A DNA stretch of 56,610 nucleotides from the NCBI GenBank assembly GCA_022447555.1, contig JAKVBF010000001.1:529655-586264 (forward strand), in the 5' to 3' direction. Shown piece by piece: positions 1-56,610 of this stretch. The position numbers and the translations under genes are program-made. Position 1 is the first letter of the stretch, and the number at the start of each line of letters is the position of its first letter. The DNA is from Mariniblastus sp. GTDB lineage: Bacteria > Planctomycetota > Planctomycetia > Pirellulales > Pirellulaceae. The notes under the pieces were generated by a model. The model had not been told where the DNA came from and made no database searches. It was given only the letters and a program-made list of their open reading frames with translations.

Positions 1-965
1 CCATCTGCCTTAAACTGAATACCGAAATCGCAAGCGGTGTTGCGGTAGGCCGTTAGGGAACCATATTGATCTCGCAATACGGAATTGGCGGGCCAAGCCC
101 ACAGTGCCAGCAAAAACATTGTGATGAAAATGGATAGCAATCCCATCTTCATCCCTAATTTGTCCCGTCGTGTTAGTTCTTCGAATTTAGGGATGTCAGC
201 CGGATCGCCATCGATCTTGGTTCCCTCGAGCCGTGGTTCGATAATTCTATCCGTCACAAACCAGCCAACGAGAATGATGAAAATACAGGACACCGCAGTA
301 AAAAGGATGTTGCATAACGGGTTCACGATTCGCTCACTATCCACAATATCGACGCCTGTCTGAGTGAGGGATGAAAGCAACGGGTCGAGGCCCGAGACAA
401 TAAAGTTAGCGCTAAAGCCCCCCGATACGCCGGCAAAGCCAGCCGCGATCCCGGCCAATGGATGGCGGCCTGCCGCGTAAAACATCACGCCCCCGATCGG
501 GATCACCAAAACGTAACCTGCATCCGCGGCGGTGTGACTAATGATCGCCACCAAAATCAGCATGGGTGTCAAAAGCCGGGTGGGAGTGATGTTCAGCATC
601 GACTTGAGACAGGCATTGACGAAGCCCGAGTGCTCTGCAACCGCGACGCCCAATAGTGCCACCAAAACGATCCCAAGCGGTGGGAAGTTGGCAAACTCCT
701 GAACCATGGTGGTCAGGAAGTTGGCGATGTTCTCCTGGGTCAACATGTTGGTGATCTTGACCGGCTCCGTCGCATTCGGCTTGGTTTCGGTGAAATTCAT
801 GCCCGATAGCCAAGCCGATAACACCCAAGTAATGATCAAACCGACTAAAAACAAAACCGCCGGGTCGGGAAGTTTATTCCCCATCCACTCAAGATGATCT
901 AGCGATCGGACAATGAAACCTTTACGCTCTGATTTGGGACGCTGCTCCGGCGAAGATTCTGACAT
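1..965 (-). CDS. AbgT-family transporter, partial (C-terminal part outside window)
   Basis: The gene starts at an ATG at 965-963 and stays open to the left edge, giving about 321 codons of N-terminal sequence. The translation has the AbgT pattern: a 'GNKLPDP' segment near residue 30 before the first membrane helix, then 'GVAVAEHSGF' near 110, 'SHTAADAGYVLVIPIGG' near 140 and 'RHPLAGIAAGFAGVSGGF' near 165. These are hallmarks of the p-aminobenzoyl-glutamate transporter (AbgT) family, integral inner-membrane proteins that import p-aminobenzoyl-glutamate or export antimetabolites. Several hydrophobic segments are visible. The substrate cannot be told from sequence. No neighbouring folate gene is present; the next gene upstream is a FabZ-like dehydratase on the same strand, 91 bases away. 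The family call is firm; the partial state is due only to the window edge. Confidence 0.88.
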   Translation of the reverse strand, partial: MSESSPEQRPKSERKGFIVRSLDHLEWMGNKLPDPAVLFLVGLIITWVLSAWLSGMNFTETKPNATEPVKITNMLTQENIANFLTTMVQEFANFPPLGIVLVALLGVAVAEHSGFVNACLKSMLNITPTRLLTPMLILVAIISHTAADAGYVLVIPIGGVMFYAAGRHPLAGIAAGFAGVSGGFSANFIVSGLDPLLSSLTQTGVDIVDSERIVNPLCNILFTAVSCIFIILVGWFVTDRIIEPRLEGTKIDGDPADIPKFEELTRRDKLGMKMGLLSIFITMFLLALWAWPANSVLRDQYGSLTAYRNTACDFGIQFKAD

Positions 966-1056
966 GGGGGGCCATTCGTTTGGTAGGTTGAATTGAATTA
1001 CGCCGTCTATTCTGCGCGCAGATTCAATCAACCTCAATCAACCCAAGCTGAAATCC

Positions 1057-1569
1057 TCAGTTTTCTGCGGCTGGTTCCACAGCCCCTTGAAGGGCTTTGG
1101 ATGGGATATTGGCGAGTTGAAATTCATTGCGCAGGATCGTTTCTTGGCCATTGGATATTTTCCCGACAAAATCGAAAACCTGCCCAACCTGCTCACTTAG
1201 GGTAATCGTGATCGTCAACTGGTCCCCTGGCCGGGCAAACCCTCGATAGCGAGCATTTCGCACTCGCACCAAAACACCCAGGGCGTACTCATTGAAAAAT
1301 GGATCGGCAGTACAATATTCCTGCATCGGATTATGGCGAGCCGCAATCAGAATGCCTGCGGATTGGGTGGTCATTTCCTGCATCAAAGCGCCGGGTAGAA
1401 TCGGAGCTCCTGGGAAATGCCCCGGCACGAAAAACTCATCCCCATCAAAAGATGTTCGAGTCACAATGCAGTTTTTTTCAACTGACTCAATCTGTTTGAC
1501 CAGCAGGTAGGGCGTGCGATGGTGAAGATATTCTTCAATCGAAGAGAATTCATGTTCGTAAGATTGCAT
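1057..1569 (-). CDS. FabZ-like 3-hydroxyacyl-ACP dehydratase (hotdog fold)
   Basis: 170 residues, close to the usual 140-170 of FabZ-type hotdog proteins. A 'HHRTPYLLVKQIESV' segment near residue 17 matches the start of FabZ, and 'GHFPGAPILPGALMQE' near residues 50-66 carries the catalytic histidine and, four residues after the second PG, the catalytic glutamate. FabZ enzymes dehydrate 3-hydroxyacyl-ACP in the cytoplasm during fatty acid elongation. Other fatty acid genes are not adjacent, so this could be a paralogue acting on a special acyl chain rather than the housekeeping enzyme. The C-terminal 20 residues are a tail outside the hotdog core. ATG start at 1569; no strong ribosome binding site is visible. 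Confidence 0.82.
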   Translation of the reverse strand: MQSYEHEFSSIEEYLHHRTPYLLVKQIESVEKNCIVTRTSFDGDEFFVPGHFPGAPILPGALMQEMTTQSAGILIAARHNPMQEYCTADPFFNEYALGVLVRVRNARYRGFARPGDQLTITITLSEQVGQVFDFVGKISNGQETILRNEFQLANIPSKALQGAVEPAAEN

Positions 1570-1721
1570 AGTGATTCACGGCCGGGGTGTCGTTTGTCTC
1601 AAAGATTCAGCGATACGTTCGGTTCTTGATAATCCAAACCGCCCGAGAGCGGTGAAAATAACGGGGCTTCGTCAAAGGTTCGTCTCTCCTGACACGTTAT
1701 CCGCTGAACGAGCTCTCAACT

Positions 1722-2417
1722 CTAGCCACCGCAATCCAAAGGCACAACAACTAACTTGCGAAACCAGACCGGTTGGCCGTGGTCCTGCAGAAAAAGCCGG
1801 CCCTCCCGATTCTCGCCAAACTGCTGCTTGTCCCGGAACTTACTCTGCCCCACCCGCTGCAACCACTCGGGGCTGCCAACCCGTGCGTTAACGACCAGCT
1901 CGCCATTGAGCCAGTGCTCAATCTGATTACCGCACACGACTATCTTCGATCGATTCCATAGACCCAACTCAACCGGAACTTTGTTCTTCGCTGGTTCGTA
2001 CACCGCGTATAGCGCTCCACTAGCCTGGTTGTTGTAATCTCGCTGTTTGTCATCTTGGATTTGAAATTCACACCCGAGCATTTGTCGCCCGAAGGGCTGA
2101 ACTCGGTACTTCACTCCACTGTTTCCATTCTCTTGTATTTTCCACTCAAAGGTCAATTCAAAATCACGGTAAAAGTGCTTGTGGTACAGGTCGCCACCAC
2201 CCTTAGCCCGATAGATCGAGCCCTCGGAGACCGTCCATCCCGGATGGGGTTTTCCATTTCGGTTCGTCCAGCCGTCGAGCGTCTGGCCATCAAACAAAGC
2301 AATGGGTTGCCCGCGCAGCGGCGTCGCACACTGGGCCGAGACTGAAGACCCGGCGCCCGCTATCACGGCAGCGCATAGCGTAGTGCTCAGCCAAATTTCA
2401 AACGTGTTTCTAGCCAT
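1722..2417 (-). CDS. Secreted DUF1080 (3-keto-disaccharide hydrolase-like) protein
   Basis: About 231 residues from the ATG at 2417, which has a GGAAA sequence just upstream and gives a clean signal peptide ending near 'SSVSAQ'. A longer frame to 2450 is less likely. The mature part begins with 'IALFDGQTLDGW', the typical DUF1080 opening, followed by 'GWTVSEGSIYRAKGGGDL', 'DFELTFEWKI', 'NSGVKYRV' and a closing 'IEHWLNGE' segment. DUF1080 is a concanavalin-like beta-sandwich very abundant in planctomycetes and Verrucomicrobia; some members hydrolyse 3-keto-glycosides, but many have no tested activity. Probably periplasmic or secreted. It stands alone between a dehydratase and a DinB protein, so context gives no substrate. 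Confidence 0.85.
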   Translation of the reverse strand: MARNTFEIWLSTTLCAAVIAGAGSSVSAQCATPLRGQPIALFDGQTLDGWTNRNGKPHPGWTVSEGSIYRAKGGGDLYHKHFYRDFELTFEWKIQENGNSGVKYRVQPFGRQMLGCEFQIQDDKQRDYNNQASGALYAVYEPAKNKVPVELGLWNRSKIVVCGNQIEHWLNGELVVNARVGSPEWLQRVGQSKFRDKQQFGENREGRLFLQDHGQPVWFRKLVVVPLDCGG

Positions 2418-2512
2418 CGTCGTTTCCAAAGATTCGCAAGCCGAAAACAACAGTATACTTCGGCTCTCCGATCGCGTCTCGCTATCCGAGTAGAGCCGAC
2501 CCAGGATTCGTC

Positions 2513-3019
2513 CTAAATCAAGATTTCCCGTCCCAATTGCCGCCTAACCACAACCCACTGGCCTGTGTGCATTAGCCAGTGCGATCCAATCATGCTAAAT
2601 ACGGCTCCTACGGTGGGGGCGTAGGACTGCATCGCTTCGGGGGCCGGTTTATCAAAATCTTCGTCAGTCATTGTGGCCAATGTTTCAACAATCGCCGATC
2701 GCTGACTTTCAAAGGCCGCCATCAACTCCGCCTTGGAATGGAAATCAGCCGGGTCGTCACTGCCAACCGCCTCTTTGGTATACTTGCCTGCAAATCCCTC
2801 GGGTAATTCCGGAAGGGCGCCCGGAACACAGCCACTGATCATTGCGTGGTCAGAAGCAATCAAATGCCCAACCTGCCAGTTGATATGATTGCACCCTGGA
2901 TCAGGGCGTTTCATCATTTCTTCATCGGTCAAATCTTCCAAGTAGGTTTTAGAAAACTTGTCGGCAGTGTCTATCGTTGCTTTGATTGCTTGGCGGCTAT
3001 CCATTTGAAAAATACTCAT
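2513..3019 (-). CDS. DinB-family four-helix protein
   Basis: 168 residues. Histidines in 'NHINWQVGHLIASDH' near residues 44-58 and in 'SHWLMHTGQW' near 145-154 match the metal-binding triad of the DinB/YfiT four-helix bundle. Such proteins are cytoplasmic metal-dependent thiol transferases or proteins of unknown role; EgtB further along carries a related DinB_2 domain, but this one is a single-domain paralogue and is not in the ergothioneine operon. The gene is transcribed away from the nuclease-like fusion at 3302, with a 282-base shared upstream region. Function beyond the fold is not known. Confidence 0.8.
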   Translation of the reverse strand: MSIFQMDSRQAIKATIDTADKFSKTYLEDLTDEEMMKRPDPGCNHINWQVGHLIASDHAMISGCVPGALPELPEGFAGKYTKEAVGSDDPADFHSKAELMAAFESQRSAIVETLATMTDEDFDKPAPEAMQSYAPTVGAVFSMIGSHWLMHTGQWVVVRRQLGREILI

Positions 3020-3301
3020 AGGGAAAGTGAGTGGTTACAGAAACGTGAAGGAGAAATTGTAGCATCTTTATTCCCATTGAAGGTCGTATCGAGATGCGGC
3101 AATTTGTCGCCGGAAGGCTCAAAACTCTAAGAAAACCTATTACCTTGGGTTTATTTTGTGTCTCAGTAAGAAACCGGGTAGATTATTTTTGTTTTCTTCC
3201 AATTGAACCGTTGTCTGTTTGGACGCGCTTTTTTTGTCTGATAAATCAATGGCCGATAGCCGCCTGTCTCGGATGGTAAAAACCTATTACGAGTTCTTTT
3301 T

Positions 3302-4888
3302 ATGATTCACCGAAAACCGTCGACTCTTCATTCCTTGCTGGGATTTTTATTGGTTGCTGTTCCCTGCGCACTTGCAGCACAGGCTCCGCAAGCCTGCCGG
3401 TCGGTACACCTCTGGCACGCTACCGATCAAGGCCCTAACCCCCCTGAGTCGGAGGCGTTTTATCACGAAATGACCGTCAAGCAGTCTGCGGCCGGTACCT
3501 ATTTTATGTCATGTGGTTTCAACATGGGATATTTTGGGATTCAAGAACTGGCCAATGGCGAAAAAGTGGTTCTGTTTTCGGTCTGGGAGCCTGGGGCCGA
3601 GAACGATCCCAACGCAACCCCCGAACAACGCCGTGTTAAAACCGTGAGAGCCGGTAACAACGTCCGCGTAAAACGATTTGGGGGTGAGGGGACGGGAGGC
3701 CAATCGTTCTACGACTACGACTGGCAAGTCGGTCAAACTTGCCGCTTCGTGGTATTTGCCCAACTGGACGGCGATCGAACAAAGTTTGCGGGCTATTTTT
3801 ACGTGCCACAGGAAAACCGCTGGCAACACATGGCCACCTTCTCAACACTCGCTGGCGGCCAGCTCCTGCGGGGGACCTATTCGTTTGTAGAAGATTTTCG
3901 TCGCGATGGTCGATCGGCAACCCAGACGCGACTGGCACGGTTCGGTAACGGCTGGGTCCGAGCCGGTCAAACATGGCTGCCGCTGACCCGCGCTCGGTTT
4001 ACCGCCGACCCGACCCCCACGCGCAACATTGATTCGGGTGTTGTAGATGACAGGTTTTTTCTGGCAACCGGTGGCGAAGTGGAAAATGACAATACGCCAC
4101 TCAACCAGATCACCCAGCTGCAATCACACGATCGTAAGCCACCACTCGACTTGCCCAACCCGTTTACTAAAAACCCAAAACCTCAATCGATTCGAGTGCT
4201 GGCTTACAACATCAAACACGGTCGTGGCAATGATGGCAAGATCGATTTGGAACGCGCGGCCCAGGTGATACGCCGATTAAACCCCGACATCGTGGCTCTG
4301 CAAGAAATTGATGTGAACGTGGCGCGAAGTGGAAAGATCGACGAACCCGCCGAGCTGTCTCGCCTGACAGGGCTTCCGCATCACGCCTTCGGATCTTTCT
4401 TTGATTATCAAGGTGGGCAATACGGGATGGCCATTCTGTCGCGCAACGTCCTCCGACGCCAGCTGAATCATCGGCTACCTGATGGAGCCGAGCCGCGGAC
4501 GTCGCTCGACGTCACCGTCAGCGGTCCACACAAAAACGCTTCGTTCCGCCTCGCTAATGTCCATTTCTACCGAACAGAGCAAGAGAGGCTGGCCCAAGCC
4601 GAAGAACTTTTATCCCGCCTCAAAGACGAGTCTTTACCGACAATCATCGCCGGAGATTTTAATTCGACCCCTGACTCCGCCGTACTCGATCTGTTTACCG
4701 AGCAATGGACGGTGCCTAACAAGGGTGCCGACCGTTTAACCTTTTCATCGGACAAGCCGACCAAGGAGATCGACTTCCTTATGTATCGCCCCAGCGAGGC
4801 ATTTGACATCTTGGAGATCGACGTAATTGATGAACCCATTGTTTCCGATCACCGGCCCCTGACACTGGATCTACGGTTTAAAAAATAA
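3302..4888 (+). CDS. Secreted DUF3472 + endonuclease/exonuclease/phosphatase fusion
   Basis: 528 residues with an N-terminal signal peptide ending near 'PCALAAQ'. Residues about 35-270 look like DUF3472, a beta-rich domain of unknown role, with 'VHLWHATDQGP' and 'GGQSFYDYDWQVGQTCRF' segments. Residues about 295-527 form an EEP metal-dependent hydrolase: 'AYNIKHGRG', 'PDIVALQEID' (metal-binding Glu), 'IIAGDFNSTP' (catalytic Asp and Asn) and 'SDHRPLTLDL' (catalytic His). EEP domains cleave nucleic acid, phosphoinositide or sphingomyelin phosphodiesters. With a signal peptide the target is outside the cytoplasm, so a scavenging nuclease or phosphodiesterase fits best. All catalytic positions seem intact. 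Translation begins at an ATG with a weak GAG upstream. Confidence 0.85.
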   Translation: MIHRKPSTLHSLLGFLLVAVPCALAAQAPQACRSVHLWHATDQGPNPPESEAFYHEMTVKQSAAGTYFMSCGFNMGYFGIQELANGEKVVLFSVWEPGAENDPNATPEQRRVKTVRAGNNVRVKRFGGEGTGGQSFYDYDWQVGQTCRFVVFAQLDGDRTKFAGYFYVPQENRWQHMATFSTLAGGQLLRGTYSFVEDFRRDGRSATQTRLARFGNGWVRAGQTWLPLTRARFTADPTPTRNIDSGVVDDRFFLATGGEVENDNTPLNQITQLQSHDRKPPLDLPNPFTKNPKPQSIRVLAYNIKHGRGNDGKIDLERAAQVIRRLNPDIVALQEIDVNVARSGKIDEPAELSRLTGLPHHAFGSFFDYQGGQYGMAILSRNVLRRQLNHRLPDGAEPRTSLDVTVSGPHKNASFRLANVHFYRTEQERLAQAEELLSRLKDESLPTIIAGDFNSTPDSAVLDLFTEQWTVPNKGADRLTFSSDKPTKEIDFLMYRPSEAFDILEIDVIDEPIVSDHRPLTLDLRFKK

Positions 4889-4920
4889 CTAGCCTATTTG
4901 ATCACCATCTTAATGGGCTA
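4879..4920 (-). terminator. Intrinsic terminator of the egtD-egtB cluster
   Basis: Read on the minus strand, a nine-pair stem (4912-4920 pairing with 4890-4898, one G-T wobble, 13-base loop) is followed by GTTATTTTTT at 4889-4880. The stem begins in the last bases of egtB. It lies between convergent genes; the T-run is only on the minus-strand side. Confidence 0.6.
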
Positions 4921-6175
4921 ATCGCAAGCCACTAAATTGCCAACGAGCATCCGGTGGGAAAAAGTTCCGGTAAGTCGGCCGGACATGATCGCGACTGGTG
5001 GCAACACTCCCACCCTTCAAGACATATTGATTGCACATGAACTTCCCGTTGTATTCACCCAGCGCTCCGGCAGGCGGGGAGTAGCCAGGATAAGCCGCGT
5101 AGCTGCTGCTGGTCCACTCCCAAACACTGCCCATCATTTGATTGATAGCGCCCCTCGTCGGTTGTTCGGCCGCTGGGTGTAGCGCTTGGCCGGCCGACCA
5201 AAGCTGGTCCGCGAATTGATTGCCAGCTCCCTCTCTGGATGCCACTTCCCATTCGAACTCGGTGGGCAGCCGGCTTCCTGACCATCGAGCAAATGCATCT
5301 GCCTCGAAATAACTAACATGGCAGACCGGCCACTCTGGCCGCACTGGGACTAAGCCAGCCAACGTAAACACCATCCATGAATCATTCTGCCGAACCCAGT
5401 AAAGCGGGGCGTCCCATTGCTGCTCTTGGACCGCGGTCCAGCCCATCGCCAACCAATGGTTCGGGCGCTGATAGCCGCCTGCCTCGATGAATTCAATCCA
5501 CTGGCCACAGGTTACAGGCGAGCCTGCCACGCGGAACGACTCTTGAAACCGTCGGTGCCGGGGGGACTCGTTGTCGAACGCAAAACCCTCGAAGGCGCCT
5601 ATTTCATACATCCCCTCTTCAAATTCAGACCAGTGGTCCGAGCTTGTCACGCCGCTTGCAAACGAGCCTTCTCGATATACCGGTAAGGTCGGGTTGCATG
5701 AAAGAACATGTTTGATGTCGGTCAGCATCAACTCTTGGTGTTGCTGCTCGTGATTAAGCCCGATTAACACCGCTTGTGCAATCGATTGGGTGACATTCGG
5801 TCCCGCGAGAAAATCGGCCATCCGCCGATCGACCTCGCTGCGATACTCTTTAATCCGCTCTAAACTGGGGCGCGAAATCAGTCCCCGCTGAGGGCGTGGA
5901 AACTGCTTCCCTATTGCGTTGTAATAGGAATTGAAAAGGTAGTTAAACTCTTGATCGAAAACCGAGCCCTCTTCATGACACAGAATAAAGGTTTCAAAGA
6001 ACCAGGTTGTGTGCGCCATGTGCCAGCGGGTCGGACTGACATCCGGCATGGACTGAACCATGCAGTCTTCCGCTGATAGCGGGCCCGTGATCAGGTCGGT
6101 GAACCGACGGACCCGCTGAAATCGCTCCAATAGCGACAGCTCGTGAGTCACGAGTGGGTCTGAGATCGAAGCCAT
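4910..6175 (-). CDS. egtB: Ergothioneine biosynthesis protein EgtB (sulfoxide synthase)
   Basis: 421 residues from the ATG at 6175, chosen because AGGAG lies seven bases upstream and because the longer frame to 6253 would overlap the DUF427 gene. Residues about 10-150 are a DinB_2 domain with 'WHMAH' (51-55) and 'NHEQQHQEL' (141-149), which supply the three histidine ligands of the non-haem iron. Residues about 190-420 are a formylglycine-generating-enzyme-like domain ending in 'YRNFFPPDARWQFSGLRLA'. EgtB uses O2 to join a thiol (cysteine or gamma-glutamylcysteine) to C2 of hercynine, giving a sulfoxide. No separate EgtA, EgtC or EgtE gene is near, so the thiol donor is open. It is the last gene of a minus-strand cluster that begins with egtD. 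Confidence 0.93.
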   Translation of the reverse strand: MASISDPLVTHELSLLERFQRVRRFTDLITGPLSAEDCMVQSMPDVSPTRWHMAHTTWFFETFILCHEEGSVFDQEFNYLFNSYYNAIGKQFPRPQRGLISRPSLERIKEYRSEVDRRMADFLAGPNVTQSIAQAVLIGLNHEQQHQELMLTDIKHVLSCNPTLPVYREGSFASGVTSSDHWSEFEEGMYEIGAFEGFAFDNESPRHRRFQESFRVAGSPVTCGQWIEFIEAGGYQRPNHWLAMGWTAVQEQQWDAPLYWVRQNDSWMVFTLAGLVPVRPEWPVCHVSYFEADAFARWSGSRLPTEFEWEVASREGAGNQFADQLWSAGQALHPAAEQPTRGAINQMMGSVWEWTSSSYAAYPGYSPPAGALGEYNGKFMCNQYVLKGGSVATSRDHVRPTYRNFFPPDARWQFSGLRLAH

Positions 6176-6218
6176 TCGTCTGCTCCTATATGTGTCAGCA
6201 ACCGCTGCGAACGCGGGT

Positions 6219-6503
6219 TCAGTCGATGATTTGCACGCCTTTCCAAAACGCAATAAAACCTTTTATATTAGCCGCCTCCGGTTTGGGGTCGGCATAATAC
6301 CAAGCCGCCCCTTCATTCTTTTTTCCATCGACTATGATGTCGTAGTAATTGGCGCTTCCTTTCCATCCACACATCGTCGTTTTAGGGTTTTTCGCAAAAT
6401 AGCTCTGCTGAATTGAGACCGGCGGAAAGTAATGATTTCCTTCGACCACTTCTGTTTCGTCACTTTCGGCAATTACGGCGTCATTCCAAATGGCTTTGGG
6501 CAT
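6219..6503 (-). CDS. DUF427 domain protein
   Basis: 94 residues, the size of a single DUF427 domain. It opens with 'AIWNDAVIAESDETEVVEGN', continues with 'YFPPVSIQQSYF' and 'TTMCGWKGSANYYDIIVDG', and ends with 'YYADPKPEAANIKGFIAFW', matching the family from end to end. DUF427 is a small beta-rich cytoplasmic domain with no agreed biochemical role. The gene has a purine-rich GAGAGCGAG directly before its ATG. It sits 37 bases after the permease fusion and 43 bases before egtB, all on the minus strand, so it is probably co-transcribed with the ergothioneine genes. That is a useful lead on function but not proof. Confidence 0.85.
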   Translation of the reverse strand: MPKAIWNDAVIAESDETEVVEGNHYFPPVSIQQSYFAKNPKTTMCGWKGSANYYDIIVDGKKNEGAAWYYADPKPEAANIKGFIAFWKGVQIID

Positions 6504-6540
6504 CTCGCTCTCTTTTCTTTATCGGTTCGGTTTTTTTGTT

Positions 6541-8073
6541 TTAATTAACCGGCTTGAGCCTCAATCCCCGCGGCACAACCCAACGATCCACTAACTCGAA
6601 CAGTAGCTGAACCACAACCGCCATCAATGCGGCGGGAACAGCGCCCTGTAGGATTAGGCTCAAGCTATCCAAACGAATACCCGTCATGATTGGCTGTCCG
6701 TAACCACCGGCTCCAATCAAACCACCTAGTGCGGCAAACCCAACATTCATCACGGCGGCTGTTTTGATTCCGGCCAAGATGCTTCGCATGGCCAGCGGCA
6801 TTTCAATATTAAACAGTGTGTAGCGTCTGGATAGCCCCAGAGCGAGCGCCGATTCTCGGTATTGGTTCTCGATCCCCTGAAAACCGGCGTATGTATTGCG
6901 CACGATCGGCAATAGACTATACAAGAATAATGCGATCACCGCCGACAACGAGCCCACTCCAATTGACCTCGCTCCCACAGCCGTCACCAGCGGCATCACA
7001 AGAACGAGCAGCGCGAGCGCTGGAATGGTCTGGAAAATCCCCACGACACCCAACACTAATTGGCCGCTAATTCGATTGCTGAAAGCGATAATCCCAAACG
7101 GGATACCGAGCAAGATCGCCGGCACCAATGACCGACGAACCAAGTCTAAGTGCTCGATGGTCCGACTTAAAACCGATTGAAACAAAGATTCTCTCGGTTC
7201 GATCGGGATATCTAGCCCTAGTGATTCATTCAGAAACAAACGCGCCACACGAATTTCGGTCTCCCTCTCAACGCCCTCCACTGCTAGATTCATCTCTATC
7301 ATTTTACGGTCGCTGATTTTTCCGGCGAGCTGATGAATCACAGAAGCGGCAGCTGGATACCGCTTACCAAGATCGCTCCGGTAAAGAATGACTGCGTCAT
7401 AGCGCGGGAAAAACTCGCGGTCGTCCTCGAGCACGGCTAGATCCATTGATTTTATTTTGGCATCCGTCGCATAAACATCAATGGCATCCAAATCACCTGA
7501 CGCTAGTTGGCGGTAGGCTATGTCATGGTCTAAACCCTGAACCTTTTCAAACTCAAAACTATAGTGCTGCTGCAGTGACTTCCACCCATCATCCCGGTCG
7601 ATGAATTCGTTACTGAAACCAAGTTTTAGTTCGGGATACCGTCCCAGATCCGATATCTTAGTGATCGCCAGCTCTTGGGCTCTCGCTTTCTGCATGCCGA
7701 TCGCGTACTTGTTGTTGAAGCCTAGCGGCTGCGTCATCAAAACCCCCTTTTCAGCCAGTGCCGCAATCAATTCGGCATCCGTTTCAATCTCGCGATCGGC
7801 AAAGGTCTCTTCAATCATCGTCCCGGTGTACTCGGGATAAGCGTCGATGTCTCCCTGCACCAACGCATTAAAAACCAACCGCGTTCCGCCTAGCTCTTGA
7901 TAGTGTGTGGTCCGGACCCCCGCTGAACGGATCGCGCCAGCAACCATCTCTCCAACGATCACATTTTCAGTGAACTTCTTGGAGCCGATTTTAATTCCCG
8001 TTTCCCGGGAAGGGGTCGGGGCGGCGGCCAGACCGGTCAGCACCAATAGAAATAACCAAAAACGATTCATCAT
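6541..8073 (-). CDS. Glycine-betaine/ergothioneine-type ABC importer: substrate-binding domain fused to permease
   Basis: 510 residues. A signal or anchor segment (1-20) is followed by an OpuAC-type binding domain (about 25-285) with 'KIGSKKFTENVIVGEM', 'DIDAYPEYTGT' and 'LASGDLDAIDVYATD'. Residues about 305-500 are a permease with several membrane helices and an EAA-type loop 'ESALALGLSRRYTLFNIEMP'. The family imports betaines, choline or, in the EgtUV group, ergothioneine. The order here is binding domain first, permease second; the well-studied fusions I recall have the permease first. The start overlaps the ATPase stop by four bases, so translation is probably coupled. Because egtD and egtB flank it, ergothioneine or hercynine is the favoured ligand, but this is inference from context. 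Confidence 0.88.
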   Translation of the reverse strand: MMNRFWLFLLVLTGLAAAPTPSRETGIKIGSKKFTENVIVGEMVAGAIRSAGVRTTHYQELGGTRLVFNALVQGDIDAYPEYTGTMIEETFADREIETDAELIAALAEKGVLMTQPLGFNNKYAIGMQKARAQELAITKISDLGRYPELKLGFSNEFIDRDDGWKSLQQHYSFEFEKVQGLDHDIAYRQLASGDLDAIDVYATDAKIKSMDLAVLEDDREFFPRYDAVILYRSDLGKRYPAAASVIHQLAGKISDRKMIEMNLAVEGVERETEIRVARLFLNESLGLDIPIEPRESLFQSVLSRTIEHLDLVRRSLVPAILLGIPFGIIAFSNRISGQLVLGVVGIFQTIPALALLVLVMPLVTAVGARSIGVGSLSAVIALFLYSLLPIVRNTYAGFQGIENQYRESALALGLSRRYTLFNIEMPLAMRSILAGIKTAAVMNVGFAALGGLIGAGGYGQPIMTGIRLDSLSLILQGAVPAALMAVVVQLLFELVDRWVVPRGLRLKPVN

Positions 8074-8846
8074 TGGCTCTTTTCTGCTGGTCCTAGATGG
8101 CTTTTCTGCGCGTCGATAAACGCGGTAACAAAAGGGCTGGCCGGCTCACGAACGAAGGAGTCGAGCGAACCTTGCTGAACCACCCTTCCCCCTCGCATTA
8201 AAATGAGCTGATCCGCAAAGTACGCCGCCTCACTGAGGTCATGGGTCACCATCAACACCGTTTTATTGAGCGAGTGAAAAATCTGTCGCAATTGAACCTG
8301 CAACTGGCTCCGAATCATCGGGTCTAGAGCACCCAACGGTTCGTCCATCAATAAAACTTCAGGATCTAAGACTAGCGCTCGCATCAAGCTCACCCGCTGC
8401 CGCTGCCCTCCTGAAAGCTGTGCTGGATATCGATCGAGGCAGTCTTTCGGAAGCTGGGTCAACTCACGAAGTTCGCCCAATCGCTGGCTCACTTTCTGGC
8501 TGGACCATTGTCGGTAAGCGGCTGGCAGCACAACGTTTTGACGGGCTGTCAAATGGGGAAATAAACCACCACTTTGGATCACATAGCCGAAGCCCGCTCG
8601 GACCGTTCGGACGTCAAGCTCAGCCAGCCGCCGGCCGTTATAGTAAACGACCCCGGCGTCAGAAGGGATCAAACCCATAATCATGCGGAGCAACGTCGAC
8701 TTACCACAGCCGCTGGGGCCTATCAGCGCGTAAGTGCGGCCTTTCTCAATCAATAAATCTACTTCATCGACCACTCTCAGGCCTTCGTAATGCTTGCTGA
8801 TTTTTGAAAGTCTTAACACGGCTATCTCGTCGCTAATCTTGGTCAT
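8070..8846 (-). CDS. ABC transporter ATP-binding protein (betaine/ergothioneine-type importer)
   Basis: 258 residues from the ATG at 8846; a longer frame to 8990 would overlap most of the end of egtD and adds no conserved sequence. Motifs in order: Walker A 'GPSGCGKST', Q-loop 'VIQSGGLFPHL', signature 'LSGGQRQR', Walker B 'VLLMDEPLGALD' and the switch histidine in 'VTHDLSEAAYFAD'. It powers the binding-domain/permease fusion encoded next, with which it shares a four-base overlap. Its start lies 14 bases inside the end of egtD, so translation of transporter and methyltransferase is probably linked. No C-terminal CBS domains, which many osmoregulatory OpuA ATPases carry, can be seen. That weakly favours a nutrient or thiol importer over an osmosensor. 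Confidence 0.88.
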   Translation of the reverse strand: MTKISDEIAVLRLSKISKHYEGLRVVDEVDLLIEKGRTYALIGPSGCGKSTLLRMIMGLIPSDAGVVYYNGRRLAELDVRTVRAGFGYVIQSGGLFPHLTARQNVVLPAAYRQWSSQKVSQRLGELRELTQLPKDCLDRYPAQLSGGQRQRVSLMRALVLDPEVLLMDEPLGALDPMIRSQLQVQLRQIFHSLNKTVLMVTHDLSEAAYFADQLILMRGGRVVQQGSLDSFVREPASPFVTAFIDAQKSHLGPAEKSQ

Positions 8847-9801
8847 TGACGAGATGCAGTACGGCAAATTGCCGATCCGGGTCCGTCCAGAATTTGCGGA
8901 GGCCGAATCCTGCGGCACCCGCCATCGTGGTAAAACCGTCAATGGTGTATTTATGAGAATACTCGGTGAGCACGCCCTCCCCCGCTGCAAACAGAAACGT
9001 CCTTCCCTGGATGTTCACCGTCTGATCACAAAGGCTGGTCAAATACATTTCGACGCGACCGTTCTCCGGGTCATATTTAACATGGTGCCGAAATTGACTG
9101 ACTTCAAAATCGCCACCTAGCTCCTTGTTGATCCGGTGCAACAAGTTCAGGTTAAACTCCGCCGTGACGTTCTCGGCATCATCGTAGGCTGCCTCGATGA
9201 TGGACGGGTCTTTCTGCAGGTCGATACCAATTAATAGACTGCCGTTCACTCCCTGCAAACGAGCGATCAACGACAGCATTCGACTGGCTTCGCTCGGCGG
9301 AAAATTCCCTATGGTTGAACCCGGGAAGTAGACTGCAACACGTGATGTTGGGTGTGAGGGTCGCGGCAACTGGAATTCAACAGTGAAGTCCGCGACAAGA
9401 GGTAAGATTTCAACATTCGGATACCGCACCCTCAGGGACTCAGCCGTCTTCAAAAGGTGGTCTTCCGAAATATCAACGGGAATATAAGCAGCCAACGTGT
9501 CCAGCGCCTCGATTAGGGTCCGAGTCTTGACGCTACTGCCGCTACCGAACTCAACCAACGCGACACCGCTGCCTATTTGTTGAGCCATTTCGTCAATGTA
9601 ATGCTCCATGATCCACTGCTCGGTTCGGGTCAGATAATACTCGTCGAGGTCGCAGATCTGGTCGAACAACGCCGAGCCGCGCTCGTCGTAAAAATACTTG
9701 CACTTAAGCTTTTTGCGCGGACCGCTTAAACCGGACACAACGTCGTTTAGAAACTCTTGGCTGGTTGATTTTGAGTCGTTATGACTTAATGAGTAATTCA
9801 A
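8833..9801 (-). CDS. egtD: L-histidine N-alpha-methyltransferase EgtD
   Basis: 322 residues, the normal size for EgtD. The TTG at 9801 is the only sensible start, with GGA upstream and an in-frame stop at 9837-9835. Conserved segments are 'KYFYDERGSALFDQIC' (about 35-50), 'EYYLTRTE' (about 54-61), the SAM-binding 'LVEFGSGSSVKTRTLI' (about 82-97), 'YFPGSTIGNFPP' (about 158-169) and 'GVLTEYSHKY' near 280. The Glu and Ser of 'TEYS' correspond, as I recall, to residues contacting histidine in mycobacterial EgtD. The enzyme transfers three methyl groups from SAM to histidine, making hercynine. It is the first gene of a cluster continuing with the ABC importer, DUF427 and egtB. Confidence 0.95.
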   Translation of the reverse strand: MNYSLSHNDSKSTSQEFLNDVVSGLSGPRKKLKCKYFYDERGSALFDQICDLDEYYLTRTEQWIMEHYIDEMAQQIGSGVALVEFGSGSSVKTRTLIEALDTLAAYIPVDISEDHLLKTAESLRVRYPNVEILPLVADFTVEFQLPRPSHPTSRVAVYFPGSTIGNFPPSEASRMLSLIARLQGVNGSLLIGIDLQKDPSIIEAAYDDAENVTAEFNLNLLHRINKELGGDFEVSQFRHHVKYDPENGRVEMYLTSLCDQTVNIQGRTFLFAAGEGVLTEYSHKYTIDGFTTMAGAAGFGLRKFWTDPDRQFAVLHLVNDQD

Positions 9802-10047
9802 GAAAAATCCGTCTAATAAAATTTCGTAAGCGTTCTATTCCGTCTAAGAGAGGCGGGCTGAAACGAGAACTGGCTGGTGATTGCAGGCCCTGTCTTTTTA
9901 TTGTATCCCACGGAACGGAAAATTAGAAACAATGCTTGAAGGCCCTTGCAACTCATCACAAACGCCGCAGTCCTGCCAACCATTAGGGCCGAAGAGGCTT
10001 GGCCGCGACCTGAAACACGGCAATCTCTAGTGCGCGATGTCAGGCGG

Positions 10048-10488
10048 CTAGGTGGCTGCCACTCGATACCGCGATGCTGGAGCGGCCGCGGCGATTTGTC
10101 GGGCCTCGCGCTGCTCACTCTGCTGGCAGGCATCTTCGATGTCGGCAAGCAATTCTTGCAAGTATTCTGCTTGGTGCCGACTGAGGTTAGAGGAGGATGC
10201 CAAGAACGCAATGGCGGCGGCGGGCTGGCCGTCGAATACAATCTGCACCAGCTGCCCACAAGCCTCGGTCACCGACTCAGCCTGTGAACACCGTGCAGAG
10301 TAGAGATATCGATTGCCTTTGCGACGAAATCGCAGCGCTTCTTTGTCGACAAGCCGGTGGAGCATTGTTTTGATCGTGCCCGGCGATGTCTCACACTGAG
10401 AAGAGAGATCCTGGATGATGTCTCGAGAGGTTGTCGGCTGGTTTCGCCAGACACTTCTCATGATCTGCCATTCCAGTTCTGTGTACAT
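10048..10488 (-). CDS. BlaI/MecI/CopY-family transcriptional repressor
   Basis: 146 residues. The first 75 residues are the BlaI-type winged helix: 'ELEWQIMRSVWRNQPTTSRD', 'TSPGTIKTMLHRLVDKEALR' and 'RKGNRYLYSAR'. The rest is a helical dimerisation region. BlaI proteins bind inverted repeats as dimers and are usually released when a membrane metallopeptidase (BlaR1/MecR1, M56 family) cleaves them. No M56 gene adjoins it here: downstream lies a 246-base gap and then egtD, and upstream a small unknown gene. It may act alone or with a partner elsewhere. Its target cannot be read from this window; the region before egtD is a possible one by position only. An AGAGAG tract precedes the start. Confidence 0.85.
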   Translation of the reverse strand: MYTELEWQIMRSVWRNQPTTSRDIIQDLSSQCETSPGTIKTMLHRLVDKEALRFRRKGNRYLYSARCSQAESVTEACGQLVQIVFDGQPAAAIAFLASSSNLSRHQAEYLQELLADIEDACQQSEQREARQIAAAAPASRYRVAAT

Positions 10489-10592
10489 CTAACTCTCTTT
10501 GGTGGCCGTTTCTTGGCAATTCACTGCTGTCCAGAAGAACGTAGGTTTCCAACACCCAAGGAGGGCCAAAGCCGGGGCCCAAAAAGCCAATG

Positions 10593-10610
10593 GGAATCGG
10601 AATCGGAATC
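10593..10610. repeat. Three tandem GGAATC hexamers
   Basis: Three perfect copies of GGAATC in the 297-base gap between the BlaI-type gene and the next gene, with a near-copy following. Probably simple-sequence slippage; no function is evident. Confidence 0.7.
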
Positions 10611-10785
10611 GAAATGGGAACGGTTTTACGAAACCAACCTCTCTTTCTGGTATTCGACAACCTCAGACGTCCCGCTTAAGGAATTTCATAGATTTTGAAA
10701 CGCCTACGCCTGAGGGTCGCTGTGAAGTTGGTGCTAGCGATCTCCCGGCCAAGCGTCACTGGTTGAATAGGCGTTTCGGGCAAAT

Positions 10786-11115
10786 TTATCGTTCTACAAA
10801 AAGCGGCCCGATATACGACGAGTCGCTCCCTTTTAAAAAGGCAAAACGATTTTGCACAAACCCCTGCGATTGAAAAGCGCTTGCAACCGCTTCCTGATTT
10901 TGGGCGGGCCAGCGAAAGTGCTTTATCACTTCATTGCCCAATCTCAACTCCCTGCGTTCCACATCCCAGACCGGCGTCTTATGTGACTTTTTCTCTTGGA
11001 CCGTAATCCACCGATCCTCGACTCGCTCGGACTCCGGACGGCTGAGTGTCCCGACAGCGCTCAAAGTGCTTTGCTCGGGCATTTCCGCCTCGAGCATTCG
11101 TTTTTGTTGTAACAT
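10786..11115 (-). CDS. Small conserved-looking hypothetical protein
   Basis: 109 residues, no signal peptide or membrane segment. The middle part, 'PVWDVERRELRLGNEVIKHF' followed by 'RWPAQNQEAVASAFQSQGF', resembles a short C-terminal segment I have seen in uncharacterised planctomycete proteins: a tryptophan, an 'RREL.LG' stretch and an 'APNQ'-like turn. The first 45 residues are polar and low in conservation-like features. The gene is upstream of and co-directional with the BlaI-type regulator but separated by 297 bases, so co-transcription is doubtful. No function can be assigned. Confidence that it is a real gene is moderate and rests on protein-like composition and the recognised segment. 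Confidence 0.6.
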   Translation of the reverse strand: MLQQKRMLEAEMPEQSTLSAVGTLSRPESERVEDRWITVQEKKSHKTPVWDVERRELRLGNEVIKHFRWPAQNQEAVASAFQSQGFVQNRFAFLKGSDSSYIGPLFVER

Positions 11116-11526
11116 CTTAAGCTTTCTTTGATGAGAAAAGAGTTAATCGACCCCCGGCATTCGCTTGAAAACCGACAGGGCTAGGTGCGGCGGCGGCGAG
11201 AAAAGTGAAAAGGCCTGGGCTTGGCCGCTTACAAGAGTGAACGGGAGTCTCTTCCACAGCACGCTTATTCGCCACCCCTTCAGTGGAACATCGCCCTCGC
11301 AAACCAATACGATTAAAAGGTTTAAAATTTATCCGTATTTGCTAAATGGGTCCCCAGTGAGGCCCCTAGAGCGCCCCAGCTGGCGCAGATTGACAGATTA
11401 ATCGGCTGATTTCAGGGTTCTCACCAACCCTCCCCCCTGTTCGACTCACCAATGTTTCAGATGATGGCATCTGCTGAGGAAACTTCGCCAAACGATCGTC
11501 AGATAACCCGCTCAGGAATTCCAGAC
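11116..11526. other. Intergenic region between divergent genes
   Basis: This 411-base stretch separates a minus-strand hypothetical gene from the plus-strand peptidase and must hold promoters for both. A perfect five-pair hairpin (11371-11375 with 11382-11386) lies about 140 bases before the peptidase start, and a TTGACA at 11390-11395 resembles a -35 box but has no convincing -10 partner. A frame could extend the peptidase upstream to 11452, but the signal peptide favours 11527. Nothing else was recognised. Confidence 0.5.
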
Positions 11527-13722
11527 ATGAATCTCTTTGAAAGCCGCTTTCATCGCCAAACACTGCGGCTTATCGCTGCAGCCCTGATAACCTCCGCCAC
11601 TTTTTTGACCAACAAGCCACTTTCGGCTCAGGACGACATACAGCCCATGCAATATCCGAAAACCAAAACCGTAGACCAGGTCGATGAGTATTTTGGCTTA
11701 AAAGTTGCCGACCCTTACCGATGGCTTGAGGATGATGTCCGTGAATCAGATGACGTACGGAATTGGGTGAACGATCAGAACAAGATTACTTTTTCATATA
11801 TAGAAAATTTGCCATTTCGTGAGGAGATAGAATCACGACTGACGGAGTTGTGGAATTTTGAAAAATACGGGATTCCTTCCAAACAAGGCGGTCGGTATTA
11901 CTTTTCAAAAAATGATGGTCTACAAAACCAGAGCGTGGTCTACCAGATGGACACGCTTGACTCAGAACCCAAGATTTTCATGGACCCCAATCAATGGTCA
12001 AAAGACGGTACTGTCGCTTTGGGTGGGCTCGCTTTCAGCGACGATGGAAAATACGTCGCCTATGGAGTTCAAGATTCTGGTTCCGACTGGCGCACTTGGA
12101 AGTTAATGGACATCACCACCGGAAAAACATTAGATGACGAAATTCGTTGGATCAAATTCGGCTCAGTCGCTTGGGGCGCGGACAGCAAGGGGTTTTATTA
12201 CAGCCGCTATGACACACCTCAAGAAGGCGATGCGTTCCAAGGCCTAAACAAGAACCAAAAAGTGTACTACCACGCGGTGGGCACACCTCAATCGAAGGAT
12301 ATTTTAATCCACGCAGACGCCAAACACCCAGAGTGGGGCTTTCAAGTGGATGTTTCTGAAGATGGGGACTACCTGATCCTAACGGTCTGGAAAGGCACAG
12401 ACGATCGCTATCGCGTGATGTATCAGAAGCTGAACGAGCCACAGGGCAACATGATCGATTTGATTGACAATTTCGAACACGACTATACCTACATTGGCAA
12501 TGACGGCACGCGGTTCTATTTCCAGTCAGATTTTAAGGCGCCCAAAAAATGCATCCTCGCAATCGATCTAGAAAGCCCTGAACAGACGAACTGGGAAGTA
12601 ATCGTACCTGAATCCACCGAGGCCATTTCCAGCGCCGGCATGGTGGGTGATTTTATCGTGGTCAATTATCTCAAAGATGCAAAATCTGAGGTGAAGTTGT
12701 TCGACCAAAAAGGCCAACTCGTTAGGGAGGTCAAATTTCCTGGGATCGGAACCGCCAGTGGTTTTGGTGGCAAGCGATCAAGCAAGAATACCTTTTACAG
12801 CTTTGCCAGCTTTAATCGCCCACCTAGTATTTACGAATACGACCTGAAGACCGGCGACAGTAAATTGTTTCGAGAGTCTGAGGTCGGCTTTAACCCGAAT
12901 GATTTTGTCGTCAAGCAGATTTTTTTCAATAGTAAAGACGGGACTCGAGTCCCGATGTTTTTGGCTTACAAAAAAGGTCTCCAACTAGATGGCACCAACC
13001 CCACCCTGCTCTACGGCTACGGAGGTTTTAACATTTCACTGACCCCCGGCTTCTCGATCTCTCGACTCCAGTGGATGGAGATGGGCGGCGTCTTTGCTAT
13101 GCCCAATCTGCGAGGGGGAGGTGAGTATGGAAAAACTTGGCACAAAGCCGGTACCAAAACGCAAAAACAGAACGTCTTTGATGACTTTATCGCAGCTGCC
13201 GAGTGGCTGATCGAAAACAAATACACATCACCAGGCCATCTTGCCATCCAGGGGGGTAGCAATGGCGGTTTATTGGTTGGCGCATGCATGACCCAACGGC
13301 CAGATCTATTTGGCGCTTGCCTTCCCGCGGTTGGCGTGATGGATATGCTTCGATTTCAAAAATTTACCGCCGGGCGATTTTGGGTCGATGACTATGGCTC
13401 CTCTGAGGCGAGTGAACCCGAATTCCAAGCACTCCTAAACTACTCCCCCTATCACAACATCCAAGACGGCACCGAGTACCCTCCGACGATGGTTAGCACT
13501 GCCGACACCGACGACCGAGTGGTTCCCGGACACAGTTTTAAGTTTGCTGCTCGCATGCAGGAAGCTCAAAAAGGTTCCAACCCCATTTTGATTCGAATTG
13601 AAACGAAGGCGGGGCATGGGGCCGGCAAACCGACCTCCAAGCAAATCGAGGAGAAGGCGGACCAATGGGCGTTTCTGGTCAAGCACCTTGAGATGCAGCC
13701 AGACTTACCACCCAAAAAATAA
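11527..13722 (+). CDS. Secreted prolyl oligopeptidase (S9A family)
   Basis: 731 residues from the ATG at 11527. This start has AGGAA upstream and is followed by a typical signal peptide ending near 'NKPLSAQ'. A beta-propeller (about residues 75-430) begins with 'YPKTKTVDQVDEYFG' and 'VADPYRWLEDD', the S9A opening. The alpha/beta-hydrolase part holds the nucleophile Ser578 in 'GGSNGGLLVGA', the acid Asp in 'STADTDDRVVPGHSFKF' and the His in 'KAGHGAGK', so the triad is complete. The enzyme cleaves short peptides after proline; with a signal peptide it acts in the periplasm, probably on imported or environmental peptides. It is followed by pheA on the same strand after 192 bases, but no functional link is apparent. 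Confidence 0.93.
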   Translation: MNLFESRFHRQTLRLIAAALITSATFLTNKPLSAQDDIQPMQYPKTKTVDQVDEYFGLKVADPYRWLEDDVRESDDVRNWVNDQNKITFSYIENLPFREEIESRLTELWNFEKYGIPSKQGGRYYFSKNDGLQNQSVVYQMDTLDSEPKIFMDPNQWSKDGTVALGGLAFSDDGKYVAYGVQDSGSDWRTWKLMDITTGKTLDDEIRWIKFGSVAWGADSKGFYYSRYDTPQEGDAFQGLNKNQKVYYHAVGTPQSKDILIHADAKHPEWGFQVDVSEDGDYLILTVWKGTDDRYRVMYQKLNEPQGNMIDLIDNFEHDYTYIGNDGTRFYFQSDFKAPKKCILAIDLESPEQTNWEVIVPESTEAISSAGMVGDFIVVNYLKDAKSEVKLFDQKGQLVREVKFPGIGTASGFGGKRSSKNTFYSFASFNRPPSIYEYDLKTGDSKLFRESEVGFNPNDFVVKQIFFNSKDGTRVPMFLAYKKGLQLDGTNPTLLYGYGGFNISLTPGFSISRLQWMEMGGVFAMPNLRGGGEYGKTWHKAGTKTQKQNVFDDFIAAAEWLIENKYTSPGHLAIQGGSNGGLLVGACMTQRPDLFGACLPAVGVMDMLRFQKFTAGRFWVDDYGSSEASEPEFQALLNYSPYHNIQDGTEYPPTMVSTADTDDRVVPGHSFKFAARMQEAQKGSNPILIRIETKAGHGAGKPTSKQIEEKADQWAFLVKHLEMQPDLPPKK

Positions 13723-13914
13723 TCGTGTTCAACAATCACTTAAAAGCCCGCCACCCACCTAGCCTGACGTGAAACACGACAGTTTGTCGCCTCAACTGGA
13801 TGCCTATGGTTCGACTCCTTGCCTCCCAGCAGGCGAAGCATCCCGTTGGCATGTCGACAGTCCGGCAAGGCGCGCCCACAATGGCACAATTAACCAGACC
13901 AAAAATGCGACCTT

Positions 13915-15042
13915 ATGGCGGTACGCCCAATGACTCCTGAACCCGAAAAATCACTCGACGATTTGCGGATCCTGATTGATGATATTGACCAGCAGCTAAT
14001 CGGCCTGATCAATCAACGCGCTCGATTAGTAGTCGACGTGGGTCATATCAAACGCGATGCTGGAATCCCAATTTACGCCCCCCATCGGGAAGCGGCTGTC
14101 TTGGCAAAGATTCAGTCTTACAACGAAGGCCCGATTTCAAATCAAACCATCGAGGCCGTTTACCGCGAATTGATGAGCGGAAGCTTTGCTCTGGAACAGC
14201 CATTGCGAATTGGCTATCTAGGGCCTGTCGGCACCTACAGTCACTTGGCGGCCACACGTCACTTTGGCTCCAGTGTCGAATTTGAAAATCTCCGCGCAAT
14301 CGAGGGGGTGTTTGAAGAGGTGGCGCGAGGGCATGTCGATTACGGCTTGGTCCCTATTGAAAACAGCACCGGTGGAGGGATTACCGAAACACTAGATGCC
14401 TTCATGGCCTACCACGACAAACTGAATATCTATGGCGAAGCCCAGCTGGTCGTCCACTTCAGTCTGCTCGCCAATTGCGCGCCCAACAAAATAAAACGGA
14501 TCTACTCAAAGACGGAGGCCTTTCTTCAGTGTCGTAACTGGCTGATCACCCAATACCCGCAAGCGGAACTGGTCCCCGCTGAAAGCACGGCGGTCGCTGC
14601 GGAGCGCGCTAAGAATGACAACCTCAAGGATCCCGAGGCGGGCTCAGCCGCCATCGGCTCTCAATTAGCGGGAGAAATCCACGGCCTCCACCCGCTGTTT
14701 GAGAAAATTGAAGACCATACAAATAACGTGACCCGGTTTTTGATTCTATCTGAAAGCGAGACTGAGATTTCGGGGGACGACAAAACCTCGATCATGTTCA
14801 CCACCGACGACCGGCCTGGCTCACTCGTCGACGTTTTGAATGTTTTTAAACGTGCGGGGATCAACTTGACGCATATCGACAAACGGCCCAGCCTCGAAGT
14901 GAACTGGGATTACACTTTTTTTATTGACACACTGGGTCACGCGAAAGAGCCCGGCTTTGCTGAGATCATCGGAGAAGCCCGAGCGCACTGCAAGCGATTG
15001 ACCGTGCTTGGCAGTTTCCCCAGATGCAAACGCAACTTGTAG
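13915..15042 (+). CDS. pheA: Bifunctional chorismate mutase / prephenate dehydratase
   Basis: 375 residues. Residues about 13-90 are an AroQ-type chorismate mutase helix bundle: 'LDDLRILIDDIDQQLIGLIN' and 'QRARLVVDVGHIK'. Residues about 98-275 are prephenate dehydratase, with 'GYLGPVGTYSHLAA', 'VPIENSTGGGITETLD' and the catalytic 'NNVTRFLIL' threonine-arginine-phenylalanine. Residues about 290-370 form an ACT domain ('DDRPGSLVDVLNVFKRAGIN', 'DKRPS'), the phenylalanine feedback site. It converts chorismate to phenylpyruvate in the cytoplasm. The start is either 13915 or the ATG at 13930; neither has a clear ribosome binding site. The following BNR gene starts nine bases after the stop, so the two may be co-transcribed. 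Confidence 0.94.
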   Translation: MAVRPMTPEPEKSLDDLRILIDDIDQQLIGLINQRARLVVDVGHIKRDAGIPIYAPHREAAVLAKIQSYNEGPISNQTIEAVYRELMSGSFALEQPLRIGYLGPVGTYSHLAATRHFGSSVEFENLRAIEGVFEEVARGHVDYGLVPIENSTGGGITETLDAFMAYHDKLNIYGEAQLVVHFSLLANCAPNKIKRIYSKTEAFLQCRNWLITQYPQAELVPAESTAVAAERAKNDNLKDPEAGSAAIGSQLAGEIHGLHPLFEKIEDHTNNVTRFLILSESETEISGDDKTSIMFTTDDRPGSLVDVLNVFKRAGINLTHIDKRPSLEVNWDYTFFIDTLGHAKEPGFAEIIGEARAHCKRLTVLGSFPRCKRNL

Positions 15043-15050
15043 GAAGATCG

Positions 15051-16130
15051 ATGGACTGTTCCTCGCGATTGTTTATTTCTGTTAGCCTGCTCATTCTCAG
15101 CAGCTCACCGACAAGCCTCTTGGTCGGGCAGTCTGAGAAAACTATCTGGCAGCTACAAGACTCTGGTGTCACGTCGAGCTTGCGAGGGCTGTGCGTTGTC
15201 GATTCGGAAACGGTATGGGCTAGCGGCAGCGGCGGTACCGTGATCAAGACGGTGGATGGTGGTCATCACTGGGAGAATGTGTCGGTTCCTGATGCTGAAA
15301 ATTTAGACTTCCGGGACCTACATGCCTTTGACTCTAAAACCGCTGTCCTGCTAACTGCCGGCCAGCCGGCGCGCGTTTATCGAACCGACAACGGCGGGAG
15401 CACGTGGGGCTTGCAATTTGAACATCCCAATAAAAAATCTTTTTTTGATGCGATCTCGTTTTTCGATCATCAACACGGAATCGCGATGAGCGACCCTGTC
15501 GACGATCGGGTGTTGTTGATTGAAACATTAGATGGGGGTGAAACATGGAAAGAGTTACCCGCCGCCCGACGGCCAATCAAAGAGAAAGGTGAAGCCGGTT
15601 TTGCGGCCAGCGGTACCAACATGCGGGTTGTGGGCGATTCGGTATACATCGCCTTAGGGGGGGCCGAAAAAAACCAGTCTGAAGACAGCAGTCGCGTGGT
15701 CGTTTCTCACGACCGGGCTCACTCTTGGGCCGCAGCCTCAGTGCCCATGCCTCGCAATGCCAGCAGCGGTGTTTTTTCGATGGTCTTTATCGATCCACAA
15801 AACGCTTTTGTCGTCGGGGGAGATTACCTGAATCAAAGCGAGCGCCAAGGCATCGCCGCTCGGTCACAGGACGGTGGCAAGACTTGGGTCGCGCCCTCCG
15901 GAAACCTGCCTCGCGGCTATCGCAGTGGTGTCGCATTAGGCCGAATCAAAAACCAAGCATTTCTGGTCGCCGTAGGCCCCAAGGGGACGGATATCTCGTG
16001 GGACCTTGGTCAAAACTGGTCCGCCGCATCGGACCAAGGATTTCATGCGGTGCAATTCACTACCGATGGAACCGTGGGTTGGGCGAGCGGGGCCGACGGG
16101 GTGTTAGGCCGATGGAATCCCAAACATTAA
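15051..16130 (+). CDS. Secreted BNR/YCF48-like repeat protein
   Basis: About 359 residues from the ATG at 15051, preceded by AGGAAG and nine bases after pheA; a frame from 15024 would overlap pheA. A signal peptide runs to about residue 30. The rest is a beta-propeller built from BNR/Asp-box repeats: 'DGGHHWENVS', 'NGGSTWGLQF', 'DGGETWKELP', 'DGGKTWVAPS' and 'DLGQNWSAAS'. The arrangement resembles YCF48/HCF136-like and oxidoreductase-like propellers. Such proteins act as extracytoplasmic scaffolds or have unknown roles; catalytic residues of sialidases are not evident. Its place behind pheA suggests shared transcription rather than shared function. Confidence 0.82.
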   Translation: MDCSSRLFISVSLLILSSSPTSLLVGQSEKTIWQLQDSGVTSSLRGLCVVDSETVWASGSGGTVIKTVDGGHHWENVSVPDAENLDFRDLHAFDSKTAVLLTAGQPARVYRTDNGGSTWGLQFEHPNKKSFFDAISFFDHQHGIAMSDPVDDRVLLIETLDGGETWKELPAARRPIKEKGEAGFAASGTNMRVVGDSVYIALGGAEKNQSEDSSRVVVSHDRAHSWAAASVPMPRNASSGVFSMVFIDPQNAFVVGGDYLNQSERQGIAARSQDGGKTWVAPSGNLPRGYRSGVALGRIKNQAFLVAVGPKGTDISWDLGQNWSAASDQGFHAVQFTTDGTVGWASGADGVLGRWNPKH

Positions 16131-16258
16131 TTTTTTAAACAACAGGCCACGACGCTATTGATTGATGATTACCTCTCTATTTCGCCAGCCCGCTTACCGA
16201 AAGATAGCCTACCGCAAACCAAGCCTAACCTTTTTATCAATGCCATTTGGAAATCGCG

Positions 16259-17242
16259 ATGACACGACAGCTTGTTAGCCACCCCTGCGTCTGGAAGGGC
16301 CTGGAAATCACAAGGCGCCCCGATTGGTCGCAACAAATTTCTTCAGACGAGCAACTGGAGTTCAACCGCCTGGCTTCTGGCGATTCCATGGACGCAGCAC
16401 CTCTATTACGAAAGCGCTGTGGCTCGATCCAAGATTCACTTGAGACCGGTTGCGGCGGCGTCCACCTTTGTGGACTGCATATTAGCGATCTAGACCCCGA
16501 ATCCATTCGCGGGGCCTTTCTCAAAATGGCCCAAACAATTGGGCACCCTCTGTCACAGAGCGCCGCGGGTGAAACCATTTTTAGCGTTCGCAATGCCGGC
16601 TATGCCGATGACGACCCGCGCGCTCGAGGGCCTAACACTCGAAAAAAACTGAGCTTTCATACCGACCGTTGCGATGTCATTGGATTCCTTTGTATCCGTC
16701 AAGCGCGTTCCGGCGGTGAAAACCAAGTGGTCAGCTCGGCTGCTCTGTTTAATGAGATGCTGAGGCGGCAGCCGGAATTGCTGGAGATTTTAATGCAGCC
16801 GTTTCATTACCAACGCCATAACGTAGACACCGCCAACCAAGAGCCTTATACGAAGCAGCCCATTTTTTCTTTCAGAGAAGGCCACTTTGCCGCGAATTTT
16901 TTAAGAGTGCTTATCGAACGCGCGCATTCCAATCCGGACTTGCCAGACCTGTCTGCTGAACAGCGCGAAGCGTTGGACTGCCTCGAGTCCATCGCTGCCG
17001 AACCCGACATGCACTACACCTTTCGTCAACAATCCGGCGACCTGTTGTTCTTAAACAATTGGGTCACTTTGCACCGACGAACCGAATTTGAAGACTTTGA
17101 AAATCCAGAACATCGAAGACACATTTTGCGAGCCTGGCTCAGCATGCCGAACAGCCGACCGATCGACCCTCTGTTCGCGGGGAATTATGGTGACACCCGG
17201 GCCGGTGCAATCCGTGGTGGCATGCGTGCAACCTCTGCTTAG
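16259..17242 (+). CDS. TauD/TfdA-like Fe(II)/2-oxoglutarate dioxygenase
   Basis: About 327 residues from the ATG at 16259, with GGAAA upstream; a TTG at 16247 is a weaker alternative. The iron-binding facial triad can be placed: 'SFHTDRCDVIGF' gives the HxD pair near residue 134 and 'RRHILRAWL' near 285 gives the distal His and the 2-oxoglutarate-binding Arg. 'NNWVTLHRRTEF' before it fits the closing strands of the TauD/TfdA (clavaminate synthase-like) jelly roll. The family hydroxylates or cleaves small substrates such as taurine, betaines or alkyl acids, using O2 and 2-oxoglutarate. The gene ends 26 bases from the convergent hutH. The substrate is unknown. Confidence 0.83.
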   Translation: MTRQLVSHPCVWKGLEITRRPDWSQQISSDEQLEFNRLASGDSMDAAPLLRKRCGSIQDSLETGCGGVHLCGLHISDLDPESIRGAFLKMAQTIGHPLSQSAAGETIFSVRNAGYADDDPRARGPNTRKKLSFHTDRCDVIGFLCIRQARSGGENQVVSSAALFNEMLRRQPELLEILMQPFHYQRHNVDTANQEPYTKQPIFSFREGHFAANFLRVLIERAHSNPDLPDLSAEQREALDCLESIAAEPDMHYTFRQQSGDLLFLNNWVTLHRRTEFEDFENPEHRRHILRAWLSMPNSRPIDPLFAGNYGDTRAGAIRGGMRATSA

Positions 17243-17268
17243 CTGCACAGACCCATCGTCCGCAGAGT

Positions 17269-18792
17269 TCACCAGATTGTTACCGGGATGGAGGGCGGGA
17301 AATCCGCCTGTTCAGCAACCAGTTCTTTGATAGATTCGATGTCCGGCGCAAAGAATCGGTCTTGATCATAATGCGCTACCCGCCTGCGGATTTCCGAATG
17401 GATTGATTCTAAAAAACAGCTGGTTTTAAGGGGTCGACGAAAATCGATCCCCTGCGCGGCCGCCAGTAACTCAATCGCGACAATCGTCTCTGTGTTATCA
17501 ACCATTTCACCGAGACGCCGAGCGGCAAACGTCGCCATGCTGACATGGTCTTCCTGATTGGCCGAAGTGGGAAGGCTGTCGACCGAGGCCGGGTGGGCTA
17601 ATGATTTATTTTCACTGGCCAGTGCGGCCGCGGTGACATGCGCAATCATGAAACCAGAATTCAATCCACCTTGCTCAACCAGGAAGGGTGGCAATCCGCT
17701 TAGATTTGCGTCAATTAATAAGGCGATTCGTCGTTCCGACAGTGCGCCAATTTCGGCAACCGCCAACGCCAAGTTGTCGGCTGCTAGGGCGACTGGCTCC
17801 GCATGAAAATTCCCCCCCGACAAAACGTCTCCGGATTCTGGGAAAATCAACGGGTTGTCCGTTACACTGTTGGCTTCGTCTAAAAGAGCCTTGCTGACAA
17901 ATTGAATTTGATCATAACAGGCACCCATTACCTGGGGCTGACATCTCAAAGAGTAGGGGTCTTGTACCCGTCCACAATCCAGATGGGATTCTCGTATCTG
18001 GCTGTCCGATAATAGCGTTCGGTAAATGGCTGCGCACTGCTGTTGGCCTGAGTGACCTCGCGACTCGTGAATCCGGGCATCAAAGGGCGTGTCACTCCCC
18101 ATGGCGGCATCAACACTCATGGCGCCCGCGATCAATGCCGACTGAAAAACGTGCCGGATGCGGAGCAGGCCGTCAATGGCCAAGGCCGTCGAAACCTGTG
18201 TCCCATTAAGCAATGCCAGCCCCTCCTTGGGTCCTAGCTGCATTGGAGATAAGCCAAGCTTTTCCAGCGCTTGTTCGGCCGGCATGGGCTCACCGTGGAG
18301 GCGAACTTGCCCCACCCCGATTAGCGCGCCTGCCAAGTGGGCAAGGGGCGCTAGATCTCCCGAGGCACCGACGCTTCCCTTGGACGGAATGACCGGCAAT
18401 GCGTCAGCATTAAGCATTTCCATTAGCATCTCTACCAATTCCAACCGGACCCCAGACTGGCCTTGGGCCAGCGAATGTATTTTCATAAGCAGAATCAATC
18501 GTACCACCTGATCAGAGAGCGCTGGGCCGGTGCCTACCGCATGAGAGAGGACTAGATTGGTTTGTAATTGGCCTAAGTCCTCGGACGAAATCCGCTCGCC
18601 CGCCAACAATCCAAACCCGGTATTAATCCCGTAGACCGTCTGACCCGATTCGAGAATGGATAGCAGGGTTTGATGACATCGATCGATTAACTCCCGACTG
18701 CCGGCCGTCAGGACGACCGACGTCTCGGCCGCTCTGGCCCGCGTTAAGGATGGCAAGCCGAGGGGTTCAGTAGATATTTCAATGGTCATCAT
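17269..18792 (-). CDS. hutH: Histidine ammonia-lyase
   Basis: 507 residues, the usual length. '[17 protein letters not shown]' contains the Ala143-Ser144-Gly145 triad that cyclises to the MIO cofactor. 'VYGINTGFG' holds the catalytic tyrosine (Tyr54) and '[11 protein letters not shown]' the substrate-selecting histidine (His84) typical of histidine rather than phenylalanine lyases. '[15 protein letters not shown]' and 'SVTDNPLIF' are also conserved. The enzyme removes ammonia from histidine to make urocanate, the first step of histidine breakdown in the cytoplasm. No hutU, hutI or hutG is adjacent, so the pathway is split or incomplete here. Because histidine is also the EgtD substrate, the two enzymes draw on the same pool, though the loci are 7.5 kb apart. 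Confidence 0.93.
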
Positions 18793-19071
18793 TGAGTTGT
18801 GCCTGGCCCTTGTCGTTGTTGTTCTGTTTTAGCCATCGAACACCCTTGGTTAAGTAACGCAAACGCTTGGCCCAGCATCTTGCCAGAGGGAACGAGTTCG
18901 GTCCACTCATTGCACCAGAGGCAGCATAAGGATTGCTCGCGGGTTCGCTCGAGAAGATTGAGTCCGCTGGTTAACCCCAGGAATCAACCCTCGTTACCCT
19001 ATTGTACTGCCTGATCCCTAGTCGCTCGACCGGTTTTACTAGATCAGAGATGAAGCAACCGGCGGACTCGT

Positions 19072-19695
19072 TCAAATAAGTACCGGCCGAAAACCCGAGG
19101 GTTCGCAAAACTCTGGTGGCATCCCAAAATGTGTGTCTATAAAATCATTCATCCACCCCTTCGTCTGTTCCGACAGCACTCCTGAAATCTCTTTTATCAC
19201 CGATCCGGATATCATGATCGGGAAAAAATCTCGGACAATCTGCTCGTCTTGGCAGAGCGCAACGACTTGGTACTCGCGCAAACCATCCCGCATCTGGCCG
19301 GTAAAAAGACACCGATCGACCCAGCGATTCACCGAGCCTTCATCGCTATTCAGAGATAGATCCATCAAGCGGTTCGCGAAATCCGCTCGTGTTTCAAAAA
19401 ACACCTGCAACGCCCTGGCCGACTCAGCCGACACCGAGTCCCCCGACGCGTCACGACAATCCAAACACATCGCTATTTCTATAATTGCCTCCGTTCCTCG
19501 AAAAACTTTTTCAATGACGTACTGTTCGCCAGAGCCGATCAGTTGTCGCTGGCACTGAAGACAGTGGGTGAAAGGGGCGTCCTTCTCTACCGAGTGAAAA
19601 AGCTTGGGGATCGGCAGTCGAACGGCCATCAACGATGGTGGAGATTCTTTAGGCAACGGCGCGTCTTCACCTAGATCTTTTGGATCTTCGTTCAT
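19072..19695 (-). CDS. Hypothetical protein with two CxxC pairs (probable zinc-binding)
   Basis: About 207 residues from the ATG at 19695; a GTG at 19710 is possible. Near residues 40-80 there are two cysteine pairs, 'THCLQCQRQL' and 'AMCLDCRDA', about 33 residues apart, as in a small zinc ribbon. Between them lies 'YVIEKVFRGTEAIIEIAMC'. The C-terminal half is globular and ends in 'FGMPPEFCEP'. No signal peptide or membrane helix is seen, so it should be cytoplasmic. I do not recognise a named family, though similar proteins occur in planctomycetes and relatives. A TATAAT-like -10 at 19771-19766 lies upstream. Confidence 0.7.
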   Translation of the reverse strand: MNEDPKDLGEDAPLPKESPPSLMAVRLPIPKLFHSVEKDAPFTHCLQCQRQLIGSGEQYVIEKVFRGTEAIIEIAMCLDCRDASGDSVSAESARALQVFFETRADFANRLMDLSLNSDEGSVNRWVDRCLFTGQMRDGLREYQVVALCQDEQIVRDFFPIMISGSVIKEISGVLSEQTKGWMNDFIDTHFGMPPEFCEPSGFRPVLI

Positions 19696-19710
19696 AAACG
19701 GTTCAGTCAC

Positions 19711-20179
19711 TAATTCAATCGGGCTCGTGAATATTTAATGATTTCTGTGATAACAGCAGCTTGAAATTATAGTCGCTCCGCCGTTTCTTTCCACAATGCG
19801 ATAAGTGCCTGGCCGTAATGAGCCCCCCACTCCCAGCACTTGCCAAGGTCTGATTGACCGAGGAGGCTGATTGGCCGAAACCAAGCATTCAAAATCACCG
19901 GCCCCCGTTTCGACAAATCGGGCCGGGTGCAGTTCAGCCCATAATATTCTATTTCTTATGTACCACTTCTTTTGCTTACTGTAGGATGCTAGATGGTTCA
20001 TCGGGGCAAAAGCTAACGCAATTGCGAGGGGGTTCTTTTGTGATGACACCTGAAGATCTCAAAACGTCTCTATGGAACGCGTAAAGCCTTGACAGCGAGC
20101 CTCGTCTTTTGGCTTGGTGAGCTTGCACAAACAGGGCATCTCTAGCCAATATGTGATTTTTCAGAAATGGATCTTGGTT
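19711..20179. other. Intergenic region between divergent genes
   Basis: This 469-base stretch lies between the minus-strand CxxC protein and the plus-strand DUF4190 gene. A 104-codon minus-strand frame (19735-20049) crosses it, but its translation resembles no family and its end contains a promoter-like TATAAT for the neighbouring gene, so I do not call it. Apart from that promoter candidate nothing was recognised. Confidence 0.45.
19766..19771 (-). promoter_or_regulatory. Candidate -10 box (TATAAT)
   Basis: A consensus TATAAT on the minus strand about 70 bases before the ATG of the CxxC protein. No good -35 hexamer at the ideal distance was found, so the call rests on the -10 alone. Confidence 0.35.
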
Positions 20180-20620
20180 ATGAAACAAAACGAGCCGCCG
20201 TTTTCCTCGCCGACGTCAAGCGTCCAACCGGCGCCGAGCGAAAGTACCACCAGCGGTTTGGCAATTGCCAGTCTCGTGCTCGGTATTTTATCGGTTCCGT
20301 TAACTTGTTTGACTGGTTTCGCTGGGGGCATCCTCGGCATCGTCGCCCTTGTGAAAATCAACCGCAGCGGCGGCCAAATCAAAGGCACTGGGATCGCGGT
20401 TGTCGGTCTGACCCTATCAGCCATTATGTCTGCCGTTGGGTCTCTCGCGTTAATCGTCGCATTGGTGCTACCAGCCGTTCAGGCCGCCAGAGACAAGGCC
20501 CGCCAACAGTTGGAGGTCCGCCAAAAGATGGAAACTCAACAACAGATCTTAACGCAGCCATCGGGGCCGCCGGAAAGCGGTGGCGGCCCTAGCTCGCCAG
20601 ACGACGCCGGCTCGCGATAA
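20180..20620 (+). CDS. DUF4190-type small membrane protein
   Basis: About 146 residues from the ATG at 20180. The first 30 residues are proline- and serine-rich. Two hydrophobic helices follow: 'LAIASLVLGILSVPLTC' with a glycine-rich 'GFAGGILGIVALVKI' continuation, and a second one around 'GTGIAVVGLTLSAIMSAVGS'. The motif 'SGGQIKGTGIAVVGLTLS' between them is typical of DUF4190. The second helix leads into 'VLPAVQAARDKARQQ', a pattern like the hydrophobic-to-charged junction after the pilin-like segment of planctomycete DUF1559 proteins. The tail is glutamine-, proline- and glycine-rich. Inner-membrane location is likely; function is unknown. The start is uncertain because an upstream TTG at 20114 is in frame. 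Confidence 0.75.
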   Translation: MKQNEPPFSSPTSSVQPAPSESTTSGLAIASLVLGILSVPLTCLTGFAGGILGIVALVKINRSGGQIKGTGIAVVGLTLSAIMSAVGSLALIVALVLPAVQAARDKARQQLEVRQKMETQQQILTQPSGPPESGGGPSSPDDAGSR

Positions 20621-20705
20621 ATACCATCGGATATCGATCGACTAAACTTACGGTTTGCCGCTGGCTCCGGCGACCGGCTGCCGCCGGATACCGAGAACCG
20701 CTGCA

Positions 20706-21617
20706 TTACTTGGCGAGCGTCCAATCTAAAATCTTATTGTTGTTTTTTGCCAAGCTGTCGATCAGTTCGCTGACATTCACCTCTCCTTCAATCTCGAAGG
20801 AGCAGGTTTGATTGTCTAAATTCGTTTGGATGTTGGTTATTCCAGCAACGGCTTTCAAATCGCTTCGCACGGAAGCTTCACAGCCACTTCATGTCATGTT
20901 GGGAAGGTTGATCGCTACCAGCTGTCGCTGAGGGCCTTTGGTGTTGTTCGCCTGTTTTTTCTTGCGGTCACCACCATGTCCCGGCTGAGCCTCCAACGTG
21001 ACGGTTGGCTGCCCCACCAAAATCTCTAGATCCACGGCCGCTTCCACGCCGCTCAACATTTGGTCCATTCCGAACTTTGACCGATCCAATACGAATCGTG
21101 CCGTAAACAGTAAGCCCCCATTTTTAAATTCGTATTTGGCCGGAAAACTGATCGACTTGGTTTGGCCGTGTAGCGATAAAACACCCGTGACCAAACACTC
21201 GCCCGTGCCACCCATTTTGATGCTTGTGCTGACAAATCTAGAATGGGGGAATTTCTCCACTTCGAAAAAATCCACATTCTTAAGATGTTCAGTTAGCTTA
21301 GCGAATTCGGTCCAGACAGAGCCAACCTCAATCCCGACATCAATCGTGTTGATTTTTTTATTGTCTGGATCAACCTGCATAACGCCTTGAAAGGCCGCGA
21401 ACCCACCCAGCCTTGGCTTGGGGTCGTCACCAACATGCTTGCCCACAAAGTTGATACTTGAGTTGGAGGGGCTGATAAGTAGCACTGTTTGAAAAGGTGC
21501 GGGAGTCGCCAATGAAGGGGCCTCTTGGGCGGAGGTCCCGCTCATTGAAAACTGGAACAGAAGAGACGCTGCCAACAACGATTGGAGCATGTTTTGGTAA
21601 ATCATTTTTTGATGCAT
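20706..21617 (-). CDS. Probable selenoprotein: YceI domain + HMA domain with in-frame TGA (UxxC)
   Basis: 303 residues if the TGA at 20891-20889 is read as selenocysteine (residue 243); otherwise a 242-residue YceI protein. The ATG at 21617 has AGGA upstream. Residues 1-30 are a signal peptide; about 45-205 are a YceI lipocalin-like domain; about 210-233 are a charged linker; about 234-303 are an HMA domain. The frame before the TGA ends 'AINLPNMT' and after it continues 'SGCEASVRSDLKAVAGITNI' to a TAA at 20708-20706. HMA domains have MTCxxC here, so the TGA replaces exactly the first metal-binding cysteine. A hairpin with a G in its apical loop follows directly (see the SECIS entry). Extracytoplasmic metal or redox chemistry is likely. 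The alternative is a nonsense mutation or sequencing error. Confidence 0.75.
20850..20891 (-). promoter_or_regulatory. Candidate bacterial SECIS element with its UGA codon
   Basis: On the minus strand the TGA (20891-20889) is followed by AGT and an imperfect stem-loop: GGCT (20885-20882) with AGCC (20853-20850) as lower stem, unpaired GTGAA and GATTTGAA, then GCTTC (20876-20872) with GAAGC (20866-20862) closing a CGTGC loop. The loop starts 18 bases after the TGA and its second base is G, which agrees with what I recall of the bacterial SECIS consensus: apical loop 16-37 bases after UGA and G in the first two loop positions. Confidence 0.65.
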
Positions 21618-21883
21618 CGGTTGAATTCCTGTCGTGCTGTGAATCGCAGGCGGGTTGCCTAGCCCGTTAAACAAATCGAATCCACAAGGTGGCGATTGAC
21701 TAATCGCTTCCTCGGGCCCAATAATTTATCGGCAAACCGTATTTGCGCCAATCAAAAACCTCTCTAGTGCATGCACTCCCCCCTCTAATCTACCAAAGAC
21801 TCGGCGGCCAATGACATCCAGGGAGCGGTCCTGACGGACTCTGGGTTTGGCGGTTATACTTGGAACCTTGTTTGATTCCATGC

Positions 21884-21955
<72 letters not shown>

Positions 21956-22013
21956 TTTTGGAAACCCGAATGGGCCACAGCCAATCCGAAACTTTCGGTC
22001 ACTGCAAAAATCC

Positions 22014-22042
22014 AAAAAGCCCTCCGGAAAAACCGAAGGGCC
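22014..22042 (-). terminator. Intrinsic terminator
   Basis: On the minus strand a GC-rich stem (22041-22034 with 22026-22019, one mismatch, T5 loop) is followed by TTTTT at 22018-22014. It lies just after the stop of the NTF2-like gene and should end its transcript. Confidence 0.75.
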
Positions 22043-22093
22043 TGCCAGATGGTCCTCGACGAGGCCCTGTCGTGATCGCTCGCTTAAAAAGCG

Positions 22094-22573
22094 TTAGTCA
22101 TTCGCACTGGTCTGAGTGGTTCCAGAGCCACCCTGAACGGGTGAAAAATGTGAGTGCCTCGCTTTCCATTCTCCGTCTTCATTAACAAACACCACACTCA
22201 CTCGACAGAGATAGTGATCTACCTTCTCGCTATTCTTGGGTTTAAACGAACCTTCGTTGTAGTAGGCTGCAACGGCAGCCTTCCCGGGCACTAGTGAAAT
22301 GATAGTGATGTGTTTGGGTGTCAAGTTGTATGCGTCAAACTCATAGGTGAACTCTGGGGACAGATCAACCAACAAGCCGCCACTCGACCAAAAATCCTGC
22401 GAACCTTTCGCTGAGTTTTGGCTCTTGCTGAGCTTTAGATTCTTTTTAGTCTCTTCATTGTTTTTGAGGATGGACGCCTTAATTTCTTGGGCATCTTTCG
22501 CTTCTTGGCCGTCTTGAGCCAGTGTTGTGCTGGCCAGCAACAAAACAAGCGTCATGGTAAACAAAGATTTCAT
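22094..22573 (-). CDS. Small secreted protein, NTF2/SnoaL-like fold likely
   Basis: About 159 residues from the ATG at 22573, chosen because AGGAAAG lies upstream and a signal peptide 'LVLLLASTTLAQ' follows; the frame runs open to 22795 but without coding-like features. The mature part starts with an acidic/lysine-rich helix and continues with 'WSSGGLLVDLSPEFTYEFDA', 'ITIISLVPGKAAVAAYYNEG' and 'YLCRVSVVFVNEDGEWKARH', the strand pattern and final 'W..RH' of DUF4440/SnoaL proteins of the NTF2 superfamily. Such domains bind small ligands or serve as enzymes, so function is open. The gene is followed by an intrinsic terminator and appears monocistronic. Confidence 0.7.
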   Translation of the reverse strand: MKSLFTMTLVLLLASTTLAQDGQEAKDAQEIKASILKNNEETKKNLKLSKSQNSAKGSQDFWSSGGLLVDLSPEFTYEFDAYNLTPKHITIISLVPGKAAVAAYYNEGSFKPKNSEKVDHYLCRVSVVFVNEDGEWKARHSHFSPVQGGSGTTQTSAND

Positions 22574-22869
22574 GTGTTCTTTCCTGGGTGAGCTGGCGGA
22601 CTGAGGCTGATTGCTTGCCCGCGAGCCGGGTGGGTTAATTAAAGATACGACGGAAGATGATTCCGCTGCTTGCCGGAGCATCTTCCGACGTCTCATCATT
22701 AACATCTTTGTCCGTTCGTCAACCAGACAACAGTGAGCCAGCCAACCGGCGAGTCCTCTGCAAGAAAGCTTGGTCTTGAAATCCCTCAAGTCCAAGATTC
22801 TTTAAGTGATTTTAAGTAACCGCAAGCGCGATGAACGGGATGATTCGGAACCGCTTCGGTGGTCCAAAG

Positions 22870-24897
22870 TTATTCTTCGGGCGAATCCACAAGCTGCCCC
22901 GCAGTGATCAGCAGGCGAGGTGCTGCAACAGGGGCTCGTTCAATCAAGGGTGACGCCGCAACTACGCACCGCCGCGCTCGGTCCCGATAGGCTCCCTCTT
23001 CGTTTTGATCGGCGAGATACAAAAGGTTGCCGGCCGACACACTATTGCCTGAGGGCATCGCACCGTCGACCTGCTTCTTGGTCCGTGCTAGTAGATTTTC
23101 ATGGTCACCCGATGTATAGAAATAGCCACCCTGAACATCATCCCAAAATAGTTCGTCCTGTTTTTTTTGAATTGTCGTCGCCGCTTCGATCCACTTCTGC
23201 TCGCTTGTCGCTCGGTGCAGGGCTAACAATCCGTCGACCATGCAAGCATAGTCTTCCAGATAGGCATTCAGCTTACCTTGGCCGTTGGTCACCGTCCGGA
23301 TCAGCCGGCCCTGGTCATCGACCATCTTATCTAGGATAAAATTGGCCGCCTGACTCGCCGTCTCCAGATACTCGGGTTGGTCTAGCACTCGGCCTGCATC
23401 GGCATAACCTCGGATCATCAAACCGTTCCAGCTGGCCAATATTTTATCGTCGGTCAATGGCCTTTGGCGATTCGCTCGAATATCAAACAGCTTCTTTCGG
23501 ATCGGGGCCAGTTTTTCCTCTAGTTCACCCTCGGTCATTGACCATTGCCTTGCCGTTTCCGGCCAACTGAGCTTTAGCTGGGGTGCGTAATACTCACCTT
23601 CAAAGTTAGGTTCTTGGTCGATACCGTAAACGCTGGCGAACAGCGCGTACTCGCCAGGCTCCAGCGCCAGCTGAATTTCTTCACGGCTCCAGCGATAAAA
23701 CTTTCCTTCTTCGCCTTCGCTGTCGGCGTCCAGTGCTGAGTAAAAACCACCCGACTCATCCTGCATTTCGCGGGTCGTGTATTCCAGAATCCCCTCAACC
23801 ACTCGCTTAAAGTCGACTCGACCCGTGAGCGCGTAAGCTTCGCTGTAAACCGTTGCCAACTGGCCATTGTCATACAACATCTTTTCAAAGTGAGGGATGC
23901 TCCAATACCGATCCACACTGTAGCGATGAAATCCCCCGCCCAAGTGGTCGTAGATCCCGCCTAACATCATTCGCTCGCAGGTTGTGACCAGCATCTGCTT
24001 GGCTTCTAAGTTGTCCGGATTATTCTGGAGTTGGTCGATCAAAAAAAAGAGGTTTCCCGGTTCGGGAAATTTTGGCACCTGCGGATTGGTCTCGTCAAAC
24101 CGAAAGCCACCATACTTTAGGTCAAATCTCTCTCTCAGCCCCACCTGCGCCAAGGCTGTCCAGCCTGACTGAATCTTGGCGTCTGCGGCCGGGGCTTGCC
24201 CAGCTAAGGAGCGGCGTGTCAGGTCGGCGATAACCTCCGAATCCGAGAGGACTCGTTCTCTTTGAGTTCCCCAAGCCTCGGTTACCTTTTGAAGGATTGT
24301 CAAAAAACCGACTGCAGCCCCTCGGTCGCCGTCGCGGGGCGGGAAATAGGTGCCCCCAAAAAATGGCTTGGCGTCCGGTGTCAAAAACATCGACAGCGGC
24401 CAACCGCCTCCACGTCCATTTTTCATTAGCTGATTCAACACCTGCAACGACTCCATGTAAATCACGTCTACGTCTGGACGTTCTTCACGGTCGACTTTGA
24501 TGCAGATGAATTTCTCATTCAGGAGGGCCGCAATTTCTTCGTCCAGAAAGGACTCGCGCTCCATCACGTGACACCAGTGGCAACTAGAGTAACCAATCGA
24601 CAAAAAAATCGGCTTGTCCTCCTGCTGGGCCAACGCCAAAGATTCTTCGCTCCAGGGCCGCCAGTCTACCGGGTTGTGGGCATGCATCAGCAAGTAAGGG
24701 CTAGTTTCACTGGCCAGCTGATTTGTATGCCGCCCTGATGGCTTAGTTTCTCCGACTGACAACTGGGGCTCTCCTCCCTCAACCTGCTCGCCAGATTCTG
24801 CCGGCTGAGTGACCTCAGCCTTAGGATCGGGTGACGGCGCGCAAGCGGTCAGCAGTAAAAAGATGCCTGCTAGTGGTTTCAGCCAAGTTTCGTTCAT
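22870..24897 (-). CDS. YyaL/spermatogenesis-associated protein 20-like lipoprotein (DUF255 + glycoside hydrolase-like)
   Basis: 675 residues. The N-terminus has a lipobox, 'LLLTACAPS', so the protein is probably a lipoprotein, unlike many cytoplasmic family members. A polar spacer leads to the DUF255 thioredoxin-like domain (about residues 58-220): '[20 protein letters not shown]' and '[18 protein letters not shown]' with a CxxC pair. The rest is an (alpha/alpha)6 barrel with '[16 protein letters not shown]', '[20 protein letters not shown]' and '[20 protein letters not shown]'. The family is widely conserved but its reaction is not settled; a thiol-redox role coupled to sugar binding has been guessed. 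It lies 35 bases from the transglutaminase-hydrolase fusion on the same strand, so the two are probably co-transcribed. Confidence 0.88.
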
Positions 24898-24932
24898 CGC
24901 GATTCTTTCAGGTTCCGATAGCCGGGAGGGTG

Positions 24933-27347
24933 TTATCGTTCTAGTTGAAGCTCCGCCGTCCGTTGGAGGTCAACGTTAAAATCATAGGACAGGTTGATAT
25001 CCCCCGTCTTTCGCAATGACTCGCAGAAGGTTTTGATGTTTGGATGGTAGTCCACTTCGCGTGTTTGACCAAACGCCTGGACCACAACTGGCCGCCCGGG
25101 GTCGATTAACCGGGAGTCCATCCAGACCGTCACGGCACTGAGGTTCGTTGGTGTGACTTTGATATGGTTGTTCTCTATCGAAGCTTCAACCATTTTCCCT
25201 TTCGCTGGATCCTTGACCGATAGCCAGTCGAATTGATCGACGACCGAGTCCGTCATTTCCCAAGTCAGATTCTTGGGTTGATTGAGGCGTGTGTAGTCAT
25301 ACATCGCTGCAATCATGTCACGATCTGGGAGTCCGCCATGCCCATAACCAGGTTTAAATAAAAATTCGACCGGATACTCTCCGGGGTGATCCTCTTTTAA
25401 AGCCTCTATCTGCTCGGCAAACGCTTCACATCGCTGGCGGCGACCATAAGCTGTATCTGTTTCACCTACCATAAAGGTGAATCGCGTATTGCGAAGTGTT
25501 TTGCCCGACGTCTCGCCACCGGTCGGGGCTGCCGCACTCGAGTGAACCGCCGCAAAACGATAGGGTATTTTGGGACCAATCGCAAACGCTCCATAGCCTC
25601 CGTGAGAATAGCCCATGATGAAGACCTTGTTGGGGTCGACATCTCCAAAAGCAATCATCTGGCGAACCAGATTCTCAATCAAAGGGTAAACATAATCGGC
25701 GTAAAAACCATTCCAGGTGTTGTTGGGCGCCCGCAGGGCCAAGTACTTGTAACCCATTACACCGGCTTGGTCTTTATAATAACGCTGCATGATTTCCCAT
25801 TGGCTGTCATTAACCCGTGCCGGCGCGCCGCCGCCGCCGTGCATGGCGATGAACAAGGGCCAGCCTTTTGCCGGGCGTTTGCCGACTTCTTTCACCGTAT
25901 AGGGGCTGAGGTGCTCGTTGAACTGGACCTGCTTGGCATCATAATCATCCTTAAAACAGCTGCGAACAAAACCTGACCGCAAATAGCGTTGCCATATTCG
26001 TTGACGCATCGCGGCGGGTTTTGCAGCGTATGCTTTTTGGGCTGCGGATGAGAATTGAAATGCCGGTGCGTCTCGGTTTGTATCGGCGGCAAAATACAAA
26101 TCAACCTGCTCATCCAGCCCTTGAGCCAACTCGTCCGAAGCCGGATTCGGTGAGCTTGGGTCGATGGAGATGTCGACCAGCTGCTCTGTTTGGTCGGTCG
26201 TTTTTAGGGAAGAGAAAAAGTCCTTGCCTTCAAAATTTAATCTCAGCTGGAAAGTCGACGACTGATCCAGGTCGAACGACAACATGTCATTCATATCGGC
26301 TGTCCCTGCTTTGGTGACGCCGGACGAAACCTCGCCCGATCGAGACGCTGGCTCTTCACAATCCACCCTAACCACCAATCGCTTGCTTCGGTCGGCATTC
26401 CACACGCGAACGAAAACCCGACTCTTTCCCGGGGCTAGATCGTTTACTTTGCGGGTATACCGATCCGTCACGTTCACTGCATACACTGGGTTGTCCGGAT
26501 TTCGCGACCAGACCATTGGAAAGACGGTGTCGGTTTTTTTGAAACTGACCGCATAGATGGCATTCAATCGAGAATCTTTTTTGGCCAGAGATGCATCGCC
26601 TTGAAACCATGCATGGTTCAGGCCTTGTCCGCTCGGCTCAGCGGCTCCGGTGAAATGCCAACCAGCGTCCCAAACTTCCACCCAGGTGTGATTGCCCTGC
26701 TTGTTGGGCCAACTGGGAATTCCGGCCAGCCGAGCAGGCACTCCCACGCTCCGGCACGCATCGACCAGTAAGATCGACAGCCCGGTACAGGAGGCCAACC
26801 CCTGCTCAATGCTTTCGCTTGGCGCTTGGTTAGCCCGCTTTCTTTGGGTTGAATATTTAACTTGGATTTGGCCAAACAGCTTTTCATTCAACCGCTGGGC
26901 CGCTTCTCCAGGTGTCTTGCAGCCCTTAACCAGTGGCTGGCAAATCGCGTGCAGGTTGGCCCGCCATGCTTCGCGGGTTTCATCGACATTCGCGTAAGGC
27001 AGAACGTAATTCAAAAACAGCTCTTCTGAAATGCTCCACGGCGCGGCGGCTTGTATTTGCGCCGCCTTTTGAATGTCCTCTAGCAGATAGTCGCTGCTGA
27101 GCGACCGCAAATCCTGCTGAGGCATGTTTTCGACAAGAAATGCCATCCAGTCCCTTTGGTCTTCCGCCACTTGGTTTAGCGCCTCGACCAGCTCGCTTTT
27201 GTTTTGGCCTGCATCGGTTATTCGCTGCTGAACCTTTGCTGACCACCAGCTCCCTGTTTCTTGGGCCCGCCCTTTTGCCGGACCCATGACCATCGCTGTC
27301 AAAATCACCAGTGCTATCAGTGATGAAAAAATCTCGTAATGTCGCAT
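24933..27347 (-). CDS. Secreted transglutaminase-like + alpha/beta-hydrolase fusion
   Basis: 804 residues with a signal peptide ending near 'AKGRAQ'. The first half holds a transglutaminase-like domain: '[20 protein letters not shown]' gives the catalytic cysteine near residue 190, and '[14 protein letters not shown]' the histidine. A beta-rich middle part follows. The C-terminal part (about 495-690) is an esterase-like alpha/beta hydrolase: '[11 protein letters not shown]' as oxyanion segment, '[14 protein letters not shown]' with the nucleophile Ser, and 'GYGHGGLPD' with the His. Both active sites look intact. It probably acts outside the cytoplasm on peptide or ester bonds. It is the gene upstream of the DUF255 lipoprotein and diverges from the J-like protein at 27562. 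AGGA precedes the ATG. Confidence 0.82.
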
Positions 27348-27428
27348 TGAAAAAATCCTGTTCGACGGTTGAAAGGCTTGCCAAGTCCCTAGAACTTAGT
27401 TCAATTCCCCTGAAATGTCATCCGTTAA

Positions 27429-27445
27429 CCGGCTCTCTGAGCCGG
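27429..27445. repeat. Perfect inverted repeat, 7-bp arms, in a divergent promoter region
   Basis: CCGGCTC and GAGCCGG are separated by three bases, midway between the divergent genes at 27347 and 27562. No T-run follows on either strand, so an operator is more likely than a terminator. Confidence 0.5.
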
Positions 27446-27561
27446 GTGTCGTTGGTTTCAAATAGAAATCCCAATAAATATATACCTACCGGTTTTGTGG
27501 CTATTTATGTAATGAATACAATGAAACCACCGAGCTTTACCACCCTCACACATGAGCCATT

Positions 27562-30036
27562 ATGTCCGAACCATTTGACCCTTATTTAAAGTGGCTGGGC
27601 ATTCGCGACCCCAAGCGACCACCAAACCACTATCGCTTATTAGGCGTGGATCTAGATGAATCAGACCGCGAGGTGATTAACAGTGCAGCTGACCGACGAA
27701 TGGCGTACGTCCGAACATTTCAGACGGGGGCCCATGCTGATCTGTCTCAGACCATACTGAGCGAACTGGCGATTGCTCGCCGCTGCCTGTTAGACTCACA
27801 GGCGCGCACCAACTACGATCTGCAAATGCGAGCGGAGTCTATTGAACGCCCTCCTGCTCCAACCCAGGTTAACATTGTCTCAGCCCAACCTGCCGTGATA
27901 GCGAGGCGATCCAAAAAAACAAACCGGTTCATGATCGACCTGGTGGGCTGGATTGGCGGTGGTGTCGCAGCGGTTGTTGCTGGTTATTTCATTATCCATT
28001 CCGATCTGATGAAGCCCTCAGTGGTTCGCTCCAGCCCCGCGGCTGTCCCGCCGGCCGCCAAGAGCGGCCCCGACAACCTGGTCGACTCGCCACTCTCGCC
28101 CCCTCTGGCAAACTCCAGCCTGGACCCTGATAAAGCAGCCGATACAGCGGTTGAAAGAACCCCTGCTCCATCTGCGGCCGAACCACTGGCTACACCGCCT
28201 AGCCCCACACCCGGTCCCGCAACCAGTCCCACAAATCCAACCAACCGCCCGAAAGAGATTGCGCCTTGGAATGAAAAAAATCGCTTCCCCGAAGTGCCCG
28301 ACTTCTTAGCCAAGCCAAGCAATGCAGCCGAACGAGCCTTTCATCCGGCATTGATCGGCTTGGCGATGCGACAATACGAATCGGTGAAACGATTCCTTCC
28401 CGACGTCGCGACCTCGGGAGATCCTTTATCTTCACCGATCAACGTTGTGGGTGATCTCAATCAGCTGGAAAATTTTTGGTTGGTCGTGGGTCGTTCAGCA
28501 GGGGATATTCAGGTGGGTGAAACGCTCGTTTTTCGAAACCGAGAGGTTCAAGTCAGTGGCGTATCTGACCGATCCATTGAGTTGACTTGGCCCGCCAAAT
28601 CGACTGATCCAAAATCCGCTCAAGTGAAACGGTTTAAGACTCGCCACTCATCAATGGACCGAGACTTCGCAATCGCTTTGGCTCGCCGTGATTCATCCGA
28701 CGTGGAGCCGTTAATCGAAACCTTCGCTAAGTATGATTTCTTGCATGCAAACCTGCCGACACCGCTGGAGTTGTCCGCAGGTGTCAATGGATCGTTACCG
28801 AATAATCTCGACAACACGCCCAGCCTTGAGACTGTTGCAAAAAAGCCCATCCCCGATAAAGAACTGCTGGATGAAGCTCGCAAAACCATACGCGATTTGT
28901 ACCAAGACGACCTTCAGGCGGATGATTTTTTTAACCAAGATCGCCTGGCCAGAAAATGGTTGGACGATGCGAGTGCGACGAGTGACCCAAACCTTCATTA
29001 CGCCTTGCTCGAAGAAGCCAGCCAGTTAGCCGTCGCTACAGGGAACGGCGAAGTCGTTTTTACCGCCCTCGCTGAAATGAATGATTTATATGAAATTGCG
29101 TTTTGGGATCTGTTAGTCACGCGCCTAGAATCGGCCCGCCGAAAAGCCAAAACGGACGCCCAATACGCCACAATTACCAACAGTCTGTTCGACAGCATCA
29201 ACCTCGCCGTAACCCAAGAAAAATACGATCTGGCTCTGCAGCTCTCGGGGAGGGGGTTCGCCACCGCGAAATCGATAGGCGTCGTGAATCAACAAAACAC
29301 GTTCGGCCAGTACCGTAAACAGCTCGATGAGATGCTGCAGTGGACACAACAGTCTGACGTGGCGGTCAAGCTGCTAGAGTCGGACCCCGAAAACCCCGCG
29401 GTCAATATGGCGATGGCTCAATACCTCTGTTTCGTTAAGGGTGACTGGGCGACTGGCTCGTCCTTTATGGCCAAATCCGACAACCAAGAATACGCTGCAG
29501 CCGCCGCTCAAGAGCTCTCGCTAACTGGTGACTCCCAAGAGTCAGCTCTCTCACTGGCTGACAGTTGGTATGAGCTCGGGAATCAAACCAAAGGCGCCGC
29601 GGCTCGTGCCCTGCTCCTTCACGCCCTTGGTTGGTACGAAAAAGCCAATCAAGCGGCCACCGGTATTGAGGCTCAGAAAACACGGCTACGAATACAAGAG
29701 CTGCAGCCGTTACTTGAGTTTTTTGATCCCTACCAAGACGACCCGGCCCTCGTCGAATCTACCGTGTGGCGTTTTGGGACCCCGAAGCAAGTCGTTTTTA
29801 CGAGCGCTCAATTTCGCCGCAGCCGATTCGAGTATGAATATGACGGCAAAACGCGGAGGCTAAATATTAACAAAACGGGCGACACTTATCAGGTCGAGCC
29901 GGACGCCAACACACTTGTTAGAATGCGACTGATGCGGAACGGGCAGATGGAGCTTTGGCAATACAACCGGGCAACCGGCAAACTGATTTCGACTGGACTG
30001 GGTGTTCCTGTCGAAAGATTGCCGGGCCAAAAATAA
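27562..30036 (+). CDS. Planctomycete J-like domain membrane protein with helical repeats
   Basis: 824 residues. Residues about 5-92 are a degenerate J-like domain, opening 'DPYLKWLGIRDPKRPPNHYR' and continuing 'LLGVDLDESDREVINSAADR' and 'RRCLLDSQARTNYDLQMRA'. The HPD motif needed to stimulate Hsp70 is absent. A single membrane helix lies near residues 126-147. A long proline/serine/alanine-rich linker (about 150-235) leads to a helical region up to about 715 with repeat-like units, and then a beta-rich end. I recall this N-terminus as common in planctomycete proteins of unknown role, often joined to very different C-terminal parts. The C-terminal part should be extracytoplasmic. The gene is followed by an intrinsic terminator and appears monocistronic. 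Confidence 0.85.
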   Translation: MSEPFDPYLKWLGIRDPKRPPNHYRLLGVDLDESDREVINSAADRRMAYVRTFQTGAHADLSQTILSELAIARRCLLDSQARTNYDLQMRAESIERPPAPTQVNIVSAQPAVIARRSKKTNRFMIDLVGWIGGGVAAVVAGYFIIHSDLMKPSVVRSSPAAVPPAAKSGPDNLVDSPLSPPLANSSLDPDKAADTAVERTPAPSAAEPLATPPSPTPGPATSPTNPTNRPKEIAPWNEKNRFPEVPDFLAKPSNAAERAFHPALIGLAMRQYESVKRFLPDVATSGDPLSSPINVVGDLNQLENFWLVVGRSAGDIQVGETLVFRNREVQVSGVSDRSIELTWPAKSTDPKSAQVKRFKTRHSSMDRDFAIALARRDSSDVEPLIETFAKYDFLHANLPTPLELSAGVNGSLPNNLDNTPSLETVAKKPIPDKELLDEARKTIRDLYQDDLQADDFFNQDRLARKWLDDASATSDPNLHYALLEEASQLAVATGNGEVVFTALAEMNDLYEIAFWDLLVTRLESARRKAKTDAQYATITNSLFDSINLAVTQEKYDLALQLSGRGFATAKSIGVVNQQNTFGQYRKQLDEMLQWTQQSDVAVKLLESDPENPAVNMAMAQYLCFVKGDWATGSSFMAKSDNQEYAAAAAQELSLTGDSQESALSLADSWYELGNQTKGAAARALLLHALGWYEKANQAATGIEAQKTRLRIQELQPLLEFFDPYQDDPALVESTVWRFGTPKQVVFTSAQFRRSRFEYEYDGKTRRLNINKTGDTYQVEPDANTLVRMRLMRNGQMELWQYNRATGKLISTGLGVPVERLPGQK

Positions 30037-30049
30037 GCGTTTTTCCGCT

Positions 30050-30080
30050 CGGCTCGTTTGTCGAGCCGGGCTGTTTTTAT
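30050..30080 (+). terminator. Intrinsic terminator
   Basis: A perfect seven-pair stem, CGGCTCG (30050-30056) with CGAGCCG (30062-30068), is followed by GGCTGTTTTTATTT. It lies 14 bases after the stop of the J-like gene. Confidence 0.85.
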
Positions 30081-30112
30081 TTCTCGCCTGACTTGAGGTG
30101 ATGGTCGACTCT

Positions 30113-30880
30113 TTAAAGCTGCATGATCTCCGTGCAACCGTCTCGCTTGGCTACGAACAACTGGATTGCTTCCCCAAGGGTTGAATGGTGAGTTTGGAGA
30201 GCGACTTCTGGGCTATTATTTTCTTCTGACAAATGGCACAAACAGGCCCACTGAAGGTGGGAAGGGGCGCACTCGTTCAGCAGATCTGCCGCCTCACGGT
30301 TGGATATATGCCCACCCGTACCACGAATGCGGTCTTTTAAGTGGAACGGATAGGGCCCCGTGTCCAACATCTGTTCGTCGTAGTTGCTCTCTAGGATCAC
30401 GGCATCAAGCGACCGAAGCACCTCTTTCAATCCTTCGAAAACGTGACCCAAGTCGGTGAGTATACCGACACGGTGGGTGCCGTCATCTACCACAAACGCT
30501 ACGCCATCAGCACTGTCGTGAGGCGTTGGTATCGAATGAACCTGAACGCCTTTGACCGTGCAAACATCTCCTGCACTAAAGAATCTCACCTCGCTCAAAA
30601 TCCCCAGCTTCAACCCTCGATTAACCGCCGCCAACGTTTTCTTAGTAATGTAAACGGGCATTCCAAATTTTCGCTGGAAAACCCCGATCGACCGGCTGTG
30701 GTCTGAGTGATCGTGGGTCACAAACAGGGCATCTACATCACGAATATCTTTCCGGTGCTGGTCCAATCGCTGCTGTGCTGCCCGACCGCTGATACCCGCA
30801 TCAAACAAAAGCTTGACACCCTTCGTTTCTATATAAAAACAGTTGCCGGCACTTCCTGATTGGAGGGAGATGATATCCAT
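30113..30880 (-). CDS. MBL-fold metallo-hydrolase, WalJ/YycJ type
   Basis: 255 residues. It begins 'SLQSGSAGNCFYIETKG' and 'LLFDAGISGR', then has the metal-binding 'FVTHDHSDHSRSI' (HxHxDH). Later metal ligands lie in 'SIPTPHDSADG' and 'ILTDLGHV', and 'GGHISNREAADLL' with 'LCHLSEENNSPE' near the end is the pattern of the WalJ/YycJ (and RNase Z-related) subgroup. These are cytoplasmic two-zinc phosphodiesterases; YycJ has been linked to DNA end processing and cell-wall signalling in Gram-positives, but the role in this phylum is not known. No WalRK two-component genes adjoin it. The all-important metal ligands seem complete. Confidence 0.88.
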   Translation of the reverse strand: MDIISLQSGSAGNCFYIETKGVKLLFDAGISGRAAQQRLDQHRKDIRDVDALFVTHDHSDHSRSIGVFQRKFGMPVYITKKTLAAVNRGLKLGILSEVRFFSAGDVCTVKGVQVHSIPTPHDSADGVAFVVDDGTHRVGILTDLGHVFEGLKEVLRSLDAVILESNYDEQMLDTGPYPFHLKDRIRGTGGHISNREAADLLNECAPSHLQWACLCHLSEENNSPEVALQTHHSTLGEAIQLFVAKRDGCTEIMQL

Positions 30881-31041
30881 GGCTACAGTCTATCGACTGC
30901 TCGGCTGTCACAACATCCCTCACCAAGCCAAGCCCCCCTTCTTGGTGTTTTTTGCGCCGCTCTAATTTTTACTCACAAGATAAACGAGCGAGAATTTTTT
31001 TCGAGCCGGGTGTTATCGAGAAGAAGCTTAATGAGAAAACT

Positions 31042-31710
31042 TTAGTTTTTTTCTATCGGCCAAAAATGCGCCTGACTAGCGATGATATCACCCCCGCTGT
31101 TCACGCCTACCACTTTCGCCTGTGTGGTTATCGGTGTCAGGTCTTGAATGCCAAAACCGCTCATTAACGCGTTCTGGTGCCCTAGTATAATATCGTGCTC
31201 GGTCGAGTCCGGTGTTTTTAGTCGGTACCGCTCTTGACCTTCTACCACCACCAGCTGACCTATTACGGCGGATGCCCCGCTGGCACTTTTGAACGGTGTT
31301 TCTGACAGTTGATAATTATTGAATCGCTTGGTTTTGGTCGACATGACTCGTTTCATTTGGTTCTCGTGGGCAAAGACTACTTTCACATACAGCGGTTCGG
31401 GTAGCTGAAGTGTTTTTCGGCTCCATGGCTTTTCCGTATTGGGGAGTTGAACCAACAACGACTTCCCTTGAGGCTTGAAAATGGGTTTGTGGAGTTTGAG
31501 CTGAAGCTCGGCACCTCGACCCAGCCTGACCGTTTGTTCCCCGTCGATTGTGTCTAAAACAAAGGAGTATTTCCTAACTTCGACCACCGCCCCTGAAACC
31601 GTGACGGGGCCTCCCGGGGCAGCCCGACTTTCGATCACCAGCCGCTGACCCGATGCTGTAAGGCACGGCCATCCCACGAAAAAGACCGCTAGAACAAAAA
31701 TCGTTTTCAT
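31042..31710 (-). CDS. Hypothetical secreted beta-rich protein
   Basis: About 222 residues from the ATG at 31710; the frame opens at 31749 but the signal peptide 'FVLAVFFVGWPCLTASGQ' fits the later start. The mature protein is rich in valine, lysine and short predicted strands, for example 'VSGAVVEVRKYSFVLDTIDG' and 'PLYVKVVFAHENQMKRV'. A 'SAVIGQLVVVEGQERYRLKT' segment resembles an OB-like barrel strand pair, but no named family is recognised. Located downstream of gyrB on the same strand after 190 bases, and 161 bases upstream of the WalJ-type gene. Function unknown. Confidence 0.65.
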   Translation of the reverse strand: MKTIFVLAVFFVGWPCLTASGQRLVIESRAAPGGPVTVSGAVVEVRKYSFVLDTIDGEQTVRLGRGAELQLKLHKPIFKPQGKSLLVQLPNTEKPWSRKTLQLPEPLYVKVVFAHENQMKRVMSTKTKRFNNYQLSETPFKSASGASAVIGQLVVVEGQERYRLKTPDSTEHDIILGHQNALMSGFGIQDLTPITTQAKVVGVNSGGDIIASQAHFWPIEKN

Positions 31711-31900
31711 TTCAAAACCACCCCGCAGTTTTGTTGGCGACCAGCACAAACCCTCTCCCTATCGGTAAAATCGGGTTCCGCTTGTGTTTTGGTGAGTCGC
31801 AGAGGCCCGGCTCTCATTTTCCCTACGTTCCCTTCAAGCGATGACGGAAGCGAGGGTTGTAGCGGTTGATTGCCTGCTATTTAAACGGCTTAAACAGCTG

Positions 31901-34366
<2,466 letters not shown>

Positions 34367-34369
34367 TTA

Positions 34370-34744
34370 TCAACCAATACTTCCTATGCGAAAACGCAGA
34401 TCGCGTATTTTATTATTTGGTAATTGCTTCTGGATCTGTTCTAAAATGTTTTTCTTCTTAAATGATAACTGTTGTGAAATCATTGAGTTGGCCACAAAGA
34501 TTTCAAGGGTTCCTCTTTTTAAATTCCCCAACCTCGTATGACCTGTAAACGATACACCTACTACCTGCGCCCATATTTCCGCCAGCTCATTTGATGTTTG
34601 TTCTTGAGCGATCCCCCGCCTCGCCATAATCTGACCTATAAAGCTTGAAGCTGTTTTGATTCGCCTTTTATAAATTTGACGACGCTGCACTTGATCTTGG
34701 GCGTTATCGAAATCGAGTTCGCTATAGTCTTCCGAAGGATTCAT
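34370..34744 (-). CDS. dciA: DciA-like (DUF721) helicase loader
   Basis: 124 residues. The DUF721 pattern is complete: 'IGQIMARRGIAQEQTSNELA', 'EIWAQVVGVSFTGHTRLGNL', 'GTLEIFVANSMISQQLSFKK' and 'LPNNKIRDLRFRIG'. DUF721 proteins are DciA, thought to be the ancestral bacterial factor that loads the replicative helicase DnaB; they occur in bacteria without DnaC or DnaI. It sits between dnaN and gyrB with 29- and 3-base gaps, the place that dciA takes in actinobacteria after recF. Here recF is absent. The N-terminal 25 residues are acidic and probably disordered. Cytoplasmic. Confidence 0.88.
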   Translation of the reverse strand: MNPSEDYSELDFDNAQDQVQRRQIYKRRIKTASSFIGQIMARRGIAQEQTSNELAEIWAQVVGVSFTGHTRLGNLKRGTLEIFVANSMISQQLSFKKKNILEQIQKQLPNNKIRDLRFRIGSIG

Positions 34745-34773
34745 TATTCAGCTTGACTTCCATCTCTCGTTTT

Positions 34774-35898
34774 TTATCTACGGTCTTTTGATAACGGCAT
34801 AATTACATAACCATAATTATCATCCGTCACGCAATAAGCCGCCTGTTCACCATTTTCAATATCCATCGTGAATGTCTTATCTGGTTGTAATGCCTTAAGA
34901 AAATCCGCTACATACCGATGATCTAAAGTGATGGTTAGTTCTTCTTCGTTATAAGGCACTGGCATTTCAACCCTAGATTGCCCTACTTCGGCTGTGTTAT
35001 TACTTAACACCAAAGAACCATTCCCAAAAGTAAAATCCACACCCCTACTTTCTTCATTAGAAACGATCGCTGCTTGCCTTAATGCGGAATACATCGGGCC
35101 CACTGGTATATCTATCCGGTTAGAAACTTGTCGTTTAGGTAAAACATCTCGCCATTTAGGGAATCTACCCTCCACTAAACGAGTGTAAAAAATACCATTT
35201 GGCTCTTTTAGTAATAAATCATTTGACCGCGGTGCCAATTGAACCGGAGAATCCCCTTCTGGAAGTATGCGTTCGATTAACTGCATCGCCCTTGATGGCA
35301 CGATCGTAGCCGTTCCTTCTACCTGGGGATTACCTACTTTTTTAATTACCCCTTCCATTTTCGCTAACCGACGGCCGTCGGTACCCACCGCTATCATCGT
35401 ATCGTTGCTCATCTCTAACAAAATACCGCCTAAAGCGTAACGACTGCTCTCTGCATCCGTCGCAAAAAGCGTTCTATGAATCATTTCTTTAAACACGCCT
35501 GACGCTACTTCGAAATAATCATCTTCCCCAAAATTTGCCACCTCTGGGAATTCATCTGGGTTTTGAGCGGACAACTCAAACCTACTATTATTTCCAGTAA
35601 TTAATGTTCTCTCTTGATTAGCTTCAATAACCAAGTATTCATCACTTGACTCTCTTAAGATCATACTCAAACGACCCACCGGTATGACCGAGCTTCCCTC
35701 CGACTCCACTTCTACATCGGGCACATTCAAACGAACACCAATCTCTATATCTGTAGCTGTCAAGATTGTCTCTTTATCACTGACATCGAGCTTGACGTTT
35801 TGCAGAATCACTTTTGGACTTCGAGCCGGTGCTACTGCTGAAGCAATTTGAAATGCTTTAAAAAAAGAGTCTCTTTTAATTTTGATTTTCACAGCCAC
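34774..35898 (-). CDS. dnaN: DNA polymerase III beta sliding clamp
   Basis: 374 residues, the usual length for three clamp domains. The first domain starts 'VKIKIKRDSFFKAFQIASAV' and contains 'LQNVKLDVSDKETILTATDI'. The middle has 'ESSRYALGGILLEM' and 'GTDGRRLAKMEG', and the last domain ends 'CVTDDNYGYVIMPLS', a normal C-terminus. As a dimer ring it tethers polymerase III to DNA. It is the first gene after the AT-rich region following dnaA, and is transcribed with dciA and gyrB. A lower GC content than in neighbouring housekeeping regions is visible, as in many origin regions. Confidence 0.96.
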   Translation of the reverse strand: MAVKIKIKRDSFFKAFQIASAVAPARSPKVILQNVKLDVSDKETILTATDIEIGVRLNVPDVEVESEGSSVIPVGRLSMILRESSDEYLVIEANQERTLITGNNSRFELSAQNPDEFPEVANFGEDDYFEVASGVFKEMIHRTLFATDAESSRYALGGILLEMSNDTMIAVGTDGRRLAKMEGVIKKVGNPQVEGTATIVPSRAMQLIERILPEGDSPVQLAPRSNDLLLKEPNGIFYTRLVEGRFPKWRDVLPKRQVSNRIDIPVGPMYSALRQAAIVSNEESRGVDFTFGNGSLVLSNNTAEVGQSRVEMPVPYNEEELTITLDHRYVADFLKALQPDKTFTMDIENGEQAAYCVTDDNYGYVIMPLSKDRR

Positions 35899-36160
35899 TA
35901 CCTATTAATAATGATTTGTTTTTCTTTTTAGTATCAGTAATAAAGTCTTCTAAAACACTGTTGATAAATCGATTTTTAAACCCGTAAACGGTTGTTAAGT
36001 AAGAGGTTTTGAAGAACGACTTAATATGGAAAACAAGTATATAAAGCGTCGGTAAAATGTTAATAAAATGTTTTTTTAATAGTTGAGAAATGATGATTTG
36101 ATTTTAAACGTTAATAAACGGTTATTTATCAACTCGAATAAACAGATAGTGAACACGTTT
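35899..36160. other. Probable chromosomal replication origin (oriC) between dnaA and dnaN
   Basis: This 262-base gap is far richer in A and T than its surroundings. It contains TGTTGATAA (35959-35967) and TTATCAACT (36126-36134), each close to the DnaA box TTATCCACA. Together they give an inverted pair, GTTGATAAAT and ATTTATCAAC. A direct repeat AAACGGTT(G/A)TT occurs at 35986-35996 and 36116-36126, and GTTAATAAA occurs at 36059-36067 and 36110-36118. Location beside dnaA and dnaN, AT-richness and the repeats support oriC; the number of good DnaA boxes is small. It also must contain the dnaN promoter. Confidence 0.65.
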
Positions 36161-37240
36161 TCAAATATTTACAGCGAGCAATTCATTAAGCTGGGATTCT
36201 AATTTAATAGTCTTAATTCGAATAACGTTTTCATTTTTATGGTCGGTGATAATGTCTAGTATTTTTTTATGGGCATGCATGATAGTCGAATGATCGCGAC
36301 CGCTATAAAGGGAGCCTATTTTAGTAAAACTAAGCTTTAATAGGGATCGCTGTAAATAAATAGCGATAGACCTAGCCATCGCCGTGGTTTGTTTTCTAGA
36401 TGAACCTTTTAGATCGGCAACAGATAATTTGAACTCTTTAGCTACTGTTTGGATAATTAATTCAGCAAACCGATCTTGGTCACCGGAATGTAGTTGGTCG
36501 AAATACTCAGCCAGTTCAGCTAGAGAAATAGTATTTCGTGAAGAAGATTGATTAGACGATCGGAATTGAATAAAGAATTGATTTATTTTAGGGACAGTGA
36601 CGGGAAGTCTTTTCACTAAAAAATCAACTGATTTATCGTCGAGGGTCGCTTCGTGAAAGTCTGATAATTTTTCAATAATGATCTTGCGGGCGGTTGGGCC
36701 TGGCGGATGAACACTAATGCTTAACCCATTTAATAACCGGGAAGCGAGTTGAGGAATTAAACCGTCTATATTGTGAACAGGCAGGTTGGCGGTCGCTATA
36801 ATAGGGATATTTTTTAAAACCAACTGATCAATTAAATAAACGAGTTCTTGTTGAGCAGAAGGAAATCGAGAGAGTTGATGTAGGTCATCTAAGACCAGCA
36901 CAGAAGCCTTTTCGTATTTAAGTCGAAATTCTCGCGTGGAGTCAGTATCAACGGCCGATTTAAACAACCTGGAAAACTCAATCGATGTTTGATAGATGGG
37001 TTTTGCGGAAGGGGTTGGTTCGCTTTGCGCGACAACGGAATAGGCTAATTCGGTCTTCCCGGTTCCGGTTGGACCAAACAACACTACAGGCCAGTCGCTA
37101 GAACGCATGGTTTCGGACTTGGTCAAATAACGCAGGGCTTCATTGGCTTCGTCGCCGACAAATTCCGAAAGGGCCCCAAAAGCGCAATTAGGACGCAAGA
37201 AAGGGATAAAAAAAGCCGAATTGGATTGTACGAACACCAT
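36161..37240 (-). CDS. dnaA: Replication initiator DnaA, short form without domains I-II
   Basis: 359 residues against about 440-470 in typical DnaA. The protein starts almost at domain III. The Walker A 'GPTGTGKT' is at residues 56-63 and Walker B 'VLVLDDLH' at 114-121; 'IPQLASRLLNGLSI' holds the arginine-finger region. The C-terminal domain IV has 'KQTTAMARSIAIYLQRSLL' and 'GSLYSGRDHSTIMHAHKK', the DnaA signature binding the DnaA box. A TAG lies directly before the ATG in the same frame, and the 108 bases to the next gene leave no space for a missing N-terminus. Domain I, which self-associates and recruits helicase in E. coli, is thus absent. An ATP-dependent initiator is still expected. 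The N-terminal 25 residues are hydrophobic and unusual. Confidence 0.93.
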   Translation of the reverse strand: MVFVQSNSAFFIPFLRPNCAFGALSEFVGDEANEALRYLTKSETMRSSDWPVVLFGPTGTGKTELAYSVVAQSEPTPSAKPIYQTSIEFSRLFKSAVDTDSTREFRLKYEKASVLVLDDLHQLSRFPSAQQELVYLIDQLVLKNIPIIATANLPVHNIDGLIPQLASRLLNGLSISVHPPGPTARKIIIEKLSDFHEATLDDKSVDFLVKRLPVTVPKINQFFIQFRSSNQSSSRNTISLAELAEYFDQLHSGDQDRFAELIIQTVAKEFKLSVADLKGSSRKQTTAMARSIAIYLQRSLLKLSFTKIGSLYSGRDHSTIMHAHKKILDIITDHKNENVIRIKTIKLESQLNELLAVNI

Positions 37241-37348
37241 CTAATCATTCGCCAGAACGGGGCGCAGAGCAGCCACAGAATCAATTCAAAGATTGTAGCA
37301 TTTTTACAGACCATTAACGACCATTGTGAGGCTAAAACCATGCCTTTT

Positions 37349-38506
37349 TTAGCCTCGCAAGTCGTTGTATATACGAGCGATACGGTCGGCCGCCAGATTA
37401 ATTTCTTGAAGGGAGGATTGGTGACTCAAGCTCAGCCGAATCGAGCCTTCAGTCGTGTCGCGATCCAGGCCCATCGCCAACAGGACGGGCGAGGGATCGC
37501 TTGACCCACTGGCGCAAGCTGAGCCGGTGGAAATCGCCAAACCTTGAATGTCAGCGGCCATAAGAAACGCCTGTCGGTCGATGCCAGGAAAAGAGACATT
37601 AAGACAGTGGGGCGTGCGATAAACGCCGGAACCGATTACACGGACGTGGTCGCAGTCGTTGAGAATTCGCGACTCAAGGTGATCCCTTAGTTCTCGCATG
37701 CTCTGCAAACGAAACTCAGCTTCTTCGTGAAACAACTCTAAAGCCCGATGCAGGCCGGTAACCAAGGCTATATCCTCAGTGCCGGGTCGAATGCCTTGCT
37801 GTTGGAACCCTCCGAAAACAATAGGGTCGGGTGTGACAGAGTGTCGCAACAACAAGGCGCCAATGCCGCGAGGTCCATGAAATTTATGAGCGGTTAAGGT
37901 CATCGCGTCGACGTGTAAATCAGCAAAGTTAACCGGAATTTTAGCTACGGCTTGCACAGCGTCGGTATGCATGAGAATCGATTTTTCATGACACAGCTCG
38001 GCTATCTGGCGGACAGGCTGAACCACACCAGTTTCATTATTGGCCATCATCACACTAACAAGCCGTACCGGTGACTCTAAAAGACAACGAAGCTGGTCCA
38101 ACTTGACCACACCGTCTTGGTCGACAGGAATCTGTGTTACGGTCGCGCCTTGTCGCCGTAAATGATCCCCAGCCCCTATGACACTAGGGTGCTCTACCGC
38201 AGAAACCAAAAGCTGGCCCAAAGGCGAATCTGTCGGTTCGGGCCTAAGGCCTAGCACAGCCAAGTTGTTCCCTTCCGTCCCACCACTGGTAAACACCAAA
38301 CGATCAGCTTGCATGCCAGCGCTTTGGCCGCCTAACATGTTAATGATGTCAGATCGAAGCCGCTCTAGCTGTTTTCGGGCAGCCTGACCCGGCCGGTGTT
38401 GACTGGCAGGGTTTACGTAACCTTGGGAGTAACACTTAACCATCGCTTCAGTAACTCGAGGATCGATGGGGGTGGTCGAGTTGTGGTCGAGATAAACTTG
38501 TTGCAT
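37349..38506 (-). CDS. Cysteine desulfurase (NifS/IscS family)
   Basis: 385 residues. It opens 'VYLDHNSTTPIDPRVTEAM', continues 'FTSGGTEGNNLAVLG', and has the PLP lysine in 'LTAHKFHGPRGIGALLLR' near residue 210. The active-site cysteine lies in 'STGSACASGSSDPSPVL' near residue 335. The enzyme removes sulfur from cysteine as an enzyme persulfide for Fe-S clusters, thiolated tRNA or other acceptors. No iscU, iscA or mnmA adjoins it. It is upstream of dnaA on the same strand with 108 bases between, and divergent from scpB. A possible role in selenium release for the putative selenoprotein is only speculation. Confidence 0.93.
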   Translation of the reverse strand: MQQVYLDHNSTTPIDPRVTEAMVKCYSQGYVNPASQHRPGQAARKQLERLRSDIINMLGGQSAGMQADRLVFTSGGTEGNNLAVLGLRPEPTDSPLGQLLVSAVEHPSVIGAGDHLRRQGATVTQIPVDQDGVVKLDQLRCLLESPVRLVSVMMANNETGVVQPVRQIAELCHEKSILMHTDAVQAVAKIPVNFADLHVDAMTLTAHKFHGPRGIGALLLRHSVTPDPIVFGGFQQQGIRPGTEDIALVTGLHRALELFHEEAEFRLQSMRELRDHLESRILNDCDHVRVIGSGVYRTPHCLNVSFPGIDRQAFLMAADIQGLAISTGSACASGSSDPSPVLLAMGLDRDTTEGSIRLSLSHQSSLQEINLAADRIARIYNDLRG

Positions 38507-38965
38507 TGAATCAGGTTAAGAATAGAGGGTAAATCGGAAGAGGGGTGCTCGGGAACGAGATGTTAATTTAAGGCTCCAGCCGCTTTTAAATCTCGACGGC
38601 TCGGCTGGTCGCCACCCAAGGAAACGATCGCCCGAGCCCAGATTAGGAGTTGTTCCAAAATAGGGGTAGAATTCACATACGCGACGCCGATAAAAGCGTG
38701 GTCGACTAGAGGGATGATACTGTGGGAGACTTTTCATCTCGAAAAAATACCAAGAGAAAGCCCCCCCGGTTAATAGCCTCCAGCAAACTTATATAAAATG
38801 ATAACAGGAAACCCTAAAAGTCGGGCATAACAAGATCTTGGAGGAGAGTTCATCTAAGGAACAAATGAACAGATTGATATTGTTATTGGGCCGCAAAAAA
38901 ACCATACTCCCCCTTAGCAGAGGTTATCCAATCTACCGGAAATAGCCTATCAGGAGAGTCGATTT
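38507..38965. other. Divergent intergenic region
   Basis: This 459-base stretch lies between the divergent cysteine desulfurase and scpB genes and must hold both promoters. An ATG at 38864 preceded by AGGA opens a 26-codon frame, and a 73-codon minus-strand frame (38516-38737) also exists, but neither translation looks like a known protein. A TATATAAAA stretch near 38790 could be part of a promoter. Nothing firmer was recognised. Confidence 0.4.
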
Positions 38966-39640
38966 TTGGTCGCAAACGAAAATACTCAGAGTGACGGCCC
39001 CGAAGCGGAGTTGAGCCAGCCAGAGCCGGTTCAGTGGAGCAACCAGCCAGAATCACAGCGCCGCAGGGTCGAAGCGGTGTTGTTTTTTTCCGCCGGCCCG
39101 CTGACGACACGAAAAATAGCAGCACTAGCCGGATTAGATGATGGCACTCAAGCCAGAACCATTATTCGGCATCTCAACCAGTGTTACAACGAGCAAAACC
39201 GAGCATTCCACATCAAGCGAATTGCTGGAGGTTATCAGCTTTTTACCCGCCCGCAATTTTCTAAATGGCTTCGGCGGCTAGAGCATATCCCTAGGCCAAC
39301 GCGACTCAGTAGCCCGGCAATGGAGACACTGACGGTAGTGGCCTATCGCCAGCCGATTATCAAGGCGGATATCGAAGCAGTGCGAGGCGTTAGTTGTGGT
39401 GAAATGCTGCGACAACTACTTGAAAGAGGGTTTGTTAAAATAAGCGGTCGAAGTGAAGAACTGGGCCGGCCCTATCTTTACTCAACAACACGAGATTTTC
39501 TGGTCCATTTCGGTCTGAATTCTCTCGAACAACTGCCACGATTCGGTAGGCTGGTTGGAGAGGGGTTGCCGAGCTGGGCCGAAGACAACAAAAAGCCAAG
39601 TTCTGAACGGCAATTAGCCGATGAACATAACGACTCGTAA
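38966..39640 (+). CDS. scpB: Segregation and condensation protein B
   Basis: 224 residues. Starts at a TTG with AGGAG nine bases upstream (38952-38956); no ATG lies between it and the upstream in-frame stop. The first 25 residues are polar. Two winged-helix domains follow: 'RRRVEAVLFFSAGPLTTRKI' to 'FHIKRIAGGYQLFTRPQFS', and 'METLTVVAYRQPIIKADIEA' to 'GRSEELGRPYLYSTTRDFL'. ScpB binds ScpA and SMC to form bacterial condensin, which organises newly replicated DNA near the origin; its position about 2 kb from oriC fits. scpA is not in the window. The next gene, the acidic protein, begins 84 bases after it. Confidence 0.92.
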   Translation: MVANENTQSDGPEAELSQPEPVQWSNQPESQRRRVEAVLFFSAGPLTTRKIAALAGLDDGTQARTIIRHLNQCYNEQNRAFHIKRIAGGYQLFTRPQFSKWLRRLEHIPRPTRLSSPAMETLTVVAYRQPIIKADIEAVRGVSCGEMLRQLLERGFVKISGRSEELGRPYLYSTTRDFLVHFGLNSLEQLPRFGRLVGEGLPSWAEDNKKPSSERQLADEHNDS

Positions 39641-39723
39641 TGTGAACTGTTCACCAAAGCAGCCGTACTACTACGTTTTCACTAAGCCGTTTCATTAAAG
39701 TGATGTAACTGGGAGGATCGCAC

Positions 39724-40389
39724 GTGACTCTTTGTCTCCAGCCACCGGCTATTAAGTTCAGCCCTAACGAAGACTTAATTTGTTTAGAGCCCCAAGAACC
39801 CCAATCGCCACAAGGCTTAGTTTGCCGATGGCCGGTAACCTCTCAGAGTGAAGAGCTGGAGGAAGAAGACGAAGAAGGTGAGTACGAGGAAGAAGGTGAG
39901 TACGAGGAAGAAGGTGAAGAAGAGTACGAAGAAGAGTACGAAGAAGAAGGCGGGGAAGATGAGCATGAGGAAGAAGGTGAAGAAGAGTACGAAGAAGAAG
40001 GTGGGGAAGACGAGCTAGAGGAAGGTGAGCACGAAGAAGAAGAAGAGTACGAAGAAGGTGAGTACGAAGAAGGTGAGCACGAAGAAGAAGGCGAAGAAGA
40101 CGATTATGAATACGCCAACGGCGAGGATCCTGATGCCACCACCGACGACCCGGATGATCCAGATGACGCGGACAATATTTGGGAAGAAGTGACTGACGAC
40201 GACGATGGCTGGGAAGACAGCGACTGGGATGACGACGACGAATTAGATGGCGACTCAGACGACGATTTAGATGACGATTTAGATGACGATTTAGATGACG
40301 ATTTAGATGACGATTTAGATGACGATTTAGATGACGACGAAGACTGGGGGGACAGCGACTGGGATGACGACGACGCACAGGAGGATTAA
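39724..40389 (+). CDS. Hyper-acidic low-complexity protein (Glu/Asp-rich)
   Basis: 221 residues, GTG start with GGGAGG upstream. The first 40 residues are ordinary sequence; from about residue 43 nearly every residue is Glu or Asp with Tyr, Gly or His spacers. Residues about 43-135 are Glu/Tyr-rich with units such as 'EGEYEEE' and 'EHEEEGEEEYEEE'; the rest is Asp-rich, with 'DSDWDDDDE' twice and six copies of 'DDLD'. No known fold is expected. Such acidic tails can bind basic proteins, calcium or compete with DNA. It lies downstream of scpB and probably shares its transcript. The strong ribosome binding site supports translation; the complementary strand's Arg/His-rich frame is an artefact of the repeat. 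Confidence 0.75.
   Translation: MTLCLQPPAIKFSPNEDLICLEPQEPQSPQGLVCRWPVTSQSEELEEEDEEGEYEEEGEYEEEGEEEYEEEYEEEGGEDEHEEEGEEEYEEEGGEDELEEGEHEEEEEYEEGEYEEGEHEEEGEEDDYEYANGEDPDATTDDPDDPDDADNIWEEVTDDDDGWEDSDWDDDDELDGDSDDDLDDDLDDDLDDDLDDDLDDDLDDDEDWGDSDWDDDDAQED
40261..40332. repeat. Six perfect tandem copies of a 12-bp unit
   Basis: GACGATTTAGAT is repeated six times without change inside the acidic protein gene, encoding (Asp-Asp-Leu-Asp)6. Its perfect identity suggests recent expansion, so copy number may vary between strains. Confidence 0.95.
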
Positions 40390-40438
40390 TGCGTGTGCTC
40401 GCTTGCCCGCCGTCACTTGGAAAGCATCGCGAGGGGTG

Positions 40439-40960
40439 CTATTTTAAGCGGATGTTCAAGTCGTATTTTTTCGCAATCGAGAGCAGAGCCTCAGCGTTGC
40501 CGCGAGCGTCGTCTACCGGGTGGTGGGTGTGCTTGGTAACCCTTAGGTGTTTGAAATTGCGCGAGAGATTGCGGACGACCCCTTTATACAGCGAGCCGAG
40601 GTTGGTCGAGCTGAAGCCGAAGGGGTTTGATCCAAGGAACCGGTGAAAATAATAATTGATAAACTGCCAGTCAAATCCATTGTTATCAGATATAAAAATC
40701 GGCTTGCCCAGGCTCTCTCTTTGAACCCACTGAGCCAGATTTTTCATAACCTCTTCAGGCGCATCAAACTCCAGCGTGTCATCACGGCCGAAGCCGGATA
40801 CGGAAAGCGCCTTGGGTTGCCATCGCTCGGAAATGGGCCTCAACTGTCCATAAAAAGTGCGATCCAGCTGCGGTTCGACAATGATCACACCGAGACTAAT
40901 CATCGAGTACTCACCAGGAATGGGCCCGTCGGCTTCAACGTCAACCATAAAGTAGCTCAT
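40439..40960 (-). CDS. DEDDh-type 3'-5' exonuclease
   Basis: 173 residues from the ATG at 40960, which has AGG six bases upstream; a GTG at 40972 is possible. 'YFMVDVEADGPIPGEYSMIS' near the start has the DxE pair, 'DNNGFDWQFINYYFHRF' near 100 the third acid, and 'THHPVDDARGNAEALL' near 152-167 the His and last Asp of the DEDDh (DnaQ-like) active site. These enzymes trim DNA or RNA 3' ends with two metals. It is close to the KapD/oligoribonuclease-like singles rather than to polymerase epsilon subunit, but the substrate is not certain. It lies 24 bases after hemA on the same strand, so is probably part of that transcript. Confidence 0.82.
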   Translation of the reverse strand: MSYFMVDVEADGPIPGEYSMISLGVIIVEPQLDRTFYGQLRPISERWQPKALSVSGFGRDDTLEFDAPEEVMKNLAQWVQRESLGKPIFISDNNGFDWQFINYYFHRFLGSNPFGFSSTNLGSLYKGVVRNLSRNFKHLRVTKHTHHPVDDARGNAEALLSIAKKYDLNIRLK

Positions 40961-40984
40961 AGCAAGCCTCACCTGGGGGGCGGA

Positions 40985-42256
40985 TTAGTCGCCGAGTTGG
41001 AAGAGGCGTTTTAGGGCGTCTAGCAGTCCAGCGGATCCAGCTTCCGATTCGTCTTTTAACGATTCGAGAGGTGGGTGCAGGAGCTTGTTAACAATCCGGT
41101 GAAGCGACGCCTCGATCTCTTTTTTGTGAACCGGATCGATTTCACCCAGCCGGTTCATCAGTCGCTCAAACTCGGCCTCTTTGATTTCTTGTGCTTGTTT
41201 CTTCAACCGCTGGATCGTGGGGGCCTTTGACCGATGAGCTAGATCGCTCATGAACCGAGCCGTTTCCTGATCGAGAATTTTTTGCGCCTTAGGCCATTCA
41301 CTCGCTCGGGCGTCTCGGTTTCGTTCACATTCTTGTTGCAAATCGTCGATCGAATAGAGGTAGACATTTAAACAATCGCCGATGGCGGGTTCGAAATCCC
41401 GCGGAATCGCCAAATCTAGGACAAACAAAGGTCGCTGCTGTCGACCTCGCTCTATCTGACGATACATCTCAGTCGTCACGACAGGCTGGCTAGCGCCGGT
41501 GGTGCTGATGATCACGTCAGCGAGTTGTAGTTGTTTGGGCAAATCATCCCAGGTAGCAACTTCGGCGTGGAATTTTTCAGCTAAACGGCGAGCGGCTTCT
41601 TGGGTGCGATTGACCACAACAAAATCATGGCCACCGCCGGATTGAATATAATTTAAGGTCTCTGCGGCCATTTTTCCGCCGCCGATAACGAGAATCCGCT
41701 TATTGTCCAAACGCTCAAAAATCTGACGCGCAAATACGCCAACCGCAATGCTGGGAATGCTCACTCGATTGGCGTGGATATTTGTTTCGCGGGCGACCCG
41801 CTTAGCGACTCGTATCGCAGCCTGAAAGGCGTGGTGAGTTAGCGGCATCGATTGATTCAAATCGGCAGCCTGTCGATAAGCCTGTTTGACCTGTGAGAGG
41901 ATCTGGGCCTCGCCAATCACCATGCTGTCCAAGCTGGCGGCCACAGAAAAAAGATGACGTATCGCCTGTTCATCGGCATGCTCAAACAAAAAGTCATGAA
42001 TGTCAGCATGTCGGATCCCGCATGACTCAGCCAAGAACATGCTCATTTCTTGGGTGCTGGGAATGAGGTCAGAGGAGTGGCCTGCCGTATAAACTTCCGT
42101 TCGATTGCATGTCGACAACAGAACTACCTCGCTTTGCGGATAACTCTTTTGGAACGCCTCAAGGAACGTGGAGGTTTGCTTGGGGCTGAATGCCAGTCGC
42201 TCACGAATCTCGACACTACTACGATGGTGGCTACAACCAACAATTTGCAGGATCAC
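40985..42256 (-). CDS. hemA: Glutamyl-tRNA reductase
   Basis: 423 residues. Begins with GTG, overlapping the stop of the upstream HemX/CcsA-like gene by four bases. 'VGCSHHRSSVEIRERLAF' and 'VVLLSTCNRTEVYTA' (catalytic cysteine near residue 50) are typical, as are 'DSMVIGEAQILSQVKQAY' and the NADPH-binding 'LVIGGGKMAAETLNYI'. The C-terminal dimerisation helices end the protein. It reduces glutamyl-tRNA to glutamate-1-semialdehyde, the first committed step of tetrapyrrole synthesis by the C5 route. Its overlap with a membrane HemX/CcsA-like gene is a known arrangement that links haem synthesis with cytochrome assembly. Confidence 0.95.
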   Translation of the reverse strand: MILQIVGCSHHRSSVEIRERLAFSPKQTSTFLEAFQKSYPQSEVVLLSTCNRTEVYTAGHSSDLIPSTQEMSMFLAESCGIRHADIHDFLFEHADEQAIRHLFSVAASLDSMVIGEAQILSQVKQAYRQAADLNQSMPLTHHAFQAAIRVAKRVARETNIHANRVSIPSIAVGVFARQIFERLDNKRILVIGGGKMAAETLNYIQSGGGHDFVVVNRTQEAARRLAEKFHAEVATWDDLPKQLQLADVIISTTGASQPVVTTEMYRQIERGRQQRPLFVLDLAIPRDFEPAIGDCLNVYLYSIDDLQQECERNRDARASEWPKAQKILDQETARFMSDLAHRSKAPTIQRLKKQAQEIKEAEFERLMNRLGEIDPVHKKEIEASLHRIVNKLLHPPLESLKDESEAGSAGLLDALKRLFQLGD

Positions 42257-43185
42257 GAGCCACCTCTCAGTCCCGTAAGGGGTGATCGGATGCCTAATTC
42301 AGCAGGCAGCTTGATCGCCACAGCGTCCCCGGGTTCCTTGGGCTCCCGGGTGGCATGGCCCGACCCAAGCACGATCCCTATTTCCACGACCAGGAAAATA
42401 AAACTAGCCAGCACCAAATAAGCGACTTTGCGGCCTTGACGAGCGGGGCGGTAATAGAGATTGAACACCGTGGCGATTAAAAGCCAGATAAAAAGCACCC
42501 CCGAAGACACAATCACTGGATCGTCCCAAGGCAAAACACCTTCACCAATTTTTTGATTGATCAGGTTCACCACAATCCCGGACAGCAGCCCAACCCCAAG
42601 TAAGACCATCGAGATCAGCAACAGTGTTTCGCTGGACTGTTGAAGCCATTCGAGTGAAGGAAAGCGTATGCGTCGGTAAGGTGGCAGTTTTCTTTTCAAC
42701 CGTCGCGTTTGCAGTAGGTACATGACACCAAAAACAAAGCCAAGAATGACCGTGGCGGTTCCAACGAGAAGAGATAATCCATGAACCGCATTCCACACGG
42801 TTCTAGCTTTGGTGGACGGAAAAGCGAGATCTGGTCCTAAGCCGGTACCCGTTGCGATTAGGCAAATGACCATTGGTAGAACGAACAGGCCGGCCAAAGT
42901 TTCGGGCTGCCGGTAACGTATCCATAGATAGGCGACAATCAGGACCCACGCCGCCCCGAAACACCAGCCGGCCCAGCTGCCCATAAATAAACCCATCCCC
43001 GCGATCTGCATTTGAGTTTGTAGGATCATGTAGATCGTGTGAGCAAAAAAACCGGCCAAGATGATGCCGGTGATCAAAAACTTCCTCAATGGCGCGCGAA
43101 AAAAAACTCGCGTCAGCTCCAAGCACAATGCAACCAGGTAGCTGGCGGCAAAACAAGTGATCGAAATGCCATAAAGCCAATTCAT
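42253..43185 (-). CDS. HemX/CcsA-like cytochrome c assembly membrane protein
   Basis: 310 residues with about eight membrane helices. 'WNAVHGLSLLVGTATVILGF' and 'FGVMYLLQTRRLKRKLPP' in the middle match the HemX/CcsA (CcmC-like) group, and 'QSSETLLLISMVLLGVGLLS' near residue 190 is a further match. The tryptophan-rich WWD haem-handling motif of true CcsA is not visible, so HemX is the better label. HemX proteins sit in the inner membrane and affect HemA levels or haem export for cytochrome c. The gene overlaps hemA by four bases. It has an ATG start and is preceded by an 86-base gap after the sigma-54 activator. The C-terminal 40 residues are polar. Confidence 0.83.
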   Translation of the reverse strand: MNWLYGISITCFAASYLVALCLELTRVFFRAPLRKFLITGIILAGFFAHTIYMILQTQMQIAGMGLFMGSWAGWCFGAAWVLIVAYLWIRYRQPETLAGLFVLPMVICLIATGTGLGPDLAFPSTKARTVWNAVHGLSLLVGTATVILGFVFGVMYLLQTRRLKRKLPPYRRIRFPSLEWLQQSSETLLLISMVLLGVGLLSGIVVNLINQKIGEGVLPWDDPVIVSSGVLFIWLLIATVFNLYYRPARQGRKVAYLVLASFIFLVVEIGIVLGSGHATREPKEPGDAVAIKLPAELGIRSPLTGLRGGS

Positions 43186-43271
43186 AAATGGTACCGGGGT
43201 GAGATCGGCCAGCCTTACCGGCTGGGATATTGCCGGGAAGATGAAAGACGTGCCCCGCCTTGTTCTAACCG

Positions 43272-44369
43272 CTAAGTTTCGTCTTTGTTCTCTGGTATTT
43301 TGCTGCTGTTTTTTTCGAGTCCGTGGTCTTTTAGCTTCTTATACAGTGTGTTTCGGTTGATCCCCAAACGCTCAGCAGCTTTGGTTTGGGTTTGATTGCA
43401 GGCGTCCATCACCTGAATCAAAAGCTCTTTCTCCACGGGGTCCACAATTTGTTTATGCAGATCAACAGCGTCGCCGTTGTTTTTCTCAATCCCATTGTAG
43501 ACGAACTCTTGAATTAAGGATTTGTCATCAACGGGTCGGAAAATAGCGGTCTCGGTTTTTGGAGCATCCCCTAAAACGCAGCGAGGTAGCAGCTCGGGGG
43601 TTAATTCGGCTCCCTCGGCCAAGACCACGGACCGTTCGATATAGTTTTGGAGCTCGCGAACGTTTCCGGGCCAGCGATACTCAGAAAGAGCTTGAAGCGC
43701 TGCGGGGTGTATTTCTAGAACGGACCGCTCATTCGCTTCGGAGTAGTGTTTCAGGAAGTGCAAAACGAGCAGTTCGATATCTTCGGGTCGCCGACGAAGC
43801 GGGGGCAGGTGAATGGGCAGTACGTTGATTCGCCAAAACAGGTCCTCTCGAAATCGACCTTCGGCAATTTCCCCGCTCAAATCGCAGTTGCTGGCGGCCA
43901 CCACGCGAACATCCACATGAATGGTTTTCGTGTCACCGACTCGCTCAAACTCCCGCTCTTGAAGAACCCGCAGCAACTTGACCTGTAGTGTGGTGGATGT
44001 GGAGTTGATCTCATCGAGGAAAATGGTGCCCCCGTGAGCGGCTTCAAATCGACCGGTTCGGTCACGTATCGCATCGGTGAACGAGCCTCGGACGTGCCCA
44101 AAGAGTTCACTTTCTAGCAAGCTTTCAGTCAACGCGCCGCAGTTGACTCTCACGAAAGGCCCGCTAGATCGTTTGCTGTAACGATGCAGCGCCGTCGCGA
44201 TCAGCTCTTTACCCGTACCGGTTTCACCTAAGAGCAACACAGAAGCGTTGCAGGAAGCCGCTTTGCGGGTAAGGCGAAGGACCTCCAGCATAGCCGAGGA
44301 TTGGCCGATGATATTTTCAATAGCCAATTCAGTGGAAGCCAGTGAATTAAGATTTCCGTTGGAACTCAT
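43272..44369 (-). CDS. Sigma-54-dependent activator without receiver domain
   Basis: About 365 residues from the ATG at 44369; a frame to 44402 is possible. After about 20 residues the AAA+ core begins: Walker A 'LLLGETGTGKELIA', 'RVNCGALTESLLESELFGH', then the sigma-54 contact loop, here 'GSFTDA' in place of GAFTGA, Walker B 'GTIFLDEINSTST' and arginine-finger 'RFREDLFWRINVLPI'. The C-terminal end is a Fis-type HTH: 'DACNQTQTKAAERLGINRNT'. There is no receiver, GAF or PAS domain, so activity must be set by expression, by another protein, or by the C-terminal spacer. It lies between rplU and the haem genes on the same strand. Confidence 0.85.
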   Translation of the reverse strand: MSSNGNLNSLASTELAIENIIGQSSAMLEVLRLTRKAASCNASVLLLGETGTGKELIATALHRYSKRSSGPFVRVNCGALTESLLESELFGHVRGSFTDAIRDRTGRFEAAHGGTIFLDEINSTSTTLQVKLLRVLQEREFERVGDTKTIHVDVRVVAASNCDLSGEIAEGRFREDLFWRINVLPIHLPPLRRRPEDIELLVLHFLKHYSEANERSVLEIHPAALQALSEYRWPGNVRELQNYIERSVVLAEGAELTPELLPRCVLGDAPKTETAIFRPVDDKSLIQEFVYNGIEKNNGDAVDLHKQIVDPVEKELLIQVMDACNQTQTKAAERLGINRNTLYKKLKDHGLEKNSSKIPENKDET

Positions 44370-44499
44370 GGTCTCGATTTCGTTGTGGTGGCAGGAACCC
44401 ATTTCAACGATTTTTGGTCGGTTTAGAAAGACTCAAAACCGAGTGAAAACCAAGTTTCAAAAGCTTCGCGCCAACCCGCAGTCAAAACCCAACGAAATC

Positions 44500-44531
44500 G
44501 CCCAGAACATCAGGCTTTCGAGGTTCTGGGC
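44500..44531 (-). terminator. Hairpin after rplU, probable terminator
   Basis: GCCCAGAAC (44500-44508) pairs perfectly with GTTCTGGGC (44523-44531), a nine-pair stem with a 14-base loop, about 25 bases after rplU. The following minus-strand bases are only moderately T-rich. Confidence 0.6.
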
Positions 44532-44556
44532 TGCAATATTTTTTCGATTGGCTAAC

Positions 44557-44868
44557 TTAGCCAGCGATGGAGCTGATTTGAACCTTCACGTATTTTTGCC
44601 TGTGTCCCGTCCGACGCTTGCTGTTTTTTCGACGACGGAATTTTTGGACGTATATCTTTTCGCCTTTAGTTTCGCCAATGACTTTGGCGGTAACCGATGC
44701 GCCGTCAACGGTGGGCTGTCCGAGCTTGAAAGACTCACCGTCTGAAACGGCCAGGACGCGTTCAAAAGTGAAATCGGAACCCGCTTCAACTTCGCGGTAA
44801 TCGATCTCCAAAAGCTGGCCCTCTTCGACTTTATATTGACGTCCACCGTCAGCAACAATCGCGTACAT
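44557..44868 (-). CDS. rplU: 50S ribosomal protein L21
   Basis: 103 residues, the usual size. 'MYAIVADGGRQYKVEEGQLL' at the start, 'VLAVSDGESFKLGQPTVDGA' in the middle and 'YVQKFRRRKNSKRRTGHRQK' at the end, followed by 'YVKVQISSI', match L21 across its full length. It binds 23S rRNA in the large subunit. In most bacteria rplU is followed by rpmA (L27); here the next gene is a sigma-54 activator after a 187-base gap containing a hairpin, so the pair is split. The start at 44868 has no strong Shine-Dalgarno sequence. Confidence 0.96.
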   Translation of the reverse strand: MYAIVADGGRQYKVEEGQLLEIDYREVEAGSDFTFERVLAVSDGESFKLGQPTVDGASVTAKVIGETKGEKIYVQKFRRRKNSKRRTGHRQKYVKVQISSIAG

Positions 44869-45198
44869 TTTTATCTAACCAAAATCTAATGACAGAGTGA
44901 TATTTGCTTTAATTTGCTTAAACGAGCCACGAATTTTAGTCGATGGCCCGAAGAGCGTCGAGGGGAAAAACAGGGAACCGAGGCCGATCAGTCAATTCCT
45001 TAGATCGGTGAACCACCTGGTTCGTTGGAGTAGAAATGGCCGTTTTACCGGGTAAAGTTGATGTTTCCCCCCTCGGCCGCTCGGTTGTTGCCCCGTCGAG
45101 GGTGAGGCCGACCTGATTGCCTGCCCATTAAGGTCGGGCGATGTTGTGTGACCCGCTGGGATTCAGCCAGTCCGTGAACCAGAGTGTCTTGAGCTCGC
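44869..45198. other. Upstream region of rplU
   Basis: This 330-base stretch lies between the ABC permease stop and rplU, both on the minus strand. The part next to rplU is AT-rich and should hold its promoter and leader. A frame in it (45128-45547) is only a shadow of the permease gene. No convincing promoter or L21 leader structure was recognised. Confidence 0.4.
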
Positions 45199-46260
45199 TC
45201 AATCGGTCCACCGAAAAATCTTTAGAGCCACGACAAAGCAGGCGGCCGCCCAGCAGGACATGATCAACAATTCCGGCACCAGCATGGCGAGAGTCACCCC
45301 CTCCAGCATCACCTTGCGGAGAGCATCGATCAACGGAGTCAATGGCAACAACTTGATGACAGGCTGAACGGCTTCGGGGAACCGATCGTAAGAGAAAAAA
45401 ATACCTGAAAGGGTCCACATTGGCAGCATCACCAGGTTCATCAGGCCCGAGACTGACTCCAAGGTTCTTGCTCGCGACGCGACCAGCAGGCCGATGCCGG
45501 AGAACTCCACCGCGCCTAACAGGACTAGGAAAACAATCGCGAACCAATTGCCGTAAACCCGAACGTCAAAAAAAAGCCACGAAAAAACGATTAGTAAAAT
45601 TATTTCAGGCACCATGAAAAACAGGCGGCTTGTCATGATTCCAACCAGGAAGTGACTTTTTTTCATGGGTGTTGCCAGAAACCGTTTTAGCAACTTTCGT
45701 ATTCGCATATCGACAACTGCGAAGCCGACACCCCACAACCCTCCCCCCATTAGCCCCATTCCAAGTAGGCCTGGAATGAGGAAGTCGATATAACGACTGC
45801 CAGGTTCCGCAAACTCTTGAATGTTGACTGCAACAGGGTCAGTGCGGCCCGCAGCACTTTGGATTAACCGATTGGCCAAATCTTTGGCTACAATACTTCC
45901 GGGGCGAGTGGGGTCAAAGACGTAACTGACAGACCCAAGCTCTTCACCCGGGGTGATATACAGATCCGATTGACCTGTTCTGAGCCGCTTGCGGCAAGTG
46001 GTTGAGTCAAAACTGGACACAAGGACGCGCGAGTCAAGCTCCAGCGCCCGGATCCAGTTTGCCGATTGAGGGGAATCTTCGACATCTACGGTGATTTGTT
46101 CAATCGGCTTATTGCGAAACGCAACGCCCAGCGCAACGACCATCAGGATGGGGAAAAAGTAGACCCAAAAAACAGCCTCGGGCTTACGATAAAATTCCCG
46201 CAGCCTTGCCAGCGTGAGACTCCAAAGGGGTGAGAGCCTGTTTGATTTAGATTTAGTCAC
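45199..46260 (-). CDS. ABC-2 type exporter permease
   Basis: 353 residues, GTG start overlapping the ATPase stop by four bases. A first helix lies near 30-50 ('VFWVYFFPILMVVALGVAF'), then a large extracytoplasmic loop (about 55-165), then five helices from about residue 170 with 'IDFLIPGLLGMGLMGGGLWG' and 'LKRFLATPMKKSHFLVG', as in ABC-2 drug exporters and NodJ-like permeases. 'PLTPLIDALRKVML' near the end is a typical ABC-2 signature. It forms the membrane part of the exporter with the ATPase encoded just upstream. Substrate unknown; drugs, lipids or polymers are all possible. Confidence 0.87.
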   Translation of the reverse strand: MTKSKSNRLSPLWSLTLARLREFYRKPEAVFWVYFFPILMVVALGVAFRNKPIEQITVDVEDSPQSANWIRALELDSRVLVSSFDSTTCRKRLRTGQSDLYITPGEELGSVSYVFDPTRPGSIVAKDLANRLIQSAAGRTDPVAVNIQEFAEPGSRYIDFLIPGLLGMGLMGGGLWGVGFAVVDMRIRKLLKRFLATPMKKSHFLVGIMTSRLFFMVPEIILLIVFSWLFFDVRVYGNWFAIVFLVLLGAVEFSGIGLLVASRARTLESVSGLMNLVMLPMWTLSGIFFSYDRFPEAVQPVIKLLPLTPLIDALRKVMLEGVTLAMLVPELLIMSCWAAACFVVALKIFRWTD

Positions 46261-47252
46261 AGGGCTTCCATTGTCGGGGCTTCCGTTGTCGTTGATTTGC
46301 GAGCGGCTTCATTTAGCTGCCTGCCGGTCAGCTGGACAAACACATCTTCCAAGCTTGCATGCCGGGTTGTCAGGCTGGTGAGTGCAAGGCCTCGTCGGTC
46401 GAGTTGTTCGAAAAGCGGTCCCAGCACAGTATGAGACTCGCCGGCCGTCATGCGGATTTCTCCGTGGTGGATGTCGACTTGCTCAACGGTTGGCAGTTCC
46501 TGCAGCCAATCGTATGGTAGCGGTCGGGACGGGTCGTCATTGACGGTGAACTCAATAACATGTTCCGCCCCGAGTGAAGCGATTAGTTCGTTTGGGGTGC
46601 CTAAGGCAATCACACGGCCTTGATCAAAGATAGCCACACGATCACAAAGACGCTCGGCCTCCTCCATGTAGTGCGTCGTGATCATCACGGTCTTTTCCTG
46701 TTCTCGGAACGACCGAACAATGTCCCATATCTGTCGTCGGCTGCTCGGGTCTAGGCCGGTGGTCGGTTCGTCGAGAAACAGTAAGTCAGGGTTTCCAACG
46801 ACGGCGCAGGCCACTGATAATCGCTGTTTTTGTCCGCCCGACAGATTCTTAACCCACGCGCTTGCTTTGTCGGTTAAAGATACCTGCTGCAGTGATTCGT
46901 TCAGTGTCAGGCCGTCGTTGTAAAAACTACGGAATAACGAGAGGGTTTCGGCCACGGACAAGCGATCGCTTAGCTGCGTTTCTTGTAGGGAAACACCGAT
47001 TCGCTGACGGATGTCAGCCTCGTGAGTTCGCCAGTCCATTCCCAGAATATGGACAGACCCGGCGGTGGGCGGCAGCAGCCCTTCAAGAATTTCGATCGTG
47101 GTCGTCTTCCCTGCACCGTTGGGACCCAAGACCCCGAAGCATTCCCCGCGCTGAATCTGCAAGTCCACGCCTTGAACCGCTTTAACAGGGGGCTTGCCAG
47201 GATAGGTTTTAGTGACGCCCTCACAAGAAATTGCCAGTGACTTACTGCTCAT
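46257..47252 (-). CDS. ABC-2 type exporter ATP-binding protein
   Basis: 331 residues. Walker A 'GPNGAGKTTT', Q-loop 'SLQETQLSDRLSV', signature 'NLSGGQKQRLSVA', Walker B 'LLFLDEPTTGLDPSSR' and switch histidine in 'VMITTHYMEEAERL' are all present. The C-terminal 100 residues form the extra domain seen in DrrA/CcmA-like exporters. It energises the permease encoded next, with which it overlaps by four bases. The pair is a self-contained export unit transcribed on the minus strand; the preceding gene, DUF1501, is 75 bases upstream. Confidence 0.93.
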   Translation of the reverse strand: MSSKSLAISCEGVTKTYPGKPPVKAVQGVDLQIQRGECFGVLGPNGAGKTTTIEILEGLLPPTAGSVHILGMDWRTHEADIRQRIGVSLQETQLSDRLSVAETLSLFRSFYNDGLTLNESLQQVSLTDKASAWVKNLSGGQKQRLSVACAVVGNPDLLFLDEPTTGLDPSSRRQIWDIVRSFREQEKTVMITTHYMEEAERLCDRVAIFDQGRVIALGTPNELIASLGAEHVIEFTVNDDPSRPLPYDWLQELPTVEQVDIHHGEIRMTAGESHTVLGPLFEQLDRRGLALTSLTTRHASLEDVFVQLTGRQLNEAARKSTTTEAPTMEAL

Positions 47253-47327
47253 AAAAAAGGGGTCGTCGAGTGTCGGAGTGAAATTTAACCAAACGGCTGG
47301 ATGCCGCAGAGTGTAACAACCCAGTCC

Positions 47328-48794
47328 TTACGAAAACAGTGCGGAGACCGGATGCGCCTTCACGAGCTCGCGAGGCTGGTTTAGGTGGTTCATGACCATG
47401 GTCTCGGGGCTGATCCCAAAGGCATGGTAAATCGTTGCCAAAAGTTCACCCGGATGCACAGGGTCATCAACGGGGGCTGAGGCGGTCTTATCGGATTTTC
47501 CGTGGACATACCCCCGCTTAGTACCGGCCCCGGCGATCACACCCGTATAGCAATAGGGCCAATGATCACGGCCGTCGTTAGAATTGTCATTGCCGGAAGT
47601 GCTCACTCCGCGCTGCGGGCTGCGGCCAAACTCCCCGACCGCAACAACCAGGGTCTCGTCCAACATGCCACGCTCATCAAGATCCTCTATTAGTCCGCTC
47701 AAACCCCGGTCAAACATAGGGGCGGATTGGTTTTTCATTCGCTTGCTAAGGTCTTTATGTTGGTCCCAGCTGTGATTGTCAGAATTAGCAACTTTAGGCC
47801 AAACGACTTCAACCACGCGAGTACCGGCCTCGACTAGGCGGCGAGCCAACAAACAACTGTCGCCAAAGGTCGTTCGGCCGTACTGTTCCCGGGTGGCTTC
47901 CGTTTCGGCGCCCAAGTTAAAAGCTTCGCGAGCACGGCCGGATACCACTAGGTCGAGGGCTTGTTGATAGTGTTGATCCAGCTTCATTGGTTCGACCGCT
48001 CGTTCGATATCAGGCATCTGGCCTGTGATTAAATCACGTAGTTTTGCTCGACGCTTGAGCCGCACTGAGAATACATCCGGCGGAAGTTTAAGGTCATCAA
48101 TCTTAATATTAGCCATTTTTTTCATATTCATATCGTCCCCGCTTGGAAACAATGTGTATGGATCAAATGCTTTTCCAAGGAACCCGGCCGTGCCGCCCTT
48201 GCCAACCACATTGCTTTCTTGAAGTGGACGCGGCAGCATGACAAACGGAAGCATTGGCACTTCGACAGGCTTAAAACGAATGATGTGAGAGCCGAAATTG
48301 GGAAAGTCTTTTGGAGTCGGTGGCTCGAGCTGGCCGGAGGGACTGACCTTGTCAGTCGTGTATCCGGTCATCATTTGGTATATCGCCGCGGTGTGGTTAA
48401 ACAGCCCCACGGGCGTGTAGCTCATGGAGCGGATCATCGTAAACCGGTCGTTCAATTGAGATAAAAGCGGCAGGTTTTCGGTGAACTGGATTCCAGGAAT
48501 CTTGGTAGCGATTGGTTTGAAGACGCTTTTAACATTATCCGGCACATGTTCTTTAGGGTCCCACAAATCGAGATGGCTGGGGCCACCCTGAAGGTAAACC
48601 AGTATGATGCTTTTAGCTTTTCCCCAGCCTCGTCCGTGCGTCACCACGTCATCAGCGCTAGCTTTCAGGTTTAACATCGTGCCGAGCGTCATGCCGAGCA
48701 TGCCAGAGCCGCCTACTCGCAGGACGTCACGACGGGTTACTCCCAGCTCCCGGTCACATAAATCTTTTCCGGGTCGACCGATAATTCGAAACAT
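47328..48794 (-). CDS. DUF1501 family protein (Tat-exported)
   Basis: 488 residues. The N-terminal '[20 protein letters not shown]' is a twin-arginine signal. After it, '[20 protein letters not shown]' starts the DUF1501 domain, an alkaline-phosphatase-like fold; '[20 protein letters not shown]' and '[20 protein letters not shown]' and '[10 protein letters not shown]' near residue 375 are typical. DUF1501 proteins are very abundant in planctomycetes and nearly always stand next to a DUF1549/DUF1553 gene, as here with 37 bases between. They are thought to take part in degradation of sulfated or otherwise complex polysaccharides, but the reaction is not known. Confidence 0.92.
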
Positions 48795-48831
48795 GAGTTC
48801 CTCGATGAATCTGTTTGGTTTTGAGAAAATT

Positions 48832-51800
48832 TTAACGATTGAATAAGAACGAAGGGCTGTTGATTAAAGCCCAGGCTAAATCTTGAGCGGCGGTAAGGCG
48901 CTGGTTCGCAAGTTGGGATGTGCTTTGGCCAAACTCTTGCTCCAGACGAGCCAGAGTGGCGTCCGCAGGGACGGGCCGGCTGACGCGAGTCAGCTTGTCT
49001 CTTAAGCGAGTGATCTCTGGGTCAATGGCCAGCGGTTTTTTAGCCTCGGCCAAGCTTGCCTGCAGGGCTTTTAAATGAGGGTCGCTCTTTGCGTACGCAG
49101 CCAGAAGCTGCTTCTTAATTGGTTCAGTCAGCTTGTCTTGAGGCTGGTCCAGCTGGGTCAGCAGTGCCTCGGGCAAACCGGCACCCAGCGTTCCCTCGCA
49201 TTGGCTGAGCGAGATGCGAAACCGACCCAACTGGTGTTGGTTGTCCCAGTTCTGGTGCAGCCGGAACCTTACCAGCGTCCCTTTTGGAAAACCGACCGGT
49301 TTGTCTATTTGGTAGGTGCCCCAGTTAACCTGCCCCGTGTTGCCGTACAAAGCCCAGCCGCCCTTATCGCCAGTTTTTCCATTGATGGTGTTTACGATCG
49401 GGAAACCGCTCTGTTCAAAGTTTGCAATGGCTGTTTTGAATGTTACGGGTGTCCACTGATCGGGCAGGTCAGGATTAGCAATTTCCATTTGGAATTCGGT
49501 TAAAACAAGATTCCCTTGGTCGGAGGTGCCGGGCCCTTTTCCCGGCAGGCTGTCATCGGTCAGCAGCTCTAGGCGAACGCCTGTAATACCCGTTAGCTTG
49601 GTTTTGCTTACTGCAGTGTACAAGTCTTTACTGTCGAATGGCGCGACGACAACGCTGTGGTCATCCTGAACCGTGACAGCAGCTGTTGACTGGGTGGTGA
49701 CTTGATCAAACAGGGTGGGCAGCCAGTTGACAGCCGTTTTCTGCCGTTGCTTCCAGCCTTCAAATCCCCCGACTGAGTCTTGGTGTTGTTTTAACTTGGC
49801 CTCGGCGATGGTAAGCCGCTGTCGGTGTTCTGCTTCGCGAGCCTCGAGTGTTGGGTCAATTTCCTGAATAGCCAGACTCAAAGCTTCTTGTGTCGACGTG
49901 ATCATTTGTTCTCGTTGTTTTTCCAAACCGGGGCGCAGCTGGTTCGCCACCTTGCGTCGCTCATTCAACTGGGCCAGCAACTGTTGGTGATCGGACGGGA
50001 TGTCGGCAAATGCAGTGACCGCGATTTTAATTTCCGCCGCGCTTGCCGCACGATTTAAAATCCGGTAGTAGAGCTCGGCAATCAATCGCTCATCATCTGG
50101 TTCGGAGGCAACCAGTTGGGCTAGTTGATTCTTTGGATCGCTCAGGGCTCTCGCGACGTCTGGCCCGCTAACCAGAGCCAGTACGGACCCTAACTGCAGG
50201 TCATCGCTGCGTTCGCATTCACAAGCGCTTTCTCTTGCGGGCCGCCCGAGTGTGGACAAGAAGCCGCTAGGCAGTTTGGCGCCCGAATCAGATAACGATG
50301 CTGCTCGGGTGCCAGGAGGAGCGCCGGGAATGGCTGATTGGCTGCCCGTGACAAAGTGAATGGAATCGAACAATACTTCGGCAGGTAGGCGACGAGGGAG
50401 AGCGTGGGAGTAGTTGAGAGAGTCGCCTTCATTGAAAGCGTTCGTTCGCACCGATAGCTGGTAAGTTCGGGATTTGCAGATCAATCGAATCACATGCTGC
50501 ATGTCGAAGTTTTGAGCCACAAATTCATTAGTCAGGTATTCCAGCACTTCCGGATTGGTTGGTGGATTACCCGCGCGAATATCATCGAGAGGCTCGATCA
50601 GCCCGACACCAAACAGGTAGCCCCACAAGCGATTTACATAGCTGGTCGCAAAATACGGATTGCTGGCCGACGTCGCCCAGGCAGCGAATGTTGCGCGACG
50701 TGATGCCGTCGGTTCAATATCGTAGTCGCAATCATAGGGGAATTGGGGTGCCGCGATCTGCCCGGTTCTTTCGTGTTTGAGGTCACCGCTGTCAGCATCG
50801 ACAACTTTTTCATAAAGCGGCTTGGCCGTATCAACAGCAGAACCACCGATGGTCTTGCCACTGCTGGCGGGATCAGCTTCTAGCTTAAATTGAGCGAAGA
50901 AAGCAGCCGTTTCGTAATACTGATCCTGAGTCCATCGCTCAAAAGGGTGGTCGTGACATTTATTGCAGTTAAATCGTGTGCCGAGGAATAGATGCGTCGT
51001 GTTCTCCATGGTGTCTTCGGGGGTGCGCAGGATCTTGTAGTACGCTGCGGGAGGGTTGTCTTTGTTGGAACCACTGGCGGTTAAGATCTGGCTAACGAAC
51101 TGGTTGTAGGGTGTATTGGCTTCGACATGCCCACGAATCCACTCTCGAAATGCCGTGGCCCCTTCGACCCCTAGAAATTTTCGGTTGACTTGTAGTAGGT
51201 CAGCCCATTTGTTGCTCCAGTATTCGACAAATTCAGGGCTGCCGACCAACAAGTCGATCAGTTCATCCCTTTTTTGCCGGCGGGGGCGGGTGTCAACGGT
51301 AAATTGCTTCACGACCTCGCTGGAAGGGGGCAAGCCGGTGAGATCGAGATGAACTCGCCGAACAAATTCTTCGTCCGAGCAGAGGTCTGCAGGCAAGATT
51401 TTCATTCGGTTCCACTTGGCTGCCACCATCTCATCGATAGGGCCATATGTCGGTGGCGGGACCCACGCGAAACCACTTCGGTCTCCCATTACCGTCAGCG
51501 TGGTGGCCGTGAATGCACCTTCAAAGCGAGCGAGAACAGGCGTTTCTCCCCGCCGCTGAGCAATCAGCTTGGCACCGTCAACGGAAGCGATTTCAATATC
51601 ACTGACTTCTAAAAAGGCCTCACGAGTGACGTCCCTCTGCGAACCATTCGTGTAGGTGGCCACCACTCGCATTTGTTGGCGATCCTCTGCATTGGCAAGA
51701 ATCGGGTCGCGCGGGAACACCTCTAGTGAAGCGACCCGCGGAACATCTAAATTCAGCTTCGCTCCGGCCGCAATCCAGTCGTGGATGATCTGATAGTATT

Positions 51801-53922
51801 TGTGGTTCATGGTCAGCAGTTGGCCCCCTTGATGCGGTGCCGATGCTGTAGGCTTGAGCAGCATTAGACTATCAGCGGGTGATGCCTGGTTCACGCGTCG
51901 CGCAGACAGGTCATCAGTGAATGCCCGGATATCGAAAATAGGATCGTAACCTCTTAGTGAAAGCTTAAAGCCCATCTTGCCGTCGGCGGACCCATGACAC
52001 GTTCCGGCGTTGCAGCCCAGGCGCGAAAGAACAGGGTTCACGTCTTGAATGAAATCGGGCGTCCACTCAGGATCCACGTCAATCTTGACGGGGACCACCG
52101 CCGATTGCCCTTGGTATTGAATTTTAATCTGCGAGTTGCGGTTTTGGGCTTTGGGCTGCAGTTGAACCAAGCCGGATTGGCTGACCGAAAAATCGGAGGG
52201 AGCCCTTTGGCTGCCGGGAGTTTGAAAAACAACACTGGAGGTAATGTCATGCCAGGCGCCATCTAGGGTCGAAGCCCTGACGATTAGTTGAGTGTACGCC
52301 GTTTTCGAATCGAGCACGATGCTCGGTGGCTGCACCTCCATCTCGACAATATTTTTAACAGGCAGCTTGGCTGGATTGTTTTGGTCGGCCACAGCGTACT
52401 GCCAGTTGCCGGTTGTCTCTGTGGACGTTTTCACACGCTTCACCGCAGTTTCCAGTGGCGCAAACGAGTCGGTTAATTGCCCCGTGCTGGTATCGAATAG
52501 GCGAACAAGCCCATCGCTTCCACCGGCGGCAAATTGGTTACCGGAGGGGTCAAACCGTAGAGCATAAACACCTGTGGGAACGTCTGTTGATCCCGCAAGC
52601 TTAATATTCCGCGTAACGTAATCTTCCCTTGTTTTGCGCTCCTCCGGTGTTCTCGAGGAGGCGGTTTTACCTAGAACGGACTTTAGCTCATCGGATAGCG
52701 TCGTGTCGAAGTCGTAGGCATACAGGGCAATGGCGCCAGACCCGTCTAGGCTGGTGCCGGCAGCAAACCACTTTCCGTCAGGTGATATATCGACTGCTTG
52801 AATCCTGCCTTTCATGGGCGGCATGCGTCGAATCATGTTGGCATCATCCCCAATGCGCCGTTGTGTTTGCCGAAACATCCGGTAAATTTTTGGGATTCCA
52901 TCAGAGCCACCAATTAAAATTTCGTCGCGCAACGGATGGCGCGCCACGGAAGAGATTCCACCCTTCAACACACCAGGTGTAATGGATGTAATGTTGTCAA
53001 TAAATCGTTCGGTAGCAAAATCGACCAGCTTGCAGGTCATATCCCGGCCGACCGAAACCAACTTGCTTCCATCCACCGACCAGGTTGTTTCTCGAACCCA
53101 GTCGTCATGTGCGCCCTGAAATAACACCTGAGCACCCGTTTTGGCGTCGATAACGCGAAGGTTGGTGTCGGTCGATCCAAAAGCAATTTTTAGTCCGTCC
53201 GGTGACCAGCTTATTCCGTAGACAGTGTCGTAGCCCACAGACTTGGATAGCTCGAGCTCTCCCGAGGCGACGTTCCAGACTTGAACTTCGCCGGCGAGCC
53301 CTGGGTTGCCACCCCCGACCGCCAACCGAGTTCCATCCGGGGAGAATCGAAGTGATTCGACCCGGGGTGAAATGCCGATTAAACGATGCTTAATCGCTTT
53401 CGTTTTCGTATCAACCAAAATCGCTTCGTGAAATCCAGTGGTAGCTAGGAGGCTGCCATCGGGGGAAAAATCGAGCGAAGTGACCACTGGTAGGCGGGTG
53501 TAAACCGGCGGTTGATTCTTGGAAAAATGGACGCTCTGAGCGGGCGAGTCATCGATGGCACCCTCTTTAATCCATCGCCGAATCAACTCGATCTCTTGGG
53601 TTTCTAGTGGCGGCCCGGCTTGGGGCATTTCAACTTCACCGTTGGTGTTGGGTGTGATCAAATCAATCAGATGGCTGGCGGCTGGATCACCAGTCACAAT
53701 TGCTGGATCGCCCGAGTCTCCGGCTTTCATTAACGCATCGAACTGAACCATTGTGTAGTTACCCAAATCACGGGCGGGTTGGTGGCAACCATAACACCTA
53801 GCCTGAAAGATCGGGCGAATTTGCTGTTGATAGCTGACGGCTGGCTCATCAGCCAGGATCAGATCCGTCGTTGTTAAAATGAGAACGACAATCATTGCGC
53901 GAAAGACAATGCGTGAATACAT
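48832..53922 (-). CDS. Giant PSD1-type protein: cytochrome c-like, WD40 propeller, DUF1549, DUF1553
   Basis: 1696 residues with a signal peptide. Residues about 30-120 are a planctomycete cytochrome c-like domain with the haem motif 'CYGCH'. A WD40 propeller follows (about 140-480): '[20 protein letters not shown]', '[18 protein letters not shown]' and '[20 protein letters not shown]'. Next come a second haem-like region, '[16 protein letters not shown]' (about 638), an Ig-like BIG2 segment (about 745-810), DUF1549 (about 835-1030, '[16 protein letters not shown]') and DUF1553 (about 1095-1330). A coiled-coil-like segment and a discoidin-like beta domain are inserted near 1380-1590, and the end '[18 protein letters not shown]' is characteristic. 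Likely periplasmic or surface-bound, paired with DUF1501. Confidence 0.93.
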
Positions 53923-54143
53923 GCGTTTGGACCGAGCGGAGGGAAGGGTTAAGTCGACCTATTTATTTTAACCCTTTTGGGAGCAGTAGGAACAAAGCAA
54001 ATAAATCATCCCCAGCGAACCCGCCTTAATTTAACCCTGGGCGGCCAAACCGCACATTAAAGAGGTTTATTACGCCCCTGTAGCTTTTTAAGGTAAATTA
54101 TAATTAATTTCAGCTCGCTAGATGATAAATCAAAGGATCAGCG

Positions 54144-54149
54144 TATAAT
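54144..54149 (+). promoter_or_regulatory. Candidate -10 box (TATAAT)
   Basis: A consensus TATAAT 36 bases before the ATG at 54185, in an AT-rich stretch. No clear -35 was found. It supports transcription into the small ORF but not the ORF's coding status. Confidence 0.35.
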
Positions 54150-54184
54150 GGCCTCAGAGCTTTTTCGTCTAATGGGATATCGAA

Positions 54185-54457
54185 ATGACAAAAAACAAGA
54201 TGTCATTGGTTTCCGTACGTTTCAATGGCATAAACCTGTTGTTGGTGCTCGGTTTAATCGCTGCCCTGTCGGATCGGTTGGTTTGTCAGCAAGAGCTTCC
54301 TAAAAGTGATGCACAGAAAATCGAGCAGGAGTTGTTGGCCGCATCGCCGCTAAAAAGAGCGTCACAGCCTTCTTGGAAACAGTGTAATCGCGAAAGCGAG
54401 CATGCGAGACATTTGGCGGCTTTCGATTCGCCGGCTAGTTTGGTCTTCCGCTATTAA
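54185..54457 (+). CDS. Small hypothetical ORF with possible signal peptide
   Basis: 90 residues. A hydrophobic segment 'GINLLLVLGLIAALSDRLVC' near residues 14-33 could be a signal peptide or anchor. The rest, for example 'LPKSDAQKIEQELLAASPLK', is polar and partly helical. A TATAAT box lies 36 bases upstream, but no clear ribosome binding site is visible. It stops nine bases before the convergent sigma-54 activator. It may be a real small secreted protein, the remnant of a longer gene or chance. I do not recognise a family. Confidence 0.4.
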   Translation: MTKNKMSLVSVRFNGINLLLVLGLIAALSDRLVCQQELPKSDAQKIEQELLAASPLKRASQPSWKQCNRESEHARHLAAFDSPASLVFRY

Positions 54458-54465
54458 TCACCGGA

Positions 54466-56400
54466 TCATTCCAGAGGTTCGCTATTGTCTTCCATTCCGA
54501 GTTGCCGCATCTTGCGATAGAGGTTGGACCGGTGGAGGCCCAGTTGAGATGCTGTATCGGTCATGTTTCCGCCGGAAGCCTTGACGTGTTTCTGAATGTA
54601 GTCGCATTGAAAAATTCGAGTAGCGTCCGCTAGAGAAAGATTCATCGGGACGAGAGAACCGGGAGAGCGGGGTGAATTGATAAACGCTAAATCATCGGGC
54701 TCGATAACGTTGCCAGACGACAAATAAGCCAACCTCTCCATTAAGTTTCGCAGTTCGCGAACATTGCCAGGCCATTGGTGTTCGAGCAGCCGTTTTTGGG
54801 ACGCCAGAGAAATGGCTGGAGTTTCACGCCTTGCTTTGCAACAAAACAGTTTCAGGAAATGGTTGGCCAGTTCGACAACATCTTCAGCCCGATCTCTCAG
54901 GGGAGGGATTTCAATGGCCACCACATTGAGTCGAAAAAAAAGATCTTCACGAAACCTTTTCTGTTCTACCAGTTTTGCCAGCTCTTGATTGGTGGCGGCA
55001 ATGACTCGGGCGCTGGTTTTAATCGGTGTTGAACCACCCACTCGCACGACGACTTTTTCTTCGAGTACCCTTAATAATTTCGCTTGACCCCCTAAGCTCA
55101 TGTCTCCGATTTCATCAAGAAACAAGGTTCCATTATCGGCAAGCTCGAATTTTCCGGCCCGCGACTGATGGGCATCGGTAAAGGCCCCTTTTTCATGGCC
55201 AAACAGCTCACTTTCCAGCAGAGACTCAGTGATCGCCGCACAATTAACGGCCACCAACACCTCGTCCCGGCGCCCACTCAGGTAATGAATCATTTGAGCC
55301 ACCACCTCTTTGCCTGTGCCGTTTTCTCCGGTAATCAAAATAGATAGGTCCGTGTCCGCTATCCGCTCAATCGTCTGTTTCAGTTGTTTGATCTGGGGAC
55401 ATTGTCCAATCAAGTGAATGTGCCCGGCTGCCTCGTCGGCGACAATCCGGCGTTTGGTTTCCAGGTGTTCAACCCGCTGAGTGTTTTCGATTGCGACGGC
55501 TGAATGGGCGGCAAGATCAACAAGAGCGACTTGATCTTCGTCAGAAAAGTTGCCTCGTATTTTGTTAATCAACTCGAAGGCACCAAAGGTCTGGCCGGCT
55601 GCATTAACGAGTGGCACACACAATAATGAGCGGGTTTCGAAGTCGAGTTTCTGGTCAACTTCACGGTTGATTTGGCGTTGTTCCGCTGCAATATCAGTAT
55701 CCACGCGCCTCGGTTCCCCCGTCAGAACCACCTCTCCAACAACGCCCGCATCACTGGGGATCACCAGCTCTCCATCGGCTACGCCCAAAGCGGGCTTCCC
55801 GACCAAGCTGTTACCATTGGCATTTAACAAGAAGATAGTGGCCCGTTCTGCACCTAACAGACGGGTTGACGTTTTAGCGATTTCTTCAAGCAACGCTTCC
55901 GTTTCGTGAGACCGATTCCAATCGGCGGTCATTTCCAGCATGGCGGCCAGACGCTCGGCAAGGCGACTCGAGTCTTGGCGTTGTCGAAAGATGTCCCAAG
56001 CAAATGCGACAGCCGCCGCCATAGAGTCCCAGGCTGATTGGCGGGTAGAAGCCCTTGCGCTTTGGACCAGCAGGTGCCCAGATGAATCGAGGCGTTTCAA
56101 AGGTGTCGCGTAAAATGGAGCGGCATACTGAAAAGACTCGGAATCCAATGCTTCTGACAATAAGTCCTGCGGTAAGTTTTCAAGCGATTGAGTGGTGGCC
56201 AGCACCCGCCATGTCCCTTTAACGCCTCGAATGATACTGGTGGAATGGGCTCCCTGAGAGGCCGCCTCAACCGTCAGCACGGTTTGGGACAAAAATCCAG
56301 CAGAATCATCTTCCTGTAAAGCTAGATTAATCAGCCATGGCAGCAGCTCGCGACCAGCTTCGTCGATAGAAAGCCGGTCAATTTGATTGGAATGCGACAT
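54466..56400 (-). CDS. GAF-domain sigma-54-dependent activator (FhlA/NifA-like)
   Basis: 644 residues. The N-terminal 150 residues are a sensory-like region without a clear match. Residues about 165-310 are a GAF domain: 'LLEEIAKTSTRLLGAERATI' and 'LCVPLVNAAGQTFGAFELIN'. The AAA+ core (about 330-560) has 'ITGENGTGKEVVAQMIH', 'NCAAITESLLESELFGHEKG', sigma-54 loop 'GAFTDA', 'GTLFLDEIGDMSLGGQAKLL' and 'RFREDLFFRLNVVAIEIPPL'. The Fis-type HTH ends it: 'GGNMTDTASQLGLHRSNLYR'. Such proteins bind enhancers and use ATP to open sigma-54 promoters in answer to a ligand bound by GAF. The ligand and targets are unknown. Confidence 0.9.
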   Translation of the reverse strand: MSHSNQIDRLSIDEAGRELLPWLINLALQEDDSAGFLSQTVLTVEAASQGAHSTSIIRGVKGTWRVLATTQSLENLPQDLLSEALDSESFQYAAPFYATPLKRLDSSGHLLVQSARASTRQSAWDSMAAAVAFAWDIFRQRQDSSRLAERLAAMLEMTADWNRSHETEALLEEIAKTSTRLLGAERATIFLLNANGNSLVGKPALGVADGELVIPSDAGVVGEVVLTGEPRRVDTDIAAEQRQINREVDQKLDFETRSLLCVPLVNAAGQTFGAFELINKIRGNFSDEDQVALVDLAAHSAVAIENTQRVEHLETKRRIVADEAAGHIHLIGQCPQIKQLKQTIERIADTDLSILITGENGTGKEVVAQMIHYLSGRRDEVLVAVNCAAITESLLESELFGHEKGAFTDAHQSRAGKFELADNGTLFLDEIGDMSLGGQAKLLRVLEEKVVVRVGGSTPIKTSARVIAATNQELAKLVEQKRFREDLFFRLNVVAIEIPPLRDRAEDVVELANHFLKLFCCKARRETPAISLASQKRLLEHQWPGNVRELRNLMERLAYLSSGNVIEPDDLAFINSPRSPGSLVPMNLSLADATRIFQCDYIQKHVKASGGNMTDTASQLGLHRSNLYRKMRQLGMEDNSEPLE

Positions 56401-56610
56401 GGTTTTGGCAAAATTCGGTTTTGCGAAATAAGTGAGATGGAAGCGGGATTTGGAACAGTGAAAAAATCACTACAATGAAGAGCCGGTGTCAAAACTGATT
56501 TTGAAACACTGATCTGCAGGGCATCACCCCTGCGGCAATGTTGGGCGGCCTAACAAAAAAGGGTAATGCCTAATAAAAGCGTAGTCATTTTGATCTTATG
56601 AAACAACCAA

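Follow-up and report, generated by a model that had tools for sequence, protein, structure and literature searches.

How is a TGA codon decoded that interrupts the gene of a YceI-domain protein at the very residue where a metal-binding HMA domain should carry its first cysteine? The question is raised by a gene on the minus strand of the window (the whole 56,610-nucleotide stretch of DNA that was analysed), in which all features given below lie on that strand. The frame (20706..21617) starts with ATG at 21617 and closes with TAA at 20708-20706, with 303 codons preceding the TAA and a single in-frame TGA, codon 243 (20889..20891), from which 60 codons run to the end of the frame. These are exactly the coordinates and counts of the earlier note, which had placed the TGA on the first Cys of an MTCxxC motif in a YceI-HMA fusion. 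The residues around it are LPNMT-(TGA)-SGCEASV, and if codon 243 is read as selenocysteine (Sec), the metal loop becomes M-T-U-S-G-C, with Sec in the first position of UxxC. By computational criteria the gene encodes a selenoprotein of 303 residues with Sec243, and it is very likely that selenium is actually incorporated.

The domain composition bears out that placement of the TGA. A YceI (lipocalin-like, PF04264) domain occupies residues 48-199 (21021..21476; Pfam E 4.3e-30, 105.5 bits against a cut-off of 23.7), and a Gly/Lys-rich linker at residues 200-235 (20913..21020), which carries GHGG..KKK in the nearer homologues, leads to an HMA domain (PF00403) at residues 236-290 (20748..20912) that spans codon 243 (40.2 bits against a cut-off of 24.8). 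The Pfam scores were obtained on the window protein with Cys put in for codon 243; the 60 residues after the TGA, taken alone, also exceed the HMA cut-off with 28.3 bits. Residues 1-30 (21528..21617) form a probable signal peptide, judged by eye from a hydrophobic stretch and a cleavage-like site between TSA and QE, and this signal-like N-terminus agrees with the earlier proposal of a secreted or periplasmic protein; the YceI-HMA protein is very likely exported. With standard gene calling the protein would stop at residue 242, with its HMA domain cut off. Elsewhere in the window Pfam identifies PSCyt1, PSCyt2, PSD1 and DUF1501 proteins; we take the PSCyt2, PSD1 and DUF1501 proteins to be planctomycete-type, and PSCyt1 is so named by Pfam. 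One such protein (48832-53922, minus strand), of 1696 amino acids, combines PSCyt1, PSCyt2 and PSD1 with WD40 repeats.

The AlphaFold2 input consisted of the window protein and 19 relatives that match the YceI part only (25 relatives had been picked for the alignment, and L057, L058, L063, L067, L077 and L091 were left out). The model contains a confident YceI barrel, with block means of pLDDT mostly 84-96, low pLDDT at linker residues 202-228, and a tail of strand-helix-strand-strand-helix with pLDDT block means of 56-74, in which residue 243 lies in the loop between the first strand and the first helix. Foldseek placed structures of YceI proteins, and of polyisoprenoid-binding proteins related to them, at ranks 1-15 (E 5.5e-12 to 1.9e-7), and the tail weakly matches CopA, MerP and CopZ domains (E 0.009-0.05, probability 1.00).

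Full-length YceI-HMA genes with one TGA were found in seven of 60 genomes (own included), all of the genus to which the own genome belongs. A profile built from these seven (A1) was run at E 1e-40 on 199 genomes from the family (own included) and gave eight full-length matches above 300 bits, each with one TGA and together covering three genera; in the remaining 27 matching genomes only the YceI part is covered. The full-length gene is thus present in 11 genomes of three genera (the own genome, G003, G010, G015, G018, G019, G025, G590, G681, G730 and G731), and the TGA precedes xGCxASV in all 11 YceI-HMA genes read. The comparison with homologues of the extended protein that the earlier note had called for therefore yields both the HMA extension and the same-codon TGA in ten of the ten other genes, and a full-length version with Cys was found in neither the 60-genome nor the 199-genome search. 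Two of the 27 YceI-only matches have a TGA inside them (one in G545, two in G697). A separate scan of contigs gave, among the best 80 of 400 loci, matches within query residues 1-249. Four same-genus YceI proteins (L030, L031, L034 and L035) carry, where the window gene has the HMA-Sec domain, a C-terminal tail that is EF-hand-like by eye (DKDGDGKLSGDEIP), and by the same inspection they may be read as YceI proteins with exchangeable metal-binding tails.

The sequence after the TGA evolves as coding sequence. Between the genes of G003 and G018, the 60 post-TGA codons differ 3, 0 and 18 times at codon positions 1, 2 and 3 (dN/dS 0.03), and among the members of the close trio (L027-L029) the post-TGA values of dN/dS are 0.03-0.06; against the window gene dN/dS ranges from 0.14 (G015) to 0.66 (G003), with dS near saturation. 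Since ten other genes share the TGA codon and coding constraint continues beyond it, the TGA is not a product of chance or an assembly slip. A reading in which the TGA is a normal stop, or an error of sequencing, and the HMA part a decayed remnant has a negligible probability in view of the ten full-length genes with a same-codon TGA and of the constraint just described; one remnant-like piece does occur, half an HMA domain that follows two stops in G003:C131. TGA does act as a true stop in this genome, since it closes nine of 33 long window ORFs (39 minus the YceI-HMA gene and five others excluded by hand, mostly overlapping) and the selB ORF as well. Assembly error, pseudogene and altered code were accordingly rejected on the shared TGA codon, the constraint past it and the TGA stops elsewhere.

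If the codon is decoded as Sec, a hairpin should lie just 3' of it. A SECIS-like hairpin, GCUUC-CGUGC-GAAGC (20862..20876; arms 20876-20872 and 20866-20862, loop 20871-20867), is present at nucleotides 16-30 counted from the U of the UGA, that is, 13-27 nucleotides after the UGA. Folded alone, it is unremarkable in the window gene (z -1.17 to +0.29); a stem of at least five pairs at any position occurs in 34% of synonymous versions of this gene, a test that had little power for single genes, and Rfam gave no match over its cut-offs. The comparison of genes is more informative. With the position fixed (5' arm ending at nucleotide 20, 3' arm starting at nucleotides 26-28, at least five pairs, G-U allowed), the hairpin is found in 31 of 32 genes and in 12 of the 13 that represent them at less than 80% identity, against maxima of 10/32 and 5/13 in 5000 synonymous-codon shuffles; when the test is slid elsewhere it reaches at most 4/13, at a neighbouring position. 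Pairs 2-5 switch type with pairing kept, pair 4 being CG, GC or UA. The loop has a G at nucleotide 22 in 13 of 13 representatives, which is no evidence by itself because this is also the first base of a conserved Val codon.

Because the fixed position had been picked after viewing the same 32 genes, the test was repeated on genes found later, and all ten of them have at least five pairs (shuffle maximum 5/10). L200 and L208 have the same hairpin by reading, and L215-L217 have 7, 5 and 5 pairs, which brings the total to 46 of 47 genes; the later genes are not independent events, as many share identical stem letters. The lone broken stem, with one mismatch inside, belongs to L150 (G004:C102), where the gene may be in early decay because Sec decoding was lost, or a contig may be missing. 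Support for the candidate SECIS element is strong across genes only and is not significant in the window gene alone, and the question whether a SECIS-type structure accompanies the UGA can be answered with a stem-loop just 3' of it that has compensatory changes and is conserved across genes.

The machinery for Sec insertion, whose presence in the genome the earlier note had proposed to check, is in place: the window's genome (97.5% complete) contains selA (569 bits), selB (358 bits), selD (273 bits) and one tRNA-Sec over the cut-off (68.6 bits) with anticodon TCA. The selD sequence (L020; G000:C3:79091-79999) lies at the end of a 733-aa frame, the first part of which resembles, by eye, an NADH-dehydrogenase-type oxidoreductase; the selD part probably has Cys rather than Sec, since CLGCGG is seen by eye near its start. 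Among the 60 genomes, selA is over the cut-off in 41, of which 14, the own genome among them, have the TGA family. Four of the 19 genomes without selA over the cut-off also carry this family (G021, G003, G018 and G004). G021 has a selA fragment at a contig end, and selB was searched in six of the 19: it is over the cut-off in G003, G018 and G021 and is absent over the cut-off from G004, G002 and G023. G002 and G023 carry no TGA gene. G004 (80% complete) gave no match over the cut-off for selA or for selB, yet has two TGA genes and is the contrary case; this could be accounted for if the genes were lost recently or if a contig is missing.

The same association is seen at the level of the order. 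In 13 of the order genomes that match the HMA-Sec profile described below, selB is over the cut-off in all 12 that have a TGA gene (the matches in G602 and G608 being partial). The sole genome of the 13 with no TGA gene, G633 (99% complete), gave no selB match at 1e-60, and its gene, L203, is a Cys counterpart that reads MVCGGCAMEV with a TGC codon, no stop and zero pairs in the hairpin stem. The TGA genes and L203 thus form a natural Sec/Cys pair that tracks selB.

These results bear on a further possibility, namely that the TGA is read not as Sec but by low-level read-through or by a suppressor or altered code, as Trp or Cys. The open frame past the TGA fits any decoding, but TGA terminates nine of the 33 long window ORFs, in those family members that were read it takes the place of the Cys ligand, and Sec is the only decoding that explains the hairpin together with the Sec machinery and the correlation with selB; we regard such decoding as highly improbable.

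The HMA-Sec domain is not confined to YceI proteins. The same HMA domain, with P-x-M-x-TGA in the members read, also occurs on short lipoprotein-like proteins of about 125-200 aa and on longer ones, of about 250-270 aa, that begin with a charged and helical-looking part. In nine loci of the latter kind (L042, L044, L048, L051, L052, L134, L136, L138 and L145) the fusion partner of HMA-Sec is a charged module of ~180 residues, helical in appearance, in which no Pfam family was found over the cut-off in the two tested (L042 and L145) and which recalls Spy/CpxP-like proteins by eye only. A profile of 15 HMA-Sec domains (A3), run on the 60 genomes (own included) at E 1e-4, matched 32 times in 18 genomes with scores of 91-118 bits, and 32 of these 32 matches have one TGA. 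The next-best match, at 48 bits, is a half-domain remnant in G003, and weaker matches have no stop, except L198 in G028 with two TGAs. The remnant (L163:1532-1669, plus strand, in G003:C131) stands directly after two stops that end another frame and looks like what is left of a second copy. The frame in L198 (1640-1825, minus strand) is HMA-like and reads MV-TGA-GNS-TGA-GK, a UxxxU; it is either a double-Sec variant or a decaying copy, and G028 has selA over the cut-off.

On 246 order genomes, A3 at 1e-9 matched 15 (own included), with 14 matches that have one TGA; the matches with no TGA are those of G633 at 88 bits and of G537 at 42 bits, the latter in a 788-aa frame. An exact and narrow pattern scan of the phylum matched three of 392 genomes, with the own genome matched at two places; the match in G373 is a real HMA-Sec gene, and that in G388 looks like chance. 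The second HMA-Sec gene of the own genome (L140, G000:C4:128043-138261; match at G000:C4:133037-133252, minus strand) has a lipoprotein-like N-terminus, the sequence LPNMT-TGA-GGCAASV and a perfect GCCUCG-GUC-CGAGGC hairpin. As far as these searches reach, the HMA-Sec branch is nearly Sec-only and new. Standard annotation would clip the short lipoprotein-like genes just before the metal site, and in these genomes a class of metal proteins would go unnoticed.

What might the protein do? During translation, SelB carrying Sec-tRNA(Sec) would bind the hairpin 13-27 nucleotides past the UGA, Sec would be placed at codon 243, and the ribosome would then complete the HMA domain. The product would be a YceI domain tethered through a flexible linker to an HMA domain with the metal loop MT-Sec-xxCys. 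The MxCxxC loops of HMA domains bind ions such as Cu(I), Hg(II) and Zn(II), and Sec has a lower pKa and a higher affinity for soft metals than Cys; for these two reasons we favour an exported soft-metal binder that is improved by Sec. Outside the cytoplasm, the selenolate-thiolate pair of UxxC most likely would hold a soft metal ion, e.g., Cu(I) or Hg(II), with a grip that would be tighter than that of CxxC and would persist at a lower pH. The YceI barrel may hold a lipid or lipid-like ligand, which is plausible because YceI structures include polyisoprenoid-binding proteins. The gene neighbourhood was compared by tblastn between 14 window ORFs and the 10.8-15 kb loci of six relatives, and the gene itself was the sole match; because no neighbourhood is common to the six relatives, the functional argument rests on the domains, with no operon argument. 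Judged from the domains, Sec243 probably serves as a metal ligand, and the reading as a whole, an exported YceI-HMA selenoprotein with a soft-metal-binding UxxC, is the one that we consider likely.

A serious rival accepts Sec insertion and holds that UxxC is mainly a redox centre, for selenenyl-sulfide exchange or for peroxide or metal reduction, to which the YceI domain, members of which bind polyisoprenoids in known structures, might present an oxidised isoprenoid or lipid. Excerpts of PMC13188914 regard uncharacterised selenoproteins as mostly likely redox proteins, many with UxxC-type motifs, and by eye an extra Cys follows UxxC in 11 of 15 aligned HMA-Sec domains. However, this Cys is missing from the other four, and the fold, by Pfam, the model and Foldseek, is that of HMA and not thioredoxin-like. 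A redox role is thus distinctly less probable than metal binding, but it has to be kept in mind.

Under the preferred metal-binding reading, the position of the UGA may itself have a meaning. In the absence of selenium, translation would end at residue 242 and leave the whole YceI domain with no metal tail; since the UGA follows a complete YceI domain and the linker, a cell short of selenium would still be able to produce a protein with YceI alone. We tentatively suggest, as speculation more than expectation, that the UGA is a selenium switch, with selenium-replete cells making YceI with a high-affinity Cu/Hg tail and selenium-poor cells making YceI alone, and that the nearly Sec-only HMA family, present in these planctomycete-type bacteria on at least three kinds of apparently exported N-terminal module, is a selenium-based periplasmic soft-metal buffer.

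The use of Sec in such a setting can be compared with known selenoproteins, the characterised ones having in their majority a thioredoxin-like fold (excerpts of PMC13188914). That Sec serves as the first HMA ligand almost throughout the family, on several unrelated carriers, raises the question whether the envelope makes use of selenium to bind metals. Selenoproteins have been reported from two planctomycetes (excerpts of PMC4807772). The May 2026 inventory PMC13188914 counts, by its own count, 119 families or subfamilies; its table, in the portion at hand, includes an ATPase with UxxC, a UxxU metal-binding protein and a MerT-type transporter, and lists neither an entry under the name YceI nor a small HMA family with UxxC. 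Among the open-licence papers listed in literature searches, no title or abstract start contains a report of a YceI-HMA selenoprotein fusion; the single paper retrieved for YceI together with selenocysteine deals with plant-pathogenic enterobacteria.

When NCBIfam (June 2026) was scored on the window protein, two matching models were named as selenoproteins, and the protein stays below the cut-off of both. The UxxU metal-binding (seleno)protein NF041115 (17.2 bits against 95) resembles the window protein in having an HMA-related domain with Sec in the metal motif, but it has two Sec in UxxU (table of PMC13188914) and no YceI domain, whereas the window protein has UxxC; PMC13188914 lists this type as a 'putative mercuric reductase' selenoprotein. 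NF045683, the MerT/CopZ fusion-like heavy metal transport selenoprotein (23.5 bits against 375), is likewise a fusion of a CopZ-like (HMA) domain with another module, but its partner, judged by name, is MerT in place of YceI. The cation-transporting ATPase E1-E2 selenoprotein (excerpts of PMC2398784 and PMC13188914) shares UxxC in a metal-transport protein, but it is a P-type ATPase, whereas the window protein is a YceI fusion that lacks the ATPase part. The N-terminal domain has its counterparts in YceI/polyisoprenoid-binding lipocalin-like proteins (PDB 1y0g, 1wub and 3hpe), whose chains of 164-191 residues match the YceI part only.

The closest in kind is the GOS MerP selenoprotein, a small HMA protein with Sec that may belong to the lipoprotein-like HMA-Sec branch. 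This precedent, which the earlier note had mentioned, is real: in the available part of PMC2398784 it occupies one table line, with 2 sequences, no motif given and apparently no Cys homologue. The window protein itself falls below the cut-off of the MerP model TIGR02052 (22.2 against 92.55). An HMA domain with Sec is therefore of a known broad kind, and its fusion to YceI is an architecture that is new within the reach of these searches.
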